A stretch of 64,000 bases of DNA, taken from contig JAFKKG010000016.1 in NCBI GenBank assembly GCA_017305715.1, forward strand, positions 124,001 through 188,000, given 5' to 3'. A program made the position numbers and the translations under genes. The notes beneath the pieces were generated by a model. That model saw nothing but the letters and a program-made list of their open reading frames with translations, made no database searches and had not been told where the DNA came from. Of the stretch, positions 1 to 64,000 are shown in pieces. Source of the DNA: Hyphomicrobiales bacterium. Its GTDB lineage: Bacteria > Pseudomonadota > Alphaproteobacteria > Rhizobiales > Xanthobacteraceae. Position 1 is the first letter of the stretch. Each line of letters starts with the position of its first letter.

Positions 1-921
1 GTAATGACCGGTCATCTGACGGTGCCCAATGTCGGCGGCGAGGGCGCGATGGCGCCGGGGCTGCCGGGCTTGACGGCGTTTGCCGTCCCGCTCAGCCTTG
101 AAACGCTCCGCATCATCTGGCCGACCGCGCTCAGCGTCGCCTTTGTCGGCTTGCTTGAGACGCTGCTGACGGCCAAGCTGGTCGACGATCTCACCGATAC
201 GCGCTCGCACAAGGGCAGGGAGTCCTGGGCGCTCGGCGTCGCCAATATCGCCGCCGGCTTCTATGGCGGCATCGGCGGATGCGCGATGATCGCCCAGACC
301 GTGGTCAATGTGAAGATCGGGCAGGGCCGCACCAGGATATCGACGGCGGTTGCCGCGATCGTGCTGCTGGTGCTGGTGACCGCCCTCAGCGATCTGATGG
401 CGCAAATTCCGATGCTGGCGCTTGCCGCCGTCATGATGATCGCCGCTCTCAAGACCATCGACTGGCACAGTATCGCGCCCTCGACGCTGAAGCGCATGCC
501 GATCCCGGAAACGCTTGTCATGGTCCTGACCGTTGCCGTTACCGTTGCCACCGGCAATCTCGCCATCGGCATCGCCGTCGGGGTGTTGCTGGCGATGGTG
601 TTGTTCGCGCGCCGGGTTGCGCACGTCATCCGCGCGGAGCGCGCGGTCAGCGACGACGGCCTTTCGGTCCGTTACCACGTTCACGGGCCGCTGTTCTTCG
701 GCAGCAGCAACGACCTCGTCGAGCGCTTCTCCTACGGCGTCGACCCGAAGCGCGTTCTGATCGATCTCACTCATTCGCAGATCTGGGACGCTTCGAGCGT
801 CGCGGCGCTGGATTCGATCCAGACCAAGTACCGCGACCATGGCGCCACGGTCACGTTCGTCGGGCTCGACCAGCGCAGCTCGTCGTTCCACCAGCGGCTG
901 ACCGGCCAGCTCGGCGCCTAG
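1..921 (+). CDS. SulP family anion transporter with STAS domain (5' end outside window)
   Basis: This is the C-terminal part of a SulP (SLC26-type) inner-membrane anion carrier, probably for sulfate or bicarbonate. The frame is open from base 1, so the start lies upstream. The visible part has several hydrophobic segments in its first 200 residues and conserved glycine-rich stretches (AAGFYGGIGG). From about residue 220 follows a soluble STAS domain, with the typical LIDLTHSQIWDASSVAALD strand-helix. Family membership is clear; the substrate cannot be told from the sequence. A short reading frame with a good ribosome site follows 18 bases later. Confidence 0.9.
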   Translation, partial: VMTGHLTVPNVGGEGAMAPGLPGLTAFAVPLSLETLRIIWPTALSVAFVGLLETLLTAKLVDDLTDTRSHKGRESWALGVANIAAGFYGGIGGCAMIAQTVVNVKIGQGRTRISTAVAAIVLLVLVTALSDLMAQIPMLALAAVMMIAALKTIDWHSIAPSTLKRMPIPETLVMVLTVAVTVATGNLAIGIAVGVLLAMVLFARRVAHVIRAERAVSDDGLSVRYHVHGPLFFGSSNDLVERFSYGVDPKRVLIDLTHSQIWDASSVAALDSIQTKYRDHGATVTFVGLDQRSSSFHQRLTGQLGA

Positions 922-939
922 AGATAGAAGGAGCTTCCG

Positions 940-1080
940 ATGGCAATCATCCAATGGCTGTCGACATTCGCCCGCCGCATCATGCGGGTCTGGGCCGGTC
1001 GCTACCGGCCGGAGCGGCATTACATGCGCGGGGCAGGGCCGGCGGCGAAGCGAAGCGCGAGCCGGAGTGTCGGTTCGTAG
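940..1080 (+). CDS. Small basic peptide, 46 aa, downstream of sulP
   Basis: A short frame starts at an ATG 7 bases after a GAAGGAG ribosome site and 18 bases after the SulP stop, so it could be co-translated with that gene. The product begins with a hydrophobic/amphipathic stretch (MAIIQWLSTFARRIMRVW) and continues into a very basic tail (net charge strongly positive). I do not recognise the family. The ribosome site and position are the only support; it may be a leader-like or membrane-binding small protein, or not expressed. Confidence 0.4.
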   Translation: MAIIQWLSTFARRIMRVWAGRYRPERHYMRGAGPAAKRSASRSVGS

Positions 1081-1187
1081 ACTTGGTTCCTCCTTTTTCA
1101 ATTGTGATTGGCCAATCCGCCGAAACCGTGCTGTGCACATTTGGCTTGATCGGGTTCGGGCAACACAAGAAGAAAATGGAGACGAGG

Positions 1188-1544
1188 ATGCGCATCCTGA
1201 TGGCCGCGCTGGCCGTGATGATAACTTGTCCTGTTCTCGCCGATGAGGCCGATGATGCCCGCCGTTTGGCGGTTTCGGGGCGTGACGCCTATTGGAACTG
1301 CCTGGCCCGCGAGTATCCGCGCGAAAGCAACCGGAACATGCCGGAACAGGAATTTGGCGCGTTGATCGCCGCCGCGTGCGCGTCGGAGCGACAGAACTTC
1401 CGGGTGGCGCTGGTCGGCTATCTCGGAATCCAGTTCCCGGACAAGGATACGGACGCGAATCTGACGACGGCGAACAATGCCATCGCCTTCGCCCAGAAGG
1501 ACATCGTGACGGCGTTTGCAAGGCGCAAGGCCGTATCGAAGTAG
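1188..1544 (+). CDS. Secreted small hypothetical protein, 118 aa
   Basis: The protein begins with a clear signal peptide (MRILMAALAVMITCPVLA, predicted cleavage before DEADD), so the mature form of about 100 residues should be periplasmic. Two cysteines remain in the mature part (NCLAREY and AACASE). The start at 1188 is preferred over an in-frame ATG 12 bases upstream because GGAG at 1178-1181 is then well spaced. No catalytic motif is visible and the family is not recognised. It stands alone, with a 107-base upstream gap after the previous small gene. Confidence 0.7.
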   Translation: MRILMAALAVMITCPVLADEADDARRLAVSGRDAYWNCLAREYPRESNRNMPEQEFGALIAAACASERQNFRVALVGYLGIQFPDKDTDANLTTANNAIAFAQKDIVTAFARRKAVSK

Positions 1545-1625
1545 CCTGGCACGGTCTTCGCCGATCTATTCCACCATTCCGGCCTTCCGTGATATTATTC
1601 CCGATCGGACGGGAGATTGTCGGGT

Positions 1626-1817
1626 ATGGATTCTGAGTCAGTAGCCGGTATTTTGGGTGGCATCGTCGCCGCGATCGTGCTGGTGGTCGCGATCGCCTAT
1701 GGGCCGATCGGGCAGTTTGGCAAGCCGCCGCCCAAGCCGGCCGTTGTTCAGCAGGTCCCGGCCGCGCCGGCGGCGCCTGCGCCGAGGGGGCCGGTGATTC
1801 GGGAAGTGCCCAATTAA
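1626..1817 (+). CDS. Single-pass membrane small protein with proline-rich tail, 63 aa
   Basis: The product has one hydrophobic segment (about residues 7-27, AGILGGIVAAIVLVVAIAYG) followed by a proline/alanine-rich tail (KPPPKPAVVQQVPAAPAAPAP) that would extend from the membrane. The ATG at 1626 has GGGAG about 10 bases upstream; a TTG at 1617 is in frame but too close to that site. No function can be assigned. Codon use and GC look native. Confidence 0.6.
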   Translation: MDSESVAGILGGIVAAIVLVVAIAYGPIGQFGKPPPKPAVVQQVPAAPAAPAPRGPVIREVPN

Positions 1818-2090
1818 GGAATGCGGGGCCGGCGACAGGCCGCCCCTTGCGGATCGCCAAGGGCATCCCCATATGGCCTTAACGGCGACGTTGATGCTTA
1901 AGAAGCTCCGGCGCTGGGACGACCATGAATAGCTTGGCAGCGCCGGATGTACGCGCGCCCTCTGTTCGTGGTCGTTGGCATTTTGGGGCCGTTTTTGGCC
2001 CGTTTTCCCACATCCGGCGACGTTCGACCGCCTTTGTAAGAGCCGGCGGCGCCTTGGCATCACCGGCGGCTGCGGATATACGCTGGCCCC
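1818..2090. other. Intergenic region, no gene seen
   Basis: These 273 bases between the small membrane protein and the GT2-GtrA gene contain no convincing reading frame. They presumably hold the promoter of the glycosyltransferase pair. No clear operator or terminator was found. Confidence 0.4.
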
Positions 2091-3224
2091 ATGAATGAAG
2101 CCATCAAGCCGGGCCCCGAAAGCCCGCTGCAGGCCGCCGGTTTGCCTCAGCTTTCGGTCGTCGTCCCCACCTTCAACGAGCGCGACAACGTCACCGTCCT
2201 CTACCGGCGGCTGGATGCAACGCTGACGGATATCGCGTGGGAAGTCGTGTTCGTCGACGACAATTCGCCCGACGGCACCTGGGAAGTGGTGCGCGGCCTG
2301 GCAAGCAAGGATTCGCGGGTCCGCTGCATTCGCCGGATCGGACGCCGCGGGCTGTCCGGGGCCTGCATCGAGGGCATTCTCGCCGCCAGCGGGCCCTATG
2401 CGGCCGTGATCGACGCCGATCTGCAGCATGACGAAACGCAGCTGCCCAAGATGGCCAGGCTGCTGCAAAGCGGCGAGGCCGAACTCGTGGTCGGCAGCCG
2501 CTACATCGAGGGCGGCAGCGCCGACAGTTTCGACAAGGGCCGCGCCGGCATCAGCACGCTCGCGACCGAACTCGCCAAGCGCCTGCTCAAGGTCGAGATC
2601 GCCGATCCCATGAGCGGCTTCTTCATGATCCGCCGCGACCGCTTCGAGCAATTGGCGCCGCAGCTTTCGATCCAGGGTTTCAAGATCCTGCTCGACATCG
2701 TCGCGACCGCGCAGGGCAAGCTGCGCACGGTCGAGGTTCCCTTTACCTTCGGATCGCGCCAGCACGGTGAGAGCAAGCTCGATTCCATGGTGGCGCTGGA
2801 TTTCCTCGGGCTGGTGCTGGCCAAGCTCACGCATGATGTCGTGTCGCTGCGTTTCCTGCTGTTTGCGATGGTCGGCTCGATCGGCTTGGTCGTGCATCTC
2901 GCGGCGCTGTTCATCTCGCTCGAACTGTTCAAGGCGCCGTTCCCGGAGGCGCAGGCCATCGGCGCGGTGACCGCGATGACCAGCAATTTCATCCTGAACA
3001 ATTTTCTCACCTATCGCGATCAACGCCTGAAGGGCTTTGGCATCCTGCGCGGCTTGCTGCTGTTCTACCTCGTGTGCAGCGTCGGCCTGCTCGCCAATGT
3101 CGGCGTCGCGTTCTCGGTCTACGACCAGGAGCCGATCTGGTGGCTGGCCGGGGCGGCGGGTGCGCTGATGGGCGTGGTCTGGAACTACGCGATGTCCGGA
3201 CTGTTCGTCTGGCGCAAGCGATGA
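2091..3224 (+). CDS. GT2 polyprenyl-phosphate glycosyltransferase fused to GtrA membrane domain
   Basis: Residues about 20-245 form a GT2 domain of the dolichyl-phosphate-mannose synthase type: it transfers a sugar from a nucleotide sugar to a polyprenyl phosphate. Visible motifs are VVVPTFNERDN, VDDNSPDGTW, the acidic DADLQHDE site, and QHGESKLDS near the end of the domain. From about residue 255 a GtrA-type domain with four hydrophobic segments follows, as in flippase-like GtrA proteins. The GT39 gene starts 7 bases after the stop, so the two probably make and use the same lipid-linked sugar. Donor sugar and acceptor are unknown. Confidence 0.9.
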   Translation: MNEAIKPGPESPLQAAGLPQLSVVVPTFNERDNVTVLYRRLDATLTDIAWEVVFVDDNSPDGTWEVVRGLASKDSRVRCIRRIGRRGLSGACIEGILAASGPYAAVIDADLQHDETQLPKMARLLQSGEAELVVGSRYIEGGSADSFDKGRAGISTLATELAKRLLKVEIADPMSGFFMIRRDRFEQLAPQLSIQGFKILLDIVATAQGKLRTVEVPFTFGSRQHGESKLDSMVALDFLGLVLAKLTHDVVSLRFLLFAMVGSIGLVVHLAALFISLELFKAPFPEAQAIGAVTAMTSNFILNNFLTYRDQRLKGFGILRGLLLFYLVCSVGLLANVGVAFSVYDQEPIWWLAGAAGALMGVVWNYAMSGLFVWRKR

Positions 3225-3231
3225 CCCAAAA

Positions 3232-4731
3232 ATGAATCCGAACGAGGCTCGGCTTGTCCTCAACACGGTTCTGACGATCCTGGCGCTGGTCGCGGTGCGG
3301 CTCGTCGCTGCCGCCTGCACGCCGATCACCTTCGACGAAGCCTATTACTGGATGTGGTCGAAGAGTCTGGCCGGCGGCTATTACGATCATCCGCCGATGG
3401 TCGCTCTCGTGATCCGTCTCGGCACCATGATCGCCGGCGACACCGAACTCGGCGTACGTCTGGTATCGGTCCTTTTGGCATTGCCGATGAGCTGGGCGGT
3501 GTACCGGTCCGCCGCCATATTGTTCGGCGGCAAGCGGGTGGCGGTGACGTCGGCGATCCTGCTGAACGTGACGCTGATGGCCGCGGTCGGCACCATGATC
3601 GTCACGCCGGATGCGCCGCTGCTGGTGGCATCGAGCTTCGTGGTGTTTTCGCTCGCCAAGGTGCTGGAGACCGGGCGCGGCGCATGGTGGCTCGCGGTCG
3701 GTGTTGCCACCGGCGCGGCGCTGCTGTCGAAATACACCGCGCTGTTTTTCGGCCCCGCGATCCTGATCTGGCTGATCGCGGTTCCGAAATTGCGGCGCTG
3801 GCTGCTCTCGCCCTGGCTCTATCTCGGCGGCCTCGTTGCGCTGGCGATGTTCAGTCCGGTCATCCTTTGGAACGCCGATCATCATTGGGTGTCCTTCATC
3901 AAGCAGATGGGCCGCGCGCGGATCGAGGATTTCAAGCCGGGCTTCATTGCCGAACTGATCCCGACGCAGATCGCGTTCGCGACGCCGCTGGTGTGGATCC
4001 TCGGCACCATGGGGCTCTACGTGATGTTCCAGCGCCGCGCCGGCGCGCTGGCGGCGCGCGCACTGGTCAGCACGATGTTCTGGACCATCGTTGCCTATTT
4101 CGTCTGGCATTCGCTGCATGCCCGCGTCGAGGCGAACTGGTTTGCCCCGGTCTATCCGGCGTTTGCGATCGCGGCGGCGTACGCGGCCCATCTGGTGCAA
4201 TGGGAGGTGCGCGAGCAGCGCACGGTCAATTTCTGCCTGCGCTGGGCGGCGCCGACCGGCATCGTGATGTTTGCGCTGTTGATCGTGCAGGCCAATACCG
4301 GCGTACTCTCGGGCTATCGCCGCGACGCCACCGTGCGCAGTGTCGGCGTCGGCTGGCGCGAAATGGCGGCCGGGATCGAAGCGGTGAGGGTGCGCGCCGG
4401 CGCTTCCTGCGTGCTCGCCCCGGATTACGGCACCACCGGCTGGCTCGCCTTCTACCTGCCGAAGGGGACTTGCGTGGCGCAGCAGAACCAGCGCATCCGC
4501 TGGGTCAACATGCCCGAGCCGACGGCGGCGCAGCTCGGCGACAGGCAGCTCTATGTGCACGAGGTCTTCCCCGGCGATCATCCGCTGAAGGGTGGTTTTG
4601 CCCGTATCGAGAAGGTCGCCGAGGTCCAGCGCAAGCGCGGTCCGCTGCTGATCGAGACCTACGCGCTCGATCTGCTCGAGGGGCCGAAGGGCGAGGTTTT
4701 CGACCGTTCCCCGCCGCCGGAATTGCAGTAA
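3232..4731 (+). CDS. GT39/ArnT-like membrane glycosyltransferase
   Basis: A polytopic membrane protein of 499 residues. The N-terminal loop motif TFDEAYYWMWSKSL with YYDHPPMVA is characteristic of the PMT/ArnT (GT39, DPMT) superfamily; the acidic residues of that loop are catalytic in the family. About ten hydrophobic segments follow, then a soluble C-terminal domain from about residue 380. It should take a sugar from a polyprenyl-phosphate carrier at the outer face of the inner membrane, and the upstream GT2-GtrA gene would supply the carrier. The acceptor (lipid A, glycan or protein) cannot be told. Confidence 0.87.
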   Translation: MNPNEARLVLNTVLTILALVAVRLVAAACTPITFDEAYYWMWSKSLAGGYYDHPPMVALVIRLGTMIAGDTELGVRLVSVLLALPMSWAVYRSAAILFGGKRVAVTSAILLNVTLMAAVGTMIVTPDAPLLVASSFVVFSLAKVLETGRGAWWLAVGVATGAALLSKYTALFFGPAILIWLIAVPKLRRWLLSPWLYLGGLVALAMFSPVILWNADHHWVSFIKQMGRARIEDFKPGFIAELIPTQIAFATPLVWILGTMGLYVMFQRRAGALAARALVSTMFWTIVAYFVWHSLHARVEANWFAPVYPAFAIAAAYAAHLVQWEVREQRTVNFCLRWAAPTGIVMFALLIVQANTGVLSGYRRDATVRSVGVGWREMAAGIEAVRVRAGASCVLAPDYGTTGWLAFYLPKGTCVAQQNQRIRWVNMPEPTAAQLGDRQLYVHEVFPGDHPLKGGFARIEKVAEVQRKRGPLLIETYALDLLEGPKGEVFDRSPPPELQ

Positions 4732-4848
4732 CGTTGCTGGAGAGACCCGTGCCCCGGAGAAAATAATCGGGCGCCCTTGTCGGATCTGCCTTTTCTGGAT
4801 CGTCTTGTAGCGAACCCAAAACTCCGCCCCTAGAGCCGAGGTCGTGTC

Positions 4849-5544
4849 ATGAGCAGTTCCATCCTGAAGCCGGCCGCCGATCTTGCCCGCAGCAATACCG
4901 CGCGCGTGCCCAACGAAAGCGCCGAATATCGCCGCGCGCGCGAACAATTGCTCGCGGAAGAAATCGAACTTCGCCGCCATATCGAACGCGTCGCGGAATT
5001 GCGCCGTGCATTGCCGCCCGGCGGCGCGGTGACCAAAGACTATTCGTTCGTGGGCGAGAGCGGCAGCGCCACGCTGGCCGACCTGTTCGGCAACAAGCAG
5101 ACGCTCGTTATCTACAGCTACATGTTCGGCCCGCAGCGCGAGCAGCCATGTCCGATGTGCACGTCGTTCATGGGGACATGGGCGGCCAAGTTAAAGGATA
5201 TCGAGCAGCGCATCGCGTTTGTCTTCGTCGCGCGCTCGCCGATCGCACGGTTGATCGAAGCCAAGAAGGCGCGGGGCTGGACGCAGCACAAGATCTATTC
5301 CGATCCGTCGGGCGATTACACGCGCGACTATGTCAGCGCCGCGGATGCCGATATGCCCGGCTATAACGTGTTCACGCGCCGCGACGGCTCGCTCCGTCAT
5401 TTCTGGTCCGGTGAAATGGGACAGGCCACCGCCGATCCCGGTCAGGATCCCCGCGGGGCACCCGACCTCGATCCGCTGTGGACCATCCTGGACACCACGC
5501 CCGAAGGCCGCGGCAAGGACTGGTATCCGCGTTTGAGCTATTAG
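4849..5544 (+). CDS. DUF899 family thioredoxin-fold protein
   Basis: The 231-residue protein has the hallmarks of the DUF899 family: an N-terminal helical region (residues 10-60), then FVGESGSATLADLFG, and a thioredoxin-like fold with FGPQREQPCPMCTSFMGTW carrying a CPMC dithiol motif. The end (TPEGRGKDWYPRLSY) is also typical. It is predicted cytosolic and possibly redox active, but no reaction is established for the family. The ATG at 4849 is used. It is monocistronic, and a 450-base region without a confident gene follows. Confidence 0.85.
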   Translation: MSSSILKPAADLARSNTARVPNESAEYRRAREQLLAEEIELRRHIERVAELRRALPPGGAVTKDYSFVGESGSATLADLFGNKQTLVIYSYMFGPQREQPCPMCTSFMGTWAAKLKDIEQRIAFVFVARSPIARLIEAKKARGWTQHKIYSDPSGDYTRDYVSAADADMPGYNVFTRRDGSLRHFWSGEMGQATADPGQDPRGAPDLDPLWTILDTTPEGRGKDWYPRLSY

Positions 5545-5994
5545 AACTGCGGCCAGAATCGGCGAGCAACGGAGGTCATGTCTGCATCTGTTGCAAGCAA
5601 AGCTATTTACAATTACGGAATTTGCTGTATTTGGACGCGCACTTCTGCCGATCCTACGGGAAGACGATGCAACATCGAGCCACCTATCCGACGCGTGATG
5701 CAGGCCTGCCGGTCGTCCGGCCCGGTCGCGTCTCGCTGCGCGCGTATAGTCTGCTCTCGATAGATGAATCGTCCAATCGCAAAGAACGACTAGCGTAAGC
5801 GGCGGCGGGATTTTCCTTCTGCCGTACAGGCAGAGAGACCAAATCCCGCAAATTGTCCGCTTCGGCCAATTGCACTTCGAAACGCCTTTCTGCCTGCAAA
5901 GCCAAACCGGCCGGTGTCGCTTCGGACATCGGTCTTCTGATGGAGTCCCGAACGGGTCTCCATGATGACATGAATTGCAGGGAAGGAGGATCCG
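5545..5994. other. Intergenic region with a weak minus-strand frame
   Basis: No confident gene lies in these 450 bases. A minus-strand frame of about 84 codons (5684-5935, beginning MSEATPAGLALQAERRF) looks mildly protein-like but has no good ribosome site. The end of the region carries the strong GGAAGGAGG ribosome site at 5981-5989 of the following rtcB start. Confidence 0.3.
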
Positions 5995-7336
5995 ATGCGA
6001 TCCGATCCGTTTCAAGAGCGCGCCAGGGCCCTGGCGATCGAGGCCGGGCTCGACCCCGACGCCAAGATTGATCGTCCCCGGCCAGCGGCCGATGCCGCTC
6101 TGGTGCACGTTCCGCGACGCTGCCCGCAAGGAGAAGCTTGCGCGTGACGCGGAGGCCGTTGCCGCCGACATCGCGATCAAGCCGCAGGCTGCGCAGTATC
6201 AAAACAGCCCGCTCAAGATCTTCGGCCGGCACGAGGACGCCACGATCGCGCAGATGCGCAATTGCATGGCGGTCGGCAACGCCGTGGCCGGGGTGATCTG
6301 CGCGGACGGGCATCTCGGCTACGCGCAGCCGGTTGGCGGCGTGATCGCCTATGAAAAGCAGATCAGCATCTCCGGCGTCGGGTTCGACATCGGTTGCGGC
6401 AACATGGCGGTGCGTCTCGACACGCCGTTCAGCCAGATCGAAAGCAATGTCGGCACCATCATCCGGGACGTCCACAAGGCGATTTCCTTTGGCGTCGGGC
6501 GCAGCAACGGGGAGCGCGTCGAACACGAACTGTTCGACGACGGCGACGCCTGGCGTGAGTCCGACATGGGCGCGTATCGGCAGAAGGCGGTCTCGCAACT
6601 CGGCACCGTGGGGTCGGGCAACCACTATGTCGACCTGATGCGCGACGAGGCCGGCTTTGTCTGGATCGGCGTTCACTTCGGCAGCCGTGGTCTCGGCCAC
6701 ACCAGCGCGACCCGCTACCTGAAGGCCGCGGGCGGCAAGGACGGCATGCATGTGCCGCCGGCCGTGATCGACGAGGACAGCGAGATCGGACGGCGCTACA
6801 TCGCGGCCATGCAACTGGCCGGGCGCTATTCCTATGCCGGCCGGGAGTGGGTGGTCGACCGCGTGCGGAAGATCATCGGCGGTAACGTCACCGACATGGT
6901 CCACAACCATCACAATTATGCCTGGCGTGAAAATCACGAGGGCAGGGATTTGTGGGTGGTCCGCAAGGGCGCGACGCCGGCCTTTCCGGGACAGCGTGGC
7001 TTCATCGGTGGATCGATGGGCGACGACGCGGTCATCGTCGAAGGCGTCGACAGCCTTGAAGCGAAGGCGTCGCTCTATTCGACGGTTCACGGCGCTGGCC
7101 GCCTGTTCGGCCGCAGGGAGGCCAAGCGCAGGTTCTCGCGCGCCGAGATGGACGCGTGGCTGCAATCGCGCGGCGTGACGTTGATCGGCGCCGATCTCGA
7201 TGAGAGCCCGATGGCCTACCGCAGGCTGCCCGAGGTCCTGGCCGAGCATGCCGGCTCGATCAAGGTACAGCACACGCTTCGCCCGTTCGCCGTCGTCATG
7301 GCGGGCGACGACGAATTCGATCCGTTCAAGGATTGA
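5995..7336 (+). CDS. rtcB: RtcB family RNA ligase with an apparent frameshift near codon 28
   Basis: RtcB joins RNA 2',3'-cyclic-phosphate or 3'-phosphate ends to 5'-OH ends using GTP and Mn2+. Conserved family blocks are GVGFDIGCGNMAVRLDTP, GSGNHYVDL, HFGSRGLGH, HNHHNY and VHGAGR, the last holding the guanylylated histidine. The natural start is the ATG at 5995, 5 bases after GGAAGGAGG; it encodes a plausible N-terminus (MRSDPFQERARALAIEAGLD...KIDRP). That frame runs to a stop, and the rest of the protein (GQRPMPLWCTF onward) lies in the next frame. The switch maps to CCCC at 6076-6079, as if one C were extra. Without it the first ~28 residues are lost or replaced from a poor TTG at 5975. 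The ligase core is intact. No archease gene is adjacent. Confidence 0.85.
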
Positions 7337-7345
7337 ATGCCAAAA

Positions 7346-7380
7346 TGGGACACCTGGCCAATGCCCGCCGGGTGTCCCAA
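7346..7380 (+). terminator. Hairpin terminator after rtcB
   Basis: Ten bases after the rtcB stop, TGGGACACCTGG (7346-7357) pairs with CCGGGTGTCCCA (7368-7379) around a ten-base loop. The following AATTTC is only a weak T-tract, so termination may be partial. Confidence 0.6.
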
Positions 7381-7411
7381 TTTCGTCCAGTTCCCGCATC
7401 CTTACGGAGTA

Positions 7412-7442
7412 ATTTGCGCATAAGTTCCAATGATTTGCGCAT
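7412..7442 (+). promoter_or_regulatory. Direct repeat ATTTGCGCAT x2 upstream of the Tlde1-domain gene
   Basis: The ten-base word ATTTGCGCAT occurs at 7412-7421 and 7433-7442, a 21-base start-to-start spacing or two helical turns. It lies about 140-170 bases before the next gene, where a regulator could bind two half-sites on one face of the helix. No regulator is identified. Confidence 0.3.
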
Positions 7443-7583
7443 GCCCCAGATATGCCCGCGCTTAATCTGCATTTAACTAAAACTCGCCTTAATGACGCTT
7501 CACGCCTCTGCGAGACGCTACCGGGGAACTTTTCGGGGCGGCATCACACGGGGCTTTGTAGAGTTGTTCTGGGCGCGAGTTGT

Positions 7584-8756
7584 ATGAGTACGAGTACCGG
7601 TGCGTATGGCGTTGCGGCCCACAACCGCAAGAAATCTTCCCGGAAAATCATTCCTCAACATTTCCTCGGCGGCGTCGCGATCGCAGCCGTAGTGCTGGGC
7701 TGCGCCTGGACGGTCTACACCAACGTTTTTGCTGCCAATATCTATCCCTCCGTCAACAGCGCAGCGCTCGACGCGCCCGTTGTGAAGAATTCCACCACCG
7801 TTGCGGCCCGTCCGGCGCGGCCGGCCTTCAACGAGGTGTTCGCGGCGCTGCCGCAGCCGGTTCCTAAAATTTCGGCGCCCGAGACGGTCGGTCCCTCGAT
7901 TATGTTTAACGAAAGGTTTGCAGCCTCGGCGCCGCAGGGCGACACGCTCTGGCCCTCCGAACGGCAGATCCCGCCGACGCAACTGGCCGATGCTTCTCCG
8001 CCGCCGGCCGCGCCGAAGAAGACTGACGCACCAAAACCCGCCGAAGCACCGAAGGCAAAGGAAGCGGCCCCACAGCAGCAGGCCGCGCTGAACGTTCCGG
8101 CGCCGGTGGCGAAGCCGGTTGACGCCAAGGCGGATGCCAAGGCTGACACCAAGGCGAAGTCGGGGGCTTCCGTCCGCGACATGGCGCAGCGCGCCAAGGC
8201 CGCGGTGATGTCGATCGCGTCCAACGACAAGCCGACCATGGTCGAGAAACTATGGGGCAAGCCGTCGTCGCGCGGATCGCTGTTGTCCTACGCGTCCGCC
8301 GACGCCAACGTCACCGGCAGCATCCCCGATACGCTTTCGCAGAACCCGATGCTGGGTGGATCGCCGCCCTACGACAAGCAGACCGCGGTCTACGACATCT
8401 CGGCCAAGATGGTCTATCTGCCCGACGGTACCCGGCTCGAAGCGCATTCGGGCCTCGGCTCGAAATTGGATGACGTGCGCTATGCGCATGTGCGGATGCA
8501 GGGCGTGACGCCGCCGCACATTTATGAACTGAAACCGCGCGAGGCACTGTTCCACGGCGTGCCGGCGCTGCGGCTCACGCCGCTCGGCGGAAAGGACAAG
8601 ATCTTCAACCGTGACGGCCTGCTGGCACACACCTATATGCTCGGTGCCAGAGGCGATTCCAACGGCTGCGTTTCCTTCAAGGATTATTACGCGTTCCTGG
8701 ACGCGTACCGGAACCAGGGCATCCGCCGGCTTGCCGTGCTGGCGCGGATCGAGTGA
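7584..8756 (+). CDS. Membrane-anchored DUF2778 (Tlde1-type) domain protein
   Basis: The 390-residue protein has a short cytoplasmic N-terminus and one transmembrane segment (about residues 27-45, GGVAIAAVVLGCAWTVYT). A long low-complexity Ala/Pro/Lys linker (to ~residue 200) leads to a C-terminal DUF2778 domain (about 260-390). That domain carries HTYMLGARGDSNGCVSFKDY, matching the His...Ser-x-Gly-Cys active site of L,D-transpeptidase-like Tlde1 enzymes that cut or exchange peptidoglycan cross-links. The chosen ATG starts just before the basic anchor region; an earlier in-frame start would add residues lacking family character. No immunity or secretion gene is adjacent, so a housekeeping cell-wall role is more likely than a toxin role. 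Confidence 0.8.
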   Translation: MSTSTGAYGVAAHNRKKSSRKIIPQHFLGGVAIAAVVLGCAWTVYTNVFAANIYPSVNSAALDAPVVKNSTTVAARPARPAFNEVFAALPQPVPKISAPETVGPSIMFNERFAASAPQGDTLWPSERQIPPTQLADASPPPAAPKKTDAPKPAEAPKAKEAAPQQQAALNVPAPVAKPVDAKADAKADTKAKSGASVRDMAQRAKAAVMSIASNDKPTMVEKLWGKPSSRGSLLSYASADANVTGSIPDTLSQNPMLGGSPPYDKQTAVYDISAKMVYLPDGTRLEAHSGLGSKLDDVRYAHVRMQGVTPPHIYELKPREALFHGVPALRLTPLGGKDKIFNRDGLLAHTYMLGARGDSNGCVSFKDYYAFLDAYRNQGIRRLAVLARIE

Positions 8757-8810
8757 CGGGCAAGCGATGGCGCCTGTATCTCATTTGAATTTCAAGCAGC
8801 CCCTGTAGAT

Positions 8811-8888
8811 CGTCATTGCGAGCGTAGCGAAGCAATCCACGCCTCAACGCGGGGATGGATGGATTGCTTCGCTACGCTCGCAATGACG
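8811..8888. repeat. Palindromic intergenic repeat, type 1 (ATTGCGAGCG...)
   Basis: A perfect 29-base inverted repeat: CGTCATTGCGAGCGTAGCG AAGCAATCCA (8811-8839) and its complement (8860-8888). The same family recurs at 27687-27772 and 32674-32758, each time just after a stop codon. It can fold as a long hairpin in RNA from either strand. Confidence 0.85.
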
Positions 8889-8895
8889 AGTAGAT

Positions 8896-9024
8896 GCCCC
8901 GGGGAAGTCGCTCGAGCGGCTGGTGGAGCAGGTCGGCCGCATCGGCCTCCACGCGGGTGACGGGCAGGGCTTTGATGCACTGCTGACCACGCTGGTTCGC
9001 CTGAAGCCGGTCGAGAATGCGTAA
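8896..9024 (+). pseudogene. Possible remnant of a gene 3' end
   Basis: An open frame without any start codon ends at the TAA at 9022 and reads SLERLVEQVGRIGLHAGDGQ then GFDALLTTLVRLKPVENA. This has a natural amino-acid balance and regular hydrophobic spacing. It is cut off upstream by the palindromic repeat at 8811-8888. I read it as the last ~40 codons of a lost gene; the family is not recognised. It could also be chance. Confidence 0.3.
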
Positions 9025-9128
9025 CGGGAAGCGTCGCCTAAGGGCGGCCCTTCACTCGACGCTCCGCGCCGCCCCGGAATGACGAAGACCATTATTGCGG
9101 CCTGTGCGGAGAATCAACTGCCCAAACA

Positions 9129-9156
9129 AAAACCCCGGCATCGCTGCCGGGGTTTT
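9129..9156 (-). terminator. Rho-independent terminator of groESL
   Basis: AAAACCCCGGCA (9129-9140) and TGCCGGGGTTTT (9145-9156) form a 12-bp stem with a four-base loop. Read on the minus strand it is followed by a T-tract, 30 bases after the groEL stop. The symmetry means it could also stop transcripts from the plus strand. Confidence 0.85.
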
Positions 9157-9187
9157 GCATTTCCTGTAATCGCCTGAGTGGCTGGAC

Positions 9188-10965
<1,778 letters not shown>

Positions 10966-10978
10966 AACGGGCGAAGGC

Positions 10979-11296
10979 TTAGGCGGCCTTCTTCTTGGTC
11001 GCGGGAACGTCGGTGAGGACGCCCATGATGTCGCTTTCCTTCATGATCAGGAGCTCCTGGCCGTCGATCTTGACCTCGGTGCCCGACCACTTGCCGAACA
11101 GGACGCGGTCGCCGACCTTGAGGTCGATCGGGATCAGCTTGCCGGCTTCGTCGCGGCCACCGGGGCCCACGGCGACGATTTCGCCCTGCGAGGGCTTTTC
11201 CTTGGCACTGTCCGGAATGATGATGCCGCCAGCAGTCTTCTCTTCGGCGTCGATGCGCTTGACCACGACGCGGTCGTGAAGCGGACGGAATTTCAT
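10979..11296 (-). CDS. groES: Co-chaperonin GroES (Hsp10)
   Basis: GroES is the heptameric lid of the GroEL chamber. The 105-residue protein shows the family N-terminus [20 protein letters not shown], the mobile loop region [20 protein letters not shown], and [20 protein letters not shown] near the C-terminus. AGGAGG is well placed before the ATG. It is the first gene of the groESL operon, with a CIRCE operator and a heat-shock-like promoter upstream. Confidence 0.97.
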
Positions 11297-11381
11297 GCAG
11301 TCCTCCTAAACTTTTGCAAATGTTGTCGAATTTTGGCGGTTTGGCAGTCCGGGCAGGCGAGTGCCAGCCCGGCTGCGGCTG

Positions 11382-11410
11382 ATTTAGGCTAGACTTGTTC
11401 GGGGGACAAG
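11382..11410 (-). promoter_or_regulatory. Possible sigma-32 (RpoH) promoter of groESL
   Basis: On the minus strand CTTG (11410-11407) is followed after 18 bases by CCTAAAT (11388-11382). This is close to the alphaproteobacterial RpoH pattern CTTG-N17/18-CYTATNT with one mismatch. It would give a leader of about 80 bases before groES. The match is by eye. Confidence 0.5.
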
Positions 11411-11427
11411 GGCTTCTAGCAGAAAAA

Positions 11428-11454
11428 TTGGCACTCCAATATGACGCCTGCCAA
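11428..11454. promoter_or_regulatory. CIRCE operator (HrcA-binding inverted repeat)
   Basis: TTGGCACTC (11428-11436), a nine-base spacer, and GCCTGCCAA (11446-11454) match the CIRCE pattern TTAGCACTC-N9-GAGTGCTAA with two mismatches in the second arm relative to a perfect palindrome. Position upstream of groES supports HrcA repression. It lies upstream of the proposed RpoH promoter, so a second, overlapping vegetative promoter is likely. Confidence 0.75.
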
Positions 11455-11671
11455 TTTCATTCAGCATGATTAATCAGGGTAAACGGCGGACCGGCGCCGT
11501 ATTAGCACCTGCGGTAAGCTGCTGCTAACGCAACAACTTTCAACAGTTCATTAAACATTTAGGCTTGTGATGAGCGGGTCTCGTGCGTCACATTTCTCTC
11601 ATGTGAGCGCATCTCCGCCGGGGTGGCTCGGTGCCGCCCCGTGAAATGCGCTTCCGACAATGGAGGTTGGC
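11455..11671. other. Divergent intergenic region between groES and usg
   Basis: AT-richer than the neighbours (for example the stretch around 11540-11565), without a gene. It should hold the usg promoter and possibly a vegetative groESL promoter next to CIRCE. GGAGG at 11662-11667 is the usg ribosome site. Confidence 0.4.
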
Positions 11672-11959
11672 ATGGTCTCGCGGGTTGGGGTTGTTTCCGA
11701 CGATTTCCGGAAGCAGGTGCTGGGTTACGGACTGACGACGGCGGAAATCCTCTATCGCTTGCCGGATCATCCCTCGCTGCTGCAGTCCTACGTCTGGCAG
11801 AATTACGATCTGTTTCCGAAATTCCCCGCGCTGAAAGACTTCCTGGCGTTCTGGCAGGAGAAGCTCGATGGACCCTTGTATTCGGTGACGGTGGCGCACT
11901 CCAAGCTGATCAAGCCGGCCGAGCTTCGCGCGGTGGACGGCGTGTTCAGGCTGCATTGA
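11672..11959 (+). CDS. usg: Usg family protein
   Basis: The 95-residue protein (MVSRVGVVSDDFRKQVLGYG..., with GLTTAEILYRLPDHPSLLQS and AHSKLIKPAELRAVDG) belongs to the small Usg family. Usg proteins are conserved in alphaproteobacteria and were first noted next to aromatic amino-acid genes; no function is established. The ATG at 11672 is preferred over one at 11660, because GGAGG lies between the two. The gene is divergent from groESL and appears monocistronic. Confidence 0.85.
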   Translation: MVSRVGVVSDDFRKQVLGYGLTTAEILYRLPDHPSLLQSYVWQNYDLFPKFPALKDFLAFWQEKLDGPLYSVTVAHSKLIKPAELRAVDGVFRLH

Positions 11960-12019
11960 GCCGGCGGGATTATAGAGTGGTCAAAGCGCAAGCGGGCCCA
12001 TCATCGTTTGCTCGATGAA

Positions 12020-12055
12020 GATGGTGGGCACGGCGCAGCCGCGCCTTTGCCCATC
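12020..12055. repeat. Short palindromic repeat after usg
   Basis: GATGGTGGGCACGGCGC pairs with GCGCCTTTGCCCATC around AGCC, a compact intergenic hairpin about 60 bases after the usg stop. It is of a different family from the other repeats in the window and may help end the usg transcript. Confidence 0.55.
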
Positions 12056-12131
12056 CTACACTTCGCTCGAAAACACTCTGGGAAACCGAATTTGTGTTAG
12101 CCTCTCTTGATCGAACCAACGGGAGGCACCA

Positions 12132-12710
12132 ATGGCCAAGCAAAAAGCGACATCGAAAGCCGCCGCCAAAACCGCGGTAAAGAAAAAATGGACCGGCCTC
12201 GGCGCCGCCGCCAAATCCTCGGCCCGCAAGACCATCACATCCAAGGGGCGCGCGGCCCCCGCGGCCAAAACCAAGGCAGCACCTGGCAAGGCGGCAGCCA
12301 GGAAGCCTGCAACCAAAGCCCGGCCGAAGCAGCGCATCGCCATCAGCCATCACCGCGAAGAGGATTTTAAAGCCGACGGCCTGCGCACCTACGCGCATTA
12401 TCGCGACCTCGGCATTGCGGATGCGACCCATGGCCTGGCGCAGGCGCATGTGATCCGGCTGATCGGCCCGTGCAATCCGGCGGAAGTCTCGAAGCTGCAT
12501 TACCACGACGTCGAATTCCAGATGGTCTATGTGCTCAAGGGCTGGGTGAAGACCTATATGGAAGGACAGGGCGAGACCATGATGAACGTCGGTAGCTCGT
12601 GGACCCAGCCACCGCGCATCAAGCATCTGATCTTGGATTATTCCGACGACGTCGAATTGCTGGAAGTGATTTTGCCGGCCGAATTCAAGACGGTGGAATT
12701 GTCGTCGTAG
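12132..12710 (+). CDS. Cupin-domain protein with histone-H1-like basic N-terminal tail
   Basis: Residues 1 to ~75 are almost entirely Lys, Ala, Thr, Pro and Arg (blocks such as KSSARKTITSKGRAAPAAKT). This resembles bacterial histone-H1-like or AlgP-type tails that bind DNA non-specifically. From about residue 110 a single small cupin barrel follows, with LHYHDVEFQMVYVLKGWVKT (metal-type His motif) and the PPRIKHLILDYSDD strand. Cupin substrates vary too much to name one. The fusion suggests a nucleoid-associated or nucleic-acid-bound cupin. GGGAGG precedes the ATG. It is convergent with the MFS gene, with an inverted repeat between them. Confidence 0.75.
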   Translation: MAKQKATSKAAAKTAVKKKWTGLGAAAKSSARKTITSKGRAAPAAKTKAAPGKAAARKPATKARPKQRIAISHHREEDFKADGLRTYAHYRDLGIADATHGLAQAHVIRLIGPCNPAEVSKLHYHDVEFQMVYVLKGWVKTYMEGQGETMMNVGSSWTQPPRIKHLILDYSDDVELLEVILPAEFKTVELSS

Positions 12711-12722
12711 GCCTGGGCTTGC

Positions 12723-12801
12723 GGGCGAATGGCGAATAGGGAGTAGCGAATAGGGGAAGACAGACGATCTTTCCTATCCATTCGCTATTCGCCATTCGCC
12801 C
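12723..12801. repeat. Inverted repeat in convergent intergenic gap
   Basis: GGGCGAATGGCGAATAG (12723-12739) is perfectly complementary to CTATTCGCCATTCGCCC (12785-12801). The inner part repeats the word GCGAATAGG. It sits between two convergent genes and may act as a two-way terminator. Confidence 0.75.
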
Positions 12802-12802
12802 C

Positions 12803-14047
12803 TCACGCCCGCTTCGTCTCCGGCATCACGAACGCGATCAGACAAAGGCCGAGGCATCCGATTGCCGACAGGCCGAGAAAGGCCGTGCTGTGGCCGAAAT
12901 GGTCGCTGACATAGCCTGCCAGAACATTGCTGCAGGACGCGCCGATACCGACCGCCGTCCCCACCACGCCCTGCGCGAGGTTGAAGTGGCCGCTGCCGAA
13001 GGCGATATCGGCGACGGTCAGCGGAATGAGAACGCCGAACACCGCGGCGGTAACGCCGTCGAAGAATTGCACCGCCACCAGCGCGTAGGGATCGGTGACG
13101 GTGGCGAACAGCACGCCGCGGATGGCGAGCGCCGAAAACCCGATCAGAAGCAGCGGCCGTCGGCCCCATTGCTGCGCCTTGCGGCCGACCGAGGGCGAAC
13201 TCAGCGCCACGATCGCCTGGGGCAGAATGATGCACGCCGCGATCAGCACCGGTGCCCATTGGCTCGAACGCGTCGTCACGATGCCGGCCATCAAGGGCAG
13301 CATCGCGGCATTGGCGAGCTGCAGCAACATCACGGCGCCGGCAAAGATCAGCAGCGGACGCTGGCGCAGCAGATGCAGCACGCTGGTTGCTTCCGGGTCC
13401 GGTTCGGCCCGGGTGATGGAGCCATGCGCCTGTTCCGGATCGATCTCGCGATCCCTGATCCGCGCCAGCGCGATGATGGTGAAGATCACCAGCACGAAGG
13501 TGGCGAGAAACACCGAGCGGCTCGACAGGAAATAGCCGCAGGCGCCCATCAGCGCCGCGGCAAAGCCATTGCCGAGCGACGCAAATCTGGCATTGCGCCC
13601 GAGCCGTTCGCCGATCGCGGCCGGTCCGACCAGACCGAGGCTGATCGCCGCGATGGCCGGACCCAGCACGCAACTGGCCAAGGCGTGCAGGGTTGCCGCC
13701 GCTGCGATCACCGGAAAGATCGGCCACGCCGCATAGGCCAATGCCGCGACGCCGATCGCCGCGACCGCGAAACCGGCGACCAGCCGTTCCCTGCGGGCGG
13801 CATCGATGATGGCGCCGCCCGGCATCTGGCCGAGCAATCCGACGACGCCGCCGATCGACAGCACCAGCCCGATCTCGACCTGGGTCCATTTCTGCGTCGT
13901 GAGGTAGACCGCGACGAACGGGCCGAAGCCGGTCTGGACGTCGGCGAGAAAGAAGATGAACCAGTCGAGGCCGCGCTGGCTTTGCGAGGAGGGATGGGGT
14001 TCGGGCGATGTCGGCGGAGGCAGGGACGTGTCGCCGCGTTCATCGAT
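12803..14047 (-). CDS. MFS transporter without a recognisable start codon
   Basis: This is a 12-segment major facilitator carrier. Coding sense on the minus strand clearly extends upstream of the first in-frame start, a GTG at 13864. The sequence before it reads RGLDWFIFFLADVQTGFGPF then VAVYLTTQKWTQVEIGLVLS, which is transmembrane segment 1 and its loop. Going further upstream the same frame (ERGDTSLPPPTSPEPHPSSQ) has no ATG, GTG or TTG before a TGA near 14130. The 5' limit given is therefore only a guess (an ATC codon). An ATG in the next frame at about 14038-14040 suggests a one-base indel near the N-terminus, or an unusual start. The substrate is unknown. Confidence 0.75.
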   Translation of the reverse strand: MDERGDTSLPPPTSPEPHPSSQSQRGLDWFIFFLADVQTGFGPFVAVYLTTQKWTQVEIGLVLSIGGVVGLLGQMPGGAIIDAARRERLVAGFAVAAIGVAALAYAAWPIFPVIAAAATLHALASCVLGPAIAAISLGLVGPAAIGERLGRNARFASLGNGFAAALMGACGYFLSSRSVFLATFVLVIFTIIALARIRDREIDPEQAHGSITRAEPDPEATSVLHLLRQRPLLIFAGAVMLLQLANAAMLPLMAGIVTTRSSQWAPVLIAACIILPQAIVALSSPSVGRKAQQWGRRPLLLIGFSALAIRGVLFATVTDPYALVAVQFFDGVTAAVFGVLIPLTVADIAFGSGHFNLAQGVVGTAVGIGASCSNVLAGYVSDHFGHSTAFLGLSAIGCLGLCLIAFVMPETKRA

Positions 14048-14137
14048 GGGCGGCGCGGGCCTGGCCGCATCGACACTATCCCTGGTAGGGTTATCGGGGC
14101 GTGGGTGCGGGCGCGCGGACAGTTGAATTCTCCGCCG

Positions 14138-14644
14138 TCAGTGGTCGAATTGCAGGGGCTGCAGGGTGCCGGAGGCGCCGAGCACGACGATCGGCGTATC
14201 CTCCTTGTATTCGGGCGCCGCCTTGACCTGCTCCAGCGTCAATTCGAGCGTGATGCTCTCCTTCTTGTTGGTCACCTGTCCGAAGTGAAGCGCGCTCCAG
14301 TCGACGACGATCTTGCGGCTGCCGACGCCGAGGAAGCCGCCGAAATCGATCACCGCGGCGCGGACGGTGCCGGCGCGATCGACGATCACGTCGACGATGC
14401 GCCCCATGTTCTCACCGGCCGTGCTCTTGACGTCACGTCCGAGAATGCCGCGGGCGTCATACGCGCCGATCACGGTGACGGAAGGCGGCGGCGCGGGCTC
14501 TTTCGGCGCATCGGGTGAAGCCTTCGCCGCCGGACCTGGCGGTGCAGCAGCGCCCTTATCCGCTTCCTGGGCGCCCGCCGGTGCGCCGGCCAATATCGCG
14601 CCCCATACCAGAATCGCCGCCGTGATCTTTTGCCCTGAGCGCAT
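14138..14644 (-). CDS. Secreted PRC-barrel domain protein
   Basis: The 168-residue protein starts with a signal peptide (ITAAILVWGAILAGAPAGAQ). A Pro/Ala-rich spacer (to ~residue 55) leads to a PRC-barrel domain (about 65-150): GRDVKSTAGENMGRIVDVIV then AGTVRAAVIDFGGFLGVGSR. Exported PRC-barrel proteins are common in this group and of unknown function; they are often linked to envelope stress. It lies 90 bases after the start of a downstream-reading debranching enzyme locus on the same strand, and is probably a separate unit. Confidence 0.85.
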   Translation of the reverse strand: MRSGQKITAAILVWGAILAGAPAGAQEADKGAAAPPGPAAKASPDAPKEPAPPPSVTVIGAYDARGILGRDVKSTAGENMGRIVDVIVDRAGTVRAAVIDFGGFLGVGSRKIVVDWSALHFGQVTNKKESITLELTLEQVKAAPEYKEDTPIVVLGASGTLQPLQFDH

Positions 14645-14734
14645 GCGATCTCCCGAGAACGCTTCGTGGTTGCGCGAGAGGTGACGAACCGGTCGCGGCC
14701 GGCTGCGCCATGTTTCTCGCAGGCCGCCGCGCCG

Positions 14735-16936
14735 TCAGCGCGACAATACGATCGAAACCTGAATCCGGCCGCGCGTGCGCATCATTTCGAGCGATACGTC
14801 GTCGCCGTGACGGCGCAGGCGAAGGTCGACGCTGGAATCGCCGAGCTGCAAATCGCGCAGCACCACCTCGTTCAAAAATTCCGGCAGACGTGGATTGCGC
14901 AGGCGGATTTCGCCGGCCTGCGCATCGAATTCGAGCCCGAGCGAGGCTTCCAGCAAGGTGAACGGTGTCGCGCTCGCCCAGGCCTGCGGCGAGCATGCCA
15001 CCGGATAAAGCGTCGGGCCGAATCGCCGCTCACGGCGGAAGCCGCAAAACAATTCGGGCAACCGCCGCAGATCCATGTAGCTTGCCGCGCCGAACAATCC
15101 CCGGAACAGATGTTCGACGGAATGTTTCAGGCCGTAGCGCGCCAGCCCCAGCGCGATCAGCGCGTTGTCGTGCGGCCAGATCGAGCCGTTATGGTAGGAC
15201 ATCGGGTTGTAGCGGGCTTCGCCCGACGCCACCGTGCGGATCCCCCAGCCGGTGAAGAAGCGTGGCCGCATCAGGTCGGCGGCGACCAGGCGCGCGCGCT
15301 CCTCGCCGACGATGCCCGTGAACAGCAATTGGCCGGCATTCGAGGTCCGGACCTTGCAGGGCCGCTTGGCGCCGTCGAGAGCGAGCGCATAGGTGCCCAA
15401 GTCCGGGCACCAGAACGCGGCTTCGAAGCGTGCGGCGAGTTGCGCGGCCTCGTCCTCGAGCTGGCGCGCCTTCCCGGCAAATCCGAGCTGCCGCGCACAG
15501 CGTGCCGCCAGCCGCTTGCCGGCGAACACGTAACCCTGCACCTCGCACAGCGCGATGTGGCCTTCGGCGAGTTCGCCGTCGGCGTGAAAGATCGCGTCGA
15601 AGGAATCCTTCCAGCCCTGGTTGGCAAGGCCCTGTTCGGAGGCGCGCTGATATTCGACGAAGCCGTCGCGGTCCGGGTCGCCGGGACCGTCGATCCAGGC
15701 CAGCGCGGCCTCGATCGCAGGCCACAGCTCCCGCAGCGTGGCTTCATCGCCGGTGCGCTCGAAATAGAATCCGGCCAGCAGCACGAACAGCGGCGTGGAA
15801 TCGACGCTGCCGTAATATTGCGCGAACGGCACCTCGCGCAGAGCAGCCATTTCGCCGCCGCGCATTTCGTGCAGGATCTTGCCGGGCTCGGCATCGTTCA
15901 GGGCATCGACCGCCTTGGCCTGATACGCGGCCAGCCGCTTGAGGACGCCGCAGGCCACGCGGGGATCGATCCACAGCAACTGCAGCGCCGTGATCAGGCC
16001 GTCGCGGCCGAACGTGGTCGAATACCAGGGGATGCCGGCATAGGGGTAACGGCCATGCGCGGTCTCGGTCATCAGCATGTTGAGGTCGGCCATCGACTGG
16101 CACAGCACCTCGTTGAAGATGTTGTTCGAAGTCTCGATGCTGGTCGTGCCCGCGGTCGAGCGGCGCATCTCGCGCCGATGCGCCAGCAGCCCGCGCATGA
16201 ACGGCGCCGGCCGGTGCTCGGCGGCATGGTTGCAGGTGACGGCAACGAACACCGAGGTGATCTGATGGGGTTCGAGCGCGACATGATAGGTGGCGCTGTT
16301 GACCGCCAGCAAGGTGGGGCGTGGATCGAAATGCAGGTTGGTGGTCCGGACCCTGCCGTCGAGGCCGTGATATTCAAACCTGACGTCGGCGGGGCTCAGC
16401 AATTCACTGGAGCCTGTGCCGCGGCGCGGACGCCTGGCACCGCGCACCTCGAACAGGTCGGCGAAGTCATTGTCGAACAGCAAGGTCAGATCGATCTGTG
16501 CCGGGCGGTCGCCATGGTTCTGGACGGCGATGCGCTGATAGGCGGTGCCGCGCCACAGGAAGATCGTGCGCACAATGTGGATCAGGTCCTTCTGCAGGAC
16601 GATCCGGTCGCCGTCGTAGATGTCGGGGTTGGTGAGATCGATCGTCAGCGCCGAATTGTCGTCGCGCAAATTCGACCCGAGCAGCAATGGCTGGGTTTGG
16701 TTCAGCATCAATTCGAGCCGCGCCAGATAGCGCGTATCGGCATTGAACAGGCCGTCGGGGCCGCCGGCCGACGCACCGATGTCGCCATGGCTGTCGAGCA
16801 CGATGAATGTATCGTCATGCTTGAGGGCGCGGCGCGGCCGTGCAGCCTGGCCGGTCATCGGGATATAGAACGGCGATTCCGTGATCTGGTCGGTGGCGGG
16901 TGCATGTGCCAATTGGACGTTGCTTTTGATGACCAT
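14735..16936 (-). CDS. Amylo-alpha-1,6-glucosidase (glycogen-debranching-type)
   Basis: The 733-residue cytosolic enzyme has an N-terminal beta-sandwich domain of the GDE_N-bis type (about residues 40-240: DSHGDIGASAGGPDGLFNAD, TRYLARLELML). A C-terminal (alpha/alpha)6 catalytic domain (about 290-690) shows PYAGIPWYSTTFGRDGLITA and SYHNGSIWPHDNALIALGLA. The family removes alpha-1,6-linked glucose from branched glucans or acts on related sugars. It is preceded, on the same strand, by an ABC exporter 80 bases upstream, and a GT4 enzyme diverges from that. Together these suggest stress-linked glucan or glycolipid metabolism. Confidence 0.9.
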   Translation of the reverse strand: MVIKSNVQLAHAPATDQITESPFYIPMTGQAARPRRALKHDDTFIVLDSHGDIGASAGGPDGLFNADTRYLARLELMLNQTQPLLLGSNLRDDNSALTIDLTNPDIYDGDRIVLQKDLIHIVRTIFLWRGTAYQRIAVQNHGDRPAQIDLTLLFDNDFADLFEVRGARRPRRGTGSSELLSPADVRFEYHGLDGRVRTTNLHFDPRPTLLAVNSATYHVALEPHQITSVFVAVTCNHAAEHRPAPFMRGLLAHRREMRRSTAGTTSIETSNNIFNEVLCQSMADLNMLMTETAHGRYPYAGIPWYSTTFGRDGLITALQLLWIDPRVACGVLKRLAAYQAKAVDALNDAEPGKILHEMRGGEMAALREVPFAQYYGSVDSTPLFVLLAGFYFERTGDEATLRELWPAIEAALAWIDGPGDPDRDGFVEYQRASEQGLANQGWKDSFDAIFHADGELAEGHIALCEVQGYVFAGKRLAARCARQLGFAGKARQLEDEAAQLAARFEAAFWCPDLGTYALALDGAKRPCKVRTSNAGQLLFTGIVGEERARLVAADLMRPRFFTGWGIRTVASGEARYNPMSYHNGSIWPHDNALIALGLARYGLKHSVEHLFRGLFGAASYMDLRRLPELFCGFRRERRFGPTLYPVACSPQAWASATPFTLLEASLGLEFDAQAGEIRLRNPRLPEFLNEVVLRDLQLGDSSVDLRLRRHGDDVSLEMMRTRGRIQVSIVLSR

Positions 16937-17016
16937 GGCGTGATCCCTGTCCTTTACTCCTCGCGGATAACGCCCCGCCGATGCGACGCGGACCTGACGG
17001 CAATCCCAGACTTCGA

Positions 17017-18780
17017 TCAGGCGGCGTGGCTCGCCAGGCGGTTCATTTCCTGCGTCACCAATTGCCGGTAGGGGCCGGCTTCGCGCATCAGCCGATCCGG
17101 CGGCCCGTCTTCGATGATCCTGCCTTCCCTGAGCACCACGACGCGGTCGAAATTCCTTAGCGTGGCGAGGCGATGCGCGATCGCGATCACCGTGCGGCCG
17201 CGCATCAGGCGGCCGAGCGCCTCGCGGATCGCTTCCTCTGACTCGCTGTCGAGGGCGGCGGTGGCTTCGTCGAGCAGCAGGATCGGCGCGTCCTTCAGGA
17301 ACGCGCGCGCAATCGCGATGCGTTGGCGCTGCCCGCCAGAAAGTTTGACGCCGCGATCGCCGACCATGGTGGCAAGTCCGTCCGGCAGATTCTCGACGAA
17401 ATCGCAGCGCGCCGCGATCGCCGCGCGCAGCACCTCATTGTCGCTCGCCGTCGGACGGCCGTAGCGGATGTTCTCCATGATGGTGCGGTGGAACATCGAG
17501 ATGTCCTGCGGCACCACCGAGATCGCTTCGCGCAGGCTTTGCTGGGTGACGCGTGAAATGTCCTGGCCGTCGATCGAGATGCTGCCCTTGCCGACGTCGT
17601 AGAAGCGCTGCAACAGCACGAACAGGCTGGATTTTCCACCGCCGGACTGGCCGACCAGCCCGACGCGCTGCCCGGCGCGAATGTGCAGGTTGAAATTGTC
17701 GAACACCTGGACGCCGCCGGGATATCCGAACGAGATATTCTTGAAAGCAATGGCGGCGCCGTTCTTGACCAGCGGTTCGGCCTCGGGATGATCGCGCAGC
17801 TCATGGGGCTGCAGCAAAGTCGCGATCGCCTCCGACAGCCGGGCCGTATGCTGCGTGACGTCGACGAGGGCCACCGCAAGGTCGCGCGTCGCGTGCAGAA
17901 TGGAAAGGCCGAGCGTGCAGACCAGCACCACATCGCCGGTCGTCGCGCTGCCGCGCTGCCACAGCGTGACGGCCCAGTATAACAGCGCGACCGTCAGCGC
18001 CAGCGTGATGACGGCATGGATGAGTCTGAGCTTTTCCAGATAGCGCAGGCTGCGGCCCCGCGCGGTCAGTTCGCGGTCGACGGTGCTGTCGAAGCGGTTA
18101 TGCTCGTGATCCAGCCCGCAGAACGCCCGCACCAGCGGCATGTTGTTGATGACGTCGACCATTTCGCCGTCGACCGCGGCGGCCTTGTCGGCGTAGTCGT
18201 CATGTAATGGTTTGCCCGCGGCGGCGATCCGGAACATGGCGACGAGCACGACACATGCGATCACGACCATGCCGGCCGCCATCGGCAGGCTGACCGTTCC
18301 AATCAGCGCGATCGCCACAATTGTGGCGATGCACGGCGGCAACACGTTCCAGACGAACATGTTCTCCATGGTGAACACGGCATTCGAGGTTGCCGTGATG
18401 CGGCTTGTCAGCATGCCCGGCAGCCGATCGGTGAAATAGCTCGGCGCGTGCCCGGTCAGATGGCGGAACATGTCACGGCGCAAATCGCCGGTGACACCGA
18501 CAAACGTAAAGCTCGCTGTCCAACTCGCGACGCGCCACAGCAACACGTCAGAACCGATCAGCGCTATGAGAAAAACGAATGCCAGCCATACACCGCCGCT
18601 GTGGGCAGGTCCGGCCGCCAGCGCGTCGACCAGATACTTCACGCCATATTGTGTGCCGACGGAGCAAGCAACCGCTGCCACCACCGCAATCAGAATCAGC
18701 GCATGGGAGCGGGGCCGTTGGCGCAGGTAGCGCATCACGAAGGGGAAAGGGCGATGCGCATATCCCGATAGATTGTCCAT
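17017..18780 (-). CDS. ABC exporter, fused membrane and ATPase domains (MsbA-like)
   Basis: A 587-residue half-transporter, expected to work as a homodimer. Residues ~25-310 form the six-helix ABC transmembrane domain. Residues ~345-580 are the ATPase with Walker A VGQSGGGKSS, signature [13 protein letters not shown], Walker B ILLLDEATAAL and the H-loop IAHRLATL. There is no N-terminal C39 peptidase domain, so it is not a dedicated double-glycine-peptide processor. Substrate is likely a lipid or glycolipid, in view of the neighbouring sugar enzymes. It diverges from the GT4 gene across 289 bases holding an EcfG-type promoter that also reads in this direction. Confidence 0.9.
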   Translation of the reverse strand: MDNLSGYAHRPFPFVMRYLRQRPRSHALILIAVVAAVACSVGTQYGVKYLVDALAAGPAHSGGVWLAFVFLIALIGSDVLLWRVASWTASFTFVGVTGDLRRDMFRHLTGHAPSYFTDRLPGMLTSRITATSNAVFTMENMFVWNVLPPCIATIVAIALIGTVSLPMAAGMVVIACVVLVAMFRIAAAGKPLHDDYADKAAAVDGEMVDVINNMPLVRAFCGLDHEHNRFDSTVDRELTARGRSLRYLEKLRLIHAVITLALTVALLYWAVTLWQRGSATTGDVVLVCTLGLSILHATRDLAVALVDVTQHTARLSEAIATLLQPHELRDHPEAEPLVKNGAAIAFKNISFGYPGGVQVFDNFNLHIRAGQRVGLVGQSGGGKSSLFVLLQRFYDVGKGSISIDGQDISRVTQQSLREAISVVPQDISMFHRTIMENIRYGRPTASDNEVLRAAIAARCDFVENLPDGLATMVGDRGVKLSGGQRQRIAIARAFLKDAPILLLDEATAALDSESEEAIREALGRLMRGRTVIAIAHRLATLRNFDRVVVLREGRIIEDGPPDRLMREAGPYRQLVTQEMNRLASHAA

Positions 18781-18972
18781 GTGCCTGCTAAACCTGTTGG
18801 AGATTAACGGGAATCCCTAGTGGAACTCGGGACGCTGTCGATACCGGTCATTCGAATGGCGCAGCAACGCCTCACCTGCTCAACAATTTCGCAGCAAAGG
18901 TCGTTCAACAAGTCTGATCGCGTGTGATGGCATCAGCAAGACGACAGTGTGAGTGAAGCGCGTGTACTCAGT

Positions 18973-18999
18973 GGAACCTCGCATCTGCGAAAACGTTCC
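18973..18999 (+). promoter_or_regulatory. Nearly palindromic EcfG-type general-stress promoter
   Basis: On the plus strand GGAAC (18973-18977), 16 bases, then CGTT (18994-18997) matches the alphaproteobacterial EcfG consensus GGAAC-N16/17-CGTT exactly. On the minus strand the same DNA reads GGAAC-N16-GGTT, one base off. It lies about 70 bases before the GT4 start and about 190 before the ABC exporter start, so it could drive both divergent units in the general stress response. Confidence 0.7.
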
Positions 19000-19069
19000 C
19001 GCTGTGGCGATGCCGGCGCCACGAGGGTTGAGGGTTTTCAAAGCAGAGTCAGATCAGGAGGTCGTCAGT

Positions 19070-20137
19070 ATGCGCATCGCGCAGGTTGCTCCGTTGACGG
19101 AGGCTGTTCCGCCCAAGCTGTATGGCGGCACCGAACGTGTCGTTCATTGGTTGACCGAAGAACTGGTCGCCCTCGGCCATAACGTCACGCTGTTCGCCAG
19201 TGGCGATTCCCGCACGTCCGCAAAGCTGGAAGCGACATGGCCGAAGGCGCTGCGGCTGGACGGATCGGTGCGCGATGCCAACGCCCTGCACATGCTGATG
19301 CTCGAGCGCGTGCGGCGGAAATGTGACGACGAGGAATTCGACTTTCTCCACTTCCACCTCGACTACTACCCTTTCTCGCTGTTTGCGCGGCAACCGACGC
19401 CGTTCCTCACCACGCTTCACGGGCGGCTGGATCTTCCCGAACATCAGCCGCTGTTCACGACATTCTCAAGGCTTCCGCTGGTCTCGATCTCGAATGCGCA
19501 GCGGCGCCCGGTTCCGCAGGCCAATTTCATCCGTACCATCCACCACGGGCTGCCGGAGAAGCTGCTGACGCCGCAGGCGGTCAAGCCGAGCTATCTGGCC
19601 GTGCTCGGCCGCATCGCGCCGGAGAAGGGCGTCGACCGCGCGATCCGGATCGCGATCCGATGCGGCATCCCGCTCAAGATCGCGGCGAAGGTCGATCGCG
19701 CGGACCAGGAATATTACGACACGCTGATCAAGCCGATGATCGACCATCCGCTGGTCGACTATATCGGCGAGATCGGCGATCACGAAAAATCCGATTTCCT
19801 GAGCGGCGCCATCGGCCTCCTGGTGCCGATCGATTGGCCGGAGCCGTTCGGACTCGTGATGATCGAGGCGATGGCCTGCGGCACACCCGTCATCGCCTTT
19901 AACAGGGGCTCGGTTCCTGAGATCATCGACGACGGCAGGACCGGCTTCATCGTCGAGGATGAGATCAGCGCCGTGGCCGATGTCGGCCGGCTAGCGGAAC
20001 TCGATCGTGGCGCGATCCGCAAGCATTTCGAGACGCGTTTCACGGCCCGCCGCATGGCGCTCGACTACCTCAACACCTATCAGTCCATGATCGACGCCGT
20101 GAAGCCGCGGATGAAACTGGTCAGCAGCGCGGAGTAG
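19070..20137 (+). CDS. GT4 family glycosyltransferase
   Basis: The 355-residue enzyme has a GT-B fold. The N-terminal acceptor domain begins MRIAQVAPLTEAVPPKLYGG with the glycine loop GGTERVV. The C-terminal donor domain shows LGRIAPEKGVDRAI and the E-x7-E motif in PEPFGLVMIEAMACGTPVI. It should use a nucleotide sugar, with an unknown acceptor. The ATG at 19070 is chosen because AGGAGG at 19056-19061 is ideally spaced; in-frame starts up to 18953 lie inside or before the stress promoter and would be upstream of transcription. It diverges from the ABC exporter and debranching enzyme, and is probably co-regulated. Confidence 0.88.
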   Translation: MRIAQVAPLTEAVPPKLYGGTERVVHWLTEELVALGHNVTLFASGDSRTSAKLEATWPKALRLDGSVRDANALHMLMLERVRRKCDDEEFDFLHFHLDYYPFSLFARQPTPFLTTLHGRLDLPEHQPLFTTFSRLPLVSISNAQRRPVPQANFIRTIHHGLPEKLLTPQAVKPSYLAVLGRIAPEKGVDRAIRIAIRCGIPLKIAAKVDRADQEYYDTLIKPMIDHPLVDYIGEIGDHEKSDFLSGAIGLLVPIDWPEPFGLVMIEAMACGTPVIAFNRGSVPEIIDDGRTGFIVEDEISAVADVGRLAELDRGAIRKHFETRFTARRMALDYLNTYQSMIDAVKPRMKLVSSAE

Positions 20138-20455
20138 CAGCCGGAGCGCTCAATCATCTCCTGACGATGGTGTGCCGTCGTCGGGATGATCAGCTCGTCA
20201 ACCTGTGGCGTGGCCTGCTTCACCGCGGGCCGTTTCGCCTTCAATCCTCGGCGGCCAATGCTGCGCCATGCGGTTCAGACCGCGCTGCGGGCCGGAGAAA
20301 TATCGTGGGAATAGTGCGTGCCCTCCACGATGGCCGAGAGAGCGGCGGTTTTAAGGGTTGCCGGGTTTCGCTCGCCCTGCGCGGCTCATGCCATGACGAC
20401 CGGGCGGCCGTTCAATTTTGCCTGAAAAATCAGGAGGGAATGTAGCCGTCTGCGT
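20138..20455. other. Intergenic region, no gene seen
   Basis: About 320 bases between the GT4 stop and the end of the leader-peptide gene. Short frames exist on both strands but lack ribosome sites and natural composition. A small hairpin CCTGA-AAAA-TCAGG at 20421-20434 may be a weak terminator. Confidence 0.35.
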
Positions 20456-20635
20456 TCAACAGGTCAGCTTGGCTCTCTTAATATGTTCTCCCTTTACGCA
20501 CGCCAAATGCAAACTGCCGCCGGACACGTTCGATAATTCCCGTTCGCCAAGCTCCATTTCGACGCCCATGAGAGAACGTTCGGCGCGTTCGTTGTTCAGC
20601 TTCGTCGAGCCAAGGTCGCGGATTTGATCGTTCAT
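20456..20635 (-). CDS. Small peptide with double-glycine leader (bacteriocin/RiPP-precursor-like), 59 aa
   Basis: A 59-codon gene starts at an ATG preceded at 5-6 bases by AGGAGA. Residues 1-40 end in MELGERELSNVSGG, matching the double-glycine leader pattern (L-S-x-x-E-L-x-x-V-x-G-G) that C39-type peptidase exporters cut after Gly-Gly. The remaining 19 residues, SLHLACVKGEHIKRAKLTC, are basic with two cysteines, a plausible secreted core. The nearest ABC exporter (17017-18780) has no C39 domain, and no modification enzyme is adjacent, so processing would need a distant transporter. Function (bacteriocin, signal or other) is unknown. The leader match is seen; its processing is inferred. Confidence 0.6.
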   Translation of the reverse strand: MNDQIRDLGSTKLNNERAERSLMGVEMELGERELSNVSGGSLHLACVKGEHIKRAKLTC

Positions 20636-20773
20636 GTCACTCTCCTGGATGGTTTGGGAAGGGACGATTCGCTCAGTTCGTGGTCGCAGGCGTAGCCGAT
20701 GGGGTTCGTTGTCGCTGTGAGGGACCTCACACAGCGAATTCCAACGATGAAGCGGGGCCCAAGGACCCGCGGC

Positions 20774-22024
20774 CTAGTTTATCACCCCGACGATCGCGCC
20801 CATCAGGCATGTGGCCAGCGTGCCTGATGCGATCGACTTCAACCCGAGCGCATTGATTTCTTCGCGGCGGGTGGGCGCCATGGTGCCGAGGCCGCCGATC
20901 ATGATGCAGAGGCTGGCAAAATTGGCGAAGCCGCACATCGCATAGAGCATGATCAGCCGCGACCGCGGATCGAGCGCCTCGGGCCCAAGCTTCGCCAGAT
21001 CGACATAGGCGATCAGCTCGTTGAGCACGGTCTTGGTGCCCATCAGGCTTCCGGCCGTGATGGCCTGCGGCCAGGGCAGGCCCATCAGCCAGCACACCGG
21101 CGCCATCAGGTGGCCGAGCAGCCGCTGCAGCGAAATTTTCGCACCCCCGAGCTCGGGCAACAGCCCGAGGATGGCATTGGCGAGATAGACCAGGGCCACC
21201 AGCACCAGCAGCATGGCAATGACGTTGAGCAGCAGTTCCAGACCGGATGCGGTGCCCTTGGCGATCGCGTCCATGGTGCTCGACACGCCCGTATCGGGGT
21301 TTGCCAACATCCCGCCCGTGCGCTTGGCCGTCGTTTCCGGCACCATGATCAGGCTGATCAGGATCGCGGCGGGCGCGCCGAGCACGGACGCGATGACGAA
21401 ATGTGCTGCCGCATCCGGGATCAGCGGCGCCAGAAAGGTGGCATAGAGCACCAGCACGGTGCCGGCGATTCCGGCCATGCCGCCGGTCATCACCATGAAT
21501 AATTCGCTGCGGGTGAGTTGCGCCAGATAGGGGCGGATGAACAGCGGCGCCTCGACCATGCCGAAGAAGATGTTGGCGGCGGTGGAGAGACCGACCGCAC
21601 CGCCGATGCCGAGCGTGCGTTCCAGCAGCCACGCCATGCCGCGCACGACCGGCGGCAGCACGCGCCAATAGAACAGCAGCGTGGTCAGCACGCTCATGAC
21701 CAGGATGATCGGCAGCGCCTGGAACGCCAGGATGAAATCCGCACCCGGCGTCTTGAGTTCGAAGGGGAGCGTACCGCCGCCGACATAGCCGAATACGAAG
21801 GAGGTGCCGGCGCGGGAGGCCGCCGCGATGGTATTGACGGCGTCATTGATGGCGCCGAACGCCTTGGCCACCAGCGGCAGCTTGAGCAGGACCAGCGCCG
21901 TGGCGATCGTGACAACCAGTCCGATCGCCATCTGTCGCCATGACACCGCGCGGCGGTTTTCGCCGAGCGCCCATGCGATCGCCAGCAACGCCAGCACGCC
22001 GAACGCCGATTGCAGCTGCAGCAT
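20774..22024 (-). CDS. Concentrative nucleoside transporter (CNT/NupC family)
   Basis: A 416-residue inner-membrane symporter for nucleosides. It has about ten hydrophobic segments and the family motifs TAANIFFGMVEAPLFIRPYL, MTGGMAGIAGTVLVLYA and SLMGTKTVLNELIAY (the G-T-K-T-x-x-N-E core). It is monocistronic as far as can be seen; the small leader-peptide gene lies 138 bases beyond its stop on the same strand. No nucleoside hydrolase or kinase is next to it. Confidence 0.92.
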   Translation of the reverse strand: MLQLQSAFGVLALLAIAWALGENRRAVSWRQMAIGLVVTIATALVLLKLPLVAKAFGAINDAVNTIAAASRAGTSFVFGYVGGGTLPFELKTPGADFILAFQALPIILVMSVLTTLLFYWRVLPPVVRGMAWLLERTLGIGGAVGLSTAANIFFGMVEAPLFIRPYLAQLTRSELFMVMTGGMAGIAGTVLVLYATFLAPLIPDAAAHFVIASVLGAPAAILISLIMVPETTAKRTGGMLANPDTGVSSTMDAIAKGTASGLELLLNVIAMLLVLVALVYLANAILGLLPELGGAKISLQRLLGHLMAPVCWLMGLPWPQAITAGSLMGTKTVLNELIAYVDLAKLGPEALDPRSRLIMLYAMCGFANFASLCIMIGGLGTMAPTRREEINALGLKSIASGTLATCLMGAIVGVIN

Positions 22025-22195
22025 GATCCCAAAGCCCCCTCAAGCGATTATGGCAGCCGGACTTGCAAGCGCAATGCCGGGCAGCCCTTCGCAGCCGGCC
22101 ATTGACAGGAAGATCAGGGTCGTTCACGGCGTAATCAACAACAATGGAAGCGGGGCAACCGCCGACGCTTCGACACGCAGGACACCGGCCTTCCC

Positions 22196-23419
22196 ATGTC
22201 TTCCCTGATGCCTGTCGGCGCCGGCGATCTGCTCAGGCATCCCTCATTCCTGTCGTTCCTGCTGTCGCGCAGCCTGTCGCGCTTCGCCAGCCAGATCGGA
22301 GCCGTGGCGATCGGCTGGCAGGTCTACGACATGACCGGCAGCGCCTTCGATCTCGGCATGATCGGGCTGGTTCAATTCCTCCCCACCGCCTTGTTGCTGT
22401 TTGTGGCCGGCCATGCCGCCGACCGCTACGAGCGCAAGCGCGTGGTGCAACTCTGCCAGATCGCCGAGGGGCTGACGGCGCTGTTCCTGGCCTGGGGCGC
22501 CTATGCCGGCTTTCTTACCGTGACGCAGATTTTCATCGCGTCCTTTGTGCTCGGGGTCGCCGGCGCCTTCGAGAGCCCGGCGCTGGCCGCGATGCTGCCG
22601 TTGATCGCGCCGCAAGGTTCGCTGCAGCGCGCCACCGCGATCTCGAGCGGCGCGGCCCAGATCGCCACCATCGCCGGGCCCGCACTCGGCGGGCTGGCCT
22701 ATGCGCTGGCGCCAAGCGCGGCCTATGGGGTCATGGGCGCGTTTTTCCTGTGCGGCGCCGCCTGCATGGGCGCGATCCGGCTGGTCCAGCCGGCCATGGT
22801 GCGGGATTCCGCGACATCGGACGACATCTTTGCCGGGGTCAAATTCGTCCGCAACAACCCGGCGATCCTCGGCACCATCTCGCTCGATCTGTTCGCGGTG
22901 CTGCTCGGCGGCGCCACCGCACTGCTGCCGATCTATGCACGCGACATCCTGCAAACCGGCCCGCTCGGCCTCGGCATCCTGCGCGCCGCGCCCGCGGTCG
23001 GCGCGCTGCTGATGACGGCGTTCCTCGCCCACCACACCATCAACCGCCGCGTCGGAATGCGGATGTTCCAGGCCGTGATCGTGTTCGGCCTGGCGACCGT
23101 GGTGTTTGCGCTGTCGCACTGGATGTGGCTGTCGGTGCTGGCGCTGGTGGTGCTCGGCGCCGCCGACGTCGTCAGCGTGGTAATCCGTTTCTCGCTGGTG
23201 CAGCTCCAGACCCCCGACGGGATGCGCGGCCGCGTGGGGGCGGTCAATTTCCTGTTCATCAACGCCTCCAATCAACTCGGCCAGTTCGAAAGCGGCGTCA
23301 CCGCCGCTCTGTTCGGCGCGATGCCGGCCGCCGTGCTCGGCGGCGTCGGCACGATTGCGATCGCGCTGCTCTGGATGAAGCTGTTCCCGACGCTGCGGGA
23401 CGTGGAGAAGCTGGAGTAG
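22196..23419 (+). CDS. MFS transporter (MFS_3/EntS-like)
   Basis: A 407-residue major facilitator protein with twelve hydrophobic segments. The start SFLLSRSLSRFASQIGAVAI then GWQVYDMTGSAFDLGMIGLV and the loop motif AGHAADRYERKRVV are typical of the MFS_3 group that includes the enterobactin exporter EntS. No siderophore genes are near, so the cargo is open. It diverges from the nucleoside transporter. Confidence 0.88.
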   Translation: MSSLMPVGAGDLLRHPSFLSFLLSRSLSRFASQIGAVAIGWQVYDMTGSAFDLGMIGLVQFLPTALLLFVAGHAADRYERKRVVQLCQIAEGLTALFLAWGAYAGFLTVTQIFIASFVLGVAGAFESPALAAMLPLIAPQGSLQRATAISSGAAQIATIAGPALGGLAYALAPSAAYGVMGAFFLCGAACMGAIRLVQPAMVRDSATSDDIFAGVKFVRNNPAILGTISLDLFAVLLGGATALLPIYARDILQTGPLGLGILRAAPAVGALLMTAFLAHHTINRRVGMRMFQAVIVFGLATVVFALSHWMWLSVLALVVLGAADVVSVVIRFSLVQLQTPDGMRGRVGAVNFLFINASNQLGQFESGVTAALFGAMPAAVLGGVGTIAIALLWMKLFPTLRDVEKLE

Positions 23420-23442
23420 GGCGCTACGACGTTTCAACACGT

Positions 23443-23462
23443 CGTCCCGGCCTTCGCCGGGA
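23443..23462. repeat. Short palindrome of the GTCCCGGC family
   Basis: GTCCCGGCCTTCGCCGGGAC is a perfect short palindrome between convergent genes. The same core forms both arms of the larger repeat at 38095-38204. It may serve as a terminator hairpin. Confidence 0.6.
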
Positions 23463-23480
23463 CGGCGCGATCGGGTTGGC

Positions 23481-24245
23481 TCAGCCCCGCCCGACGAACG
23501 GCATCTTGGTCGCCATCACAGTCATGAACAGCACGTTGGCATCGAGCGGCAGGCCGGCCATGTAGGCGACGGCATCGCCGACCGCTTTGGCGTCCATGCG
23601 CGGCTCATGCTTCATGGTGCCGTCGGGCTGCATCACGCCGGGGCCGGCGACCATGCGGTCGGTCATCGGGGTGGCGGCATTGCCGATATCGACCTGGCCG
23701 ACCGCGATGTCGTACATGCGGCCGTCGAGGTTGGTGGCCTTGGTAAGGCCGGTGATGGCGTGCTTGGTCGAGGTGTAGGCCGACGAGAACGGCCGCGGCG
23801 CATGCGCCGAGATCGAGCCGTTGTTGATGATGCGGCCGCCGCGCGGGTTCTGGTCCTTCATGATGCGGAAGGCGTGCTGGGTGCACAGGAAGGGGCCGGT
23901 AAGATTGGTGTTCACCACCGCCTGCCATTGTTCGAGGCTGAGATCCTCGAAATTCACCGGCGGCGCGCCCATGCCGGCATTGTTGAAGAGAACGTCGAGC
24001 CGGCCATAGGTTTCCATCACCTTGGCGAACAGGGCCGCGATCGAGGCAGGGCTCGTCATGTCGGCGGAAACGCACAGGCTCTTGCCGATATTGTCGCCAA
24101 GCTTCCTGGTCTCTTCCAGCATCTCCATGCGCCGCCCGGCGAGCACCACGGTGAAGCCGGCATTCATCAGCGCCAGCGATGCCGCGCGTCCGACGCCGGT
24201 GCCTGCACCGGTGACGACCGCGATCTTGTTTGCTGCTTCGGCCAT
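23481..24245 (-). CDS. SDR family oxidoreductase
   Basis: A 254-residue classical short-chain dehydrogenase/reductase. The Rossmann motif [10 protein letters not shown] (residues ~13-22), NNAG (~91), the catalytic Ser in [10 protein letters not shown], and YTSTK (Tyr-x3-Lys) are all present. The substrate is unknown. The start is 13 bases after the stop of the Anbu-type peptidase gene, so the two probably form one transcript; whether the SDR belongs functionally to that system is not known. Confidence 0.92.
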
Positions 24246-24258
24246 TGTTTCCTCGCCT

Positions 24259-25017
24259 TTATTTCTTGGTTTCTGTTTCAGACTTGTAGGGTGGTCGCGG
24301 GATATTCTGATGCGCCGCGCGCAGCGCCGCCGACCAGCGCGAACGCAGATCGTGGAAATAGGGCTCGCCGGCCTCGATGCGGTGGTTGAGGTCGGCCTCG
24401 CAGGCGTCGGCGCGCACCACCAGCACGTCGATCGGCAGGCCGACGCCGAGGTTGGAGCGCATCGTCGAATCCATCGAGATCAGCCCGGTCTTCAGCGCCT
24501 CGTACAATTCGACGTCATAATGCATCGCGCGGTCGAGCACCGGCTTGCCGTATTTGTGCTCGCCGATCTGCAAATACGGCGTGTCCGTGGTGCATTCGAT
24601 GAAATTGCCGGCGGTGTAGACCATGAACAGCCGCATCCGCGAGCCCTTGATCTGGCCGCCGAACAGGAACGAGACGTCGAAACTGACGTCTTCCGACCGC
24701 AGCGCGTCGCCTTCGGTGGCGTGGACGTTGCGGATGGCGCGGCCGATGCGCTGGGCGGCCTGGAACATGGTCGGCGCATTCATCAGCGTTTCGGTCTCGC
24801 CGGTGTGCGGGTCTTCCAGCCCTTCGGTCAGGGTGGAGAGTACCGACTGGCTGATCGCCAGATTGCCGGCGCTGGCGATCGCCAGGATGCGATCGCCGGG
24901 GTTCGAGAAGATGTGCAGCTTGCGGAAGGTCGAGACGTTGTCGAGGCCGGCATTGGTGCGGGTGTCCGCGATCATGACTAGGCCGTCACGCACCAGGATT
25001 CCGCAACAATAGGTCAT
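24259..25017 (-). CDS. Anbu-type (proteasome/HslV-like) peptidase
   Basis: The 252-residue protein is of the Anbu family, an ancestral-like bacterial proteasome homologue with an N-terminal-nucleophile fold. It starts [20 protein letters not shown], giving the threonine right after the initiator Met; Asp18 and Lys33 fit the catalytic Asp17/Lys33 of proteasome beta subunits. In many bacteria anbu sits beside genes for a transglutaminase, an alpha-E protein and a circularly permuted ATP-grasp enzyme. Here these three are present 2.8 kb away on the same strand. The ATG at 25017 is used; a 24-residue upstream extension has no family character. The peptidase substrate is unknown. Confidence 0.88.
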
Positions 25018-25147
25018 TCCACATCCCCAAACCGGCGGACTTACCGGCGGGCAACTAGTAGCGAATTTCAGGGGGGCATCCAACCCCAATTACCCCAAGC
25101 GAGGCATGCGCCGGGTGGGTAAAAAGACGCATTGAATCCGGGCAGGA

Positions 25148-25960
25148 TCAGGCCCGGGCGAGGACGACATGGGCCTGGATCTTGGCCGAAATCTTGCCGC
25201 GGCCGTGCCGGCTGGCGACCAGAGAGGCGGCGTGGTCGGTCGCCGCCTCGAGCCGGTCCGCACCCCGCGCCTCGATCTCGTTGCGCAGCGGGGTGCCCTG
25301 GCAAAAGGCCAGCGCGACATGGCGGGCGGAGGGGGCCCGGCTTTGCGCCTTCACGGTTTCGATCGTCGCATAGGTAAAGCCCGCTTTCGCCAGATCGCTG
25401 CGGATCAATGCGATGTCGTGATAGCCGTGGGGCGTGCGCGCCAGGAAGCGGGGAGGGTCGTTCGGAAAGAACGCCGCCAGCGCGTCGGTGACTTCGTTCG
25501 CGAACACGTTTTCCTCGATGCGATCCCAGGCGCTGAACAGGAAACAGCCGCCCGATTTGAGAACCCGCCGCGCCTCGCGGTAGCCGGATGGGCGATCGGG
25601 CAGGAACATCACGCCGAACTGGCAAACCACCAGATCGAACGTGGCATCCTCGAACGGCAGCGCCTGGGCGTCCGCCTTTTGCCAACTGATACGGCTGTCC
25701 GCGCCTTGTCTTGATTTGGCATAATCCAGCATCGGCTGATTGAGGTCGGTGACGACGTATCTTGCGTCAGGCGACAGAATTCGCGCCAGTTCGCGCGTGA
25801 CCGCGCCGCTGCCGGCCGCGGTCTCCAGCACGGCCTTCGGCGCCAGTGCGGCGACGCGCTGTGCAGCGTCCTGCGCGTAAGGCTCGAAGATCAGCGGAAC
25901 CATGTTGCGATCATAGTTTTCCGGGATCGAGCCTGCGAACAGCTTGTCGGTTTCCGACAT
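25148..25960 (-). CDS. Class I SAM-dependent methyltransferase
   Basis: The 270-residue protein shows the methyltransferase motif I VLETAAGSGAVTREL (~residues 44-58), the acidic strand end VVTDLNQPML, and DATFDLVVCQFGVMFLPDRP (motif IV). It resembles the UbiE/type-11 group, which methylates small molecules. It is 130 bases upstream of anbu on the same strand; a link to the peptide system is possible but not shown. The C-terminal third is variable, as usual in such enzymes. Confidence 0.85.
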   Translation of the reverse strand: MSETDKLFAGSIPENYDRNMVPLIFEPYAQDAAQRVAALAPKAVLETAAGSGAVTRELARILSPDARYVVTDLNQPMLDYAKSRQGADSRISWQKADAQALPFEDATFDLVVCQFGVMFLPDRPSGYREARRVLKSGGCFLFSAWDRIEENVFANEVTDALAAFFPNDPPRFLARTPHGYHDIALIRSDLAKAGFTYATIETVKAQSRAPSARHVALAFCQGTPLRNEIEARGADRLEAATDHAASLVASRHGRGKISAKIQAHVVLARA

Positions 25961-26042
25961 CGCGCTCTCCTGCGTTGTGTTCGTCCCGTGCGGGTCCTAT
26001 AGAGTTTGACAGCTCCAACGAAAAAAGAAAACATTCTGGGAG

Positions 26043-27662
26043 GTGGAATTGCGCGCCAATTGTTCCGGCAGGTTGAAACTCGCTTACCCGGCGCTGCTGT
26101 TGTGCATCGCGCTCTGCGCGGCAGGCCCCGCCGCCGCGCAGAAAAAGGGCGGCACGCTCCGGCTCTATCACAACGACAATCCGCCCTCGACGTCGCTCCT
26201 GGAAGAATCGACCATCGCCTCGGTGATGCCGTTCGCGGCCGTGTTCAACAACCTCGTGGTGTTCGATCCGGCCAAGCCGCATGAGAGCATGGAGACCGTG
26301 ATTCCGGATCTCGCCGAAAGCTGGTCATGGGATGCGACCAACACCAAGTTGACCTTCAAGCTGCGGCAGGGCGTGAAATGGCATGACGGCCAGCCCTTCA
26401 CCGCGAAAGACGTGCAGTGCACCTGGCGGATGCTGATCGGCAAGGCCGAGACGCAGGATTTCAGGCGCAACCCGCGCAAGGTCTGGTACGGCAAACTGCA
26501 GGACGTCAGCATCAACGGCGACCATGAAGCGACGTTCGAACTCAGCGAGCCGCAGCCCAGCCTGCCGGTGCTGCTGGCGAGCGCGTTTTCCGTCGTCTAT
26601 CCCTGCCACGTGCCGCAGCAGACGATGCGGACCAAGCCGGTCGGCACCGGGCCGTTCAAATTCGTCGAATTCAAGCGCGGCGAATCCATGCGCCTCGTGC
26701 GTAACCCCGATTACTTCAAGAAAGACCGGCCATATCTGGACGAGATCACGGTGCGCACGATCGACAACCGCGCGACTCGGATGCTGGCTTTCGCAACCGG
26801 CGAGTACGACATCACCTTTCCCTCCGACGTCAGTGTGCCGCTGCTGAAGGACATCAAGGCGCGCTCGCCGAACGCGATCTGCGAGATGACCGGCACCGGC
26901 ACGCAAATCAATCTGATGGTCAATCGCGTCAACCCGCCGTTCGACAGTCCCGACATTCGCAAGGCGATGTCGCTGGCGCTGGACCGCAAGGCGTTCAACA
27001 CCATCCTGATGGAAGGCACCGCGCGGCTTGGCGGCGCCATGCTGGCCAAGCCCGAGGGGGAATGGGGCATGGCGGAGGACATGGTGTCGTCGCTGATGGG
27101 CTATGGCCCCGATACGGCCAAGAACGTCGCCGAAGCGCAGGCGATCATGCAGAAGCTGGGCTATAGCGACGCCAAACCGCTGCCGATCAAGATCCAGACC
27201 CGGAACCTGCCGACCTACCGCGATCCCGCCGTGATCGTCGCCGACCAGCTCAAGAAGATCTACATCTCGGGCGAGCTGGATATTCTTGACACACCGCGAT
27301 GGTACGCGCGGCTGGCCAAGAAGGATTTTACCATCGGACTGAACGTCACCGGCGTCAGCGTCGACGATCCCGACGGCAATATCGTCGAGAATTATTCATG
27401 CAAGTCGGAGCGCAACTACACGCAGTATTGCAATGCCGAGGTCGACAGGCTGCTGGCGGCCCAATCGCGCGAGCTCGACAAGGAAAAGCGCAAGAAGATC
27501 GTCTGGGACATCGAGCGCATCCTGGTCGACGACGCCGCGCGCCCGATCATCCTGCACTCGTCGGCCGGCAATTGCTGGCAGCCGCATGTCAAGAACTTCA
27601 AGCCGCACGACAACAGCCAGTACAACAATCTGCGGTTCGAGGATGTCTGGCTGGACAAGTGA
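26043..27662 (+). CDS. ABC transporter substrate-binding protein, family 5 (peptide type)
   Basis: A 539-residue periplasmic binding protein of the DppA/OppA type. The signal peptide (LAYPALLLCIALCAAGPAAA) is followed by GGTLRLYHNDNPPSTSLLEE. The SBP_bac_5 body includes LTFKLRQGVKWHDGQPFTAK and VGTGPFKFVEFKRGESMRLV. A GTG at 26043 or TTG at 26049 could be the start, both close to GGGAGG. No permease or ATPase genes are adjacent, so it is an orphan that may serve a distant importer. It lies between the anbu and transglutaminase parts of the locus, on the opposite strand. Confidence 0.9.
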   Translation: MELRANCSGRLKLAYPALLLCIALCAAGPAAAQKKGGTLRLYHNDNPPSTSLLEESTIASVMPFAAVFNNLVVFDPAKPHESMETVIPDLAESWSWDATNTKLTFKLRQGVKWHDGQPFTAKDVQCTWRMLIGKAETQDFRRNPRKVWYGKLQDVSINGDHEATFELSEPQPSLPVLLASAFSVVYPCHVPQQTMRTKPVGTGPFKFVEFKRGESMRLVRNPDYFKKDRPYLDEITVRTIDNRATRMLAFATGEYDITFPSDVSVPLLKDIKARSPNAICEMTGTGTQINLMVNRVNPPFDSPDIRKAMSLALDRKAFNTILMEGTARLGGAMLAKPEGEWGMAEDMVSSLMGYGPDTAKNVAEAQAIMQKLGYSDAKPLPIKIQTRNLPTYRDPAVIVADQLKKIYISGELDILDTPRWYARLAKKDFTIGLNVTGVSVDDPDGNIVENYSCKSERNYTQYCNAEVDRLLAAQSRELDKEKRKKIVWDIERILVDDAARPIILHSSAGNCWQPHVKNFKPHDNSQYNNLRFEDVWLDK

Positions 27663-27686
27663 CGGCGTCGTTCTGAAGCGAACGCT

Positions 27687-27772
27687 CGTCATTGCGAGCG
27701 AAGCGAAGCAATCCATGGTGCGGCATAACGGATGGATGGATTGCTTCGCCGCTTGCGCTCCCCGCAATGACG
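27687..27772. repeat. Palindromic repeat, type 1
   Basis: CGTCATTGCGAGCGAAGCG AAGCAATCCAT at the left is mirrored, imperfectly, by ATGGATTGCTTCGCC...CGCAATGACG at the right. It lies between the convergent binding-protein and transglutaminase genes. Same family as 8811-8888. Confidence 0.8.
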
Positions 27773-27795
27773 GTGGCTAGGGCTGTGATCAAATC

Positions 27796-28635
27796 CTACG
27801 ACTGGCTCTGCCACTGTCCCTGTCGGCCGCTGGCCTGATCGACCTTGACCGCGACGGTCAGCGTCTCGTTGCCGCCGCCGTAGCGGGTGCCGCGGACCGG
27901 TGCTGCGCCGAGATAGTCGAGCCCGATCGCGATGCGGGCATGGGCATCCGTGGTGCAGATGCCGTTGGCGGCGTCGAAGCCGACCCAGCCGAGGTCGGGG
28001 ACGAAGGCTTCCGCCCAGGCGTGGCCGGCCTGCTGGTTGACGGTGCCGTCCGAGCGCAGGAAATGGCCGGAGACGAAACGCGCGGGCACGCCGCCCGAGC
28101 GGGCGCAGGCGATGAAGATATGGGCGTAGTCCTGGCACACGCCGCGCTTGAGCGCAAAGGCCTCCGCCGCCGAGGTGCCGCTGTTGGTCGGATCCTCGTC
28201 GAACGTCATGTGCTCGTTGATCTGCACCATCAGGGCATGCAGGAAGCCGAGCACGTCGTCACCGGACTCCGAGCGCATCTCGCGGGCGAAATTCGCCATC
28301 GTCGGATTGACTTCGGTGAGCGCGGTCGAGCGCAGGAACAGGCTCGGGGGAAAACGCTCGTCGGTGCCGCGCAGCACGCCGCCGGTATCGTGGGTCTCGA
28401 TCAGGCCCTCGACATTGATGACGAGGTCGGCGATCGGCCCGAACGTCAGCACATGCGTGACATTGCCGAAGGCGTCCTGATGCATGTCGAGCCGGGAATC
28501 GGTCGAGACGTCGATCTGCCATTCGGCGACATACTGCCCGTCATGGCTGCCGGGCGTCATCCGCAGGATCTGGATCACGCCGGAGGCGGGGGGCTCGTAG
28601 CGATAGCTGGTGGTATGGGCAATTCGCAGGCGCAT
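27796..28635 (-). CDS. Transglutaminase-like protease-fold protein (with N-terminal domain)
   Basis: A 279-residue protein. Residues ~1-80 form the bacterial transglutaminase-like N-domain (MRLRIAHTTSYRYEPPASGV). The transglutaminase core follows with the Cys in LKRGVCQDYAHIFIACARSG, the His in AGHAWAEAFVPDLGW and the Asp in VGFDAANG, forming a Cys-His-Asp triad. In this family it may hydrolyse or form amide bonds in peptides. It is the third gene of a set with alpha-E and ATP-grasp genes upstream on the same strand, with a repeat in the 145-base gap between it and alpha-E. Confidence 0.92.
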   Translation of the reverse strand: MRLRIAHTTSYRYEPPASGVIQILRMTPGSHDGQYVAEWQIDVSTDSRLDMHQDAFGNVTHVLTFGPIADLVINVEGLIETHDTGGVLRGTDERFPPSLFLRSTALTEVNPTMANFAREMRSESGDDVLGFLHALMVQINEHMTFDEDPTNSGTSAAEAFALKRGVCQDYAHIFIACARSGGVPARFVSGHFLRSDGTVNQQAGHAWAEAFVPDLGWVGFDAANGICTTDAHARIAIGLDYLGAAPVRGTRYGGGNETLTVAVKVDQASGRQGQWQSQS

Positions 28636-28661
28636 GGCGTTACCGGGATCAAGCAGGAACT

Positions 28662-28751
28662 GTCATGCCCGGGCTTGTCCCGGGCATCCACGTCCTTCTT
28701 ATCGGACGGCATAGCAAGTCGCGGATGGCCGGGACAAGCCCGGCCATGACG
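28662..28751. repeat. Palindromic repeat, type 3 (ATGCCCGGGC...)
   Basis: GTCATGCCCGGGCTTGTCCCG with GGCATCCACG on the left is mirrored by CGGATGGCCGGGACAAGCCC with GGCCATGACG on the right. It lies inside the probable operon between transglutaminase and alpha-E genes, and may uncouple their transcripts. A half-copy is at 39922-39949. Confidence 0.78.
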
Positions 28752-28780
28752 ATGTTTTGCTTATGGCCGCCCCAAAACCT

Positions 28781-29725
28781 CTAAATCAGATACTGCTTGG
28801 TGATGATTTCACCCAGCCGCGCGTTGTCCGCGATGAATTCCTGGATGAATTCATGGACGCCATGCTGGAAGATATCGTCCATATGGCTGTGTTCGAGCCG
28901 GTTCCGGACGCCGCGGGCATGGCGCTGGGCGGCGCCCTGGCGGCCATAGGCGACCCCGATCTGGTCGAGGTTCCGCACCAGATTGCTGTAGCAGCTCGCC
29001 AGCGAGCGCGGCAGCGTGTCGTTGAGGATCAGCAGATCCGCGATCAGCCACGGTTTCAGCGTTTCGCGATAGACCCAGTGATAGGCGGTCAGCGCCGATA
29101 CCGAGCGCAGGATCGAGGTCCACTGGTAGTAATCCAGCGGGCCGCCAACATGTTCCTCCTCGGGCAACAGCACATGGTATTTCACGTCGAGAATGCGGGC
29201 GGTGTTGTCGGCGCGTTCCAGATGCAAGCCCAGCCGCGAGAACCAGTAGGCGTCGTTGCGCAGCATCGTGCGGTAGGCCGAGCCGTCGAAGCGCAGCGAG
29301 GTCTCCTGCACGAAGCGCAGGAATTTTGCCAGTTCCTCGCGGCTTGATGTGCCTTTGCCCCAGACTTCCTGCAACTCGATCCAGGCCGAGTTGATGGTGT
29401 CCCACATCTCCGACGTCAGCGCGGTACGCACCGAGCGGGAGTTGAGGCGCGCCGCCTCGATGCAGTTCTTGATCGAGGAGGGGTTGGACGGCGAGAACGC
29501 GAGGTATTCGACGACGTTCTGCTCATTGGCTTCGGAATAGGCCTCGTAGAAGCTGGCGCTGACGCCGGCGGTGAGCAGCGCCGAGTCCCACTCATTGGTC
29601 TTGCCGATATAGGCGGCGGGAAGAGCCGTCACGCGCAAGGTCGCGTCGATGGTGCGCGCGAGATATTCCGCGCGCTCGACATAGCGGGCCAGCCAGTACA
29701 GGTTTTCGGCGGTGCGCGACAGCAT
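28781..29725 (-). CDS. Alpha-E domain protein
   Basis: A 314-residue all-helical protein of the alpha-E family, starting MLSRTAENLYWLARYVERAE, the family signature rich in Arg and Glu. Later LGLHLERADNTARILDVKYH repeats the helical pattern. Family members occur beside or fused to circularly permuted ATP-grasp enzymes and are thought to assist them; no activity is proven. The start is 2 bases after the ATP-grasp stop, so the two are tightly co-translated. Confidence 0.93.
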   Translation of the reverse strand: MLSRTAENLYWLARYVERAEYLARTIDATLRVTALPAAYIGKTNEWDSALLTAGVSASFYEAYSEANEQNVVEYLAFSPSNPSSIKNCIEAARLNSRSVRTALTSEMWDTINSAWIELQEVWGKGTSSREELAKFLRFVQETSLRFDGSAYRTMLRNDAYWFSRLGLHLERADNTARILDVKYHVLLPEEEHVGGPLDYYQWTSILRSVSALTAYHWVYRETLKPWLIADLLILNDTLPRSLASCYSNLVRNLDQIGVAYGRQGAAQRHARGVRNRLEHSHMDDIFQHGVHEFIQEFIADNARLGEIITKQYLI

Positions 29726-29727
29726 CT

Positions 29728-31146
29728 CTATTCGTCCAGAATCCAGGTGTCTTTGGTGCCGCCGCCCTGGCTCGAATTGACCACCAGCGAGCCTTCCTTC
29801 AGGGCCACGCGGGTCAGTCCGCCCGGGACGATGGTGACATGATCGCGCCCGGTCAGCACGAACGGCCGCAAATCGACGTGGCGGGGCGCGAGGCCCGAGG
29901 CTGTGCAGGTCGGGCAGGTCGACAGCGCCAGCGTCGGCTGCGCGATAAAACCCTCGGGCTCGCGCTTGAGCTTGTCGCGGAACGCCTCGATGGTCGCCTT
30001 GGTGGCGGCCGGGCCGATCAGCATGCCGTAGCCGCCGGAGCCGTGCACTTCCTTGACCACGAGATCGGCTAGATTATCGAGCACGTAGGCGAGGTCCTTT
30101 GGCTCGCGGCAGCGCCAGGTCGGCACATTTTTGAGGATCGGCTCTTCCGAGAGATAGAATTTCACGATGTCCGGCATGTAGGAATACACCGCCTTGTCGT
30201 CGGCGATGCCGGTGCCGACCGCGTTGGCCAGCGTGATGTTGCCGGCCGCGTAGGCCGACATCAGCCCGGGCACGCCGAGCGCCGAATCCGGGCGAAAGGT
30301 CAGGGGATCGAGGAAGTCGTCGTCGACGCGGCGGTAGATCACGTCGACACGTTTGAGCCCCTCGGTGGTGCGCATGAACACCTCATCGTTCTTGACGATG
30401 AGGTCGCGGCCCTCGACCAGTTCGATGCCGAGCTTGTCGGCGAGGAACGAGTGCTCGTAATAGGCTGAATTGTAGACGCCGGGCGTCATCAGCGCGACCG
30501 TCGGCTCGGCGGAAGCGGAGAGCGGCGCCACCGAGCGCAGTGCCGACAGCAATTCGTCGGGGTATTTTTCCACCGGCGCGACGCGGTGCCGGGCGAACAG
30601 GTCCGGAAACAGCCGCATCATGATTTCGCGGTTTTCCAGCATGTAGGAGACGCCGGAGGGCGTCCTTGCATTGTCTTCCAGCACGATGAAATTGTCGGCG
30701 TCGACCCTGATAATGTCGATCCCGGCGATGTGGACATAGACGTCGTGGGGCACGTCCTGGCCGTTCATTTCGGGCCGGAATACCGGGTTCTGGAAGATCA
30801 GATCGTCGGGGATAATATTGGCGCGCAGGATGTCGCGGCCGTGATAGATGTCCCGCAGGAACATGTTCAGCGCCTTGACGCGCTGCTTCAGCCCTTTTTC
30901 CAGGAGCGTCCATTCCTTGCCCGACATGATCCGGGGGATCACGTCGAAGGGGATCAACCGCTCCTGGGCGTCGGCTTCCCCGTAGACCGCAAAGGTGATG
31001 CCGATCCGGCGGAACAGCAGTTCGGCTTCCTGGCGCCGATACTCAAGGGCGTCCGGCGGCGTCTCCTTCAGCCAGCGGGAGAGTTCCTGGTAGGCCGGAC
31101 GGAGGTCCCCGCCTAGGCCGTTCATTTCGTCAAACGCGACTGCCAT
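29728..31146 (-). CDS. Circularly permuted type-2 ATP-grasp protein
   Basis: A 472-residue protein of the circularly permuted ATP-grasp group (formerly DUF404/DUF407). The ATP-grasp fold uses ATP to join a carboxylate to an amine through an acyl phosphate, so a peptide or amide ligase is predicted. Visible conserved blocks are NFIVLEDNARTPSGVSYMLE, TPGVYNSAYYEHSFLADKLG, VDVIYRRVDDDFLDP and VVKEVHGSGGYGMLIGP. It is the first gene of the triad with alpha-E and transglutaminase; anbu lies downstream. Substrate and product are unknown. Confidence 0.93.
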   Translation of the reverse strand: MAVAFDEMNGLGGDLRPAYQELSRWLKETPPDALEYRRQEAELLFRRIGITFAVYGEADAQERLIPFDVIPRIMSGKEWTLLEKGLKQRVKALNMFLRDIYHGRDILRANIIPDDLIFQNPVFRPEMNGQDVPHDVYVHIAGIDIIRVDADNFIVLEDNARTPSGVSYMLENREIMMRLFPDLFARHRVAPVEKYPDELLSALRSVAPLSASAEPTVALMTPGVYNSAYYEHSFLADKLGIELVEGRDLIVKNDEVFMRTTEGLKRVDVIYRRVDDDFLDPLTFRPDSALGVPGLMSAYAAGNITLANAVGTGIADDKAVYSYMPDIVKFYLSEEPILKNVPTWRCREPKDLAYVLDNLADLVVKEVHGSGGYGMLIGPAATKATIEAFRDKLKREPEGFIAQPTLALSTCPTCTASGLAPRHVDLRPFVLTGRDHVTIVPGGLTRVALKEGSLVVNSSQGGGTKDTWILDE

Positions 31147-31367
31147 AAATCCCGTCTATCTCTCCGAGCCATGCGACACAGTGCATGACTTCACAGGATG
31201 GTAGCAAGGGGCAGGCCAGCGCGATATGCAGGGGCTGAGGCATTTGGTATGGGGTGTTTTCCCGTGCTGCCTGAAAAACCGGCTGCCGGGTGCTTATTTC
31301 GGCAGCAAAGCCCGTGACTTCAGTGCGCTGGATGCGCAAAATCACAGGACAGGACAGGGAAGAAGAA
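31147..31367. other. Divergent promoter region of ATP-grasp and CinA-like genes
   Basis: These 221 bases separate two divergent genes and should hold both promoters. No repeat or clear operator was seen. AGGGAAGAAGAA before 31368 is the ribosome site of the plus-strand gene. Confidence 0.35.
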
Positions 31368-32105
31368 ATGAGTGAGATCGTCACAGCGGGCATTCTGGTC
31401 ATTGGTGACGAGATCCTGTCCGGCCGGACCAAGGACAAGAACATCGGCTTTATCGCCGAGTACCTGACCAATATCGGGATCGACCTCAAGGAAGTCCGTG
31501 TCGTCGCCGACGACGAGGCCGACATCGTCGCCGCCCTTGATGCACTGCGAAAGCGCTACGATTACGTCTTTACCACCGGTGGCATCGGGCCGACCCATGA
31601 CGACATCACCGCCGACAGCGTGGCCAAGGCATTCGGCGTCGGCATCGACCACCATCCCGAAGTGGTGGCGCGGTTCCGTGAACGCTGGACCGAGCAGGAT
31701 TTGAACGAGGCGCGGCTGCGCATGGCCCGGATTCCCGACGGCGCCGAACTGATCCAGAGCGCGACCATCCTGGCGCCCGGTTTCAAGCTCGGCAATGTCA
31801 TCGTGATGGCCGGCATCCCCACCATCATGCAGGCGATGATGGACATCATCGCGCCGAAACTGAAATCCGGCGTGCGGATGCTGTCGGATTCGGTCCGCGC
31901 CAATTCGCGGGAAGGCGACATCGGCGGGCCGTTGGGCGAGATCGCCAAGGCCCACCCCGACACCATCATCGGCAGCTATCCGTTCCAGGACGAAGACAAG
32001 AAGCCGAACACCAACCTCGTGGTGCGCTCGCGCGACCCGGAAAAGCTTGCGGCTGCGATGGCCGCGGTGAAAGAGATGCTGGCGAGTTTGAACACGCCCC
32101 GATAG
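31368..32105 (+). CDS. CinA/MoaB-type molybdopterin-binding domain protein
   Basis: A 245-residue cytosolic protein made of the MoCF/CinA N-terminal domain: [20 protein letters not shown] then [20 protein letters not shown] and [18 protein letters not shown]. In full-length CinA this domain acts on ADP-ribose or related pyrophosphates, while the C-terminal domain is an NMN deamidase. Here the deamidase domain is absent, as in many stand-alone forms. The function is therefore probably a nucleotide-sugar-type pyrophosphatase, but unproven. The ATG at 31368 is chosen by the purine-rich ribosome site and the family N-terminus. Confidence 0.88.
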
Positions 32106-32136
32106 CGGCGATCGAATTTTGAATGCAGGAGATATG

Positions 32137-32664
32137 ATGGCGACGGATCCCCAGGAACTGAGCGCGCAGGAGCGGGCCGGCAAGGCCTTTCCGGTGTCGT
32201 GGGATCAATTTCACCGGGATTGCCGGGCGCTGACCTGGCGGCTCAACGAGGTCGGTCCCTTTCATGCGGTGATTGCGATCACCCGCGGCGGCCTGGTGCC
32301 GGCCGCGATCGTCGCGCGCGAACTCGGCGTGCGCGTGATCGATACGGTTTGCATCGCAAGCTACGACCACAACAAGCAGGGCGAACTGCAAGTGCTGAAA
32401 GGCATTTCGGCCGACACCGCAGCGCTCGGCGGCGGCACCGGCAAGGGGCTGTTGATTGTCGACGACCTCGTCGATACCGGCAAAACGGGCAGGCTGGTGC
32501 GTGACATGATGCCGGACGCCCATTTCGCCACCGTCTACGCCAAGCCGAAGGGCCGGCCGCTGGTCGACACCTTCATCACCGAAGTGTCGCAGGACACCTG
32601 GATCTTCTTCCCCTGGGATACCGCGCTGTCGTTCCAGCCGCCAATCCGCGACGGAGCGGCGTAG
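32137..32664 (+). CDS. gpt: Xanthine phosphoribosyltransferase
   Basis: A type I phosphoribosyltransferase (175 residues) that converts xanthine or guanine and PRPP to XMP or GMP. It has [20 protein letters not shown] and the PRPP-binding motif [20 protein letters not shown]. The C-terminus [16 protein letters not shown] (W-x-x-F-P-W-D) is diagnostic of the bacterial Gpt group. The ATG at 32137 is favoured over the adjacent one at 32134, because AGGAGA at 32127-32132 is then better spaced. It follows the CinA-like gene by 31 bases and could share its transcript. Confidence 0.9.
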
Positions 32665-32673
32665 CTCCGACGC

Positions 32674-32758
32674 CGTCATTGCGAGCATAAGCGAAGCAAT
32701 CCATCGCGCGGCAAAGAAAGTGTGGATTGCTTCGTCGTTTTCGCTCCTCGCCATGACG
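32674..32758. repeat. Palindromic repeat, type 1
   Basis: CGTCATTGCGAGCATAAGCG AAGCAATCCA is mirrored, with mismatches, by TGGATTGCTTCGTCG...GCCATGACG. It starts 10 bases after the gpt stop and is the most diverged copy of the family in the window. Confidence 0.78.
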
Positions 32759-32784
32759 GGTGCGGCAAACAATCGGGCCACCAA

Positions 32785-33408
32785 ATGCCCCTTCAAAACC
32801 GTGTCACGCCCACCGGCGACATCGTCGCTGACCCGCATCGCGGGCACTTCACCGGCAATCGTGGCATCATCCATGACCCCGCGACAAAGACCCTGCTGAA
32901 AAAACGCTGGGCGACCCCGGCCTGGATCATCTGCGTCTGCGAATTCAGAGGCTGGCGGCGCAAGGTGATGGGCACGCGCAGCTGGACCGAGCTGTTCTTC
33001 CTGGACGAGGCGACCGCATTCGCGGCCGGGCACCGCCCGTGCTTCTTCTGCCGCCGCGACGACGCCAACCGGTTTCGCGCCGCGTGGGAGCAGGGCAATG
33101 GCGTGGCCGATGTTCTGGCACGAGACATGGATGCGGTGCTGCATCGGGAGCGGCTCGATCACGGCAGCAAGCGGCTGCATCCGCTGCCGATGCCGCTAGC
33201 GAAATTGCCCGACGGCGCGATGGTGCAGGCGGGAGGCGAGAGCTATCTGATCGCGCAGGGCGCCGCGCTGCCGTGGTCGATGGCGGGCTATGGCGCGGCA
33301 GTGCGCGAGATTGGCGACGCGATGCTGCTGACGCCGCCGTCAGCTTTACGTGCGATCAGTGCTGGCTATCGACCGGTGCTGCACCCGAGTGCGGTTCGAG
33401 CTCCTTGA
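32785..33408 (+). CDS. Conserved hypothetical protein with CxxC motif, 207 aa
   Basis: The 207-residue protein starts MPLQNRVTPTGDIVADPHRG and contains FRGWRRKVMGTRSWTELFFL then ATAFAAGHRPCFFCRRDDAN. The CFFC pair after a histidine could bind a metal. I recognise the composition as a conserved uncharacterised family of this group but know no function. The ATG at 32785 is chosen; an upstream in-frame start at 32722 lies inside the palindromic repeat. The gene is convergent with the TctC-type gene, 2 bases from it. Confidence 0.7.
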   Translation: MPLQNRVTPTGDIVADPHRGHFTGNRGIIHDPATKTLLKKRWATPAWIICVCEFRGWRRKVMGTRSWTELFFLDEATAFAAGHRPCFFCRRDDANRFRAAWEQGNGVADVLARDMDAVLHRERLDHGSKRLHPLPMPLAKLPDGAMVQAGGESYLIAQGAALPWSMAGYGAAVREIGDAMLLTPPSALRAISAGYRPVLHPSAVRAP

Positions 33409-33410
33409 GG

Positions 33411-34373
33411 CTAATCGATCGAAATATGTGCCTCGTGCGCGACCTTGGTCCAGCGCGCGGTCTCAAGCCGCATCATGTCTCCGAATTGTTGCGGCGTCAT
33501 GGTTTCGGATTCTGCGCCTTCGTTGGCGAAAAAGATGCCAAGCTCGGGCGAAGCCAGCATCTTGGCGATCTCCTTGTTAAGCGCATTGACGATATCCGCG
33601 GGCAGTCCGGCCGGTCCCACAATGCCCCACCAGGTCCCGAGTTCAGCCCCCGTTTCCCCCGATTCCGCCAGCGTCGGCACGTCGGGCAGCAGCGCCGTCC
33701 GCTTGGTGCTCGTCACCGCAAGCGTCTTGACCTGGCCACCGCGGACGAGTTGCAGCGCCTGCGGCACGCTCGATACGAACATGTCGACATGGCCGCCGAC
33801 GAGATCGTTGAGCGCCGGCGCGCCGCCCTTGTAGGGAACATGCATCAGCTTCACACCCGCCGAGAGCGCGATCTGTTCGGTCGAGATCTGGTTGATGCTG
33901 CCCATACCGGCCGAGGCGTAGGTGATCTGGCCCGGCTTGCTTCTGGCGAGCGCGAACAATTCCCTGGCCGATTGCACCGGGAGCTTGTTTGATGTCGTGA
34001 CCAACAGCGGCGCGCGTGCGATGAAGGCAATTGGGGTGAAATCCCTGACCGGGTCGAACGGCAGGCTCTTCCTGACCGCCGGGTTGATGGTGAATGTCGG
34101 GGATACCAGCAGCAGCGTGTAGCCGTCCGGAGGCGCCGTCGCCACGGCCGTGGTGCCGATGATGGTGCCGCCGCCGCCGCGGTTCTCGACCACGACCGGC
34201 TGACCCCAGGCCTCGGTGAGTTTCTTGCCGATCGCGCGGCCGACGATGTCGTTCGACCCGCCGGGCGCGAACGGGATGATCAATGTGATGGGCTTGGACG
34301 GATAGGTTTGCGCGCGCGCAGCCGGACCCGCGAGGACGAGCGCAGCGGCAAGCAATGCTCCAGCCCTGATCAT
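33411..34373 (-). CDS. Tripartite tricarboxylate transporter binding protein (TctC/Bug family)
   Basis: A 320-residue periplasmic binding protein. The signal peptide (AGALLAAALVLAGPAARA) is followed by YPSKPITLIIPFAPGGSNDI, the TctC hallmark. GGGGTIIGTTAVATAPPDGY and TYASAGMGSINQISTEQIAL support the family. Bug proteins bind carboxylates and often occur as many orphan paralogues; here too no tctA or tctB membrane gene is adjacent. The ligand is unknown. Confidence 0.92.
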   Translation of the reverse strand: MIRAGALLAAALVLAGPAARAQTYPSKPITLIIPFAPGGSNDIVGRAIGKKLTEAWGQPVVVENRGGGGTIIGTTAVATAPPDGYTLLLVSPTFTINPAVRKSLPFDPVRDFTPIAFIARAPLLVTTSNKLPVQSARELFALARSKPGQITYASAGMGSINQISTEQIALSAGVKLMHVPYKGGAPALNDLVGGHVDMFVSSVPQALQLVRGGQVKTLAVTSTKRTALLPDVPTLAESGETGAELGTWWGIVGPAGLPADIVNALNKEIAKMLASPELGIFFANEGAESETMTPQQFGDMMRLETARWTKVAHEAHISID

Positions 34374-34501
34374 GGCGGGTCTCTCCCGGCGCCTGATGTT
34401 ACCCCAAGCGCGGTCGAAAATGACCTATAATCGGCCTGCCCGCGACCGCTATTTTAGCCGTCGTCAGGCCCGGCCATGACGGGGAGAGAGGGAAGCGGCC
34501 C

Positions 34502-35524
34502 TTAGCCCAACCTTTGTCGCGCCAGCTTCGCGCCCGCACCCAGCGCGGCGAGCTTGGCCTCCGCGATATCCCGGCGCATCGGCGCCATGCCACAATTGGT
34601 CGTGGCGACGATGTTGCTCTTGGGCACGAATTTCGACACCGCCTCGATCACCTTGACGACGTCTTCGGCGGTCTCGACCGTGTCGCTGGCAACGTCGATC
34701 ACGCCGGCCTGGATGATCTTGCCGGGGAGCAGCGCGAGCAGGTCGAGCGGCACCTTGGAATTGCGGCACTCGATCGCAACCTGCTGGATCGAGCTTTGGG
34801 CGATCGCCGGGAAAATCTCCTCGTACTGCCGCCATTCGCCGCCCAGCGTCTGTTTCCAGTCGGTGTTGGCCTTGATGCCGTAACCGTAGCAGATATGCAC
34901 GGCGGTGGCGCAGGTCAGTCCCTGCGCGGCGCGCTCCAGCGCCTTGATGCCCCAGTCCGAAACCTCGTCCATGAACACGTTGAAGGCCGGCTCGTCGAAC
35001 TGGATGATGTCGACGCCGTCGGCCTGCAATGCCCTGGCTTCCTCGTTCAGCAATTCGGCGAAGGCGAACGCCATCTTGACCCGGTCGCCATAATGGCCGT
35101 CGGCCACCGTATCGATGATGGTCATCGGCCCGGGCAGCGTGAATTTCAGCTTGCGCGTGGTATGGGCGCGGGCGATGCGCGCTTCGTCGGCGTGGACACG
35201 GCCCTTCAAGGTCAGCGGCGCCACCACCTGCGGCACCATCGCCTTGTAGCGGTCTTTCCGGATGCCCATCTCGACCTTGTGGACGAAATCGATGCCGTCG
35301 ACCTTTTCCAGAAAGCCGTGGACGAAATGCTGACGGGCCTGCTCGCCCTCGGTGACGATATCGACCCCGGAATCCTCCTGCAGCTTGATGGCCAGCAGGG
35401 TGGCGTCGCGCTTGGCGCGGGCGAGCTCGTCACCCCCTGATTTCCAGGGCGCCCACAACGTGTTCGGCTCGGCCAGCCATTCCGGTTTCGGCAGGGAGCC
35501 GGCGATGGTCGTTGGAAACAGCAT
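34502..35524 (-). CDS. MesD-like folate-independent methionine synthase (core-MetE family)
   Basis: A 340-residue single-domain protein homologous to the catalytic half of MetE. The start MLFPTTIAGSLPKPEWLAEP with LWAPWKSGGDEL resembles the MesD branch, which methylates homocysteine without methyl-folate polyglutamate. Likely zinc ligands are in VHICYGYG and ATTNCGMAPM; IIQFDEPAFNVF is the homocysteine-site region. MesD is described as needing a partner, MesX; no such gene is next to it here. GGGAGG precedes the ATG at 35524. The MesD subtype is my reading; a plain 'methionine synthase family' call is safer. Confidence 0.8.
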   Translation of the reverse strand: MLFPTTIAGSLPKPEWLAEPNTLWAPWKSGGDELARAKRDATLLAIKLQEDSGVDIVTEGEQARQHFVHGFLEKVDGIDFVHKVEMGIRKDRYKAMVPQVVAPLTLKGRVHADEARIARAHTTRKLKFTLPGPMTIIDTVADGHYGDRVKMAFAFAELLNEEARALQADGVDIIQFDEPAFNVFMDEVSDWGIKALERAAQGLTCATAVHICYGYGIKANTDWKQTLGGEWRQYEEIFPAIAQSSIQQVAIECRNSKVPLDLLALLPGKIIQAGVIDVASDTVETAEDVVKVIEAVSKFVPKSNIVATTNCGMAPMRRDIAEAKLAALGAGAKLARQRLG

Positions 35525-35658
35525 GGGAGCCTCCCGGTCGGTTTTGTTTGAGCGCCTGTCTGCCATGTCTTATGATGTCAGTACAGAACAACAAAAGCTG
35601 TTCAAAAGCACGAAGCGCGTCTTCAAACTGGACATCCGCGAATAATCCAAGGGGAGCC

Positions 35659-36363
35659 ATGATCGACCTGCACTACGCGCCGACGCCCAACGGCTGGAAA
35701 ATCTCGATCATGCTGGAGGAACTCGGGCTCCCCTATACCGTGATCCCGATCAACATCCGTGCCGGTGAGCAATTCAAGCCGGAATTTTTGGCTGTCAGCC
35801 CCAACAACCGCATCCCGGCCATCGTCGACCACGCGCCGGCCGACGGCGGCGCGCCGTTTTCGGTGTTCGAGACCGGCGCCATCCTGATCTATCTGGCCGA
35901 GAAGACCGGCCGCTTCCTGCCGGCCGACATGCGCGGCCGCTCGCAGGCGGTGCAGTGGGTGATGTGGCAAATGAGCGGACTTGGGCCCATGCTCGGCCAG
36001 CACGGCCATTTTGCGCTCTATGCGGCTGAAAAAATTCCGTACGCGATCGAACGCTACCGTGACGAGGCGGCGCGGCTCTACCGGGTGCTCGATACCCAGC
36101 TCGGCAAAACCGGAGCCTATGTCGCGGGCGCAGATTATTCGATTGCCGACATCGCCTGCTTCCCCTGGACCATGACCCACAAGGCGCAGGGCTTTACGCT
36201 CGATGATTACCCGAACATCAAGCGCTGGTACGCCGTCGTGCGCGCGCGGCCGCAGGTGCAGGCGGGGCTGGCGATCGGCAAGTTCGTGAAAGAGCCGTTC
36301 GACGAGGAAGCGCGCCGGAATATGTTCGGCGCGAAGGCGAAGGAGATGGCTGAACGAAAGTGA
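35659..36363 (+). CDS. Glutathione S-transferase family protein (YghU/YfcG-like)
   Basis: A 234-residue cytosolic GST. The thioredoxin-fold N-domain begins MIDLHYAPTPNGWKISIMLE, with the cis-proline in NRIPAIVD and the glutathione motif VFETGAILIYLAEKTG. The helical C-domain contains WQMSGLGPMLGQHGHF and YSIADIACFPW. The Asn after Pro-Thr-Pro (PTPNGWK) is typical of the bacterial disulfide-bond oxidoreductase group. GGGGAG precedes the ATG. It is divergent from the methionine synthase and is followed by a repeat. Confidence 0.92.
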   Translation: MIDLHYAPTPNGWKISIMLEELGLPYTVIPINIRAGEQFKPEFLAVSPNNRIPAIVDHAPADGGAPFSVFETGAILIYLAEKTGRFLPADMRGRSQAVQWVMWQMSGLGPMLGQHGHFALYAAEKIPYAIERYRDEAARLYRVLDTQLGKTGAYVAGADYSIADIACFPWTMTHKAQGFTLDDYPNIKRWYAVVRARPQVQAGLAIGKFVKEPFDEEARRNMFGAKAKEMAERK

Positions 36364-36372
36364 CAGCTCTCA

Positions 36373-36477
36373 CCCCTCATGGTGAGGAGGCGCTCTTGCG
36401 CCGTCTCGAACCATGAGGCCACAGATCGGCCTACATCCTTCGAGACGCGGCGAAGACGCCGCTCCTCAGGATGAGGG
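36373..36477. repeat. Palindromic repeat, type 2
   Basis: CCCCTCATGGTGAGGAGGCG on the left and CGCTCCTCAGGATGAGGG on the right enclose inner arms GCCGTCTCGAACCATG and CATCCTTCGAGACGCGGC. The left half has diverged (ATGGTG for ATCCTG) relative to the copy in the groESL operon. Confidence 0.78.
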
Positions 36478-36507
36478 ACAGATAACAAACACAAAAAAGG
36501 AAACGCC

Positions 36508-37116
36508 ATGATCGAATTCTTCTTCGACTGCTCCAGCCCCTGGACCTATCTCGCCTTCCACAACATCCAGCCGCTCGCAAAGGAGCTCGGCGTCGAGATT
36601 TCGTGGCGGCCGATTCTGGTCGGCGGCATCTTCAACACCGTCAATCCCAGCGTCTACGCCTCGCGCGAGACGCCGGTGCCGTTGAAGGCGCGGTACATGA
36701 AAAAGGACCTTGCCGACTGGGCGCGCTCCGCAGGGCTGGCGATCAAGATGCCGCCGACGGTGTTCCCGGTGAACAGCGTCAAGGCGATGCGCGGCTGCAT
36801 CTGGCTCGGAAAAGACATGGTGCCGTTCGCGCGCGCGGTGTTCGAGACCTATTGGGGTGGCGACAAGGACATTTCGCAGGACTCGGTGCTGACGGAAGTG
36901 TGCAAGAGCGTCGGTATCGACCACGTCAAATTCTTCGCCGGCATCGGCGAGCAGGCGATCAAGGACCAGCTCAAGGCCAACACCGACGAAGTCATGGCGC
37001 GCGGCGGCTTTGGATCGCCGACCATCTTCGTCGGCAAGACCGACATGTATTTCGGCAACGACCGGATGCCGTTGATCCGCGAAGCGGTGCTGCGGCTCCA
37101 GGGGAAGGCCGCCTGA
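36508..37116 (+). CDS. 2-hydroxychromene-2-carboxylate isomerase (DsbA/kappa-GST fold)
   Basis: A 202-residue protein of the DsbA-like thioredoxin fold. IEFFFDCSSPWTYLAFHNIQ holds the catalytic Ser in place of a Cys-x-x-Cys pair. AIKMPPTVFPVNSVKAMRGC and GGFGSPTIFVGKTDMYFGND (glutathione-site and C-terminal signature) fit the isomerase of aromatic (naphthalene-type) degradation. Here it more likely acts as a general glutathione-dependent isomerase, as no ring-cleavage genes are near. The stop overlaps the start of the next gene (TGATG). Confidence 0.88.
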   Translation: MIEFFFDCSSPWTYLAFHNIQPLAKELGVEISWRPILVGGIFNTVNPSVYASRETPVPLKARYMKKDLADWARSAGLAIKMPPTVFPVNSVKAMRGCIWLGKDMVPFARAVFETYWGGDKDISQDSVLTEVCKSVGIDHVKFFAGIGEQAIKDQLKANTDEVMARGGFGSPTIFVGKTDMYFGNDRMPLIREAVLRLQGKAA

Positions 37117-38090
37117 TGCCGAAGGCCGTTGTTGTCCGCGAACTCGGCCCGCCCGAGAGCCTGCGTCTGGAAAGCTTTGACTCAGCGCCGCTGGCGCCGG
37201 GGCAGGTCCGGGTTGCGGTACGTGCCGCCGGAATCAATTTTCCGGATATTCTGATGGCGGCCGGTCAATACCAGCTCAAGCCGCCATTGCCGTTCACGCC
37301 CGGCGTCGAAGCCGCCGGCGATGTGGTCGAGGTCAACGATGCCGCGGGCGTTGCGATCGGCAACAGGGTGATCGTCAAGATGCGCCATGGCGCCTATTGC
37401 GACGAGGCCGTGACCACGCCGTCGCAACTGGTGCCGTTGCCATCGACGTTCGATTACGCGGAGGGTGCGACGTTCCTGGCCGGCCATGGCACGGCGTATC
37501 ATGCGCTGATCGACCGCGGGCAATTGCAGCCGGGTGAAGTGCTGCTGGTGCATGGCGCCGGCGGCGGCGTCGGGCTTGCGGCCGTCGAGATCGGCAAGAT
37601 GCTGGGCGCGACCGTGATCGCGACCGCGTCGAGCGATGAAAAGCTTGAAATTGCAAAAGCGAGGGGCGCCGATCATCTGGTGCGCTATGACCGGGAACCG
37701 TTCCGCGACGCCGTCAAGCGCATTACCGACGGGCGCGGTGCGGACGTCGTGTTCGATCCCGTCGGCGGCGAGGTGTTCGAGAACTCGATGCGCTGCATCA
37801 ACTGGGGCGCACGGCTCCTGGTCGTCGGCTTCACCGGCGGCATCGGATCGGCAAAAACCAATCTCTTGATGATCAAGGGCGCCAGCGTGCTCGGCGTCCG
37901 CGCCGGCGAAGCGGTGCGGAAAAATCCCGCGCTCGGCGAGGTCAGGATCAGGGCGCTGACGGAATGGGCGGAAGCCGGAAAAATCCGTCCCAACATCTCG
38001 CACCGCCTGCCCCTGGAAGATTTTGCCAAGGCGATGCGGCTATTGGTCGAGCGCAAGGCGATCGGCCGGGTGGCGCTGACGATGGGGTGA
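37116..38090 (+). CDS. NADPH:quinone oxidoreductase (zinc-free MDR family)
   Basis: A 324-residue medium-chain reductase. The N-domain reads VRVAVRAAGINFPDILMAAG with YQLKPPLPFTPGVEAAGDVV. The Rossmann domain has LLVHGAGGGVGLAAVEIGKM and the C-terminal RGADVVFDPVGGEVFENS. Zinc ligands are absent, as expected of quinone oxidoreductases. Its ATG overlaps the isomerase stop by one base, indicating translational coupling. Confidence 0.92.
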   Translation: MPKAVVVRELGPPESLRLESFDSAPLAPGQVRVAVRAAGINFPDILMAAGQYQLKPPLPFTPGVEAAGDVVEVNDAAGVAIGNRVIVKMRHGAYCDEAVTTPSQLVPLPSTFDYAEGATFLAGHGTAYHALIDRGQLQPGEVLLVHGAGGGVGLAAVEIGKMLGATVIATASSDEKLEIAKARGADHLVRYDREPFRDAVKRITDGRGADVVFDPVGGEVFENSMRCINWGARLLVVGFTGGIGSAKTNLLMIKGASVLGVRAGEAVRKNPALGEVRIRALTEWAEAGKIRPNISHRLPLEDFAKAMRLLVERKAIGRVALTMG

Positions 38091-38094
38091 ATCT

Positions 38095-38204
38095 GTCGTC
38101 CCGGCGAAGGCCGGGACCGATACCGCGTGATTTATCGGTAAGGCAAAGTGGGAGACGACCAACTTGAGCCGGTGGCTATGGGTCCCGGCCTTCGCCGGGA
38201 CGAC
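38095..38204. repeat. Palindromic repeat, type 4 (GTCGTCCCGGC...)
   Basis: GTCGTCCCGGCGAAGGCCGG GACC near 38095 is the exact complement of GGTCCCGGCCTTCGCCGGGA CGAC ending at 38204. Each arm is itself a small palindrome, so several hairpins are possible. It lies between two convergent genes. Confidence 0.82.
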
Positions 38205-38223
38205 GAGGAGAGTGGCCCTCGGC

Positions 38224-38877
38224 TCACCTGCTAAATCTTCCATTCCTCAAAAACGCAATCGTCTGCGCAATCGCCACACGATTCCCCAGCAGCCAGGGAT
38301 GCGAGGCGCCGATCACGATGTGGTCGGCCATTCCGTCAAGCTTCGTGTTCTCCACCGACACCCGGCCGTCATGCGGCTTGGGCAGGAACAGCGACGATAT
38401 CGGATCGATCGACTGGTTGCCGGCGATGATGCCGACGGGATAATCGACCGGCGGAAACAGCGCGTCGGTGGCGGCTTCGCGCCTTGTCACGAGTTGCGCG
38501 CCGGCCGGTCCGAACCAGGCGCGGTAGAGCGAGACGTTCTTCAGGCGATCGGCGATCTCACTGCCGCCATTGGGCGTGCCGAGCATCACCACGCGGCCGA
38601 GATGCTGCGGCCGATATCTTGCGAGATAGACGCGGGCGAGCAGGCCGCCCATCGAATGGCCGACGAAATGAAGCTGGCCTTCGATCCCGGCGGCCAACTG
38701 CGTGACGGCGGGATGGATGTGCTCAGCCAGCGCTTCGAGCGCGTGATGGCGGCTGGGATAGTCGATGTTCAGCGTCGCGAAGCCGGCGGCCTCGAGCGCC
38801 GCCTGCATTTTTCGAAACGACAGGGCGGTCCTGCTGTGGCCATGCAGCAGGACGACGCGGTCTTGACCGTCCGTCAT
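38224..38877 (-). CDS. Alpha/beta hydrolase (lipase/PGAP1-like)
   Basis: A 217-residue hydrolase. VVLLHGHSRTALSFRKM is the oxyanion-hole strand, LHFVGHSMGGLLARVYLAR the nucleophile elbow (Ser), and a likely acid lies in the IAGNQSIDP region with the final His in KLDGMADHIVIG. The short length fits small esterases of the lipase class 2/PGAP1 type. The ATG at 38877 is used; one 15 bases upstream lies within the repeat boundary. Substrate unknown. Confidence 0.85.
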   Translation of the reverse strand: MTDGQDRVVLLHGHSRTALSFRKMQAALEAAGFATLNIDYPSRHHALEALAEHIHPAVTQLAAGIEGQLHFVGHSMGGLLARVYLARYRPQHLGRVVMLGTPNGGSEIADRLKNVSLYRAWFGPAGAQLVTRREAATDALFPPVDYPVGIIAGNQSIDPISSLFLPKPHDGRVSVENTKLDGMADHIVIGASHPWLLGNRVAIAQTIAFLRNGRFSR

Positions 38878-38887
38878 TCTACGGTCC

Positions 38888-38981
38888 GTCATTCCGGAGC
38901 GATGCGAAGCATCGAACTTCAGGGGCGCAATTGCGCCCCGGGGATCTCGATATCCCGGGTGCGCTTCGCGCCCGGGATGAC
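38888..38981. repeat. Palindromic repeat, type 5 (GTCATTCCGG...)
   Basis: GTCATTCCGGAGCGATGCGA on the left, an inner GGGGCGCAATTGCGCCCC palindrome, and GCGCGAAGCGCACCCGGGAT (complement side) on the right form a composite of stem-loops. A related copy is at 44213-44287 and a half-copy near 9075-9084. Confidence 0.7.
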
Positions 38982-38991
38982 CGCTGCGCGG

Positions 38992-39882
38992 TCACTTATA
39001 CTCCCGCTCTTCCCACCACGGATAATAGTCGGGCATGTCGGATGACACCTTGTTCTTGAATTGCGCCGGGCGCTTTTCCAGGAACGAGACGACGCCTTCC
39101 TTGACGTCCTCCGAGCGGCCGCGGGCGTAGATGCCGCGGCTGTCGACCTTGTGGGCTTCCATCGGATCGTCGGCGCCCATCATGCGCCACATCATCTGGC
39201 GGATCAGCGCCACCGAAACCGGGGCGGTCTTGGCGGCGATTTCCTTTGCCAGCGCGCGCGCGGTCGGCAACAGGTCATCCGGAGGCACCACCTTGCTGAC
39301 GAGACGGCCGGCGAGGGCCTCCTGCGCCGGGAAGACGCGGCCGGTGTAGCACCACTCCAGCGCTTGCGAGATGCCGACGAGGCGCGGCAGGAACCAGCTC
39401 GAGGCGGCCTCCGGCACGATACCGCGCTGGGAGAAGACAAAACCGAATCGCGCCGCTTCAGAGGCGATACGGATATCCATCGCGAGCTGCATGGTGACAC
39501 CGATGCCGACGGCGGGGCCGTTGACCGCCGCGATGACCGGCTTCAGGCACTTGAAGATCCGCAGGGTCACCTTTCCGCCGCCGTCGCGCACCTGCGGATC
39601 GCTGTAGTCCACCGAGCCGTCGGCCAGCCGGTTCACCGGTCCGCGGCGTGCGTCGCGGTCGAAGGTGTTGGCGCCGGAGGACAGGTCCGCGCCGGCACAG
39701 AAACCGCGGCCGGCGCCGGTCACGATGATGGCCCTGATGTCGTCGTCCTTGTCGGCCGCGTCGAACGCGTCGATCAATTCCTGCTGCATGGTGCCGTTGA
39801 AGGCGTTGAGCTTGTCGGGCCGGTTCAGGGTGATGGTGAGAATCTGCTCGGCGACCTCATATTTGATCGTCTCATACGCCAT
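38992..39882 (-). CDS. Enoyl-CoA hydratase/isomerase family protein
   Basis: A 296-residue crotonase-fold enzyme. The oxyanion loop ITGAGRGFCAGADLSSGANT and the second loop AAVNGPAVGIGVTMQLAMDI are present, and ARFGFVFSQRGIVPEAASSW gives the typical glutamate region (GIVPEA). It would hydrate or isomerise acyl-CoA thioesters in beta-oxidation or related routes; chain length is unknown. Monocistronic, flanked by repeats. Confidence 0.92.
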   Translation of the reverse strand: MAYETIKYEVAEQILTITLNRPDKLNAFNGTMQQELIDAFDAADKDDDIRAIIVTGAGRGFCAGADLSSGANTFDRDARRGPVNRLADGSVDYSDPQVRDGGGKVTLRIFKCLKPVIAAVNGPAVGIGVTMQLAMDIRIASEAARFGFVFSQRGIVPEAASSWFLPRLVGISQALEWCYTGRVFPAQEALAGRLVSKVVPPDDLLPTARALAKEIAAKTAPVSVALIRQMMWRMMGADDPMEAHKVDSRGIYARGRSEDVKEGVVSFLEKRPAQFKNKVSSDMPDYYPWWEEREYK

Positions 39883-39921
39883 GGGTGTTTCCTCGGTTTT
39901 GCTCTTCGGATTTCAGTCCTC

Positions 39922-39949
39922 GTCATGCCCGGGACAAGCCGGCCATGAC
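39922..39949. repeat. Half-copy of type 3 palindrome
   Basis: GTCATGCCCGGGACAAGCCG GCCATGAC is a short inverted repeat of the same sequence family as 28662-28751. It lies in the gap before the amidase stop. Confidence 0.6.
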
Positions 39950-39965
39950 CAGAGGTGTCAGGTCA

Positions 39966-41384
39966 TCACTTCCTCGGCGGGGACGGCCACGGCCTTTGCG
40001 GGCCGCGCAGGCCCTCGAACGCCTTGGCCATGCCGAGCACGCCGAGATCGTCGAAACGGCGGCCGACGATCTGCACACCGATCGGAAAGCCCTTCTTGTC
40101 GTAGCCGCCATTGATCGAGATAGCCGGGTTCTCCGACATATTCCACGGCACGGTGAAAGCGATGTGCTCGAACGGCTTGTTGGGATCGTTGACGGGGGAG
40201 GCAAACTCGGCCGGGTAGTTCACGACCGGCGATACCGGCGAGACCACATAATCGAGGTCGCAGAACAGCTTTGCCACGGCGGTGCGGATCGCCATGGTGG
40301 CGTTGAAGCCGCGGATGACATCGAGGCCCGAGAGTTTCGCGCCGGTTTCCGCCCATTGGAGGATGTAAGGCAACGTCTTGGCGCGCTCTTCCGGCGTAAG
40401 CTTCGCGAGGTCGTCCCAACTCCGCGCGCGAAAGAAATTGTCAATTCCGTCCAGCAGTTCGCGCGTCATGATGCCGTCGATTTCGGTGACGACGGCGCCG
40501 GCGGATTCGAACGCCTTGGCCGCCTTCACCGCGACCTCGCGCACTTCCTTCTCCAGCGGCTGGCCGGTGCCGGCATCGAGCATCAGCCCGATGCGCAGCT
40601 TGCGCGGCGACTTGTCGAGCCCCTTCCAGTTGATCTCATGCGCGGGCAGGCTCATGCCGTCGCGCCGGTCGGGCCGCGACAGCACGCTCATCATCAGCGC
40701 GGTGTCGTCGGTGGTGCGGGTCATCGGCCCGGCGACGCGGCCGACATAGAACGGCTCCATCGGCACGCGCCCGAGGCTTGGTTTCAGTCCGACCAGGCCG
40801 TTCCAGCAGGCCGGCAGCCGCACCGAACCGCCGATATCGGTGCCGAGATGCAGCGGGCCGTAACCGGCCGCGGCCGCAGCACCGGCGCCTGACGACGAGC
40901 CACCGGGGTTCTTGCTGAGGTCCCACGGGTTGCGGGTGAGGGGATGGAAGCTCGAAAGCCCGGATGACAGCATGCCGAAATCCGGCATCGTGGTCTTGGA
41001 GAAGATGATGGCGCCGGCTTCGCGCAAGCGCGCGGCGGGCGGTGCGTCCTTCGGCGACGGCACGAGCTTGACGCTGGCCGCACCCAGCGGCACCGGCTGG
41101 TCTTTGGTGGCGATATTGTCCTTGATGGTGACCGGCACGCCGTCGAGCGCGCCCATCGGCTCGCCACTCTGCCAGCGATCGGTCGACGCTTTCGCGACCG
41201 CGCGCGCGCCATCGGGATCGAGCAGATAGAGCGCCTTGATGTGCGGCTCCCACACCGCGACATGGGCGAGCACTTCCTCCAGCACTTCGGACGGCGAGAA
41301 TTGCTTGGCGCGATAGCCCGCGAGCAGGTCGACGGCGGAAAGATCGTGCAGCGAGGTGACCTCTTCGTTTCTGGTTTTATGCAT
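39966..41384 (-). CDS. Amidase (amidase-signature family)
   Basis: A 472-474-residue serine amidase. The Ser-cisSer-Lys triad is visible as the Lys in GVPVTIKDNIATKDQP and the two serines in NPGGSSSGAGAAAAA and GTDIGGSVRLPACWNGLVGL. It hydrolyses linear amides to acids and ammonia; the substrate is unknown. Two ATGs (41390 and 41384) overlap the end of the M20 gene, so translation is coupled. It is the last gene of the minus-strand M81-M20-amidase unit. Confidence 0.92.
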   Translation of the reverse strand: MHKTRNEEVTSLHDLSAVDLLAGYRAKQFSPSEVLEEVLAHVAVWEPHIKALYLLDPDGARAVAKASTDRWQSGEPMGALDGVPVTIKDNIATKDQPVPLGAASVKLVPSPKDAPPAARLREAGAIIFSKTTMPDFGMLSSGLSSFHPLTRNPWDLSKNPGGSSSGAGAAAAAGYGPLHLGTDIGGSVRLPACWNGLVGLKPSLGRVPMEPFYVGRVAGPMTRTTDDTALMMSVLSRPDRRDGMSLPAHEINWKGLDKSPRKLRIGLMLDAGTGQPLEKEVREVAVKAAKAFESAGAVVTEIDGIMTRELLDGIDNFFRARSWDDLAKLTPEERAKTLPYILQWAETGAKLSGLDVIRGFNATMAIRTAVAKLFCDLDYVVSPVSPVVNYPAEFASPVNDPNKPFEHIAFTVPWNMSENPAISINGGYDKKGFPIGVQIVGRRFDDLGVLGMAKAFEGLRGPQRPWPSPPRK

Positions 41385-42549
41385 GGGCACCTACCGGCAT
41401 ACGGGTCTCAATGATGCGCGCGAACATGCTGGCGCCGATCGGCAGGATCTTGTCATCGAGGACGTAGCCGGGATTGTGCACGGGTACCGATCCTTCATGG
41501 CCGATCCAGAAATAGGCGCCGGGAACCGCCTGCATCATGTCGGCGAAATCCTCGCTGCCCATCTTCGGCTCGGAACGGGTGAACACCTTGTCCGGTTCGA
41601 CCACGGTGCGCGCCACCGCGGCGACGATCTGGGACTGCTCTTCCTGGTTCACCAGCACGCTGAAGATGTCGCGGATGTCGGCATTGATCTCGCACTGGAA
41701 GGCGGCCGCCGTGCCGGCGCAGATCGCGCGCATGCGCTCTCGGATCAGCGCGCGCACGCCGTCGTCGAAGGCGCGGACGGTGCCGCAGAGCTTGGCCTGG
41801 CCCGGAATGACGTTGTAGGCCGAACCGGCATGGATCTGCGTGATCGACAGCACCGCCGGATGATGAGGGGGCACATTGCGGCTGACGATGGTCTGCAGCG
41901 ACTGCGCCAGCGTCGTGGCGATGATCACCGCATCCTTGGAACGCTCCGGCATCGCGCCATGGGCGCCATAGCCGTCGATGACGATGTCGAAGAAGTCGGC
42001 GCCGGCCATCGCCGGGCCCGGCAGGATCGCGATCTCGCCATGGTTCAGGTCGGGCGCGTTGTGCAGCCCGTAGACCTCGTCGCAGGGGAATTTCTGGAAC
42101 AGGCCGTCCTTGATCATCGCGCGTGCGCCGCCGAGCCCCTCTTCGGCGGGCTGGAAGATGAAATGCACGGTGCCGTCGAAATTCCGGGTTTCGGCGAGAT
42201 AGCGCGCGGTGCCGAGCAGCATGGTGGTGTGGCCGTCATGGCCGCAGCCATGGAAGCGGCCGGGAATGGTCGAGCGCCAGCGCAAATTGGTGTTCTCTTC
42301 CATCGGCAGCGCGTCCATGTCGGCGCGCAGGCCGATCTTCATGCCGCCGTTGCCCTTGCCCTTCAGCACGCCGACCACCCCGGTGCCGCCGAGACCGCGA
42401 TGCACCTCGATGCCCCATTGCGTCAGCTTGTCGGCGACGATGCCGGAGGTGCGGACTTCCTCGAAGCCGATCTCGGGATGCGCATGAAGATCGCGCCTGA
42501 TGGCGGTGAGTTCTTCGGCAAAGCCGTCGATGCGTTCGATGGTGGGCAT
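41377..42549 (-). CDS. M20 family amidohydrolase (hippurate hydrolase-like)
   Basis: A 390-residue zinc-type M20 enzyme. The N-region ELTAIRRDLHAHPEIGFEEV is the classic amidohydrolase start, with metal ligands in GRFHGCGHDGHTTMLLG, the catalytic Glu in FQPAEEGLGG and a His in VYGLHNAPDLNHG. The dimerisation domain spans about residues 185-300. Such enzymes remove N-acyl groups from amino acids or cut small amides. It is 5 bases downstream of the M81 gene and overlaps the amidase start. Confidence 0.92.
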   Translation of the reverse strand: MPTIERIDGFAEELTAIRRDLHAHPEIGFEEVRTSGIVADKLTQWGIEVHRGLGGTGVVGVLKGKGNGGMKIGLRADMDALPMEENTNLRWRSTIPGRFHGCGHDGHTTMLLGTARYLAETRNFDGTVHFIFQPAEEGLGGARAMIKDGLFQKFPCDEVYGLHNAPDLNHGEIAILPGPAMAGADFFDIVIDGYGAHGAMPERSKDAVIIATTLAQSLQTIVSRNVPPHHPAVLSITQIHAGSAYNVIPGQAKLCGTVRAFDDGVRALIRERMRAICAGTAAAFQCEINADIRDIFSVLVNQEEQSQIVAAVARTVVEPDKVFTRSEPKMGSEDFADMMQAVPGAYFWIGHEGSVPVHNPGYVLDDKILPIGASMFARIIETRMPVGAHA

Positions 42550-42554
42550 GTCTG

Positions 42555-44081
42555 TTATCCGGTTACGGTTGAACGAGGAGAGGGTGGTGCAAATGGAGTG
42601 CCGTTCGGCTTGATGCGGATGCCCGGACGCAGCCGCGTCCAGGGCAGGCTGGCGGTATCGGCCGGCATCGCGCCGGGCGCGGCGCAGATCAAGAGCTTTT
42701 CGGCGATCGGCTCGAAATCGGCGCGGAAATGCACCGAGCTCTTGTTGACGAGGATGGCCTGCTCGGTCGGTTCGATACCGACATAGCGGTACATCGCCTG
42801 GTCGGCGAGCTGCGCCTTGTAGGAACTCACGACCACGCGCACGTCGCCGATGAGCAGGCACGCGGACAGTCCCATGTCCATGTCGCGGCCGCCATAATAG
42901 GGCCCGGACGCCACGAACCTGCCGTCCGACAATTTTTCGACGACGAAGCTTTCCTGGTAGGGCGCATCGCCGGGGATGCCGGACTTGCCGCCGAGCGACA
43001 GCGTCACGGTGGCGCCGACACCGGCCTGATGCGCCGCCTTGGCCGACTGGGGATCGTAGATCACGCCGGTCGCGGCGCGCACGGCCTTGTTGCGGACCAG
43101 CGCGCGCAGCATGCCGGTCGTGTCGGAATCGCCGCCGGCGCCCGGATTGTCCTGGGTGTCGGCGATGACGATCGGCTTGCTGGCGCTTTTTGCCAGCTCC
43201 ATGGCGTGGCGAACGCCGTCGTCGGGCGAATAGATGCGGCCGTCGAAATCGTCCTCATGGCCTTCGATCAGCGCCGCCAGTTTGTCGGCCGCGGCATCCG
43301 CGTCGGCCTGCGTCGCGCCATAGGCGAACACGCTCGGGCCACAGTCGCGGAAATCGGCCGCCGGAAAACCCGGCGCAAAGGACAGCGTTGGCACCGAGGC
43401 GCTCTCCAGCGCCGCGAGCTTCTGATAGATGCTCTTGGCGGGCTGGTCGTTTGTGCATTGCCAGCTGATCGGAATCAGGAACGGGAGTTGCCGGAAGGCC
43501 TTTGCGAACCGCGCTTTCGTCTTCAGCATCATCGCCAGATGCTTGGCGCAGGCGCGGCCGGTGTCGGCCATGTCGACATGCGGATAGGTGCGGTAGGCGA
43601 TCAGCGCGTCCGCATGCGCCATCATCTCGGGTGAAACATTGGCATGCAGGTCGAGGCTCACGACCAGCGGCAGTTCCTTGCCGATCACCTTGCGCACGCG
43701 GGCGAGCGTTTCGCCTTCGCCATCGTCGTAATGCTCGGTGACCATGGCGCCGTGCAAATCGAGATAGACGGCATCGATCGGTCCGGCCGCGGCGATGCCG
43801 TCGATCATTTCCGTCATGATGCGTTCGAACGCATCCCTGGTGACATGGGCCGACGGGACGGCCGCGGCCGAGATCGTCGGCACCAGCTCCCAGCCATTGG
43901 CCTCGGCGGCTTCGACGAAGCCGGCAAGGCCGACATTGATCTTGCGCATCACCTTGAGCACCTCGGCGCCATGGGCCATCGAGGGCCAGCCGCCACCATG
44001 AACGAAATCGTCATACGTCGCCTTGGTCGGCGCGAATGTGTTGGTTTCGTGCAGAAAGGCGCCAACCGCGATGCGGGTCAT
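42555..44081 (-). CDS. M81 family metallopeptidase (MlrC/microcystinase-like)
   Basis: A 508-residue protein of the M81/DUF1485 family, known from MlrC, which linearises or degrades the cyclic peptide microcystin. Starts MTRIAVGAFLHETNTFAPTK. DAVYLDLHGAMVTEHYDDGE and LVVSLDLHANVSPEMMAHAD supply likely metal-binding residues, and IADTQDNPGAGGDSDTTGML is another family block. In soil bacteria the substrate is unlikely to be microcystin and is more likely a small peptide or amide. The ATG at 44081 fits the family start better than one 21 bases upstream. It heads the unit with M20 and amidase genes. Confidence 0.9.
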   Translation of the reverse strand: MTRIAVGAFLHETNTFAPTKATYDDFVHGGGWPSMAHGAEVLKVMRKINVGLAGFVEAAEANGWELVPTISAAAVPSAHVTRDAFERIMTEMIDGIAAAGPIDAVYLDLHGAMVTEHYDDGEGETLARVRKVIGKELPLVVSLDLHANVSPEMMAHADALIAYRTYPHVDMADTGRACAKHLAMMLKTKARFAKAFRQLPFLIPISWQCTNDQPAKSIYQKLAALESASVPTLSFAPGFPAADFRDCGPSVFAYGATQADADAAADKLAALIEGHEDDFDGRIYSPDDGVRHAMELAKSASKPIVIADTQDNPGAGGDSDTTGMLRALVRNKAVRAATGVIYDPQSAKAAHQAGVGATVTLSLGGKSGIPGDAPYQESFVVEKLSDGRFVASGPYYGGRDMDMGLSACLLIGDVRVVVSSYKAQLADQAMYRYVGIEPTEQAILVNKSSVHFRADFEPIAEKLLICAAPGAMPADTASLPWTRLRPGIRIKPNGTPFAPPSPRSTVTG

Positions 44082-44124
44082 CTCGTTTCTCAACCGGTGC
44101 ATTCGTCGGGGGGGACGTTAAGCG

Positions 44125-44200
44125 CGTCATTGCGGCCAGCGCAAGCTGCGGAGCAATTCCGTTTTGCATGCCCCATCCGTGATTGCGAGCGCAGCGAAAC
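44125..44200. repeat. Degenerate type 1 repeat
   Basis: GCGTCATTGCGGCCAGCGCA at 44125 and GTGATTGCGAGCGCAGCGAA at about 44179 are two direct, decayed arms of the ATTGCGAGCG family, with GCAATCC after the second. No good hairpin remains. Confidence 0.45.
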
Positions 44201-44212
44201 GCAATCCTGCTC

Positions 44213-44287
44213 CGTCATTCCGGGGCGCGAAGCGAACCCGGAAGCTCGAGATTCCGGGTTCGATGCTGCGCATCGCCCCGGAATGAC
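44213..44287. repeat. Palindromic repeat, type 5
   Basis: CGTCATTCCGGGGCGCGAAG on the left is complementary, with gaps, to GATGCTGCGCATCGCCCCGG AATGAC on the right; inner arms AACCCGGAA and TTCCGGGTT also pair. It lies just beyond the M20 peptidase stop. Confidence 0.72.
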
Positions 44288-44297
44288 CCAACGCCGC

Positions 44298-45428
44298 TCA
44301 CGTCAATGTCGCCAGCAAACCCGCCATCAAACGGCCGCGCTCGGCGAGACTGTCGACCTCGATGTGCTCGTTGAGCGTATGCGCGTCGGCCCCTCGAACG
44401 CCCAGCCCATCAAGGGTCGGGATACCCATCGCGCCCGTAAAATTGCCATCGGAGCCGCCGCCGGCGCTGGCATGGGGAAGTTCGAGGCCCATTTCCCGCG
44501 CGATCCCGCGCGCCTTTTCATACAGCGCCATCGTGCCGGCGTCAGGCTCCCACACCGGCCGCGTCACGCCACGGGTGACCTTGAACGTGACGTCATTGCT
44601 GGTTCCGGAAAGCGCGAGCATCCGTTCGACACCGCGATCGAGATCGGCCTGCCGCTTGGCCATGCTGAGCGCCTCGCCGGTGCAGGTGGTGGCGACGCAA
44701 TTGACCCACTGGCCGCCGTGCACGATGCCGACCGAGAAGGTGCAATCGTCCGTCGTCATGCCGTCGATGGCGATGATCTGGCGCGCCATCTCGCGGATCG
44801 CGGAACGGCCGGACGAGAGCGTGGCGCCGGCATGGCTCGGCTTGCCGATGGCTTCGAGGTTGAACCGGGCAATGGCATATCGCCCGGTGACGACGCCGTT
44901 GTTGGCGCGACCGGGCTCCGGCACCAGCACATATTTGTTGCGCGCGGCCTCGGCCTCGATGATGTCGCGGGTCGATGGCGTGCCGACCTCTTCGTCCGGC
45001 GTGAACAGCACGGTGATCGGCAGCGGCGTCGTGAACGAGGCGCGTGCCAGTTGCCGGATCGCTTCGAGCGTAAGGTAGTTGCCGCCCTTCATGTCGAAGA
45101 TCCCGGGGCCGTAGCATTTGTTGCCCTCGCGCCGCCACGCCAGTTTTTCCAGCGTCCCGACCGGATGGACGGTGTCGAGATGGCCCGCGATCAGGATTCC
45201 GGGCTCGCCTTGTTTCGGGTGAGGGAAGCGGGCACGGACGCAGCCGGCAAAGCCCTGCCGCCCGGCGATGCGTTCGATAGTCGCACCCATGATGGCCATT
45301 TCCCGCGCCGCAAGATCGAGCATACGCTCCACCGCGCCCGCGTCCCAGGTCGGGCTTTCGCATTCGACCCAGGTCCGCAGCCCCTGCAGCATGGTCTCGG
45401 AATCGAAGGGAAGGTTGGCAGGATTCAT
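44298..45428 (-). CDS. M20 family metallopeptidase (carboxypeptidase G2-like)
   Basis: A 376-residue co-catalytic zinc enzyme. ILIAGHLDTVHPVGTLEK is the M20 metal site (His, Asp), followed by PGIFDMKGGNYLTLEAI with the bridging Asp, and the catalytic pair in LFTPDEEVGTPSTRDI. This matches the glutamate carboxypeptidase (CPG2) and ArgE/DapE group. It diverges from a peptide ABC importer over a 345-base gap, and forms the start of the hydrolase half of the locus. Confidence 0.92.
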   Translation of the reverse strand: MNPANLPFDSETMLQGLRTWVECESPTWDAGAVERMLDLAAREMAIMGATIERIAGRQGFAGCVRARFPHPKQGEPGILIAGHLDTVHPVGTLEKLAWRREGNKCYGPGIFDMKGGNYLTLEAIRQLARASFTTPLPITVLFTPDEEVGTPSTRDIIEAEAARNKYVLVPEPGRANNGVVTGRYAIARFNLEAIGKPSHAGATLSSGRSAIREMARQIIAIDGMTTDDCTFSVGIVHGGQWVNCVATTCTGEALSMAKRQADLDRGVERMLALSGTSNDVTFKVTRGVTRPVWEPDAGTMALYEKARGIAREMGLELPHASAGGGSDGNFTGAMGIPTLDGLGVRGADAHTLNEHIEVDSLAERGRLMAGLLATLT

Positions 45429-45773
45429 CTGATTTCTCCCGGTTCGGCCGGAATGTTTGGCGATGGCGCTGTACGAGAAGGACCGGCGACGAATTTGTAA
45501 AGCGAAAACATGCCGCCGTCAGACTTTCGCCGTACCGGATCGGGGACGACGATTTCTGGCATCATTCTTGATTGTTTCAGGCGGCGGAGCCGGGCGGGGG
45601 CATCCGGTGTCCGGCGCGCGCCGGGTACGGATGACGCCGGCGCCAGCCGTGTCGTCGGACCAAAAGGGGTGTTGTGAAGCGCAGGAGCGGCCCTATAGTC
45701 CGGTCATAAACCGGGCAGGGGGCCCGAACAAGAAGAAGCGTTCGGGCGTCGAGACGACAATGGAGGTGAAGGA
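45429..45773 (+). promoter_or_regulatory. Divergent promoter region of the peptide locus, with a 5' leader hairpin
   Basis: The 345-base gap between the M20 peptidase and the importer genes should hold both promoters. At 45722-45729 GCCCGAAC pairs with GTTCGGGC (45740-45747), a hairpin about 26 bases before the importer start. It could influence translation or processing. GGAGGTGAAGG just before 45774 is a very strong ribosome site. No operator is recognised. Confidence 0.4.
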
Positions 45774-47354
45774 ATGAACGCGTTCAGAAAGGCAATTCTC
45801 GCTGCGACGTGTGTCGGCAGCCTGATGGCGGTGGCAGCGCCAGCGCTGGCCGAGACCACGTTGCGCGCCGTCATGCACTCGGATCTGAAGATCCTCGATC
45901 CGATCTGGACCACGGCCTACATCGTCCGCAACCACGGTTACATGATTTACGACACGCTCCTCGCACAGGATGAAAAGGGCGATGTCAAGCCGCAGATGGT
46001 CGAGAAGTACGAGGTCGCCGCGGACGGGAAAGGATATACTTTCACGCTGCGCGACGGATTGCTCTGGCATGACGGCCAGCCCGTAACGTCGGAAGATTGC
46101 ATCGCTTCGATCAAGCGCTGGGCCGCAAAGGATGCGCTCGGCCAGAAGATGATGACCTTCGTCGACACGATGACCGCGGTGGATGCCAAGACTTTCACCA
46201 TCAAGCTCAAGGAATCGACAGGCCTCGTGCTGCTCGGCTTGTCAAAGCCTTCGTCGAACGTGCCGTTCATGATGCCCAAGCGCGTCGCCGAAACCGACCC
46301 CAACAAGCAGATCGAGGATTTCACGGGTTCCGGACCCTTCGTCTTCAAGAAGGATGAATGGAAGCCGGGCGACAAGACCGTCTATGTCAAGTTCGACAAG
46401 TACAAGCCGCGCAGCGAGCCGGTGTCCGGCTTGGCCGGCGGCAAGGTCGTCAAGGTGGACCGCGTCGAGTGGCGCGCCATCTCCGACTCGCAGCAGGCCA
46501 TCAACGCGTTGCAAAAGGGCGAGATCGACTTCGTCGAGCAGCCGAGCCACGATCTGCTGGGGCCGCTGAAGAAGGACCCCAACATCACCGTGCTGGTCGC
46601 GCCGCCGCTGAAGTTGCAATATGTCTTCCGCCCCAACCATCTCCACAAGCCGTTCGACAATCCGAAGATCCGCCAGGCGCTCTGGTACGCCTTCAACCAG
46701 GAAGACTTCCTGATGGCGACCGTCGGTGACGCCGAATACATCAAGGAGTGCAAGGCGCTGTTCATCTGCGACACGCCGTTCGCGTCGACCAAGGGGATGG
46801 ACGGGCTGCTCACCTCCAACGCCAAGAAGGCCCAGGAACTGCTGAAGGAGGCCGGTTACGACGGCACCCCTGTCGTGCTGATGCAATCGACCGATCTGAA
46901 GGCGCTGACCAACCTTGCGCCGGTGGCGAAGTCCCTGATGGAGAAGGCCGGCTTCAAGGTCGACATGCAGTCGATGGATTGGCAGACCCTGGTCGCGCGC
47001 CGCGCCAAGCGGGATGCCCCCGACGCCGGCGGCTGGAACGCCTTCCTCACCGCCTGGGTCGCTGCCGACGTGATGAACCCGGTCTCGACCGCCTATCTGA
47101 ACGCAGCCTGCGACAAGGCGCTGTTCGGCTGGCCGTGCGATGCGCAGCTCGAAAAGCTGCGTGACGATTTTGCGCGCGAAGCGGACCCGGCCAAGCAAAA
47201 GGCGATTGCCGAGGCGGTGCAGGTGCGCAGCATCGAAGTCACGCCCGAAATCCCGGTCGGTGAATTTGTCGTTCCGGTCGCGATGCGCAAGAACGTCAAG
47301 GGCTTCATTATCGCGCCGGTGCCGGTGTTCTGGAATATCGAGGTCACCAAGTGA
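45774..47354 (+). CDS. ABC importer substrate-binding protein (SBP family 5)
   Basis: A 526-residue periplasmic DppA/OppA-type protein. The signal peptide (AILAATCVGSLMAVAAPALA) precedes ETTLRAVMHSDLKILDPIWT. The body includes YTFTLRDGLLWHDGQPVTSE and DFTGSGPFVFKKDEWKPGDK. It is the first gene of a complete importer operon (SBP, two permeases, dual ATPase). Peptide, opine or other organic solutes are possible ligands. The divergent peptidases argue for peptides or N-acyl amino acids. Confidence 0.94.
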   Translation: MNAFRKAILAATCVGSLMAVAAPALAETTLRAVMHSDLKILDPIWTTAYIVRNHGYMIYDTLLAQDEKGDVKPQMVEKYEVAADGKGYTFTLRDGLLWHDGQPVTSEDCIASIKRWAAKDALGQKMMTFVDTMTAVDAKTFTIKLKESTGLVLLGLSKPSSNVPFMMPKRVAETDPNKQIEDFTGSGPFVFKKDEWKPGDKTVYVKFDKYKPRSEPVSGLAGGKVVKVDRVEWRAISDSQQAINALQKGEIDFVEQPSHDLLGPLKKDPNITVLVAPPLKLQYVFRPNHLHKPFDNPKIRQALWYAFNQEDFLMATVGDAEYIKECKALFICDTPFASTKGMDGLLTSNAKKAQELLKEAGYDGTPVVLMQSTDLKALTNLAPVAKSLMEKAGFKVDMQSMDWQTLVARRAKRDAPDAGGWNAFLTAWVAADVMNPVSTAYLNAACDKALFGWPCDAQLEKLRDDFAREADPAKQKAIAEAVQVRSIEVTPEIPVGEFVVPVAMRKNVKGFIIAPVPVFWNIEVTK

Positions 47355-47407
47355 ACTGAGCGGCGCGGACGGAGACTCCGTCCGCGCCGCTCCAGGGTCG
47401 GTTGATC

Positions 47408-48355
47408 ATGTCCATGTATGGCTACTTCTTCCGGCGATTGCTCGGCACGATTCCCGTGATGCTGGTGGTTGCGGTCTTCATCTTCATGATGCTGCGGCTG
47501 ACCCCGTCCGACCCGGCGGCTGTCATCGCCGGCGACAATGCCACCACCGAACAGGTGGCGCAGATCCGCAGCCAGCTCGGCCTCGACCGGCCGATGCTGG
47601 AGCAGTTCCTGATCTGGTCGGGACGGGTGCTGACCGGCAATTTCGGTGAAAGCTTCTTCTTCAAGAAGACCGTGGCCGCGCTGATCGGCGAACGCATCGA
47701 GCCAACCCTGTCGCTCGCTTTGTTCACGATCCTGATTGCGGTGTTGGTCGCGGTTCCGCTCGGCGTGCTGGCGGCGCACCGGCACGGTTCATGGATCGAC
47801 CGCATCGTGATGGGCTTTTCGGTGCTCGGCTTTTCGGTGCCGGTGTTCGTCATCGGCTATCTCCTGATTTACGTGTTCGCGGTCTATCTGGATTGGCTGC
47901 CGGTGCAGGGCTATCAGCGCATCTCGGAGGGCGTCGGCGGCTGGGCGCAACGGCTGATCCTGCCGTCCGTGACCCTGTCGGTGATTTATATCGCGCTGAT
48001 CGCGCGCATGACCCGCACCAGCGTGCTCGAGGTGCTCTCCGAAGATTACATCCGCACCGCGCGGGCGAAGGGACAATCCGAACGCAAGGTGATGTTCCGC
48101 CATGCGCTGCGCAATGCGGCGGTTCCGATCGTCACCGTGATCGGCCTTGGCGTGGCGCTGCTGATCGGCGGCGTCGTCGTCACCGAGAGCGTTTTCACGA
48201 TTCCGGGTCTCGGCCGGCTCACGGTCGATGCGGTGCTGGCGCGCGACTACCCGACGATCCAGGCCGTGATCCTGCTGTTCTCGTTCGTCTACGTGATGAT
48301 CAACCTGTCGGTCGACATGATCTACACCGTTCTCGATCCCAGGATCCGCTACTGA
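47408..48355 (+). CDS. ABC importer permease, DppB-type
   Basis: A 315-residue inner-membrane permease with six hydrophobic segments. The N-terminal domain (MYGYFFRRLLGTIPVMLVVA, LTPSDPAAVIAGDNAT) and the EAA loop (RTARAKGQSERKVMFRHALR) are typical of the DppB/OppB group. Its stop overlaps the start of the second permease by one base. The ATG at 47408 is used; a second one at 47414 is possible. Confidence 0.93.
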   Translation: MSMYGYFFRRLLGTIPVMLVVAVFIFMMLRLTPSDPAAVIAGDNATTEQVAQIRSQLGLDRPMLEQFLIWSGRVLTGNFGESFFFKKTVAALIGERIEPTLSLALFTILIAVLVAVPLGVLAAHRHGSWIDRIVMGFSVLGFSVPVFVIGYLLIYVFAVYLDWLPVQGYQRISEGVGGWAQRLILPSVTLSVIYIALIARMTRTSVLEVLSEDYIRTARAKGQSERKVMFRHALRNAAVPIVTVIGLGVALLIGGVVVTESVFTIPGLGRLTVDAVLARDYPTIQAVILLFSFVYVMINLSVDMIYTVLDPRIRY

Positions 48356-49278
48356 TGGTCGATGCGACGATCCTCGAACCCGTTCTGCCGGCGAGCCCAG
48401 CCAAGCCCGCCGCGTATCGCCAATTGCTGCGCAATCCGGGCGTGGTGTTCGGCGCCAGCATCATGGTGATCGTTCTGCTGATGGGGCTGTTGGCGCCCTG
48501 GCTCGGAACCATCGATCCGACGGCGATCAGCCCGATCGCGCGAAACAAGGTCCCGGGTACGGAAATCACGCTGCGCACGGACACCGGCGAACGCATCAAG
48601 ATGATCGCCAGGTTCGGCACGGACGGCCTCGGACGCGACGTCTATAGCCGCGTGGTCTATGGCGCCCGCGTCTCGCTCTTCGTCGGCATCACGGTGGCGC
48701 TGATCAGCGTCGCCTGCGGCCTGTTCATCGGACTGCTCGCCGGCTTCTTCCGCATCCTCGACGCCATCATCATGCGGATCATGGACGGCCTGATGGCGAT
48801 CCCGGCCATCCTGCTGGCGATCGCCATGGTGTCGCTGTTTCGCTCCAGCGTGTGGACGGTGATCATCGCCATCACGGTTCCGCAGATTCCGGGCGTGGTC
48901 CGGCTGGTGCGCTCCATCGTGCTCAGCGTGCGCGAGGAGCCCTATGTCGAGGCGGCGGTGACGCTCGGCACGTCGACCCCGAAACTGCTGTGGCGGCATG
49001 TCTTGCCCAACACCATCGCGCCCATGATCGTGCAGGGCACGTTCATCTGCGCCTCCGCCATCCTGATCGAAGCCATCCTGTCCTTCCTCGGCATCGGCGT
49101 GCCGCCGGAAGTGCCGACCTGGGGCAACATCATGGCCGCGGGAAGAGATGTGTTCAGCCTGTTCCCGCACAACATCATCTATCCCGGCGTGTGCCTCGCG
49201 CTGACCATTCTGGCCGTCAACGTTCTCGGCGACGGTTTGCGCGATACGCTCGATCCCAAGATGATGAAGCGGATGTGA
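48355..49278 (+). CDS. ABC importer permease, DppC-type
   Basis: A 307-residue inner-membrane permease. It has the DppC/OppC N-terminal anchor (about residues 36-58), the conserved FGTDGLGRDVYSRVVYGARV, and the EAA loop VEAAVTLGTSTPKLLWRHVL. It forms the heterodimeric channel with the preceding permease, and its start overlaps that gene's stop (TGATG). The ATPase gene begins 2 bases after its stop. Confidence 0.93.
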   Translation: MVDATILEPVLPASPAKPAAYRQLLRNPGVVFGASIMVIVLLMGLLAPWLGTIDPTAISPIARNKVPGTEITLRTDTGERIKMIARFGTDGLGRDVYSRVVYGARVSLFVGITVALISVACGLFIGLLAGFFRILDAIIMRIMDGLMAIPAILLAIAMVSLFRSSVWTVIIAITVPQIPGVVRLVRSIVLSVREEPYVEAAVTLGTSTPKLLWRHVLPNTIAPMIVQGTFICASAILIEAILSFLGIGVPPEVPTWGNIMAAGRDVFSLFPHNIIYPGVCLALTILAVNVLGDGLRDTLDPKMMKRM

Positions 49279-49279
49279 T

Positions 49280-50896
49280 GTGAGCAACACCGTCCTCGAA
49301 GTATCCGATCTGTCCGTCGCCATCCGGGGCGGCGACCGGACGCACGCCGTGCAGGGCATCAACCTCACGGTTGGCGCCGACGAGATCGTCTGCGTGGTCG
49401 GCGAATCCGGTTCCGGCAAATCGGTGACGGCGCAAGCCGTGATGGGCTTGTTGCCGAAGGGCGCGATGCAGGTCGAGAGCGGCTCGATCCGGCTGCAGGG
49501 CGATCAGCTGCTCACCAAGTCGGATGCCGAGCTGCGCGCGATCCGCGGCACCCGCATGGCGATGGTGTTCCAGGAGCCGATGACCGCGCTCAACCCGGTC
49601 GAGCGGGTCGGCGACCAGATCGGCGAAGTGCTGGAAATCCACACCGGGCTCGACCCGAAGCAGCAGCGTTCGCGCGTGCTCGAGATCATGCGCGCGGTGC
49701 ATCTGCCCGATCCCGAACAGATGATCGATGCCTATCCGCATCAGCTCTCCGGCGGCCAGCGCCAGCGGATCATGATCGCGGCCGCGCTGGTGCTCGACCC
49801 CGCTCTGTTGATTGCAGACGAGCCGACCACCGCGCTCGACGTCACCACCCAGGCGCAGATCCTCAAGCTGGTGCGGGAAATGCAGGAGCGCACGAAAACC
49901 GGCGTGCTGTTCATCACCCACGATTTCGGCGTGGTTTCCGAGATCGCCGACCGTGTCGTGGTGATGCAGATGGGCCGGATCGTGGAGCAGGGCCCCTGCG
50001 AGGAGGTGCTGCGCAATCCGCGCGAGGACTATACCAGGATGCTGCTGCGCGCGGTGCCGAGCATGACGCCGCCGAAGCGGTCGCCGGTGACGGGTCCCGT
50101 GGTGTTGCAGACCGAGAATCTGTTCAAGACCTATGGCAAGCGAACGCTGTTCCAGCCGAAGGCGCGTGTCGTGGCTGCGGTCAAGGACGTCTCCTTGACG
50201 ATCCGCCGCGGCGAGACGCTCGGCATCGTCGGCGAGTCCGGTTCGGGCAAGTCGACGGTGGCGCGCTGCGTCGCGCGGCTGGTCGATGTCTCCGGCGGCG
50301 GCATCAAGATCGATGGCGTCGATATCGCGGCGATGCGGGAAGCGAAATTCCGCCCGATGCGCCGGCGCATCCAGTTCATCTTCCAGGACCCGTATCGATC
50401 GCTCAATCCGCGGCGCACGGTCGGGGAGGCGATCATCGAGGGGCCGATGAATTTCGGCGTCAGCCGCAAGGAGGCGCTGCAACGCGCGCGCGACCTGATG
50501 GCGATCGTGCACCTGCCGCCGGCCGCGATCGATCGCTTCCCGCACCAGTTCTCCGGCGGCCAGCGCCAGCGCATCTGCATTGCGCGGGCGCTGGCGATGG
50601 AGCCGGAATTGCTGATTGGCGACGAGCCGGTGTCGGCGCTCGACGTCTCCGTTCAGGACCAGGTGCTCAAGCTCCTGGACGAGGTGCGCCGCAAGTTCAA
50701 CCTGGCGGTATTGTTCATCACCCACGATCTGCGCGTCGCCGCCCAGGTCTGCGACCGGATCGCGGTCATGCAGCGCGGCGTGATCGTCGAACAGGGCACC
50801 ACGGCGGAGGTCTTTGCCGCGCCCCAGCACGAATACACCCGGGCCCTGTTCGACGCCGCGCCCGGCAGGCACCAGGAATTCGCCGCGAGAGCGTGA
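49280..50896 (+). CDS. ABC importer ATPase with two fused ATP-binding domains (DppD-DppF type)
   Basis: A 538-residue double ATPase. The first domain (about residues 1-255) has [31 protein letters not shown] and [13 protein letters not shown]. The second (about 275-535) has [30 protein letters not shown] and [14 protein letters not shown]. This replaces the separate DppD and DppF subunits, as in GsiA. The start is a GTG 2 bases after the permease stop. It completes the importer operon. Confidence 0.93.
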
Positions 50897-51127
50897 GGTA
50901 TTTGCCGTCATTGCAATGACGACAGAAAAATCAGCAGTTACTGTCGCGCACCAGTTCGGGCCCGTCGTTCGAAAACGGGGACGGGATTTGCGGTCGCGGT
51001 GATGGAGGGCGTGGATTCCGGGCCGGCCTGTCCGCCGTAGAGTTCAGCTTTTCGGAAGATTGTTCGCTGGCCATGTCGGCATGCTCCATTTGCTGCACGA
51101 CAACATTCCTGCGGCCGTCGCGTTCCG
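50897..51127. other. Convergent intergenic gap, no gene seen
   Basis: These 231 bases separate the importer ATPase and a minus-strand hydrolase. A tiny inverted repeat GTCATTGCAATGAC at 50907-50920 is the only visible structure; it looks like a collapsed type 1 repeat. Confidence 0.4.
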
Positions 51128-51988
51128 TCAGCCCGGATGCGCCTCGATATGCGCCAGTAACAATTCATTGACCCGTTCCGGCGCGGAATCGGCTGCGAAA
51201 TGCCCGACGCCGGGCAGCACTTCGAATTGATAGGGCGCGGCGATGAAATCCCTCGTGCCTTCGGCGGCGATGCGGCCGACGGTGTCGTCCGCATCGCCCC
51301 AGATGTAGAGCGTGGGCACGCGGATCGGACCGAGCGGGCCGCGGATCGCGCCGCGCGCGCGATACCAGGCGAGCGCCGCTTCCATCGCCTCCTTGTTGCC
51401 GAGCACCGCAAGATGCCGCTCGATCGCATCCGCGGGAACGCCGTTGGCGGCGAGGCGATCGCGCAGCCATTTGCAATCATCGGCGAGTACGACATCGGCC
51501 GCGTCCGGCTCGAGGAATGCCTTGTGGTGCCGCGAGCGGCCCGCCTGCTCGCCATCGACCATTTGCAGCGCGCGGTTGAACGCGTTCGGGTGCGGCCGTG
51601 ACAGGATGGTGAGCGATGCCAGCCGCTCGTGGGCGCGGTCGGCCAGCCCCCAGGCGATGCTGCCGCCCCAATCATGGCCGACGAGGTGAAAGCGATCGTC
51701 GCCATAGCCCGCGGCGGCGACGATCGCGATGGCGTCGTCCATCAGGCGGTTGATCAGATAGTGCGAGAATTCGCGGCTGTCCGGCCGCGCGCCGGGCGAG
51801 TAACCGCGCTGGCTCGGCGCGATCGCGCGATAGCCCATGTCGCCGAGCGCCGTGATCTGGGCGCGCCAGCAATGCATCGATTCGGCAAAGCCGTGCAGCA
51901 GCAACACCAGCGGTGCTCCGGGCTCGCCGGCGACGAGGGTGTCGAAGGTGAGGCGCGGGGAGATGGTGATCTGTTCCAGGGCGGGCAT
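51128..51988 (-). CDS. Alpha/beta hydrolase (epoxide hydrolase/haloalkane dehalogenase type)
   Basis: A 286-residue hydrolase. LVLLLHGFAESMHCWRAQI is the oxyanion region (HGFxES). The nucleophile elbow HLVGHDWGGSIAWGL holds Asp rather than Ser, as in epoxide hydrolases and dehalogenases. PTLYIWGDADDTVG gives the acid and LPGVGHFAADSAPERVN the final His. The substrate is unknown. Divergent from plsC. Confidence 0.88.
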   Translation of the reverse strand: MPALEQITISPRLTFDTLVAGEPGAPLVLLLHGFAESMHCWRAQITALGDMGYRAIAPSQRGYSPGARPDSREFSHYLINRLMDDAIAIVAAAGYGDDRFHLVGHDWGGSIAWGLADRAHERLASLTILSRPHPNAFNRALQMVDGEQAGRSRHHKAFLEPDAADVVLADDCKWLRDRLAANGVPADAIERHLAVLGNKEAMEAALAWYRARGAIRGPLGPIRVPTLYIWGDADDTVGRIAAEGTRDFIAAPYQFEVLPGVGHFAADSAPERVNELLLAHIEAHPG

Positions 51989-52079
51989 GCGGCAATCCTG
52001 AAATCTTCAAATGGCGGGCAAATGCCGGCGCGGCGGATTCTCCGCGGGAATTTCCTATCGTCCGCCTCACATCGGAATT

Positions 52080-52883
52080 ATGCAAGGCCGCAAAAGTGCG
52101 GTATTGGGAGCCGGCAAATCGCGGAAAGCTCAGGGGAAATCGTCGTTGCATAATCTGAGGTCAGCCGTTTTCATCGCATTGGTGGTGATCTGGACGCTGC
52201 TGCTGTCGCTGGCGGTGCCCCTTCTCTGGCTCGCCAATGCCGCGAGCGCGAAGGTGCGCGCGGTGTCGCAACTGTGGACGAACGGGATCGTCTGGCTGTT
52301 CAAATACGTGATCGGCCTCGATTACCGCGAGCACGGCCGCGAGAACATTCCGGACGGTCCCTGCATCATCGCCTGCAACCATCAATCGCTGTGGGAGACG
52401 GCAGTGCTGTGCGCGATCTTCCCCGATGCCAGCATCGTCGCCAAGCAGGAGCTGCGCAAACTGCCGATCGTTGGCTGGTTCCTGCACCGCTATCCGATGA
52501 TCCTGGTCGACCGCTCGGCGGGCCGGCAGGCGCTCAAGCTGATGATCGAGCAGGCGCGGGCCGCGGTCGGCGAAGGCCGCAAGGTTCTGATATTCCCGCA
52601 AGGCACGCGCCAGGCGGTGGACGAACCCATGGCATTCCAGCCCGCGGGCATCGCCGCGCTCTACACCAATCTCGACGTCCCGGTGTTGCCGACGGCGCAT
52701 AATTCCGGATTGTTCTGGGGCAAGAAGACGCTGATGATCCACAGCGGCACCATCACACTGTCCTATCTGCCGGTCATTCCACCGGGGCTCGACCGGAAGG
52801 CATTTCAGGCGAAGGTGGAGCAGGTGATCGCGGAAGAGGCGGAGAGGTTGATCAAGGCGGCCGTCGCCAAGGCTCCTGATTAG
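52080..52883 (+). CDS. plsC: 1-acyl-sn-glycerol-3-phosphate acyltransferase (PlsC family)
   Basis: An inner-membrane acyltransferase that makes phosphatidic acid from lysophosphatidic acid. One N-terminal anchor (about 65 bases after the start, FIALVVIWTLLLSLAVPLLW) is followed by motif I NHQSLWE (H-x4-E, where the family usually has D), then FLHRYPMILVDRSAGRQAL and motif III FPQGTR (family FPEGTR). The exact start is uncertain: ATG at 52080, or a TTG at 52146 preceded by AGGGGAAA just before the anchor. The 3' end overlaps the convergent TMEM175-type gene by 4 bases. Confidence 0.87.
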   Translation: MQGRKSAVLGAGKSRKAQGKSSLHNLRSAVFIALVVIWTLLLSLAVPLLWLANAASAKVRAVSQLWTNGIVWLFKYVIGLDYREHGRENIPDGPCIIACNHQSLWETAVLCAIFPDASIVAKQELRKLPIVGWFLHRYPMILVDRSAGRQALKLMIEQARAAVGEGRKVLIFPQGTRQAVDEPMAFQPAGIAALYTNLDVPVLPTAHNSGLFWGKKTLMIHSGTITLSYLPVIPPGLDRKAFQAKVEQVIAEEAERLIKAAVAKAPD

Positions 52884-53461
52884 CTCGAGCGCCGTCCCGC
52901 GAGCCAGCCTGCGACCGGCGACAAAAAGGCCAGGCACCACGTGAACTGCGCCACCTTCGGGGAGATTGAGGCGACGGCCGTGGCGATGACGAATACCAGG
53001 ATCGGGAATAAGGCCGTTGCCATCAATTGCGGGTCGCTGCGGCCTCTGAGAGCCAAAATCCACAACATCCCGTTCAGTGTGGCGATCGTCAGGAGATGAC
53101 TCCCGTAAATCACGGCGACGACGCCATCGAGCCGATAGCTGCCGTAAAGGCCGTTGGTCACCGGCAGGATGATGATCGAGAGCAGAAAAATCAGATTGAG
53201 GAACACCACCCCGCGGCTGGCCTCCGGCGCCACCGCGAGCCGCCGGTGATGGCTGAACCAGAACAGGCCGGCGACCACGAAGCTGATCGCCAGCGCGATG
53301 ACCGGCTGCGCATAGACGTTGAGAAGGTCGATCCAACCCGGTGGGCTCGCGAAACGGCTGGCCTTCGGCAAATCATAGGCGAGCAGCGTCATCGCCACGC
53401 CGAAGATGGTGTTGCTCAGCATCTCCAGCCGGCGCATTTCGAAGAGATTGATCTGCGGCAA
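52880..53461 (-). CDS. TMEM175/DUF1211 family membrane protein with altered FSD motif
   Basis: A 193-residue protein with six hydrophobic segments. It is related to TMEM175 potassium channels, where the first helix carries R-x3-FSDG-x-x-A-x-T. Here the corresponding stretch is RRLEMLSNTIFGVAMTLLAY: the arginine and overall pattern are kept, but FSDG reads LSNT. The second family block FWFSHHRRLAV is intact. Ion conduction may be changed or lost. The start is uncertain by eight residues. It is convergent and slightly overlapping with plsC. Confidence 0.8.
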   Translation of the reverse strand: MPQINLFEMRRLEMLSNTIFGVAMTLLAYDLPKASRFASPPGWIDLLNVYAQPVIALAISFVVAGLFWFSHHRRLAVAPEASRGVVFLNLIFLLSIIILPVTNGLYGSYRLDGVVAVIYGSHLLTIATLNGMLWILALRGRSDPQLMATALFPILVFVIATAVASISPKVAQFTWCLAFLSPVAGWLAGRRSS

Positions 53462-53464
53462 AGT

Positions 53465-53564
53465 TGCTCCAGTCCGTCTTCGCTTCGCTCAAGCTACGCC
53501 GGACACGCTTCGGCCCTAAGGCCTTCCGCGTGGCTGCGCCACGCGCAGCCCGTAGGGCGAAGCG
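53465..53564. repeat. tRNA-linked hairpin repeat
   Basis: Composite palindromes: GCGTGGCTGCGCCACGC (about 53528-53544), GGCCCTAAGGCC (about 53513-53524), and outer arms CGCTTCGGCCC and GGGCGAAGCG. It directly follows the 3' CCA of the tRNA half on the minus strand. It probably serves as a terminator and is of a type often seen after tRNA genes in this group. Confidence 0.55.
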
Positions 53565-53618
53565 TGGTGCGGGCAGCCGGAATCGAACCGGCACAGCTCT
53601 TGCGAGCCGAGGGATTTT
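53565..53618 (-). tRNA. tRNA 3' half (Leu-like, class II), no matching 5' half found
   Basis: Read on the minus strand: AAAATCCCTCGG (end of anticodon loop and stem), a long variable arm with GCTC-GCAA-GAGC, the T arm GCCGG-TTCGATT-CCGGC, acceptor strand TGCCCGC, discriminator A and an encoded CCA. The long variable arm and the AAAATCCCTCG shared with tRNA-Leu(UAA) at 55.2 kb suggest tRNA-Leu. The group I intron abuts its 5' side. The sequence on the far side of the intron does not supply the matching acceptor (GCGGGCA) or anticodon stem, so it is a remnant or a split gene. Confidence 0.6.
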
Positions 53619-53854
53619 CTTACCAGCTACGGCTTTCGCCGCCTCGCCGTCGCGCGTGCGCGCTGGGCTCGTTTGTGGTCTGACTATACCTTCATCATGG
53701 ACGCGTTCGCGCCGTTAGATGCTGCCCGTCTAGTCTCTACACCTTCACGCCGGCCTTTCGACCGGGTGCTTGGCTCGGGATTGCCATCTGACAGGTTTCC
53801 CCGAGTTTGAGCAGTTCTGCACCCCGGGTTTCTCCGAGGGCACTCAAGTGCTTT
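53619..53854 (-). ncRNA. Group I self-splicing intron (compact, 236 nt)
   Basis: Read on the minus strand, P1 forms between exon GCACTT (53860-53855) and internal guide GAGTGC (53845-53840), with the conserved U-G pair at the splice site. The core strands CTCGGGGAAACCTG and GGCAATCCCGAGCCAAGC match bacterial tRNA-type (IC3) introns. P7 is GACTA (in GAGACTAGAC) with TAGTC (in GGTATAGTC). A GGCGGCGAAAGCCG P9 hairpin precedes the terminal G at 53619. Size matches the short tRNA introns of proteobacteria, and no endonuclease gene is inside. The 3' exon is a tRNA half; the 5' exon is not recognisably tRNA. Confidence 0.75.
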
Positions 53855-54083
53855 AAGTGCGTTTCGCCTGCCGAAGCAATTGATTTATTTAACGAAAATC
53901 GGACGTCTAAAAATTTGTGCTAAAACCGGTGTTAAAAATGGCTGATTTCCAACGTTTTTTGACCCGTTTGTGCTAAATGTCGGACAATCGCTGAAACGCT
54001 CGGCAAACACCTTGGCCAAGCACCCATCTGGGCAGGGATCTGATTAGCGTCCGAAGGACGCAACTCACCGAGCTATTTCCTGA
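53855..54083. other. AT-richer islet, no gene seen
   Basis: Base composition drops clearly here (for example 53880-53990, with runs such as AAAATTTGTGC and TTTTTTGACC). The word TTGTGCTAAA or GTGCTAAAA occurs twice. It may hold the promoter of a lost toxin-antitoxin pair. No toxin gene is visible. Confidence 0.4.
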
Positions 54084-54353
54084 TTCAGCAAAGCGCTGCT
54101 TACTGAAGCCGTAGAACAACTGATTTCCGGTGAAGTGGAAGTCGGCAAGGTTGTTCTGCGCGATTACATCAACGCGACTGTCGGCGTTGAACGACTTGCT
54201 AAGGCGACCGGCACGCCTTCTAAGAGCCTGATGCGCATGCTTGGGCCTAAGGGCAATCCTCGGGCAAGCAATTTACTTGCGATGCTTGGCAAGCTTCAGC
54301 GCGTATCTGGAGTTCACCTTGCTGTGGGAACTGGGAAGAAGCGGGCGGCCTAG
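54084..54353 (+). pseudogene. HigA-like (XRE-type) antitoxin, N-terminus broken
   Basis: From 54084 the frame reads FSKALLTEAVEQLISGEVEV then GKVVLRDYINATVGVERLAK and ATGTPSKSLMRMLGPKGNPR. This is the helix-turn-helix antitoxin family whose members normally begin with ~20 more residues. A TGA at 54081 cuts the frame, and the preceding ELFPDSAK-like sense is in another frame. The first usable start is a GTG at 54135, giving 72 residues that keep the HTH. No HigB/RelE toxin lies upstream. It is either a shortened functional repressor or decaying. Confidence 0.6.
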
Positions 54354-54640
54354 ATCGAGGCTTCCCAAACCGGGAGCTACGCTGTCTCCAGTGCATACCG
54401 CTCCTTGTTGGCTCGTCAGTGGTGGCAGCACCGGCAATAGCCTCCGCGACTATTGCCGAGGCAATGCATGCTCGGCCGCCAGCCTGCACATACGCTTTTG
54501 TACCAGGAGTAGGGCGCAAGGCCTTCTCAGATGTAGTCAGGATCGGCGACCTAAGTCTGGGCAGATAGTTCGTCGCTGTTCGGCAGAGTGACTAGCCTTT
54601 AGGGCGCCATACCCGGCCTTTGCCTTTGTCGCCGCAAGTC
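54354..54640. other. Intergenic region, no gene seen
   Basis: About 290 bases between the antitoxin remnant and a minus-strand small gene. Short frames lack ribosome sites or family character. No repeat was seen. Confidence 0.35.
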
Positions 54641-55006
54641 CTACAACTTGACAAGCTGCACAGCTTGACCCTCCTCTCGCTGAAAATTGCGTGCAAACTC
54701 CAAGACCTCGTCCACCGTTTCATTTGGGTGGAATGAAGTCACGATTTGTCGGCTCGAATCTGAGCCATCACCGACCACCAGCTCATCTATAATATCATCA
54801 ATCTTGCTCGCGTTTTCTCCAACGATAGCGATGAGCGACACGCCGTCACGGACGCACTCCTCAACGAATACGTCCAACGCATCCAAACTTGACAAGGGGA
54901 GCTGCAGAACGATCTTTTTTGCGTAAGTCACGACCGGATCAACTTTCGTTAGCTTGGATAGCCCTCGATGGAACCAACTAGTTTGTTGCGGTGACAATGC
55001 ACCCAA
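54641..55006 (-). CDS. DUF7684-like hypothetical protein, 121 aa
   Basis: The 121-residue soluble protein has alternating beta strands and helices (KKIVLQLPLSSLDALDVFVE, VSLIAIVGENASKIDDIIDE) and ends VTSFHPNETVDEVLEFARNF. This resembles the uncharacterised DUF7684 group. The start is probably a TTG at 55006 with AAGGTGAAAG before it. Lower GC than its neighbours suggests that it came with the islet. No partner is recognisable. Confidence 0.6.
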   Translation of the reverse strand: MGALSPQQTSWFHRGLSKLTKVDPVVTYAKKIVLQLPLSSLDALDVFVEECVRDGVSLIAIVGENASKIDDIIDELVVGDGSDSSRQIVTSFHPNETVDEVLEFARNFQREEGQAVQLVKL

Positions 55007-55130
55007 CTTTCACCTTTGTGCCCTCGGCTTCGGGTCATTAGCATCGCCTCGGGATGCTCTATTGGACTGATATGTCGAGGCTCGCGCGTTTACTGATCGG
55101 GAGTGTCACGAAGGTCCAAAGTGCAATCCC

Positions 55131-55217
55131 TGGTGCGGGCGGTGGGACTCGAACCCACACGACGTTGCCATCGAGGGATTTTAAGTCCCTTGCGTCTACC
55201 AATTCCGCCACGTCCGC
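55131..55217 (-). tRNA. tRNA-Leu(UAA)
   Basis: On the minus strand the sequence folds as a class II tRNA. The D arm contains GGCGGAATTGGTAGACGC, the anticodon loop is CTTAAAA (anticodon UAA) on stem AGGGA/TCCCT, a long variable arm follows, then T arm GTGGG-TTCGAGT-CCCAC, and CCA is encoded. Acceptor strands are GCGGACG and CGCCCGC, which leaves an A5-C68 mismatch where G5 would be expected. It is likely still the functional Leu(UAA) tRNA. Confidence 0.93.
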
Positions 55218-55388
55218 TTTAGTCAGAAGATCAGGTACTTAGCGCGTTTGCGGGCGAACTGGAATTGGGATAATCCGGCCCGCAAACACGTCCTTCCTTA
55301 CGGGACCGCGCAGGCCTTGGCAAAGCCTCAATGCGGACACCTGGCCCTGCTTTAGGCAATCTCAACATTGTCCGGTTACGAAAGTCCG

Positions 55389-55835
55389 ATGTCCGCTGTC
55401 TCGTCCTGTCGCCCGCCATTTTTGCGAAACCTCGCCGTGCTGGCGCTGCTCGTGTCCGGGGCGGGGCTCGCCGGCTGCGCCAGCGTCGGCGACAACATGT
55501 CATCGGCCTTCGCCGATCCCGCCAAATACGATCTGTACGAGTGCAAACACCTGCAGCCGGAGCGTGAAAGGCTCGCCGCGCGCGCAGCGGAACTGCAGGG
55601 TTTGATGGCCAAGGCGGAAACCGGCGTTGCCGGCTCTGTCGTGGCCGAGGTGGCCTATCGCAACGATCTCATCTCGACCAGGGGACAACAGAAGCTCGCC
55701 GATGAGGCCTGGCGGCGCAACAAATGCGTGTGGACCAAGCCGGAAGAGAAACCGGCCGCCGCCGCCGCAATGCCACCTGCGCCGGCGCCCGGGGTCAAGG
55801 GATCCGGCTCAAAGCCGGGCAGCGCATTGCGCTAG
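55389..55835 (+). CDS. Small lipoprotein with coiled middle and Pro-rich tail
   Basis: The 148-residue product has a lipoprotein signal ending in LAGC (Cys30). A helical region follows with YECKHLQPERERLAARAAEL, including one more Cys, and the tail is Ala/Pro/Gly-rich (EEKPAAAAAMPPAPAPGV). It should be anchored in the inner or outer membrane facing the periplasm. The ATG at 55389 is chosen over one 21 bases upstream because it directly precedes the basic N-region. Function unknown. Confidence 0.75.
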   Translation: MSAVSSCRPPFLRNLAVLALLVSGAGLAGCASVGDNMSSAFADPAKYDLYECKHLQPERERLAARAAELQGLMAKAETGVAGSVVAEVAYRNDLISTRGQQKLADEAWRRNKCVWTKPEEKPAAAAAMPPAPAPGVKGSGSKPGSALR

Positions 55836-55864
55836 GTGCAACGGGCGCGCCTCATTTGAACCGC

Positions 55865-57064
55865 TCATGCCCGCCAATCATAGATCCAGTCCTGCCGCGC
55901 CAGCATCCGGGCCGGGCCCAACGCCTTGATGCCGAGGTCGCGCGCGAGCGCCAGCGCGCCGGTGAGATGATAGATTTGTCCCGAGCGCCGGGCGGCGCGC
56001 TGAACCCTCAACACGCGCTCGCGCCGCAGCCGGCCGTAGCGCTTCAAGGCGGCCGGAATCCCCGTGGTGTTTTCGCCGCTGCTTTCGCTTAAGGTTTTGG
56101 CCAGCACCGCGGCATCCTCGATCGCCATTCCGGCCCCTTGCGCCGCGAACGGCAGCATCGCATGCGCGGCGTCGCCGAGCAGTGCGATCGCACCATCGGT
56201 CCAGTCGCCGATATCGGGCACGGTGAACAGCGCCCAGCGCCGCCATTCGTCGACGGCGCCGATCAGCATCCGCGCCGTCGCCGGCCATTGCGAAGAGAAC
56301 GCCGTCTTGATTTCATTGCCATCGCCCGGTGCGCTCCAGCCCGGCCGGTTCCACGTCCCGGGGACGATGGCGACGACGTTGATCCGCCGCGCGCCGGAGA
56401 TCGGATAGGCGACCAGATGCGCTTTCGGCCCCATCCAGAGCTGCACGCGGGGCGAGGTATATTCGCGCGGCAGCGCCGTCGCATCGAGCGTCCCGCGCCA
56501 GGCGATCAGCCCGGAGAATTGCGGCTGCACCCCCGGAAACAGATGATGCCGGACCGATGACCAGATGCCGTCGGCGCCGATCAGCGCCACCGCCAGTTCC
56601 TGGTGCCGCGCATCGCCGCGGCGCTGCACGACCGTCAGCCCCTTGGCGTGCGAGGTGACGTCCTCGAACTGGCAGCCAAGCCGCAATTCGATATCCGGGC
56701 TGTCGTTGACATGGGCCTGCAACGCCGCCTGCAGATCGGCGCGATGCACCACCCAATAGGGCGCGCCGGCGCGAAAATTGGCGGCCTCGCCGAGCGGCAG
56801 GCGGGCGATCTCGCCGCCGCCCCGCGCGCTCATGATGTTGATGGATTCGGGCGTCACGGCACCCGCCGCGAGCCGCTTCTGCAGGCCGAGTTCGACCAGG
56901 ATGCGGCTGGCGTTGGGTGAAAGCTGCAGACCGGCGCCGGCTTGTTCCAGCCGCTCGGCCTTTTCCAGCACGACGATTCGAAAACCCTGCGCTGCCAGCG
57001 CCAGCGCTGCGGTCAGTCCTCCGATCCCGGCACCAGCGACGACGATGGTGCGCGTAACCGCCAC
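55865..57064 (-). CDS. FAD-dependent monooxygenase (salicylate hydroxylase-like)
   Basis: A 399-residue group A flavoprotein monooxygenase. Motifs: the FAD GxGxxG in VVAGAGIGGLTAALALAAQG, the DG motif VALIGADGIWSSVRHHLFPG (~residue 155), and IALLGDAAHAMLPFAAQGAG (the GD motif, ~285). It would hydroxylate an aromatic compound using NAD(P)H and O2. The zf-CHCC gene lies 10 bases upstream on the same strand and may share its transcript. Confidence 0.92.
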   Translation of the reverse strand: MAVTRTIVVAGAGIGGLTAALALAAQGFRIVVLEKAERLEQAGAGLQLSPNASRILVELGLQKRLAAGAVTPESINIMSARGGGEIARLPLGEAANFRAGAPYWVVHRADLQAALQAHVNDSPDIELRLGCQFEDVTSHAKGLTVVQRRGDARHQELAVALIGADGIWSSVRHHLFPGVQPQFSGLIAWRGTLDATALPREYTSPRVQLWMGPKAHLVAYPISGARRINVVAIVPGTWNRPGWSAPGDGNEIKTAFSSQWPATARMLIGAVDEWRRWALFTVPDIGDWTDGAIALLGDAAHAMLPFAAQGAGMAIEDAAVLAKTLSESSGENTTGIPAALKRYGRLRRERVLRVQRAARRSGQIYHLTGALALARDLGIKALGPARMLARQDWIYDWRA

Positions 57065-57074
57065 CGCGGACCTG

Positions 57075-57320
57075 TCAGGCGACTTTGTCTTTCAGCACGC
57101 ATTCCGGGGGGCGTGCCTCGCCGGCCTTGAGATCGGCGGCGAACCGGTAGAGCGTCGAGCAATAGGGGCAGATGATCTCGTTGTCGTTGCCGAGATCGAG
57201 GAAGACATGCGGATGGTCGAAAGGCGGATTGGCGCCCACGCACATAAACTCCTGCGAGCCGATCTCGATTACCGAGACGCCGGCGTCGTTGTGGAAGTGC
57301 GGGACGACATGGTCGGACAT
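57075..57320 (-). CDS. zf-CHCC (NDUFS6-like) zinc-finger protein
   Basis: An 81-residue protein with the CHCC zinc motif: Cys in EFMCVGANPPFDHPHVFLDL (with the His), then EIICPYCSTLYRF. This is the family of the mitochondrial complex I subunit NDUFS6, and bacterial members are thought to be complex I accessory factors. It precedes the FAD monooxygenase by 10 bases on the same strand, a linkage with no clear functional meaning. Confidence 0.9.
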   Translation of the reverse strand: MSDHVVPHFHNDAGVSVIEIGSQEFMCVGANPPFDHPHVFLDLGNDNEIICPYCSTLYRFAADLKAGEARPPECVLKDKVA

Positions 57321-57573
57321 CTTATTTCACCTTGGATAGCAATGACGGACGGACACAATCAACGCGACGCGGCTCTTCCGAAATGCCGCGCACCATACTG
57401 ACGGGTTTCATTGATTCCAAGAGCCCCGATTCCTGAAGGTATTTGCCGCACATTTGCTCATGCAAATTCGACACAATCTTGTCGTTCCAGAGAAGCCCTT
57501 CTTTCGTCGGGGACGTTGTGTCCTAAAAGCGGCACCCCATCTTGGAGAAGACGAAAACATTGGGCTTTTCGGC

Positions 57574-58722
57574 ATGACACGGTTGCGGATCGGTCTGGCT
57601 CTCGCTGGTATGGCGGTGTGCGCGACGGCGTTCCCGCTCATTATGCCGCATGCGCGCGACGCCTTTGCGATCCTGGCGGCGCAGGATGACCCATCCGAAT
57701 TGGCCGATCTCAGGCTCAATTCTGCCTTGCGGAACGGTCCGGCGCCGATCACCGAAAACATCGAGGCGGCGCTCGCGGCAGGCGATGCCGATCTGGCCGG
57801 CAGCTTTGTCGAACTTGCGCGCGACAGGAATATCGCCGTCAGCGAAGAACTGTCGAAGCGGGTCGGCGATGCCGTCAACGACGCGAATTCCACCTCGCAG
57901 TTCGCCAGGCGCTTTGCCACGGGTCTGGTGACCGGCAATGCCGAGGATGTCGCGAGCCTGTCGGGCACGGTGGCGGGCGATCTCTTCGTGTTCGGTGACA
58001 TCCGCGACGTGGTGCGCGAAGGCAAGCATCTGGCGATGGGCGAGGATGCCGACCATCTGGTGCTCGGACTGGCGACGGCGGGCCTTGCCGTGACGGCGGC
58101 GACCTATGTGTCGGTCGGCGGCGCACTGCCGGTGCGCGCCGGCCTCACCATGGTCAAGGATGCGCGCAAGGTCGGGCGGCTCGGCGAGGGGCTGATGCAT
58201 TGGGCCGGACGCTCGGCGCGCGACGTCGTCGATGCGCCGATGCTGCAAAAGGCGGTCGCCTCCGGTTCGGTGTTGCGGCCCGGCGAGACGGTCAGCGCGA
58301 TCAAGGCGGCGTTCCGTGCCGAGAAGGCCGGCGCGCTGGTGCGGCTGGCCAAGGATGTCGGCCGCGTCGGGGAAAAGGCCGGTACGCGCGGCGCGCTCGA
58401 TACGCTGCGCATGGCCGAAGGCCCGAAGGATGTCGCGCGCGCAGCCAAACTGGCGGAATCCAAGGGCGGTCAGACCCGCGCCATCCTGAAACTGCTCGGC
58501 CGCGGCGCGCTGCTGCTGGCGGCCGGCGCGTTCAACCTGTCGCTGTGGGTATTCAGTGCGCTGTTGGCGCTGTTCGGCTTGCTGTCGTCGATCAAGGCGA
58601 CCACCGAACGGGCCACCATGGCATATCTGCGCCGCAAGAAAGCGCGGCGCTTGCGAAACCAGAGCGCTGCTGCGGCGTTACCGCCAAGCCCGCCTCTGGC
58701 GGGTGCCACAGCCTGCGGCTAG
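57574..58722 (+). CDS. Hypothetical membrane protein, 382 aa
   Basis: The N-terminus is a signal/anchor (LRIGLALAGMAVCATAFPLI). A helical periplasmic-like region follows with acidic repeats (PAPITENIEAALAAGDADLA), then hydrophobic stretches near residues 165-195 (LVLGLATAGLAVTAATYVSV) and 310-350 (LLLAAGAFNLSLWVFSALLA). The tail is basic (RRKKARRLRNQ). No family is recognised. The ATG at 57574 fits the anchor; an in-frame extension to 57454 lacks character. Confidence 0.7.
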   Translation: MTRLRIGLALAGMAVCATAFPLIMPHARDAFAILAAQDDPSELADLRLNSALRNGPAPITENIEAALAAGDADLAGSFVELARDRNIAVSEELSKRVGDAVNDANSTSQFARRFATGLVTGNAEDVASLSGTVAGDLFVFGDIRDVVREGKHLAMGEDADHLVLGLATAGLAVTAATYVSVGGALPVRAGLTMVKDARKVGRLGEGLMHWAGRSARDVVDAPMLQKAVASGSVLRPGETVSAIKAAFRAEKAGALVRLAKDVGRVGEKAGTRGALDTLRMAEGPKDVARAAKLAESKGGQTRAILKLLGRGALLLAAGAFNLSLWVFSALLALFGLLSSIKATTERATMAYLRRKKARRLRNQSAAAALPPSPPLAGATACG

Positions 58723-58777
58723 AGTTGCGATCGTTTCCGATCGCACATTTTTAACTTCCCAAAAAACGGAATTGCGG

Positions 58778-59530
58778 ATGCCGAGTTTTCATAACGGCGA
58801 TGTCGAAATTGCCTATCTCGACGAGGGTGAGGGCGAACCGATTGTTCTCGTGCACGGCTTTGCCTCGAGCAAGAACGTGAACTGGGTCTACCCGACCTGG
58901 GTTTCCGAACTGAAGAAAGCCGGCCGCCGCGTGATCGCGCTCGACAATCGCGGCCACGGCGATTCCGGCAAGCTCTACGATGCCGCGCGTTACGACATCG
59001 CGATCATGGCCGGCGACGTCACCGCGCTGCTCGATCATCTCCGCATCGAGCGGGCCGATGTGATGGGCTATTCGCTGGGATCGCGGATGATGGCGGAGAT
59101 GGCGCTGAACCAGCCGCAGCGGCTGCGCTCCGCCATCCTCGGTGGCATCGGGATCGGGCTGATCGAGGGCGGCGGCCCCGGCGAGAACGTCGCCCGCGCG
59201 CTCGAGGCGCCGTCGCTGGAGGACGTGACCGATCCGGTGGGGCGGACGTTTCGCGCCTTCGCGGACCAGACCCGTTCCGACCGCCGCGCGCTGGCGGCCT
59301 GCCTGCGCGGCTCACGGCGCCTGATGACGCGGGATCAGGCGGCCAGCATCAAGGTGCCGGTGCTGATCGCGGTCGGCACCACGGATGAAATCGCTGGTTC
59401 GGCGCAGGCGCTGGGCAAGATCATCCCGGGCGCCGAGGTGCTGGACATTCCGAACCGCGACCATATGCGCGCGGTCGGCGACAAGGTCTACAAGAGCGGC
59501 GTCATCGACTTCCTCTCACGGCGAGGCTGA
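58778..59530 (+). CDS. Alpha/beta hydrolase
   Basis: A 250-residue hydrolase. IAYLDEGEGEPIVLVHGFAS is the cap strand and oxyanion turn, DVMGYSLGSRMMAEMALNQP the Ser elbow (GYSLGS), VLIAVGTTDEIAG the Asp region and IPNRDHMRAVGDKVY the final His. Substrate unknown. GGAATTGCGG lies before the ATG. The 3' end overlaps the convergent membrane-protein gene by 15 bases. Confidence 0.87.
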   Translation: MPSFHNGDVEIAYLDEGEGEPIVLVHGFASSKNVNWVYPTWVSELKKAGRRVIALDNRGHGDSGKLYDAARYDIAIMAGDVTALLDHLRIERADVMGYSLGSRMMAEMALNQPQRLRSAILGGIGIGLIEGGGPGENVARALEAPSLEDVTDPVGRTFRAFADQTRSDRRALAACLRGSRRLMTRDQAASIKVPVLIAVGTTDEIAGSAQALGKIIPGAEVLDIPNRDHMRAVGDKVYKSGVIDFLSRRG

Positions 59531-60943
59531 GTTTTCGCGCTCATCCTCGCCGGAAAATCGCCGCACCGCCGCGATCAGCACCGCGAAGGTCGCAATCCAC
59601 GCCATGCGCGCGCCGTAGCGATCATGCGGTCCCGAGATGACCGCGCAAACAAAGGCGTTGCCGAGCACGGCAAGGGTCACCGTGCCTGCAAGCCAGGTGA
59701 GATCGTCGAACGGACGCCGCCACAGGCCGTGCGCGAACACGATCGCCGCGAGCAGCATCGAGACCAGCGCCACCGGAACGTGGAGGCGGTTGATCGCGGT
59801 GAAGTCGAGCCGCCAGCGCTGCTGGTTGGCGGCGCGCATCGCCTTCAGTTGCGAGGGGATGTAGCGCTCGATGATCCCGTAGGTGTGGCCGATCCATTCA
59901 TTGGTGCCTTCGCCGGTGGCGACATGGACCAGTTGCTGCGCGGTTCCACTGATCGCGGCCTCGGCCTGCCACGCCGGATATTCGGCGAGCGAACGCAGCA
60001 CGATGAAACTCATCTCGTCGCCGAGGCCCTTGAAGCGCCCGAGCGTGTTGAACATGCTGTTGCCCCACAAAAACTGATCGGCGGTGGCAGGTAGCTGGTC
60101 GCGATAGGGACAGAGCTTGAACTTCTGCTGCGGACAATGCTCCTTCAGGTAACGCCCGACGATGCCGTCCTGCAGCATCCGTCCGAAGGCGACGCCGTAA
60201 CCGCCGGGCGTCCACGCCAATTGCCCGGACAGCGCAAAATTCGCCGCCAGCAGCATCGCTGCGCCGGCCAGCAAGGAGAGGCTGCCCTGCACCAGTCCGG
60301 ACACCGCGATCCGCCCGCGCGAAAATGGCAGCACCATCCATCCCGCGCCACACAATCCGAGCAGCACCGCCAGCGTGGCGCTGTGCGAGGCGGCGGCGAA
60401 TGCCGTCAGGGCGAATAGCGAACATTTTTCGAGCGTCGAAATACGTTCGCCAAACGCGATCAGGATGAACAGCGACAGCACCGACAGGCCGGCAAAGATG
60501 TCGGTCAGGAGCGTGCTCGCAAGCCATGGCAGTGCGGTCGCCAGCGCCAGCACGAGGCTGATCGCCAGCAGCCGCAACGGCTGCGCGATTTCAAATGCCC
60601 GCAGCGTGAGCTGCAGGATCCACAGCGTCGCCAGCGCCTGGATTCCGAGATTGGTCCAGAAGGCGGACTCCTCGCCGAAATGCAGATAGAGACCGAACAC
60701 CGTGGAACGGCTGGGCACGAGGTAGCCCTCATACCAGCGTGCCAGATAGCCGCCGGTATCCCATTGGAGCAGCGGATAGCCGTTCCACAGGGCAGGGGCG
60801 AGCAGCATGAGGGGGATGGTGATGGCGGCGATCCAGACCAGCCGTGAGTCGGCGGCACGCGCGCGCAGAATCTGCGTATTGATGTGATTTCCCCCCGTTT
60901 TGGTCAATTTGCCCGGAATGGCGCGGCGGCCGAAATTCACCAA
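59516..60943 (-). CDS. Polytopic membrane protein of unknown function, 475 aa
   Basis: About eleven hydrophobic segments are seen, with a large extracytoplasmic loop (about residues 235-330) containing KEHCPQQKFKLCPYRDQLPA with two cysteines. The N-terminal loop NGYPLLQWDTGGYLARWYEG is reminiscent of GT-C glycosyltransferases, whose first loop has an acidic catalytic residue. That assignment is only suggestive. The start is probably GTG at 60943. Convergent with the hydrolase. Confidence 0.7.
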   Translation of the reverse strand: MVNFGRRAIPGKLTKTGGNHINTQILRARAADSRLVWIAAITIPLMLLAPALWNGYPLLQWDTGGYLARWYEGYLVPSRSTVFGLYLHFGEESAFWTNLGIQALATLWILQLTLRAFEIAQPLRLLAISLVLALATALPWLASTLLTDIFAGLSVLSLFILIAFGERISTLEKCSLFALTAFAAASHSATLAVLLGLCGAGWMVLPFSRGRIAVSGLVQGSLSLLAGAAMLLAANFALSGQLAWTPGGYGVAFGRMLQDGIVGRYLKEHCPQQKFKLCPYRDQLPATADQFLWGNSMFNTLGRFKGLGDEMSFIVLRSLAEYPAWQAEAAISGTAQQLVHVATGEGTNEWIGHTYGIIERYIPSQLKAMRAANQQRWRLDFTAINRLHVPVALVSMLLAAIVFAHGLWRRPFDDLTWLAGTVTLAVLGNAFVCAVISGPHDRYGARMAWIATFAVLIAAVRRFSGEDERENSASP

Positions 60944-61110
60944 TAGTCGGACGCCGTCCGGCTTGATTTCCCCAAATCGCCAACCACCTTGAACGGACCC
61001 TTACCGATCCGGGGCGTTCGGCGGGGGTTTACTGTGCCGGTGCCTGCCCCGGGACAGCGGCACGCCAGCCGTGCTATAACGCCCAACGAAACAAGCTGCG
61101 AGAACCAGCC

Positions 61111-61938
61111 ATGGCAGTGCATCAGGTCAATCCCCAGGGTTCGAAACTGGCAGCCCTCGATCCGATCTGGGATCGTGTGCGGAGCGAGGCGGAAGACATC
61201 GTTCGCCGCGAGCCGGAGCTTGCCTCCTTCATCTATTCGACCGTCCTGCATCACGAGCGGCTGGAAGATTCGGTGATCCATCGCCTGGCCGAACGGCTCG
61301 ATCATTCGGCGCTGTCGGGCGATCTGATCCGCCAGACCTATGACGAGGCGCTGCGCGACGAGGCCGATCTCGGCAATGCCTTCCGCGCCGATCTGGTGGC
61401 GGTCTATGATCGCGATCCCGCGACCTCGCGCTTCATCGATCCCCTGCTTTACTTCAAGGGCTTCCATGCGCTGCAGACCCATCGGCTGGCGCATTGGCTG
61501 TTCAAGCGGGGGCGCAGGGATTTTGCGTTCTACCTGCAGAGCCGGGCGTCCGCGGTGTTCCAGACCGACATCAATCCCGCAGCTGTGATCGGCCGCGGTG
61601 TCTTCCTCGACCACGCCACCGGTTTCGTCTGCGGCGAGACCGCGGTCATCGAGGACGACGTCTCGATCCTGCACGGTGTCACGCTCGGCGGCACCGGCAA
61701 GGAGAACGAGGATCGTCATCCCAAGATTCGCCACGGCGTGCTGATCGGGGCCGGCGCGAAAATTCTCGGCAATATCGAGATCGGCCACTGCGCGCGCATC
61801 GCCGCGGGCTCCGTGGTGGTCAAGCCGGTGCCGCACAACGTCACCGTGGCGGGCGTTCCGGCCAAGATCGTCGGCGAGGCCGGCTGCGCCGAACCGTCAC
61901 GCACCATGGATCAGATGCTCAACGCAATCGGGATCTGA
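61111..61938 (+). CDS. cysE: Serine O-acetyltransferase CysE
   Basis: CysE acetylates L-serine with acetyl-CoA, the first step of cysteine synthesis. The 275-residue protein has the N-terminal helical SATase domain (about 20-140) and the left-handed beta-helix with FLDHATGFVCGETAVIEDDV and LHGVTLGGTGKENEDRHPKI, which hold the catalytic His residues. The C-terminus ends in ...AIGI; the terminal Ile allows docking to cysteine synthase (CysK). Length is standard. Monocistronic here; DUF3126 follows. Confidence 0.95.
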   Translation: MAVHQVNPQGSKLAALDPIWDRVRSEAEDIVRREPELASFIYSTVLHHERLEDSVIHRLAERLDHSALSGDLIRQTYDEALRDEADLGNAFRADLVAVYDRDPATSRFIDPLLYFKGFHALQTHRLAHWLFKRGRRDFAFYLQSRASAVFQTDINPAAVIGRGVFLDHATGFVCGETAVIEDDVSILHGVTLGGTGKENEDRHPKIRHGVLIGAGAKILGNIEIGHCARIAAGSVVVKPVPHNVTVAGVPAKIVGEAGCAEPSRTMDQMLNAIGI

Positions 61939-62067
61939 CCCGCAGGACCTGACCAGACTGCTTTCTGAGCTGTCGATCTTGTGAAGATACGGCTGGCGGT
62001 CTGCGTCGTCTCGGCCTAAAACTCCCCGGAAACCCAAAGATACCAAGATATTCGATTGGAGACCGCC

Positions 62068-62286
62068 GTGGACGTTCAGGAAGTCAGGAAGCTCGACGCC
62101 TATCTCAAGCGCGTGTTCAGCAACCCCAAAATCCGCGTGGTGCCGCGGCCGAAGAAGGACGATTCTGCCGAGGTCTATATCGGCGAGGAGTTCATCGGCG
62201 TCCTGTTCGTCGACGATGAGGATGACGATCGCTCATTCCAGTTCCAGATGGCGATCCTCGAGGAAGACCTGGTCGATCAGGGCTGA
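62068..62286 (+). CDS. DUF3126 family protein
   Basis: A 72-residue acidic protein of the DUF3126 family, typical of alphaproteobacteria: VRKLDAYLKRVFSNPKIRVV, then EVYIGEEFIGVLFVDDEDDD, and AILEEDLVD at the end. Function unknown; conserved next to cysE in relatives, to my recollection. The GTG at 62068 (GGAG 6 bases before) is preferred over a TTG at 62056. Confidence 0.87.
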   Translation: MDVQEVRKLDAYLKRVFSNPKIRVVPRPKKDDSAEVYIGEEFIGVLFVDDEDDDRSFQFQMAILEEDLVDQG

Positions 62287-62298
62287 CGCGAAAGCGCA

Positions 62299-62326
62299 CG
62301 GTGGGTTGGCGAAGCGTAACCCACCG
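62299..62326. repeat. Short palindrome after DUF3126
   Basis: CGGTGGGTT (62299-62307) pairs with AACCCACCG (62318-62326), a hairpin beginning 13 bases after the stop. It probably terminates the DUF3126 transcript. Confidence 0.65.
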
Positions 62327-62390
62327 TCTTCGTTCAGTGGCGCGAGCGCTGCACCCCATCCACCCTACGAAGCGAGGCAAACTCGCGCCG

Positions 62391-63104
62391 CTAGCCCTTC
62401 GGCCCCTGCAATTGGGCGGTCAAGCGATTCATCGCATTGGCGACGTCGCGCCATTGCGACAGCCAGCTTCGTGGAAAGCGGAACGTCAGGTCGGCGCCGT
62501 CGACGCGGCGTTCGCTCAGGCACATTCCGGGCGTCACATCATCGCGCGTGCAGCGCGCGCCGAGGCTTGGTGCGCCGGCCGTGAACAGATCTTCGTTGGC
62601 ATAGGGCGAGCCGTCGCGAAACGCACGCATCGTCAATGCGTCGTCGATGGGCGTTGAGGCCTGCTCGAGATAGCGCGGATAGATGGTGCGGACGCGGATG
62701 TCGGGCGCCAGCGAGTCGTGATGGGCCGAGATCGACACGAATATCCGGTCGATCGGCTGCACCTTGTCCTCGACGGTCTCGGCGCTGACGTGTTTCGGCA
62801 GCTCGGGCGCTTCGAGCGAGGGAAATATGAAGCTCAGATCGACGCGTTCCTGGGGACCGGAGTGGCGCTGGATTTTCCTGCGGACCGCCGACGTCGGCAC
62901 GTTGAAGAGGGTGCCGCCGACGCTGACGGGCAGGCGCGACGGCGCGTTTGCAGCGCCATTGCCCCAGGTCGGCCACAGCAAATAGGCGACGAGCCCGATG
63001 GCGCCGGCCGCAATCGTCGCCGCCACGATGATCAGGATCATGTGCGAACGCGGGTCCTTGCGCGTGTCGCGGGCGATGTGCTGGGCCGTCGAAAGCAATG
63101 TCAT
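62391..63104 (-). CDS. Single-pass membrane protein of unknown function, 237 aa
   Basis: An anchor near residues 22-46 (MILIIVAATIAAGAIGLVAY) follows a basic N-terminus. The rest is likely periplasmic, with SVGGTLFNVPTSAVRRKIQR and ARCTRDDVTPGMCLSERRVD (a possible disulfide pair). No family is recognised. The ATG at 63104 is the first start with normal composition; upstream in-frame sequence is not coding-like. Confidence 0.72.
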   Translation of the reverse strand: MTLLSTAQHIARDTRKDPRSHMILIIVAATIAAGAIGLVAYLLWPTWGNGAANAPSRLPVSVGGTLFNVPTSAVRRKIQRHSGPQERVDLSFIFPSLEAPELPKHVSAETVEDKVQPIDRIFVSISAHHDSLAPDIRVRTIYPRYLEQASTPIDDALTMRAFRDGSPYANEDLFTAGAPSLGARCTRDDVTPGMCLSERRVDGADLTFRFPRSWLSQWRDVANAMNRLTAQLQGPKG

Positions 63105-63305
63105 GCAGGAAATATCGGGAGTTTGGGGCCGAATCACTCCCGCGAATATGCCACGGGCGGCAAGTGATTTCACCGTCCTCGGACCAGCGGCGAGCGCGCG
63201 GGAACGAAGGCCGCCGGCTGTTAACCCTTCCTTAAGGATACGGTGGCGGCGGGCCGCCAATTTTGCGAAAGCAAAGCGCGTTTTGTTGAGTTGCGGATGT
63301 AGTGC
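63105..63305. other. Divergent promoter gap, no gene seen
   Basis: Two hundred bases between divergent genes; no repeat seen. GTTAACCC at 63220-63227 and the following AT-richer stretch may belong to promoters. Confidence 0.3.
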
Positions 63306-63635
63306 ATGTCGCCCGATGCGTTGAATTCCCTGTTTTCCCTGCTGATCGGCTTTGCCGTCGCTGGCGCGTTGGCCAGCGGCTATCAGGCGCTGGCGGCACG
63401 GCCTGCGGGTTTCGGGTTGCTCGGGCAAGGCGTCGCGCCGAAGACGTTTGCCGCGGTTCCGTTTCTGGTCTTTGCCGCGCCCTTCATCATCATGCGCAAC
63501 ACATTGCGCGGCGCCCGGATCGAACGCCGCCGCTTCGAATTCGTGATGATGGCCACCGTGCTTGCCGGCTTCTGGAGCCTGATGTCCGGAACGTTCCTGC
63601 TGATGACACTGCGTGCCGCAGGCCTGCTCGCCTGA
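63306..63635 (+). CDS. DUF6949-like small membrane protein, 109 aa
   Basis: Three hydrophobic segments (about residues 8-30, 48-64 and 82-106) and the loop RNTLRGARIERRRFEF. It resembles a conserved small membrane protein family of rhizobia (DUF6949), with no known role. The ATG at 63306 is the natural start. Confidence 0.72.
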   Translation: MSPDALNSLFSLLIGFAVAGALASGYQALAARPAGFGLLGQGVAPKTFAAVPFLVFAAPFIIMRNTLRGARIERRRFEFVMMATVLAGFWSLMSGTFLLMTLRAAGLLA

Positions 63636-63709
63636 AACGGGATCGCCGCCTCGCTTGATCACGCGCCGGCCTCTATGCCAAGGTCTTCGGGAACGGAGAC
63701 CTTTGTGCG

Positions 63710-64000
63710 ATGGCGATCTACCAACTCGACGGGCAGGGCCCTGATCTTCCTGCGGACGGAAATTATTTCATCGCGGATACCGCTACCGTCATCGGCAAGG
63801 TCCGGCTGAAGGCTTCCGCCAGTGTGTGGTTCGGCGCGGTATTGCGCGGCGACAATGAGTGGATCGAAATCGGCGAAGGCTCCAATGTGCAGGACAATTC
63901 GACCTGCCACACCGACCCCGGCTTTCCCCTGACGATCGGCAAGAACTGCACCGTCGGCCACAACGTCATCCTGCACGGCTGCACGATCGAGGACGGCGCG
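63710..64000 (+). CDS. Gamma-carbonic anhydrase family protein (3' end outside window)
   Basis: The first 97 residues of a left-handed beta-helix protein. [20 protein letters not shown] is followed by hexapeptide repeats with [40 protein letters not shown] and [18 protein letters not shown], which hold the metal-binding His residues of the gamma class. Such proteins (YrdA/PaaY-like) may hydrate CO2 or act as thioesterase accessories. The frame is open to the window edge. Confidence 0.92.

What the first reader, a model, noticed from the sequence alone, without database searches (positions are those of the whole stretch)
53565..53890. Group I intron joined to an orphan tRNA half
A 236-nt intron with P1, P7, the GGGAAACC and GCAATCC..GAGCCAAGC core and a P9 hairpin is seen directly on the minus strand. 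Its 3' exon is a Leu-like tRNA half with variable arm, T arm and CCA. Its 5' exon (53855-53890) does not provide a tRNA 5' half: no acceptor GCGGGCA, and the anticodon stem would have two C-C mismatches. Yet P1 pairs perfectly with this exon. So either the tRNA is a decayed relic while the intron kept its P1, or the intron now sits in another RNA, or the 5' half is supplied in trans.
Basis: partly seen in the sequence, partly recalled or inferred. Interest (0 to 1): 0.72.

Follow-up and report, generated by a model that had tools for sequence, protein, structure and literature searches.

The report
Stranded group I intron tRNA relic
The orphan intron and tRNA half look like the broken remains of an intron-bearing leucine tRNA gene, of a kind that mobile DNA elements carry as a spare when they insert into and break the host's own gene; the host's intact gene still sits 1.3 kb away.

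Summary
In detail: a 236-nt group I intron (53854-53619, minus; RF00028, 47.1 bits) is followed by a Leu-type tRNA 3' half and lacks a usable 5' half. Comparison dissolves the puzzle. In 23 same-genus genomes the intron sits inside a complete tRNA-Leu(UAA). The window has its own intact, intronless tRNA-Leu(UAA) 1.3 kb upstream, in the same slot as in relatives, so no 5' half is needed in trans. The orphan is a decayed second copy: only 20 nt of its 5' exon still resemble a tRNA, and it alone of 127 pattern-matched copies lacks a base beside P7.

Following the intron outward gave more. In many Alphaproteobacteria an intron-bearing tRNA-Leu(UAA) lies just behind an integrase gene (45 of 136 loci), and the host's own tRNA-Leu(UAA) is broken in the anticodon loop before that gene (26 of 34 testable loci). 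One such element occupies the window's locus in a relative (G024). These elements break an essential tRNA and bring a replacement whose anticodon loop is filled by a self-splicing intron, perhaps hiding it from the integrase. The window holds a relic of this traffic. How it was left is unresolved, and the shield idea is untested.

The parts
53855..53874 (-). 5' exon remnant: last 20 nt (TCGGCAGGCGAAACGCACTT) match the D-loop/anticodon-stem end of the tRNA-Leu(UAA) 5' half at 14 of 20 positions; no likeness seen further upstream
   Evidence: 10 of 16 positions outside ACTT; of 144 ACTT-ending 20-mers in the window (both strands) 2 reach 10, which by arithmetic are this one and the intact tRNA
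53619..53854 (-). Group I intron, 236 nt, same family as the intron of intron-bearing tRNA-Leu(UAA) genes of the genus
   Evidence: RF00028, 47.1 bits; nearest relative 87% identical over exon-intron-exon; a base after ATAGTC missing here, present in 126 other pattern-matched copies
53565..53618 (-). 3' exon: tRNA-Leu 3' half (variable arm, T arm, CCA) of the TCGG type found with the intron
53875..55130 (-). 1.26-kb insert between the intact tRNA and the orphan, probably remnant of an integrative element; not in this slot in the relatives fetched
   Evidence: an 84-bp stretch (54063-53980) resembles G118 DNA about 0.6 kb from an attachment end (E 1.2e-4; place); otherwise only short, gene-level matches elsewhere
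55131..55217 (-). Intact intronless tRNA-Leu(UAA), the native gene
   Evidence: 3' half 100% identical to that of 14 of 16 intronless relatives at the same locus, 98% in the other 2
54641..55006 (-). ORF, 121 aa, weak DUF7684 similarity (below cut-off), in the insert
54135..54353 (+). ORF, 72 aa, weak similarity to an addiction-module antidote family (E 0.098, below cut-off), in the insert; relatives elsewhere in the genus
52880..53461 (-). TMEM175-family gene: downstream anchor of the locus
   Evidence: PF06736, E 1.2e-16
55368..55835 (+). Conserved ORF upstream of the tRNA (no Pfam match at E 0.01): upstream anchor of the locus

Best explanation
The orphan is a decayed second copy of an intron-bearing tRNA-Leu(UAA) gene stranded at an integration hotspot; it makes no tRNA. 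Shown: the same intron sits at the same position in complete tRNA-Leu(UAA) genes of relatives; the window's native tRNA-Leu(UAA) is intact beside it; at this very locus other members of the genus carry integrative elements that break the native tRNA-Leu(UAA) in the anticodon loop (core ACTTAAAA) and bring an intron-bearing replacement directly behind an integrase gene. Inferred: the window's 1.26-kb insert plus orphan is what is left of such an element or of a gene descended from one. Either a complete element joined the chromosome through the shared 3' end of the tRNA (GCCCGCACCA) and later lost its integrase and most of the tRNA 5' half, or a second element inserted in the anticodon loop of an intron-bearing native gene and restored the tRNA with an intronless 3' half. 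I lean slightly to the first. Inferred and untested: in intact elements the intron lets the replacement tRNA be made while splitting the anticodon-loop sequence that the integrase recognises.
For: Intron identified. Intron with both halves in complete tRNA-Leu(UAA) genes in 23 of the 24 relatives L033-L056. Intact native tRNA in the window, the genome's only match to such a 5' half at 3 mismatches. The native slot between the upstream ORF and the TMEM175 gene, and the orphan's CCA joined directly to the native downstream flank. Flank trees place the window with G090, which has the intronless gene; the intron state needs 7 changes on either tree, at least 5 on well-supported branches. The native 5' half is of the type (GCGGAC) found in 16 of 16 intronless relatives, against GCGGGC in 14 of 14 intron-bearing ones. 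Elements: a related integrase ORF upstream on the same strand in 45 of 136 intron-tRNA loci, 38 of the 45 at 33-206 bp; a broken native 5' half before the integrase in 26 of the 34 with at least 250 bp held; both ends seen in G017 and, over two contigs, in G024 at the window's locus. Decay: 126 of 127 pattern-matched intron copies keep a C that only the window copy lacks (same-strain duplicates included).
Against: No integrase in the insert, and the insert as a whole has no relative in the other 264 genus genomes searched, so its element origin is indirect. The intron's core pairing is not obviously ruined: 55 pairs kept and 5 broken, against 55-61 kept and 0-5 broken in 23 of 24 relatives (the 24th, L190, kept 14 and broke 14; the structure was derived from the relatives, which favours them), so 'decayed' rests on the 5' exon and one deletion. 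The likeness of the 5' exon to a tRNA (14 of 20) is modest. The orphan's 5' break falls close to the integrase core, which suits the second route better. In 8 of the 34 testable element loci no clear broken 5' half was found. The 45 of 136 and 26 of 34 are not counts of independent events.
Confidence: 0.82

Rival explanations
1. Second route in detail (a variant within the relic reading, so its odds overlap with it): the host carried an intron-bearing tRNA-Leu(UAA); an element with an intronless 3' half inserted at ACTTAAA in the anticodon loop, regenerated an intronless tRNA upstream, and displaced intron plus old 3' half to its far end (integrase-driven intron loss).
For: The core ACTTAAA is shared by the intronless gene and by the window's exon-intron junction; the orphan starts near that core and abuts the native downstream flank; elements in the genus attach in this loop.
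Against: The regenerated gene should keep the intron-type 5' half (GCGGGC); it has GCGGAC. The nearest relative on both flank trees is intronless. The 5' exon resembles a tRNA half (10 of 16) more than the arms of four other elements do (4-6 of 16).
Confidence: 0.35
2. Split tRNA: the intron and 3' half are joined in trans to a 5' half made elsewhere.
For: Catalytic core and P1 are largely kept.
Against: One match in the genome to a 29-nt stretch of the tRNA-Leu(UAA) 5' half with up to 3 mismatches, and it belongs to an intact gene; that gene makes the product unnecessary.
Confidence: 0.02
3. The intron now splices a different, new RNA at this place.
For: P1 with the present 5' exon pairs at six of six positions.
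Against: Five of the six exon bases are those of relatives; the improvement is one G-to-C change at -5. No other RNA family at gathering level; no other genus genome searched shares the adjoining stretch as a whole. Conservation of a reading frame or RNA across the joint was not tested otherwise.
Confidence: 0.05

Closest known systems
Group I introns of bacterial tRNA genes (Rfam RF00028; cyanobacterial and plastid trnL-UAA intron)
   Same: Same intron class and, for tRNA-Leu(UAA), the same gene (start of the abstract of PMC4476775, seen in a search listing); that the insertion point is the same is recalled
   Different: The window copy has no tRNA 5' half; in Alphaproteobacteria the intron-bearing gene is often on integrative elements
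tRNA-dependent lysogeny of mycobacteriophages (Guerrero-Bustamante and Hatfull 2024, PMC10865867; abstract, outline and passages seen)
   Same: Integrase breaks an essential host tRNA gene over a short core without rebuilding it, and the element carries a same-isotype replacement tRNA
   Different: There tRNA-Lys(TTT) and actinobacteriophages; the word 'intron' occurs once in its main text, in a reference title. Here tRNA-Leu(UAA), elements in alphaproteobacterial genomes, and a group I intron in the replacement
Genomic islands in tRNA genes with displaced fragments (Islander, PMC4383910; abstract and passages seen)
   Same: Intact tRNA at one end and a tRNA fragment at the other; 2083 of its islands have an anticodon-centred site
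   Different: The fragment here carries an intron; 'intron' does not occur in that paper's main text
Prophages in tRNA-Leu(UAA) of Sinorhizobium meliloti (PMC12429752; passages seen)
   Same: Integration into tRNA-Leu(UAA) of an alphaproteobacterium by elements with a tyrosine integrase
   Different: There the target tRNA is reported as reconstructed and without features of tRNA-dependent lysogeny; 'intron' does not occur in its main text
Model of archaeal tRNA gene disruption by an integrated element (PMC3293823; passages seen)
   Same: Links an integrase-bearing insert at a tRNA gene with tRNA fragments and an extra intron
   Different: Archaeal introns cut by a protein endonuclease, tRNA-Thr(GGU); no group I intron or replacement gene in the passages seen

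Membership tests
Group I intron (RF00028) | Covariance-model match over the core | tested here: met
   47.1 bits, E 2.4e-10, model 1-253, though 2.9 bits under the gathering score
Group I intron (RF00028) | P1 with U-G at the 5' splice site and terminal G | tested here: met
   exon GCACTT with intron GAGTGC; intron ends in G at 53619
Group I intron (RF00028) | Self-splicing activity | not testable with these tools
   needs in vitro transcription
Functional intron-bearing tRNA gene | Complete 5' half giving a cloverleaf after splicing | tested here: not met
   no acceptor or D stem upstream; two C-C mismatches in the anticodon stem; ARAGORN finds none
Integrative element with replacement intron-bearing tRNA-Leu(UAA) | Integrase gene next to the intron tRNA | tested here: not met
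   no integrase among the insert's two ORFs checked and no match to the G017 integrase at E <= 1e-60 in the window's genome; met in 45 of 136 related loci
Integrative element with replacement intron-bearing tRNA-Leu(UAA) | Native tRNA-Leu(UAA) broken at the anticodon-loop core | tested here: not met
   native gene intact in the window; broken in 26 of 34 testable related loci

The most novel reading that the evidence does not exclude
A widespread family of alphaproteobacterial integrative elements inserts into the anticodon loop of the essential tRNA-Leu(UAA), destroys it, and carries a replacement tRNA whose anticodon loop is interrupted by a group I intron. The intron is a shield: at DNA level it splits the integrase recognition site so that the element cannot attack its own spare tRNA, while at RNA level it removes itself. 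Remnants like the window's then drive repeated gain and loss of introns at the native tRNA gene.
Probability: 0.4. Interest if true: 0.78.

Novelty: new variant of a known kind. Interest (0 to 1): 0.52.

Why it matters
It would give a group I intron a use: keeping a mobile element's spare tRNA out of reach of the element's own recombinase. It would extend tRNA-dependent integration beyond phages of Actinobacteria, and explain why intron-bearing and intronless tRNA-Leu(UAA) genes alternate among close relatives. The window's orphan is itself a minor relic, but it points at the system.

Tried and rejected
My first reading (an element inserted into an intron-bearing native gene and cured it of the intron) was the best fit until close relatives were fetched: their intronless 5' and 3' halves equal or nearly equal those of the window's intact gene, so I demoted it to a rival. 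I also looked for a 5' half elsewhere in the genome (only the intact gene) and for the insert in the genus (matches in 32 of 265 genomes, the window's own among them, the others short and partial).

The intron is not linked to this integrase family as a whole. A search of 397 genomes of the order by integrase alone (E <= 1e-60) gave 22 matches in 21 genomes. Two loci (L252, L254) have the group I intron, 18 have a tRNA called by Rfam within the held DNA (one, L267, cut off) and no intron at E <= 0.001, and 2 have neither. L252 also has the broken tRNA-Leu 5' half; L254 shows none in the DNA held. So the link seems to hold only for elements aimed at tRNA-Leu(UAA), and this unbiased sample of those is just two.

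Of the 8 of 34 loci without a clear broken 5' half, one (L137) has a weak one (17 of 29) and seven have no ACTTAA site in the stretch scanned. Three further integrase ORFs lie near copies that the pattern missed (L055, L057, L077).

A control that counted good scores at all ACTTAA sites (97 of 204) was uninformative, since many such sites in the fetched loci are tRNA-Leu genes; I do not use it. The P1 tally was circular, because its pattern demanded GGACTT; I rely on the 23 loci fetched by similarity instead. The 136 loci are not independent: some genus loci and genome-contig loci are the same strain (for example L047 and L104), and 112 of them came from a pattern that already demands GGTAGACGCA..GGACTTAA and TTGAGTGC. 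Organism names for G handles are inferred from equal contig lengths (G024 with the 38,236-base contig of B. lablabi CCBAU 23086; G120 with Bradyrhizobium sp. LMTR 3).

Papers: ten searches. In the rows listed (several searches found more papers than were listed) none joins, by title or start of abstract, group I introns, tRNA-Leu(UAA) and integrative elements. The library holds open-licence papers only, so absence there is weak; the work of Williams on tRNA integration sites was seen only as a reference.

Full report
What is there. On the minus strand a group I intron (53854-53619) is followed by a Leu-type tRNA 3' half ending in CCA at 53565. The Rfam model finds it over its full length at 47.1 bits, E 2.4e-10, slightly below the gathering score. 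ARAGORN sees no tRNA there but reports an intact tRNA-Leu(UAA) at 55217-55131 on the same strand.

The intron's normal home. A search of 146 genus genomes with the 341-base stretch gave matches in 102. Many are only 3' halves of intronless genes, but the best ones cover exon, intron and exon. Of the 24 relatives L033-L056 read, 23 show a complete 5' half, GCGGGC..GGTAGACGCA..GGACTT, directly before the intron, that is, a complete intron-bearing tRNA-Leu(UAA); L056 has changes in its 5' half. A pattern scan of named genomes (112 stretches) includes contigs of the same lengths as several of these, named Bradyrhizobium, and stretches named Caulobacter, Brevundimonas, Afipia, Rhodobacteraceae and other groups. 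Some are metagenome-assembled, so single names may be wrong.

The native slot. In relatives the tRNA-Leu(UAA) lies between a conserved ORF and a TMEM175-family gene, as in the window. Of the 20 stretches fetched, 16 have an intronless gene there whose 3' half equals the window's intact gene at 98-100%; G012 has only the 3' half in the DNA held; three (G253, G204, G138) have the intron. The intron-bearing genes have another 5' half: GCGGGC in 14 of 14 against GCGGAC in 16 of 16 intronless relatives and the window. Trees of the two flanking genes (29 and 28 rows) both put the window next to G090 (intronless; 99/97 and 96/86 support). The intron state must change 7 times on each, at least 5 times on well-supported branches; shuffled labels need about 9. 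Pairs with close flanks differ in intron state (G103 and G028, G253 and G054, G085 and G214). Upstream, G253 and G054 stay nearly identical to within about 20 bp of the tRNA; downstream the match resumes after the gene, with small repeats and gaps between. So this gene switches between two types again and again.

The orphan. It abuts the native downstream flank, with 1.26 kb of other DNA between it and the intact gene. The last 20 nt of its 5' exon match the tRNA 5' half at 14 of 20 positions; outside ACTT 10 of 16 match, a level reached by 2 of 144 ACTT sites of the window, this one and the intact tRNA, while four attachment arms of other elements reach 4-6. Beyond those 20 nt I see no likeness. 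A base present after ATAGTC in 126 of 127 pattern-matched intron copies is missing only here (duplicates of strains included, and strongly decayed copies would not match). The pairing core is otherwise kept: 55 pairs formed and 5 broken, at the edge of the range of 23 of 24 relatives. The perfect P1 comes from one change, G to C at -5; relatives have G there, which the tRNA anticodon stem needs.

The element behind it. In G017 the native tRNA-Leu(UAA) is cut in the anticodon loop (..GGGACTTAAAA|TTTTTT); 14.6 kb later the native 3' half resumes after ..AAAAACTTAAAATCC. Inside, right after an integrase-like gene, lies a complete intron-bearing tRNA-Leu(UAA). The integrase matches Pfam's phage integrase family only weakly (E 0.0078, below cut-off), so 'tyrosine integrase' also rests on my reading of its sequence and on its place. 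Of 136 loci with the intron-bearing gene, 45 have a related integrase ORF upstream on the same strand, 38 of them 33-206 bp away; for some of the others little upstream DNA was held or the gene is at the native slot. Of the 34 with at least 250 bp of DNA held before the integrase, 26 show a broken native tRNA-Leu 5' half there, in differing host sequences, and in none is a T loop (GGTTCGA) found in the 70 nt after the core. Eight do not show it clearly. G024 carries such an element at the window's own locus, with the upstream ORF beside one end and the TMEM175 gene beside the other, on two contigs, so the join between them is inferred. G094, G122 and G021 keep the intron-bearing gene near the upstream ORF with no integrase match in the 20 kb held, and G138 and G044 keep it with a decayed 3' half further on: likely stages of taming. 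Several other decayed copies exist in the genus, so a relic like the window's is not rare.

How it works, with what is shown and inferred. Shown: the break at the anticodon loop, the replacement gene, the intron in it. From established knowledge: tRNA-Leu(UAA) is normally needed, and mycobacteriophages that break their target tRNA depend on their own copy (PMC10865867, abstract and passages). Inferred: the intron splits the inverted repeat GGGACTTAAAATCCC that the integrase would bind, so the spare gene is not a target. Not shown: splicing, essentiality, integrase specificity. A broader integrase search gives 2 intron loci of 22, so the intron seems to go with the tRNA-Leu target, not with the integrase family.

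How the window got its relic remains open between two routes. Insertion through the shared tRNA 3' end fits the intact native gene of one type and its intronless nearest relative. Insertion into an intron-bearing native gene fits the break near the core. I put the relic reading at 0.82 and split the route about evenly, leaning to the first.

Noticed in passing
PLSDB plasmids, e.g. L234 5001-5299 (pCTX-M3) and L235 4001-4297: 1272 of 72,556 plasmid records, mostly of Enterobacteriaceae, match an intron-bearing tRNA-Leu(UAA) (1268 of them at 60-80% identity; 1264 records over at least 80% of its length); in the two enterobacterial records viewed it lies near aac(3)-II resistance genes.
   Followed up: partly
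Phage records LR756501, LR756503, LR756511, NC_048021 (Gordonia phage Daredevil): Stretches of the G017 intron-bearing tRNA-Leu match 6 phage records, including two of 735 kb.
   Followed up: no
window 55131-55217: The native tRNA-Leu(UAA) has an A-C mismatch in its acceptor stem, and the 16 relatives with GCGGAC have nearly the same sequence; it may itself be an old hybrid of two genes.
   Followed up: no
window 53905-53985: TTTAGCACAAA occurs twice close to the orphan, possibly integrase arm sites (read).
   Followed up: no
L062-L069: Eight further loci of the genus have an intact tRNA-Leu(UAA) with an extra, sometimes partial, 3' half 0.8-14 kb downstream; in 6 of 8 it starts within 3 nt of the start of the 3' exon: other elements using the same hotspot.
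   Followed up: partly
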